A DNA stretch of 12,701 nt from Deltaproteobacteria bacterium RBG_13_61_14. Its GTDB lineage: Bacteria; RBG-13-61-14. Shown piece by piece: positions 1 to 12,701 of the stretch. The stretch lies in the NCBI GenBank assembly GCA_001797815.1, contig MGQK01000076.1, positions 58,703 to 71,403 of the forward strand, in the 5' to 3' direction. The notes under the pieces are model-generated. The model worked only from the letters and a program-made list of their open reading frames with translations, had not been told where the DNA came from and ran no database searches. Numbering within the stretch: the stretch's first letter is position 1; every line of letters starts with the position of its first letter. A program made the translations under genes and the position numbers.

Positions 1-830
<830 letters not shown>

Positions 831-876
831 GTTATTTTGATCCCAGTCTTGCCTGCCACTAGATAAATTTGCAATT

Positions 877-905
877 TAGATAGCATTTTTTCAAAATTAT
901 GTCAA
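877..905 (-). promoter_or_regulatory. Sigma-70-type promoter for glyQ
   Basis: On the minus strand a perfect -35 box TTGACA (905-900) is followed after exactly 17 nt by TATCTA (882-877). TGC directly precedes it, giving an extended -10 (TGnTAT). The surroundings are strongly AT-rich compared with the coding DNA. Transcription would start near 870, leaving about a 40-nt leader before the GTG at 830. The remainder of the 831-1071 gap shows no gene. Confidence 0.7.
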
Positions 906-992
906 GGTAAAATTTATCAAGAGGTTGCGCTAAAATTGGCAAGTAATGGGTGCAAGTATGATATAAATTCCTTTAAGATCAATAGGTTAGAT

Positions 993-1025
993 AAAAACAG
1001 GCGATTTAGGCCAAGCCCCTTGCCT
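993..1025 (-). terminator. Possible weak terminator after the PHP gene
   Basis: On the minus strand AGGCAAG (1025-1019), a 3-nt loop and CTTGGCCT (1015-1008) form a short stem with one bulge. A T5 run follows at 997-993, about ten bases later. The distance between stem and T-run is longer than in a good intrinsic terminator, so this is only a candidate. Confidence 0.25.
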
Positions 1026-1056
1026 CTCTGAACTTTACTTGTGAAGAAAGGCAATA

Positions 1057-1077
1057 AGGTAAAGGTAAAGGTCAAGT
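1057..1077. repeat. Short tandem GGTAAA-like hexamer array
   Basis: Three consecutive hexamer units (AAGGTAAAGGTAAAGGTCAAG on the plus strand) run across the last bases of the PHP phosphoesterase gene and its stop codon (TGA at 1074-1072). No function is suggested; probably a small local slippage product. Confidence 0.5.
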
Positions 1078-1926
1078 TCCTAAGCTTTGTCTGGCGGACA
1101 GCTTGGCTTGAATGGCCTCAGCCAAACCGAGGGGCACCGTGGACTGTCCCAGCGGCATCCGGCTGCGGTTTCCCCCGTGGAAGTCGGAGCCGCCGCTCAT
1201 CAACAGGCCCCGCTCCTCCGCCAACTGACGCAGCCGCTCGGCCCGGTCAGGCCAGAGCTTGGGATGCTGGATCTCCACCCCATCCACCCCAAGGGGCAGC
1301 AGCGAGACAATGCCCTCATAACTCATGCGGCCGATGAGGGGATGAGCGATCACGGCCACGCCGCCGGCATGGTGAATCAACGCGATTGCTTCTTCCGGGA
1401 GCAGCCGGTATTTCTCCACGTAAGCCGGCGAGCGCCGTCCGATCCAATAATCAAAGGCTTCCTCAAAACTGTTCACCAGGCCCGCTTTCAACATGGCCTC
1501 GGCCAGGTGCGGCCGGCCGAGCGGTCCCTTGCCGGCCACGGCCAGCACCTGCTCTAAGGTGAGGTTGACCTTGAGCGCCCGCAGGTTCTGGACCATCTTC
1601 TCGATCCGTAAGCCGCGGGCCCGGGTAAAGCGCTCGAGGGCGGCGAGCAGGCCCGGGTCCTCTGGATTGACGCCATAGCCCAGGATATGGACTTCCAGGT
1701 CCCGGTAGAGAGTACTGAGCTCCACGCCGGAGAGGGCCAGGATCCCCAGGCGCTGGGCCTCGGCCGAGAATTCAGGTAGCCCGGCCACGGTGTCGTGGTC
1801 GGTGAGGGCCAGGGCCTTGAGCCCGGCTTGGGCCGCGGCTTGCACCAGCGCCGCGGGCGGGAGCACGCCGTCGGAGTAAAGGGAATGGGTATGCAAATCC
1901 GCTTGGTCGGTTCTGGCGACGGTCAC
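1072..1926 (-). CDS. PHP-domain phosphoesterase, YciV/TrpH (RNase AM) type
   Basis: Probable metal-dependent cytoplasmic phosphoesterase. Characterised relatives act on nucleoside 3',5'-bisphosphates and on short RNAs from the 5' end; the substrate here is inferred. The four PHP motifs are intact, numbered from the GTG start: DLHTHSLYSDG (His12, His14, Asp19), LTDHDT (His44, Asp45), SGVELS (Glu69) with EVHILGY (His80), and RPHLA (His140) followed by VIAHP (His195) and GGSDFHG (Asp248, His250). The insertion between motifs 3 and 4 (about residues 90-165) is typical of this family. At 284 residues it matches the usual 280-295. I chose GTG at 1926 because AGGA sits six bases upstream and codon use further upstream becomes AT-rich and gene-unlike. 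In-frame ATGs at 1992 and 2007 are alternatives with poorer ribosome sites. The frame stays open to 3063, but that part is antisense to the radical SAM gene. It sits upstream of glyQ on the same strand, 241 bp away. Confidence 0.9.
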   Translation of the reverse strand: MTVARTDQADLHTHSLYSDGVLPPAALVQAAAQAGLKALALTDHDTVAGLPEFSAEAQRLGILALSGVELSTLYRDLEVHILGYGVNPEDPGLLAALERFTRARGLRIEKMVQNLRALKVNLTLEQVLAVAGKGPLGRPHLAEAMLKAGLVNSFEEAFDYWIGRRSPAYVEKYRLLPEEAIALIHHAGGVAVIAHPLIGRMSYEGIVSLLPLGVDGVEIQHPKLWPDRAERLRQLAEERGLLMSGGSDFHGGNRSRMPLGQSTVPLGLAEAIQAKLSARQSLGT

Positions 1927-1989
1927 CGGCGTTCCTGTTTTTTCCCTTGCGATTGCTCTCTCAGCACCGACAAATAAATTTTCCTCCGC

Positions 1990-2082
1990 CATCCAGAAAA
2001 AGGACATCCTGGCGATTGGCGCCCTGTTGAAAGATGTGGTGAGCCACGCCGGGGATCGCGATTCCAGCCCTTCGGGCCGCGA
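1990..2082 (-). promoter_or_regulatory. Hairpin-rich leader of the PHP phosphoesterase transcript
   Basis: On the minus strand the leader opens with TCGCG (2082-2078), then GCCC-GAA-GGGC (2077-2067), then CGCGA (2060-2056), a closed two-part stem. Next come GGCG-CCAAT-CGCC (about 2022-2010) and AGGA-TG-TCCT followed by TTTTT (about 2010-1997). The last element resembles a weak terminator placed before the gene, so an attenuator is possible. I do not recognise a known riboswitch class. Confidence 0.3.
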
Positions 2083-2086
2083 GCAA

Positions 2087-2114
2087 ATCCTAGCACAGTC
2101 TTTCAGGGAATCAA
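2087..2114 (-). promoter_or_regulatory. Candidate sigma-70 promoter for the PHP gene
   Basis: On the minus strand TTGATT (2114-2109), a 16-nt spacer and TAGGAT (2092-2087) with TGC directly before it make a moderate extended -10 promoter. Transcription would begin near 2080, at the start of the structured leader. The rest of the gap to 2262 holds no gene and no clear plus-strand promoter for the radical SAM gene. Confidence 0.4.
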
Positions 2115-2262
2115 TACCAGTGGCTGTCTCTACTAGACCTGGGTAAATGCAGGCATATCTATCCCGAAATGGACCCAACGGTTTCACGAAAGATTTGAAA
2201 ATATCTGCTTCCGCGATAAGGCAATCTTTACTTTTTCGGCCGAGCAGAAGAATTATAAGTTT

Positions 2263-3192
2263 TTGACAATGAGGCTTCCCTTGACTGGCAAGGAAAAAAC
2301 GGTTAAATACCCAAGCATGGAATACGATATGCCTCTGTTCCGGCCGCCGAGCGAGGCGGATTCCTTGATCCTCCAGGCCACCTACGGCTGCTCGGCCAAC
2401 TCCTGCACCTTCTGCCTGATGTATAAGACCAAGCGCTTCCGCATCCGCCGCTTGGACGAATTCAAGCGCGACGTGGAATTCTGCGCCGAGCGCCTGCCCT
2501 CCGCCCGCCGCATCTTCCTGGCCGACGGCGACGCCCTGGTCATCCGCGCCTCCCAGCTCCTCGCCATCCTCGAACTCCTCTACCAGAGCTTCCCCCGGCT
2601 CGAGCGCGTCACCTCCTACGCCAACCCCTTGAACCTCCTGGTCAAGAGCCAGGCCGAGCTGGACGCGATCCGGCAGGCCGGACTGACCATGCTCTATTAC
2701 GGGGTCGAGTCGGGCGACGACGAGATCCTGCGCCGGGTCAAAAAGAAGGCCGAGACCCCGGGCATGATCGAGGGCTGCGGAAGAGCGCACCGGGCCGGGT
2801 TCGACCTCTCGGTCACCGTGCTCCTGGGCCTGGCCGGCAAGAAACTCAGCCGCCGCCACGCCCAGAACACGGCATCCGTGCTCAACGCGATCCAGCCGCG
2901 CTACATCGGCGCGCTCACCCTCATGCTCGGGCCGCTCGAAAAATATTTCGCCCAGAGCATGGGCGAGGATTTTCAATTTCTCGACATGATGGAGACCTTG
3001 CAGGAGCTGCGCTGGCTGGTGGAGGGGCTGGAGCTCAAAAACAGCGTGTTCCGCAGCAACCACGCGAGCAACTACCTGGCGCTCCGCGGCGACCTGCCCC
3101 GCGACAAACAGAAACTCCTCAAGGTGATTGACTCTGCGCTCGCGGACCCCGACTCGCCACTCATCCGGCCGGAATATTTTCGGGCGTTGTGA
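2263..3192 (+). CDS. Radical SAM protein, function unknown
   Basis: A [4Fe-4S]/S-adenosylmethionine enzyme of the Elp3/MiaB-like radical SAM fold. The cluster motif is YGCSANSCTFC (Cys43, Cys48, Cys51, numbered from 2263), spacing C-x4-C-x2-C. This differs from textbook C-x3-C-x2-C but, from memory, is usual in a bacterial subgroup with CxxNxCTFC. Further marks are the N-terminal PLFRPPSEADSLILQATYG signature, IFLADGDAL (second strand region), LTMLYYGVESGDDEILRRVKK (the SAM-contacting G-x-ES stretch) and VTVLLGLAG. There is no B12-binding, TRAM or SPASM domain. The start is unsure: TTG 2263, ATG 2269 and ATG 2317 are in frame and none has a good ribosome site; 2317 would give 291 residues. 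It stands alone, convergent with the REC-CBS gene 86 bp downstream. The substrate cannot be told from the sequence. Confidence 0.88.
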   Translation: MTMRLPLTGKEKTVKYPSMEYDMPLFRPPSEADSLILQATYGCSANSCTFCLMYKTKRFRIRRLDEFKRDVEFCAERLPSARRIFLADGDALVIRASQLLAILELLYQSFPRLERVTSYANPLNLLVKSQAELDAIRQAGLTMLYYGVESGDDEILRRVKKKAETPGMIEGCGRAHRAGFDLSVTVLLGLAGKKLSRRHAQNTASVLNAIQPRYIGALTLMLGPLEKYFAQSMGEDFQFLDMMETLQELRWLVEGLELKNSVFRSNHASNYLALRGDLPRDKQKLLKVIDSALADPDSPLIRPEYFRAL

Positions 3193-3215
3193 AGAGAGGC
3201 GTTAGGCTTGAATTC

Positions 3216-3227
3216 GGGGTCAGAGCT
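3216..3227. repeat. GGGGTCAGAGCT dispersed-repeat remnant
   Basis: The short convergent gap (3193-3278) contains GGGGTCAGAGCT. The GGGGTCAG core recurs at 11648-11655 inside a hairpin between two redox genes. From memory, such GGGGTCAG sequences recur in intergenic repeats of many bacteria; here only the two copies can be seen. Confidence 0.4.
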
Positions 3228-3278
3228 TCACATAATACACAAGGCTTGCCGGGACTCTGAGGGCCTGCCCGGGGGAGA

Positions 3279-4190
3279 TTATTCAGACTGTTCCCGGATG
3301 ATCATGGCCATTTCGAAGAAGAGGTCTTGTTCGCGGATGACGCCGACGGTTTTGCCGTTATCTTGGACCAGGAGCCGGCGGACTTTAAGCTCGAGCATGC
3401 GATGGGCGGCCTCGAGCAAGGTGGCCTCGGCGTCAATCGTGATCGGGGCCGGGCTCATGACCTCCCGGACCAGCTTTTTTCCCAGGTCGCGGGAGAGCAG
3501 GGTAAAGGCGCCGGACGTGGGAAAGGCCGGGCCGTTGGCCGGCGCGGGGCCGGCGGGGGCTGAGAGAGCCGGCGCTTGCAGGCCTTGCAAGAGGTCGGTG
3601 AAGCTGACCAGGCCGATCACCTTGTGGCGGGGGTCGAGCACCAGGATGGAGCGATGCATGGATGCCTGGACCGTGCTGGTGGAGGGGGTGCGGTTGAAGG
3701 AGATCATGATCACCTCGATGGCCTCGGCCAGGGTCCGGTCTTCGCGGACGGAGCTGAAGGAAGTGAGCGGGACCATGACGTCCTTGACCCGGTGCTCTTG
3801 CCGGGAGAGCTGGCGCCGGCGGGCGAAGGCATCGCGCACCCGGCGGGCGAGCAGGTCAAGGTTGCAGGGCTTGGTCAGGTAATCGAACAGCCCCTCTTGC
3901 AGGCCGGCGAGCGCGATGTCGGGGCTGCCCCGGCCGGTGAGCATGATCACCGGGAGTTCGGGCTTTAGTCGTTTGAGCTCGCGCAGCACTTCGTTACCGT
4001 CCATCTCCGGCATCTTCAGGTCCAGGATCACCACGTCAATCGTGTCTTTGCGGATTTTTTCCAGCGCCTCCCGGCCGTTCGCCGCCGCGGTGACGGAAAA
4101 GCCGCGGCGATTGAGGATGGTGGAGGTGGCGGCGCGAAACTGCTCCTCGTCATCCACCAGGAGAACCCGAATCCCCTGATCGTTTTCCAC
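3279..4190 (-). CDS. Response regulator: receiver plus two CBS domains
   Basis: A cytoplasmic signalling protein with an N-terminal receiver (about residues 7-122) and a tandem CBS pair (about 136-205 and 240-296). All receiver residues are present: acidic pair Asp13/Asp14 in LLVDDEEQF, phosphoacceptor Asp57 in VVILDLKMPEMDG, Thr85 in MLTGRG and Lys107 in YLTKPC. CBS repeats open with VKDVMVPLTSFSSVRED and VREVMSPAPITIDAEATL and close with VIGLVSFTDLL and TVGVIREQDL. An Ala/Pro-rich linker (206-228) separates them. CBS pairs generally bind AMP, ATP or related nucleotides, so the output may be tuned by energy charge; there is no DNA-binding or enzymatic domain. The start is GTG at 4190 with AGGAG about seven bases upstream; the next in-frame ATG would delete the receiver. 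It is the last gene of the five-gene run that begins with the Cache kinase. Confidence 0.93.
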   Translation of the reverse strand: MENDQGIRVLLVDDEEQFRAATSTILNRRGFSVTAAANGREALEKIRKDTIDVVILDLKMPEMDGNEVLRELKRLKPELPVIMLTGRGSPDIALAGLQEGLFDYLTKPCNLDLLARRVRDAFARRRQLSRQEHRVKDVMVPLTSFSSVREDRTLAEAIEVIMISFNRTPSTSTVQASMHRSILVLDPRHKVIGLVSFTDLLQGLQAPALSAPAGPAPANGPAFPTSGAFTLLSRDLGKKLVREVMSPAPITIDAEATLLEAAHRMLELKVRRLLVQDNGKTVGVIREQDLFFEMAMIIREQSE

Positions 4191-4217
4191 TTTTTTCTCC
4201 TCTGCTTCTCGTTCGGC

Positions 4218-4238
4218 GCCGCTCCTCCAGGAGGCGGC
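4218..4238. other. Strong hairpin ahead of the REC-CBS ribosome site
   Basis: GCCGC-TCCT (4218-4226), a CC loop, and AGGA-g-GCGGC (4229-4238) pair with a single bulge. On the mRNA (minus) sense it lies about 15 bases before the ribosome site of the REC-CBS gene. There is no T-run on either side, so it is not an intrinsic terminator. It may be an mRNA processing or stability element within the operon. The rest of the 4191-4349 gap is GC-rich with no gene. Confidence 0.4.
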
Positions 4239-4349
4239 CGGAGATGTGGTTTCACGGTCCGCTCCCTGGCGCCGGTTTGCCGGGCCGGGTGTCAGCCGGC
4301 GGATAACGATCCCAGGCTCGCCGGCGGTCCCGGCGTGAGGGCTCCGCGG

Positions 4350-4841
4350 CTACTGGCCGGCGGCTTCGAGTTCCCGCAGGCGGCGGAGGATGCCGAGGGG
4401 GGAAGACACCCCGGCCATTTTCAAGATCTCGTCCATCCGCTCCTGCTGGATCTTGAGCTTGTTCATCACCCGCTTCTTATAGGCTTCGCTCAGGACCTCC
4501 AACAGGCGCTCCAGCTCGCAGGGCTTTTGCAAATAGGAATAAGCCCCGCTCTTGGTGCACTCCACCGCGGAGTCAATCGAGCCGTGGCCGGTCAGGATCA
4601 CCACTTCCATCCATTGATGCTCTTGCTTCAAGGCCGCCAAGGTGGTCTCGCCGTCCATGCCCGGCATTTTCAGATCCACAATGGCGATATCAATCGGACA
4701 GCGGCGAGCGGCCTCCAGGGCCTTTTCCCCCCGGGTAACCGCGACCACATTGAAGTCCCTCACCTCCAGGCGCTTGCTGATGGATTCGAGGAACTGCTCC
4801 TCATCGTCCACGATTAACAAGTTGATTTTGCTCCGCTCCAT
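4350..4841 (-). CDS. Response regulator, stand-alone receiver with helical tail
   Basis: A 163-residue single-domain receiver. The phosphorylation site is complete: Asp12/Asp13 in LIVDDEEQF, Asp56 in IAIVDLKMPGMDG, Thr84 in VILTGHGS and Lys106 in YLQKPCE. The receiver ends near residue 122. The last 40 residues are charged and probably helical (KRVMNKLKIQQERMDEILKM, then LGILRRLRELEAAG), with no recognisable output domain. That suggests signalling by protein contact or by passing a phosphate on. The receiver is close in wording to the REC-CBS receiver next door (shared VDDEEQF, DLKMP, KPC), as if they arose by duplication. The start is ATG 4841, fixed by AAGGAGG seven bases upstream; the longer open frame to 4913 has no ribosome site. 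It lies 88 bp after the four-cysteine gene and 159 bp before the REC-CBS gene. Confidence 0.93.
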   Translation of the reverse strand: MERSKINLLIVDDEEQFLESISKRLEVRDFNVVAVTRGEKALEAARRCPIDIAIVDLKMPGMDGETTLAALKQEHQWMEVVILTGHGSIDSAVECTKSGAYSYLQKPCELERLLEVLSEAYKKRVMNKLKIQQERMDEILKMAGVSSPLGILRRLRELEAAGQ

Positions 4842-4867
4842 GATCTCCTCCTTATGTTCGCTTGCTC

Positions 4868-4940
4868 CCCCATGGGGCCCGGGGGAATATTCTGTCCCAG
4901 GACAGGCTGCCATCCCTGGAGATCGGTCTCAGAGACGATC
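4868..4940. other. Three consecutive hairpins in the operon
   Basis: Between the four-cysteine gene and the receiver gene are CCCC-AT-GGGG (4868-4877), CTGTCC-CA-GGACAG (4892-4905) and GATCgGTCTC-A-GAGAC-GATC (4921-4940). The third contains the stop codon of the four-cysteine gene (4931-4929). None is followed by a T-run, so they look more like RNA processing or stability structures than terminators. Confidence 0.4.
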
Positions 4941-5165
4941 TCCGCTGAGGTGCGACCAGGCCGGACCGTGCTTGAGCGAGGAGATGCTTCCGTAATCGTT
5001 GAGCGAGATCTTCCGGCCCAGGAGTTGGCGGGCCTGGTAAACCGGGCAGGCTGGGTAGTTCCCGCCCGCGCAAAAGGCTTCCAGTTCGCCGCTGCTCAAC
5101 ACCACCAAGCCCTCCACTGCCGCGCAGAGCTTGGCACTCCTGCCGGATAGCCGCGGACACATCAT
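4929..5165 (-). CDS. Small four-cysteine protein, function unknown
   Basis: A 78-residue protein with no recognised name. It has four cysteines at positions 3, 14, 32 and 40, spaced C-x10-C-x17-C-x7-C, the first and last in the setting Cys-Pro (MMCPRL and ACPVY). This arrangement could hold a metal ion or an iron-sulfur cluster, or act as a redox switch; that is inference. The centre reads AVEGLVVLSSGELEAFC. The C-terminal 35 residues (from ARQLLGRK) have no cysteines and look less ordered. There is no signal peptide or membrane segment, so it should be cytoplasmic. The gene looks real: a double ATG start at 5165 sits behind AAAGGAGGAGAAG, one of the best ribosome sites in the window, and it lies in the same orientation within a tight operon of receivers. 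From memory, similar CPR...C...C...CPVY mini-proteins sit near receivers in Desulfobacterota, which I cannot verify here. Confidence 0.75.
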   Translation of the reverse strand: MMCPRLSGRSAKLCAAVEGLVVLSSGELEAFCAGGNYPACPVYQARQLLGRKISLNDYGSISSLKHGPAWSHLSGDRL

Positions 5166-5230
5166 CTTCTCCTCCTTTCCCTTCGGTCCGGGCGCCGATG
5201 GGCGTCCCGTCCGAAGATGGCACTTTCCCT

Positions 5231-5250
5231 CCCTTCGACAAGCTCAGGGC
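5231..5250. repeat. CCCTGAGCTTGTCGAAGGG-type intergenic repeat
   Basis: The minus strand reads GCCCTGAGCTTGTCGAAGGG, an imperfect palindrome that I recall as a widely dispersed short repeat in many bacterial genomes. It sits in the 108-bp gap between the degenerate receiver gene and the four-cysteine gene. The element begins a stretch where TCAGGG recurs at 5244, 5259 and 5274, exactly 15 bases apart. Confidence 0.55.
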
Positions 5251-5273
5251 TCGCCCAGTCAGGGCAGGCACGA

Positions 5274-5780
5274 TCAGGGAACCCCCTTCCGCTCGGCTGA
5301 GCTCGCCGCAAGCCCGACACTCCGAGTCAGGCCGGACCACACCTGGGCCAGCCATCGGGCGACTCCCTTTGGTTTGGGCCGGGACCGCGCGTTCCGAGCC
5401 GCCTCCAATTTGGCGATCAACTCGTCCAGGCCGCAGGGTTTGTAACAATAGTCCACGATCTGGGGTTGGCGGCGGAGATGCTCGGACAGGCGGCTTCCGT
5501 TCCGGAGCAGCAAGATCACGGGGGTCAAAGACCCGAGCTGCTTGATCTCCCGGAGGGTATTGCTCCCATTCGCCTCGAAGGCGTCCTGGTCCAGGATCAC
5601 CACTTCCGGCGGATCGCTCCGCGCCCGTTCGAGCGCCGCCTGGCTGGTGTCCACCCCCACCACCTGGTAGCCGCGCATGGCCAACTGCCGCACCAGGGCC
5701 TCGCGGAACGCCGGGTCCTGATGGACCAGCAGCACCCTCGGCTTCGGCTCAGGCGGGCGGACGGGGACGTTCTCCGACAT
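5274..5780 (-). CDS. Receiver-domain protein with degenerate active site
   Basis: A 168-residue receiver-fold protein. The phosphoacceptor Asp64 (VVILDQD) and Lys114 (YCYKPCG) are kept. The acidic pair that binds magnesium is replaced: where relatives have V-D-D-E/D, this has LLVHQDPAF (His20, Gln21, Asp22). The conserved Thr/Ser of strand 4 is Leu92 (VILLLRNGS instead of VIMLTGRGS). Normal phosphotransfer is therefore doubtful, and it may work as a phosphorylation-independent binding module. The first 14 residues are Pro-rich and the last 35 (from RSRPKPKG) are basic with no known domain. The start is ATG 5780, behind GAGGAGG about nine bases upstream. The gene begins inside the 3' end of the Cache kinase gene (32-bp overlap), which points to translational coupling and a shared job. 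An upstream in-frame ATG at 5798 is less likely. Confidence 0.88.
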   Translation of the reverse strand: MSENVPVRPPEPKPRVLLVHQDPAFREALVRQLAMRGYQVVGVDTSQAALERARSDPPEVVILDQDAFEANGSNTLREIKQLGSLTPVILLLRNGSRLSEHLRRQPQIVDYCYKPCGLDELIAKLEAARNARSRPKPKGVARWLAQVWSGLTRSVGLAASSAERKGVP

Positions 5781-7536
5781 TTTCGGTTTCCTCCTCAACG
5801 GGCTGGACCGGGAGCACCACGGTGAAGGAACTGCCGGCCCCCGGCATGCTCTGCACCTCGATCCGGCCGCCCATGCTCTCGACGATGCTCAAGCTGATGC
5901 TGAGCCCCAGCCCGGTGCCCTTTCCCGCCTCCTTGGTGGTGTAGAAAGGCAGGAAGATCTTTCCCATCTGCTCCGCGGTCATGCCCTTGCCGGTGTCGGC
6001 GATGGTGACCCGGATGAATTGGTCGTCCCGGTGAGTCGAAAGAGAAATGGTCCCCGAACCCTCGATGGCATCGCCGGCGTTGTTAATGATGTTCAGGAAG
6101 ACTTGCCGGATTTGATCGGGGTCCAGCCGGAGCCGGGGCAGGTCGGGCGCGTAATCCCGGAGCAGTTGGATGTTCGCCACCAGGAATTCCCGCTCCAAGA
6201 GCCCGCTCACCACCTCGTCCAAGAGGTGGTTGAGGTCAACCGTCGCCAGCCGGTGCTCGGTATGGCGCACGAGCTCTAAAAGCTTCTGGGTAATGCCCTT
6301 GGCCCGCACCACCGCCTGGTCAATGTGGTCCAGTTCCTGGCGGACCTGGTCCGGGTTCCATTCAATTTCGAATTGAGGATCGAACATGTCCCGGATCACC
6401 CCGTTGGTGGCGGAAATGATGGCCAGAGGGTTGTTGATCTCGTGGGCCACGCCCGCGGCCAGCTCGCCCACCGAGACCAGCTTGGCCGCGTGCAAGAGCT
6501 GCGAGCGCAGCTCCTTGCGGGACTCCTCCACCGCCTGGGCCCGGCGCAGGAGCCGGTCGGTGGTGATCCAGATGGCGCTGAGCACGACCAGGGCCAGCGC
6601 CACGGTGCTGACGATCATGATCTGGCGCGCCCGATACATCTCGGCATAGGCCACCCGCAGGGGCTGCCGCACCACCAGCACCCAGGGAACTTCTTCCAGC
6701 CAGGAATAGGCGATCAACTCGGTGTCGCCTTGGACTTTGATCTCGTTGGCGCCCGAACCGGCGGGCTCTGCCGGCAGGTAGTCGCTCGGGCCCAACAGTT
6801 CTCCGTGCTCCGGGTCCACGATCTGGTAGTAGCCCCGCCGGTTGATGAGGGCGGATTCGCCGCCCTTGCCCTGGCCGATGGTGCGGAGGAACATGTAGAA
6901 TTTGTCCGGGTCCAGGGTGGCGCGCATGACGAACGGCGCGCCGTCGAACAACTGCCGGACGGCGATGGTGAAATGGGGTTTTTTCCGGAAGCCCAGGTAG
7001 ATGTCGCTGATCAGGTAGTTCTGGTCCTGGTCCATCAAGGTGCGGAACCATTTTTCCCGGCTGTAGTCTTTGCCCTGGAGATAGGGATAAGGGCCGGCGT
7101 AGCCGATCTGGAGGCCCTCGCGGGTGAGGAAGCCGACGTCCACGAAGGCGTCGCTCATCTCCCGCAGATGTTGCAGGTGGCGCCTCATGTCATCCGGCGC
7201 GGGGGCCAGCTTGAAATCGCGCCCCCGAAACAGGTTGAAAATGTTGAGCACCCGCTCCTGGAGAAAAAGGTCAATCGTGTTGCGCTGGCTCTCGGCCAGG
7301 ATGACCAGGTGCAGTTTGCCGCTTTTCTTAATGGTCTGGTTGAACTGGAAATGAAAGTAAAGCGACAGGATCGCGAGCGGCACCAGGTAGGCAATGGCCA
7401 GGCCCACCCGCAAAAGCCTCCGCAGCCGGCGGTAATATTCTTCGGTCTTGAGATGGGACGCCGGCGCGAGCTTTTTCGGCTCTGGAGGCCGATCTCCGCT
7501 CCTGGCTTCTTCTCCTCCCGGTTTGGCAACAGCCAT
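5749..7536 (-). CDS. Sensor histidine kinase with Cache-like periplasmic domain
   Basis: A 595-residue inner-membrane kinase. After a charged 35-residue cytoplasmic start comes membrane helix 1 (about 43-63). A periplasmic sensor of about 230 residues follows, with dCache features such as VDVGFLTREGLQIGYAGPYP, GKDYSREKWF and FTIAVRQL. Membrane helix 2 spans about 304-324, then a short coiled coil with no clear HAMP domain. HisKA carries His365 in VAHEINNPLAI; the ATPase domain has NIINNAGDAI (Asn485/486), DTGKGM (514-519), FLPFYTTK and GTGLGLSIS (540-548). Cache domains bind small molecules such as carboxylates or amino acids; the ligand here is unknown. ATG 7536 is chosen although its ribosome site is weak, because the frame upstream to 7701 crosses the sigma-54 promoter and has non-coding-like composition. 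It heads the five-gene run and overlaps the next gene by 32 bp. Confidence 0.93.
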   Translation of the reverse strand: MAVAKPGGEEARSGDRPPEPKKLAPASHLKTEEYYRRLRRLLRVGLAIAYLVPLAILSLYFHFQFNQTIKKSGKLHLVILAESQRNTIDLFLQERVLNIFNLFRGRDFKLAPAPDDMRRHLQHLREMSDAFVDVGFLTREGLQIGYAGPYPYLQGKDYSREKWFRTLMDQDQNYLISDIYLGFRKKPHFTIAVRQLFDGAPFVMRATLDPDKFYMFLRTIGQGKGGESALINRRGYYQIVDPEHGELLGPSDYLPAEPAGSGANEIKVQGDTELIAYSWLEEVPWVLVVRQPLRVAYAEMYRARQIMIVSTVALALVVLSAIWITTDRLLRRAQAVEESRKELRSQLLHAAKLVSVGELAAGVAHEINNPLAIISATNGVIRDMFDPQFEIEWNPDQVRQELDHIDQAVVRAKGITQKLLELVRHTEHRLATVDLNHLLDEVVSGLLEREFLVANIQLLRDYAPDLPRLRLDPDQIRQVFLNIINNAGDAIEGSGTISLSTHRDDQFIRVTIADTGKGMTAEQMGKIFLPFYTTKEAGKGTGLGLSISLSIVESMGGRIEVQSMPGAGSSFTVVLPVQPVEEETENVGERPRPPA

Positions 7537-7658
7537 TTTCCGCTTTCTTCCGTGGACGCTGGTTGGGGGTAGTGCCACCCTCGTCTCCAATCTGCCCAGT
7601 CTCAGCGTCCTCCCAGTTAGTTCTAATCTCTTTTTAATTCTCCTGCTAATTATTATGA

Positions 7659-7672
7659 GCAATAGCCGTGCC
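7659..7672 (-). promoter_or_regulatory. Sigma-54 (RpoN) -24/-12 promoter
   Basis: The minus strand reads GGCACG-GCTA-TTGC followed by T, against the consensus TGGCACG-N4-TTGCW. The invariant GG (7672-7671) and GC (7660-7659) are exactly ten bases apart; only the T before GG is changed, to G. Transcription would begin near 7648 and leave about a 112-nt leader before the Cache kinase ATG at 7536. The promoter lies 162 bp downstream of the stop codon of an NtrC-type activator gene. In the rest of the 7537-7833 gap I see one imperfect AT-rich palindrome (7704-7725) that could be an activator site, and no gene. Confidence 0.75.
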
Positions 7673-7703
7673 CAAACCGAAAAGGCCGGACCAATATGCA
7701 AAA

Positions 7704-7725
7704 TTAAACTAAATCAGTAAGTTAA
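7704..7725. promoter_or_regulatory. Possible enhancer-type palindrome upstream of the sigma-54 promoter
   Basis: TTAAACT and AGT..GTTAA arms form an imperfect inverted repeat about 30-65 bases upstream of the -24 box on the minus strand. Position and symmetry would suit an activator binding site, but AT-rich DNA makes chance symmetry likely. Confidence 0.2.
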
Positions 7726-7833
7726 GTAAAAAATGGATTGGGAGAGGCTTTAGGGGCGGTCTGGGAAATGGCGATAGTTCTTTACAGGCTGAAAAAAAAT
7801 CAGACGATGAATCAGGAGTATTCCCTTGGCAGG

Positions 7834-9264
7834 TTAGTCTTCTTCCTCGATCCCCGCACCGGACAATCCGCCTTTTTCCATTTTGGCGTGCAAGGTGGGC
7901 CGGGAGATTCCCAGGAGCTTGGCGGCCCGGGTCCGGTTGCCGTGTGTAAAGTCCAGGGTTTCGCTAATCAGGATACTGCTGAACCGGTCCATGAGCGAGG
8001 CAAACAAATCCGGCTGGCCGCCGGCGGCCAAGGTCTCCCGCGCCCATTGGCGCAAGACCTTGTCCACGGTTTCGGTGTTGACCAGAGTAGGACCGGCCGC
8101 CCCTTGCACTGCCTGGGAAATATCCTCGGGCCGGACCGGGTAGCCCCGGCTGAAAATCAGGGATTTCTGCAAGGTATTGGCCAGCTCCCGCACATTTCCG
8201 GGCCAGGGGTTGCCGGCGATCATGGTCTTGGCTTCTTCGGTCATCCCGGGGTTATCCAGGGCCATTTCTTTGGCAAAGCGGGCCAGGAAATAATCGCACA
8301 ACAAGGAGGAATCGCCTTTGCGTTCGCGCAAGGGCGGCAGTCCAATGGTCACCACCTTCAGCCGGTAATAGAGGTCCTCCCGGAACCGTCCCTCGGCCAG
8401 GGCCGACTCCAGGTCCCGGTTGGTGGCCGCGAGGATGCGCACGTCCGCGGGGATGGATTCCCGTCCGCCCAGCCGCTCCAGGCTCTTTTCCTGGAGCAGC
8501 CGCAGGATCTTGGCCTGGATGCTCAAGGGCATGTCCCCGATCTCGTCCAGGAACACGGTCCCGCCATGGGCCTGTTCGATCTTTCCGATCCGGCGGTTGA
8601 CCGCGCCGGTGAAGGCGCCTTTTTCGTAGCCGAAAAGCTCGCTCTCCAGGAGCGTCTCGGGGATGGCCACGCAGTTGATGACCAGGAAGGGCTTGTCCGA
8701 GCGCAGACTGTGCTGATAAACCGCCCGGGCCACCAGCTCCTTACCGGTCCCGCTCTCGCCCCGGATCAACACCGTGGCATCGGTGGGGGCCACCCGGCCG
8801 ATCGCCTTATACACCTCCTGCATGGCCTCGCTACGGCCGATGATGGCGTCGGCCGGCGCGGTTTCCGGGACCACGTTCAACTCCACCCGCGCCCGCATGA
8901 ACCGCCCCGCTTCCAGGGCCTGTTCGATCACGGTCAGGATATCCGGGATATCAAAGGGCTTGAGCACGTAGTCAAAAGCGCCCAGCTTGGTGGCTTCGAT
9001 CGCGGTGTCGGTGGTGCCAAAGGCGGTCATCACGATCACCGGGAGCTTGGGGTCCTTCTCCCGGATCGCCCGCAGGGTTTCCAGCCCGCTCATCCCCGGC
9101 ATGCGCACGTCCATGATCACCAGGTCCGGCATCCGCTGCTGGACCGCTTCCAGCCCGGCCTCGCCACTGGCCGCGGTCTCCACCTCATAGCCTTCCTCGG
9201 TCAACAGCTTCTCAAAACTCGTGCGCAAGCGCGCGTCGTCGTCCACAATCAAGATCCGGCTCAT
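7834..9264 (-). CDS. NtrC-family sigma-54-dependent response regulator
   Basis: A 476-residue transcription activator with the full three-domain layout. The receiver (1-120) has Asp8/Asp9/Asp10, phosphoacceptor Asp52 (LVIMDVRMPGMSG), Thr80 and Lys102 (VLKPFD). The AAA+ domain (about 140-370) carries Walker A GESGTGKE (169-176), the sigma-54 contact loop GAFTGA (216-221), Walker B GTVFLDEIGD (235-244) and RFREDLYYRL and WPGNVREL later on. The Fis-type helix-turn-helix lies at about 443-466 (NRTRAAKLLGISRPTLHAKM). GAFTGA is intact, so it should open sigma-54 promoters when phosphorylated. ATG 9264 overlaps the kinase stop codon as ATGA and has GGAGG about seven bases upstream. The kinase just upstream is its likely partner. 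The nearest likely target is the -24/-12 site 162 bp beyond its stop codon. Target genes and signal are inferred; family assignment is firm. Confidence 0.97.
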   Translation of the reverse strand: MSRILIVDDDARLRTSFEKLLTEEGYEVETAASGEAGLEAVQQRMPDLVIMDVRMPGMSGLETLRAIREKDPKLPVIVMTAFGTTDTAIEATKLGAFDYVLKPFDIPDILTVIEQALEAGRFMRARVELNVVPETAPADAIIGRSEAMQEVYKAIGRVAPTDATVLIRGESGTGKELVARAVYQHSLRSDKPFLVINCVAIPETLLESELFGYEKGAFTGAVNRRIGKIEQAHGGTVFLDEIGDMPLSIQAKILRLLQEKSLERLGGRESIPADVRILAATNRDLESALAEGRFREDLYYRLKVVTIGLPPLRERKGDSSLLCDYFLARFAKEMALDNPGMTEEAKTMIAGNPWPGNVRELANTLQKSLIFSRGYPVRPEDISQAVQGAAGPTLVNTETVDKVLRQWARETLAAGGQPDLFASLMDRFSSILISETLDFTHGNRTRAAKLLGISRPTLHAKMEKGGLSGAGIEEED

Positions 9265-10742
9265 CCGCTTTCCTCCGGAACCGGGAGCGTAATGATGAAC
9301 GTGGCTCCTTCCCCTTCCCGTGAGCGCAAATCCAGCCTCCCCCCGTGCTCTTCCACCACCCGCTGGGCAATGGCCAGGCCCAGCCCGGTTCCGTCGGGCT
9401 TGGTGCTGAAAAACGGCTCAAACACTTTATCCAGGAGCGCCTCGGGAATCCCGGGCCCGGTGTCCTGGATGGCGATTACCACCGCCCGGCCGATCCGCTC
9501 GGCCACCGCTTCGGTCTCGGTCACCTGAAGCCGGCCGCCCTGGCCCATGGCGTCGCAGGCGTTTACCAGCAGGTTCACCAGCACCTCCTTCAACAGTTCC
9601 GGGTCGGCCAGCACGTTCGGCAAATAATGCCGATTCCGCTCCACTTGCAACCCCAAGAGTTCAAACCGGCTTTGCAGCAATTGCATGGCCGCATCCACCA
9701 CCTCGGAGACATTGATCGGCTGCATTTTCAACTTGGGCGGCCGGGAAAATTCCAGAAAATTGCGGACGATGTTGTCCAGGTGGCGCATCTCCTCGGCCAC
9801 CACCTTGAAATCCTCCCGCTGGGTGGGCGAGAGCTCCAGGGTGCGCTCGAGCGAAAACAGGCGCATCTTGATCGAGGTCATGGGGTTGCGGATGGTGTGG
9901 GCCACTTCCGCGGCCAGCTTGCCGACCAAAGCCATCTTCTCCGACTGCAGCAGCCGCTCCCGGCTCCGCCGAAGCTCGGTATGGGTGTCCTCCACGTCAT
10001 AGATCAGGCCCCGAACCCGCTTTTTCAGCGCGGCTACCTCGTTTCCCGACACCGAAGAAGCCCCGGCGCCGGCCCGGTCGGCCTCCACGGCCAGGTTCCG
10101 GATCGGACGCAGGATCTCGGTCACCAGCATGAAAGCCAGGAAAGCGCCGAGGATGACCGCGCCGGTCATGGCGGTCCCGGCAATCACCCGGAGCCGCTGG
10201 GCTTGCTGATGGCTCTCCTTCCAAGTCCGGTTGATCATCTGATATTGGAGATCTTTATAACGATCACAGAGTTCGAGAATCCGGGAAAATTGGGCGCGGA
10301 CTTCCTGGTGCAATAAACTCCCGGCTTCCCGGTCTCCGGCCTGGTAAAGGGCGATCACCCGGTCCTTTTCACGGGTGTATTGTTCATAGTCCGACTCGAT
10401 CTGGCCCAGAACGTTTTGCTCGGGCTCCGAAGGCGAAGATTCCCGGGCCTTAAGAAGCTCCCGCTTGAACGCCTGGCGGCTCTCTTCCAATTGCTTGAGC
10501 CAAGTTGGGTCGCCGTCCAGAAAATAATAAGAGACAAAGCCCTTCTGGCGCATCAGGGCGGTCTCCAACTCCGCCGCGGTCCGGAGCCGGCTCACATTTG
10601 TCTCCAAGACCGAGGCGAACAGACCCTCGATCCGGTAGGTCCACCAGATCATCACCGCGCCGCCGCCGAGCGTAATCATCACCAGACCGGCCAGGGGCAG
10701 CAAAATCCGGGCGCGCAGACTCGGACGCGTCCACCTCTTCAT
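9261..10742 (-). CDS. Sensor histidine kinase, partner of the NtrC-type regulator
   Basis: A 493-residue inner-membrane kinase. Membrane helix 1 lies at about 11-34, followed by a 150-residue, largely helical periplasmic segment resembling four-helix-bundle (4HB_MCP or CHASE3-like) sensors. Membrane helix 2 (about 185-208) is followed by a HAMP-like stretch (EILRPIRNLAVEADR) and a coiled coil. The HisKA motif is VAHTIRNPMTSIKMRL with His282; the residue after the histidine is Thr283 where most kinases have Glu. The ATPase domain has LLVNACDAM (Asn394), DTGPGIP (427-433), FEPFFSTK and GTGLGLAIA (451-459). ATG 10742 has GAGGAG about a dozen bases upstream. Its stop overlaps the start of the NtrC-type gene by four bases, so the two are almost certainly made together. 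A sigma-70-like promoter is visible about 60 bp upstream. The signal it senses is unknown. Confidence 0.94.
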   Translation of the reverse strand: MKRWTRPSLRARILLPLAGLVMITLGGGAVMIWWTYRIEGLFASVLETNVSRLRTAAELETALMRQKGFVSYYFLDGDPTWLKQLEESRQAFKRELLKARESSPSEPEQNVLGQIESDYEQYTREKDRVIALYQAGDREAGSLLHQEVRAQFSRILELCDRYKDLQYQMINRTWKESHQQAQRLRVIAGTAMTGAVILGAFLAFMLVTEILRPIRNLAVEADRAGAGASSVSGNEVAALKKRVRGLIYDVEDTHTELRRSRERLLQSEKMALVGKLAAEVAHTIRNPMTSIKMRLFSLERTLELSPTQREDFKVVAEEMRHLDNIVRNFLEFSRPPKLKMQPINVSEVVDAAMQLLQSRFELLGLQVERNRHYLPNVLADPELLKEVLVNLLVNACDAMGQGGRLQVTETEAVAERIGRAVVIAIQDTGPGIPEALLDKVFEPFFSTKPDGTGLGLAIAQRVVEEHGGRLDLRSREGEGATFIITLPVPEESG

Positions 10743-10802
10743 TCTGGATCCAACTCCTCAAGGAAACTTTAACAATTCAGCCCGGAGATACCGACGCCTT
10801 AC

Positions 10803-10831
10803 AGTATAGAAGATTTGACCGCCGGCGGCAA
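10803..10831 (-). promoter_or_regulatory. Sigma-70 promoter for the kinase/NtrC pair
   Basis: On the minus strand TTGCCG (10831-10826), a 17-nt spacer and TATACT (10808-10803) make a good promoter. Transcription would start near 10796, leaving about a 54-nt leader before ATG 10742. The spacer and -35 box contain the perfect 10-bp palindrome CCGCCGGCGG (10819-10828), and TTGACC (10815-10820) faces GGTCAA (10839-10844). Both symmetries are placed where a repressor or autoregulator could bind. Confidence 0.55.
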
Positions 10832-10876
10832 ATTTTTAGGTCAAGACGGACTCCCCCAACGCTTGCGACCGTAAAA

Positions 10877-10933
10877 AAAGCTGACATCTCATCACCCCCG
10901 GGTGCGGCAATTTTTATTAAAAAAGTCAGCTTT
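10877..10933. other. Long-range inverted repeat in the divergent gap
   Basis: AAAGCTGAC (10877-10885) and GTCAGCTTT (10925-10933) are exact complements 39 bases apart. The loop holds a smaller hairpin, CACC-CCCG-GGTG (around 10894-10905). On the minus strand the stem is followed by a run of T (down to 10873), so it could end leftward transcripts, or serve as an operator pair for the divergent operons. I see no known riboswitch fold. Confidence 0.35.
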
Positions 10934-11110
10934 ATACGTAATTCCAAAGAGTTAAATGATTTACCGATTGAGGCATGATTATTGCTCCAAAAATAGAGGA
11001 GCATGGGTATTGGTTGCGGGAGGGAGTGCTTTATCCTGAAGAATCAGAAGTTGATTTGAGAGAGGAAGGGCAGAAGAGCTCTTCCTTGAGGCCAAGAAAT
11101 AAGGAGGGTC

Positions 11111-11626
11111 ATGATGGAACAGGAATGTGTCTCCGCCCAGCGGGCACCGGCGGAGGAGTTTACCGCCGAGCAGTGGGCGGCGGTGGATGCCATCGTCGCC
11201 AAGTATCGGGGCAAGCCGGGTGCCTTGATCCCGGTGTTGGAGGAAGTCCAGGGCGTGACCGGCTTTCTACCCGAGGTGGTCCAGCGCCGGGTGGCCACCG
11301 GCCTTTCTATCCCCTTGGGCCAGGTGTATGGGGTGGTCACCTTCTACTCCTTTTTCACCATGAAGCCTCGGGGCAAGCACCAGGTCCGGGTGTGCCTGGG
11401 CACCGCTTGTCATGTGCGGGGTGCCCACCGGAACCTCGACCACCTGGTGGCGCAACTGGGGATCGAGCTGGGCGAATGCACGGAAGACCGCCAGTTCAGC
11501 CTGGAGCTGGTCCGTTGCCTGGGGTGCTGCGCGCTGGCGCCGGTCTTGACGGTCGGCGAGGACATCCACAAGCAGGTGAAGACCGCCAAGCTGGACCAGA
11601 TGATCCAGGAATATCGGCAAAAATAG
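11111..11626 (+). CDS. NuoE/HndA/HydC-like [2Fe-2S] electron-transfer subunit
   Basis: A 171-residue thioredoxin-like ferredoxin, the 24-kDa-type subunit of complex I, NAD(P)-linked [FeFe] hydrogenases and formate dehydrogenases. The family body is clear: LIPVLEEVQGVTGFLPEVV, then YGVVTFYSFFTMKPRGKH. The [2Fe-2S] ligands are Cys95 and Cys100 (VCLGTACHVRG, C-x4-C) and Cys136 and Cys140 (RCLGCCALAP, C-x3-C). An additional Cys139 stands beside the last ligand, where relatives usually have Ala. The length fits the family. AAGGAGG at 11101-11107 precedes two in-frame ATGs (11111 and 11114); the second has the better spacing. The NuoF-like gene follows 82 bp later, and together they form the NAD(P)H-oxidising module. 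Which enzyme they serve (HydABC, Hnd, formate dehydrogenase or other) depends on genes past the window, so no symbol is given. No clear sigma-70 or sigma-54 promoter was found ahead of it. Confidence 0.95.
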   Translation: MMEQECVSAQRAPAEEFTAEQWAAVDAIVAKYRGKPGALIPVLEEVQGVTGFLPEVVQRRVATGLSIPLGQVYGVVTFYSFFTMKPRGKHQVRVCLGTACHVRGAHRNLDHLVAQLGIELGECTEDRQFSLELVRCLGCCALAPVLTVGEDIHKQVKTAKLDQMIQEYRQK

Positions 11627-11640
11627 GGCCGGGCCGGGAC

Positions 11641-11669
11641 TTAACATGGGGTCAGGCCCCAAATGTTAA
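11641..11669. repeat. TTAACAT-GGGG hairpin repeat between the redox genes
   Basis: TTAACAT-GGGG (11641-11651), loop TCAGG, CCCC-aa-ATGTTAA (11657-11669) pair along eleven positions with an AA bulge. The core GGGGTCAGGCCCC resembles a widely seen intergenic repeat (from memory) and shares GGGGTCAG with 3216-3223. There is no T-run, so it should not terminate the operon; it could trim the ratio of the two subunits. Confidence 0.5.
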
Positions 11670-11708
11670 CATCCTGGGTGGGATCCAGAAAGATGAAGGA
11701 GTAAGAAC

Positions 11709-12701
11709 ATGGCCGAGAAAAAAAAGAAACTGATGTTAAATGACTTGAAGGCCATCAAGGATCGAGTCGCATCGGAAAACGCGAAATACCGTCTCCGCCT
11801 TTTAGTTTGCGGAGACACGGGTTGCCACGCCTCGGGCAGCCAGGCGGTCTGGGCCGCGCTTTTCGAGGAAGTCCAGAAACGCGGCCTTGGAAAGGAAGTG
11901 CAACTGGTCAAGGCCGGTTGCAACGGCTTCTGCTCGGTCGGGCCGCTGATGACCATCTATCCCGGCGGGATCTTTTACCAGAAGCTCACCGCCGGCGACA
12001 TGCCCGAGCTGGTGGAAAGCCATTTCCAGAAAGGCAAGCCGGTCGAGCGCTTGATGTATAAGGATTCCGTAACCGCAAAAGTCCTTCCGACCGTGGACAA
12101 AATCCCTTACTTCACCTTGCAACACTTCCGGGTGCTCCGCAACATGGGGCAGATTGACCCGGAGAGCATCGAAGAATACATCTGGAAAGACGGCTACCTG
12201 GGCGTGGCCAAGGCGCTCCTGGAAATGACTCCCACCCAGATCATCGCCGAGATAAAGACCTCCGGGCTCCGCGGCCGCGGCGGCGCCGGGTTCCCCACCG
12301 GCATGAAATGGGAATTCGCCGCGGCTTCCAAGGGCGAGGTCAAATACGTGCTCTGCAATGCCGACGAGGGCGACCCCGGCGCGTTCATGGACCGCTCGGT
12401 GATGGAGGCCACTCCCCACGCGGTGCTGGAAGGCATGATCGCGGCGGCCAAGGCGATCAACTCCCACCAGGGCTACATCTACTGCCGGGCCGAGTATCCG
12501 CTGGCGATCAAGCGCCTGAACATTGCCATCACGCAGGCGCGCGATTCCGGTCTCCTGGGCCGGGACATCCTGGGCTCGGGGGTCGACTTCGACGTCGAGA
12601 TTTACCAGGGCGCCGGCGCTTTTGTCTGCGGCGAAGAGACCGCACTCATGGCATCCATCGAGGGCCGGCGGGGTATGCCCCGGCCGCGGCCGCCCTTCCC
12701 G
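11709..12701 (+). CDS. NuoF/HndC/HydB-like NADH:FMN subunit, 3' end cut by window
   Basis: The flavin- and NAD(P)H-binding diaphorase subunit of a bifurcating or NADP-linked hydrogenase or related dehydrogenase. The 331 residues present start with a lysine-rich tail. A thioredoxin-like [2Fe-2S] domain follows, with Cys34 and Cys39 (VCGDTGCHASG) and Cys71 and Cys75 (GCNGFCSVGP). The NuoF body then has LRGRGGAGFPTGMKW (187-201, NADH site), CNADEGDPGAFMDRS (216-230, FMN site) and GAGAFVCGEETALMASIEG (301-319). The frame is open at base 12701; the SLBB fold and the C-terminal iron-sulfur region, and any ferredoxin extension, are missing. The N-terminal [2Fe-2S] domain separates it from plain complex I NuoF and points to the HydB/HndC type. 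ATG 11709 has AAGGAG seven bases upstream. It is co-oriented with the NuoE-like gene and probably cotranscribed. Family certain; parent enzyme unknown. Confidence 0.95.
   Translation, partial: MAEKKKKLMLNDLKAIKDRVASENAKYRLRLLVCGDTGCHASGSQAVWAALFEEVQKRGLGKEVQLVKAGCNGFCSVGPLMTIYPGGIFYQKLTAGDMPELVESHFQKGKPVERLMYKDSVTAKVLPTVDKIPYFTLQHFRVLRNMGQIDPESIEEYIWKDGYLGVAKALLEMTPTQIIAEIKTSGLRGRGGAGFPTGMKWEFAAASKGEVKYVLCNADEGDPGAFMDRSVMEATPHAVLEGMIAAAKAINSHQGYIYCRAEYPLAIKRLNIAITQARDSGLLGRDILGSGVDFDVEIYQGAGAFVCGEETALMASIEGRRGMPRPRPPFP

Follow-up and report, generated by a model that had tools for sequence, protein, structure and literature searches.

Introduction

Two-component systems mostly act on transcription. 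In C4-dicarboxylate control by DctB/DctD, a cache-type kinase with two membrane helices and a sigma-54 activator occur with adjoining transporter genes, and DctB phosphorylates the activator DctD. The locus described here was different in that the activator has its own kinase (HK2), and the kinase HK1 is grouped with receivers without DNA-binding parts. In the SLC5/STAC kinases CbrA and CrbS, a two-component protein is likewise joined to a solute symporter, and CrbS/R controls acetyl-CoA synthetase (PMC9100948, PMC5715377). However, the transporter of CbrA and CrbS is fused to the kinase, on the input side, whereas in the relatives of our locus another transporter family is fused to a receiver, on the output side. 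The multi-component NmpRSTU system of Myxococcus xanthus, as presented in the part of PMC11841059 used here, shares with the locus an NtrC-type regulator, a receivers-only protein and linked CBS-domain proteins, but it has an oxygen-sensing cytoplasmic kinase and a hybrid kinase, no transporter, and a CBS protein without a receiver.

In Desulfobacteraceae, DASS sulfate transporters, cache kinases, response regulators and CBS proteins are clustered (PMC11887813, Fig. 5), as in the module found in the relatives of our locus. In the part of that paper used here, sulfate was inferred as the common signal, and two levels of control were proposed, with external sulfate acting via the kinase and the energy state via CBS. 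The loci L005 and L006 of Desulfobacula and L007 of Desulfamplus had a layout like this cluster, and their kinases carry the sensor motif described below; the likeness of the sensor motif and of the REC-CBS-CBS protein was measured against Desulfobacula L005. The regulators of the cluster were proposed to act on promoters, whereas the receivers here have no DNA-binding domain. Moreover, compared with the cluster, the receiver is fused to the transporter in the relatives, and the transporter is lost in the window (the whole stretch of 12,701 nucleotides that was analysed, from genome G000). The window has the cache kinase sensor and CBS proteins but no DASS gene. A receiver-transporter fusion was not mentioned in the part of the main text of PMC11887813 used here, and no published description of one was found in the literature searched, the main response-regulator output-domain census aside. 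An earlier note on this DNA knew of no described system with this exact set of genes. A related set of transporter, cache kinase, regulator and CBS protein has been described in Desulfobacteraceae.

Organization of the locus

The features of the locus are listed in Table 1. Five genes are read in one direction, as the earlier note had described, and its domain calls agreed with Pfam. It had also correctly placed an NtrC-type activator with its own kinase directly upstream. Further, its view that the last four proteins lack a DNA-binding or catalytic output domain stood, since none was found in them with Pfam or NCBIfam. The intergenic gaps after the degenerate receiver were 108, 87 and 159 bp, and no terminator-like sites were found between the five genes. 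From this arrangement, a single transcript for the five genes is plausible. An Rfam search gave no RNA family.

Table 1. Coordinates of the genes and regulatory elements in the window.
Feature	Position	Strand	Remarks
HK2, kinase of the NtrC-type activator	9261-10742	minus	four-helix/CHASE3-like sensor, HisKA, HATPase (Pfam)
NtrC-type sigma-54 activator	7834-9264	minus	receiver, AAA+, Fis-type HTH (Pfam)
Candidate enhancer dyad TTTCAGCCTGTAAAG	7780-7794	minus	consensus TTACA-N2/3-TGTAA
Sigma-54 -24/-12 promoter GGGCACGGCTATTGCT	7658-7673	minus	same place in L083 and L055
dCache histidine kinase HK1	5749-7536	minus	Pfam; 67-70% orthologues in L055 and L083
Degenerate receiver	5274-5780	minus	overlaps end of HK1 gene
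Four-cysteine 78-aa protein	4929-5165	minus	
Lone receiver	4350-4841	minus	
REC-CBS-CBS protein	3279-4190	minus	Response_reg E 9e-33, CBS E 3e-18 (Pfam)

HK1 had a DctB-like layout with all catalytic boxes (HEINNP, DTG and GTGLGL) intact, and the receivers of the lone receiver protein and of the REC-CBS-CBS protein were canonical, as expected of a two-component system. The most likely start of HK1 is the ATG at 7536, because the TTG at 7701 (650 aa) lies upstream of the -24/-12 promoter. The orthologues of HK2 reached 61% in genome G192 (locus L083) and 57% in G026 (L113), and those of the NtrC-type activator 79% and 76% in the same two loci, both at unchanged positions.

Sigma-54 promoter and candidate enhancer

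The sequence gave good support for a sigma-54 promoter upstream of HK1. The -24/-12 element GGGCACG-GCTA-TTGCT had one mismatch to the consensus, shuffling of the upstream region gave an equally good score in 2 of 2000 cases, and an element was present at the matching place in G192 and G026. The candidate enhancer dyad of the window matched the consensus at 12 of 13 positions (one mismatch), a match reached in none of 500 shuffled versions of the region. The window and G192 could be aligned across the NtrC–HK1 intergenic region, which contains both the -24/-12 element and the dyad; in G192 the dyad reads TTACAGGTTGTAAAG in place of TTTCAGCCTGTAAAG.

When about 289 kb of DNA was scanned for TTACA-N2/3-TGTAA, six perfect copies turned up, compared with 0.08 expected from Markov simulations. 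They were found only upstream of module kinases or REC-CBS-CBS genes, namely HK1 (G192, G026), another module kinase (G026) and REC-CBS-CBS (G192, G173, G026). In addition, a GGCA-N8-TTGC-like element lay about 110–160 bp past each perfect dyad and past the one-mismatch copy of the window. Enhancers and sigma-54 promoters are usually spaced in this way.

The sequence thus holds a -24/-12 promoter, an NtrC-type activator and an upstream candidate dyad, as expected of a sigma-54-dependent operon, and the earlier suggestion that the adjacent activator controls the kinase operon was backed by the promoter and the dyad. HK2 would phosphorylate NtrC, which may bind the dyad and activate the -24/-12 promoter of HK1. 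Because the dyad and the -24/-12 element precede kinases and REC-CBS-CBS genes in the relatives, the REC-CBS-CBS protein is, judged by promoter architecture, a real partner of the cassette. Since the dyad and the GGCA-N8-TTGC element precede its gene there, it would belong to the same candidate regulon even at another locus. The dyad and the sigma-54 sites define a candidate regulon of uptake signalling, CBS-domain proteins, acetate activation and hydrogenase genes.

Receiver-transporter cassettes in relatives

In G026 (L055, L113) and G192 (L083), which belong to another phylum, the gene order was HK2, NtrC, HK1, X and lone receiver. X was one open frame of about 700 aa, in which a receiver is fused to a DASS/SLC13 sodium:sulfate symporter (Pfam). 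Receiver-transporter proteins of 687–852 aa with Response_reg and Na_sulph_symp domains (Pfam) were found in five genomes (G026, G192, G209, G189 and G173). Two further phyla are represented by G209 and G189, where the fusion was likewise flanked by an HK1 homologue and a lone receiver. The HK1 orthologue upstream of the fusion reached 67% identity in G026, 70% in G192, 41% in G209 and 40% in G189. The lone receiver downstream of it reached 75% in G026, about 80% in G192 (over the receiver) and 54–57% in G189 and G209. Moreover, in a tree of 44 receivers, the lone receiver fell in its own clade (support 100/97), made up of receivers that come after the fusion. Past the lone receiver, G026 carried another kinase with another lone receiver, then a plain DASS transporter and REC-CBS-CBS; this second kinase-receiver-transporter block was missing in the window, REC-CBS-CBS excepted.

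The neighbourhood comparison, run as a check, confirmed that the kinase, the lone receiver and REC-CBS-CBS co-occur in other genomes. However, the idea that the missing output domain meant a pure protein-contact relay was not borne out, as the output piece of the relatives is a membrane transporter. Compared with the receiver-DASS module of G026, G192, G209 and G189, the window had the same order and orthologous genes, but not the transporter half, and on this comparison it is a derived, transporter-less form of that module. Our main reading, to which we give a probability of roughly 0.6, is that the cassette represents a reduced form of a conserved two-component module under sigma-54 control, that this module serves to take up a divalent anion (most likely sulfate), and that the transporter has been lost. 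Gene order, orthology, truncation and promoter architecture are demonstrated at the level of sequence.

The degenerate receiver and the loss of the transporter

The degenerate receiver occupied the place of the receiver-DASS fusion gene X of the relatives. In the tree of 44 receivers, it fell inside the fusion clade (support 99/98 and 95/99) with a branch length of 2.1 changes per site, compared with 0–0.13 in close relatives; a placement on so long a branch calls for caution, and the gene position agreed with the tree. Its alignment to the fusions covered the receiver and the linker and broke off at the beginning of the first membrane helix. By gene position, clade and alignment, it is a receiver-DASS fusion minus the transporter half. 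Accordingly, the earlier call of a receiver holds, but the protein is not an independent invention. No DASS or transporter remnants were found elsewhere in the window, and no receiver-DASS fusion was found in the window genome at E 1e-40; the two DASS genes of the genome are plain and lie outside the window. A simple assembly frameshift behind the short receiver was rejected, as no downstream homology was seen in any frame, and a deletion remains. A repeat at 5232-5248 has three copies in the genome, too few to argue the cause of the deletion.

Compared with its relatives, the degenerate receiver has lost the switch threonine (MLTG to LLRN) as well as its acidic pair (VDDE to VHQD), and retained the aspartate and the lysine. 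It probably no longer switches by phosphorylation and would act, if at all, as a binding partner. Its codon pattern was like that of the neighbouring genes, with a third-position GC of 0.87 and 0.52 bits per codon, compared with -0.77 for shuffled sequence. The gene looks retained rather than dead, because its codons are still used as in a functional gene. These data bear on the possibility that the cassette is a decaying remnant, jobless after the transporter loss and on its way out, with the fast-evolving receiver going first. The lost transporter, the long branch and the missing active-site residues would fit such a course. However, none of the five frames is interrupted, the degenerate receiver keeps its codon pattern, the promoter, the dyad and the catalytic boxes of the kinase are intact, and conservation of the lone receiver stands at 75–80%. 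We consider decay unlikely.

The HK1 sensor and the REC-CBS-CBS protein

The sensor of HK1 carried the motif DIYLGFRKKPHFTIAV. Its general form, D[IV]-x-LG-[FY]-R-x2-PHF-x-[IVL]-AV, was present in window HK1 and in 10 of 10 kinases beside a DASS gene, and was missing from four module kinases without a directly adjoining DASS gene; the motif-bearing kinases are related by descent, and these counts are not independent. At about 2 kb from one of the four, L055:2680-4446, lay a weak DASS-like frame.

The search for REC-CBS-CBS covered 192 genomes spread widely over bacteria. Besides the window genome, full-length matches came from two genomes of another phylum (up to 57–59% identity), and a third genome examined of that phylum had a full-length protein too. 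The same-phylum genomes G001 and G002 had no full-length REC-CBS-CBS, and therefore no second copy of the reduced form was seen inside the phylum, a point against the main reading. Full-length homologues (41–57%) adjoined DASS transporters or acetyl-CoA synthetase genes. For instance, Desulfobacula L005 has the order kinase, receiver, DASS, a small and a Yip1 gene, REC-CBS-CBS and CstA, and other copies head operons with acetyl-CoA synthetase, major-facilitator transporter, acetate-CoA ligase or CoA transferase. The CBS pair was predicted by Pfam, and the structure model had a pLDDT of 78.7. A GhhSxxD-type motif was found in the first CBS domain (GLVSFTD), and the second reads GVIREQD. A PDB search with the sequence and the model gave, among the matches listed, receiver-containing proteins only and was uninformative on the CBS pair.

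Several REC-CBS-CBS genes lay beside genes for acetyl-CoA synthetase, acetate-CoA ligase or [FeFe]-hydrogenase and not beside a transporter, which counts against the anion-uptake reading. The cassette might now control hydrogen or organic-acid metabolism instead of anion uptake, with the divergent NuoE/NuoF genes ([FeFe]-hydrogenase type) next door as its targets. The distance from HK2 to the beginning of these genes is 370 bp, and nuoE is preceded by a -24/-12-like site in the window, L084 and L057. In G026 and G192, REC-CBS-CBS and the same hydrogenase genes run divergently, and REC-CBS-CBS stands at the head of acetyl-CoA synthetase operons. On the other hand, receivers and CBS domains are not DNA-binding, the HK1 sensor motif tracks transporter linkage, and no good dyad was found upstream of nuoE in the window, so such a target appears improbable.

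The four-cysteine protein

The four-cysteine protein had no Pfam or NCBIfam match and no homologues in the cassettes of the relatives. Its homologues stand alone. They were found at a second place in the window genome and in G001 and G002, and nine other genomes have more distant ones. The four cysteines were invariant in eight aligned sequences. The structure model (pLDDT 48.8) was too poor for use, and no claim on metal or redox chemistry is therefore made. By this distribution, the protein is a local addition, incidental to the conserved cassette, and not the cassette member that the earlier note had counted. A distinct five-component phosphorelay along the lines of the earlier note, whose output is set by nucleotide binding and the cysteine chemistry of the small protein, is accordingly very improbable: the five genes are intact and close together on one strand and the cysteines of the family are invariant, but the small protein is in no relative's module and stands alone in unrelated places, and the degenerate receiver is a derived fragment.

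Substrate and proposed signalling

The module transporters carried neither of the two SNT motifs, and the DASS protein encoded on contig C8 of the window genome has both. In DASS proteins, these motifs go with the carboxylate type, to which the C8 protein belongs. The gene dsrA was found in the window genome, G189 and G209, and was not found above the cut-off in the fusion-bearing G026, G173 and G192; sulfate is for this reason not secured as the substrate. On the sequence data, the substrate is most likely a divalent anion, with sulfate as the leading candidate.

In the main reading of a reduced uptake module, HK1 would read an external divalent anion and phosphorylate the lone receiver and REC-CBS-CBS, and the CBS pair may add adenine-nucleotide (energy) status. 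In the relatives, HK1 might also phosphorylate the transporter-attached receiver, so that uptake would be set by protein contact. We further suggest, tentatively, that the transporter itself could be the two-component output: the kinase of the relatives would phosphorylate the receiver fused to DASS and directly switch transport, the lone receiver and REC-CBS-CBS serving as soluble gates, and in the window the fusion would have been split, leaving its receiver as a phosphorylation-blind, stand-alone partner. A receiver-transporter fusion beside a kinase, as seen in several phyla, would route the kinase directly to uptake, and it makes protein-level switching of sulfate-type uptake testable.

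The window amounts to an experiment of nature: the transporter has been taken out, and the signalling has stayed. Because the transporter is gone, the soluble parts must act in trans, and the best reading is that the circuit now works in this way or has been repurposed. The lone receiver and REC-CBS-CBS could act, for example, on the DASS transporter of contig C132, whose gene adjoins one for a CBS-CBS protein and has genes for a cache kinase and a receiver in its vicinity.

Neighbouring Genes and Transporter Fusions

Single-chain fusions of a receiver with a DASS/SLC13 (sodium:sulfate symporter family) transporter were found in five genomes of three phyla, and each adjoined its kinase or kinase cluster. 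In genome G026, the cluster held a 410-aa protein with a receiver joined to a cytidylate-kinase-like domain (L055:4433-5665). At L083:4231-8186, a TauE/SafE-type anion transporter gene was preceded by a paired kinase and receiver of this signalling family. A further cluster of the window genome (contig C132, L087:538-8730) comprised a dCache-PAS kinase, a receiver, a CBS-CBS protein and a DASS transporter, without the sensor motif of HK1.

Coordinates of the features
Feature	Location	Strand	Remark
Receiver-DASS/SLC13, single chain	L055:12995-15109; L083:8701-10776; L080:7850-9913; L081:620-3178; L054:5478-7604		
NuoE/NuoF genes	L057:8803-15604; L084:6544-13816; window 10742-12701		Adjoining signalling module, three genomes
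Small stand-alone four-cysteine proteins	window 4929-5165; L021:8600-8803; L100, L102, L106, L107		Family without a name
Repeat CCTGAGCTTGTCGAAGG	window 5232-5248	minus	Three exact copies in window genome

The NuoE/NuoF genes were followed by an [FeFe] hydrogenase at L057 and L084, where they diverged from the REC-CBS-CBS gene, and a -24/-12-like site lay upstream of nuoE in all three loci.

The small four-cysteine proteins were widely distributed but at low density. Their cysteines were invariant, with the spacing C-x10-C-x17-C-x7-C in the window copy, and at L100 the gene was adjoined by that of an NtrC-like regulator. At L111, the repeat formed the loop of a long hairpin.
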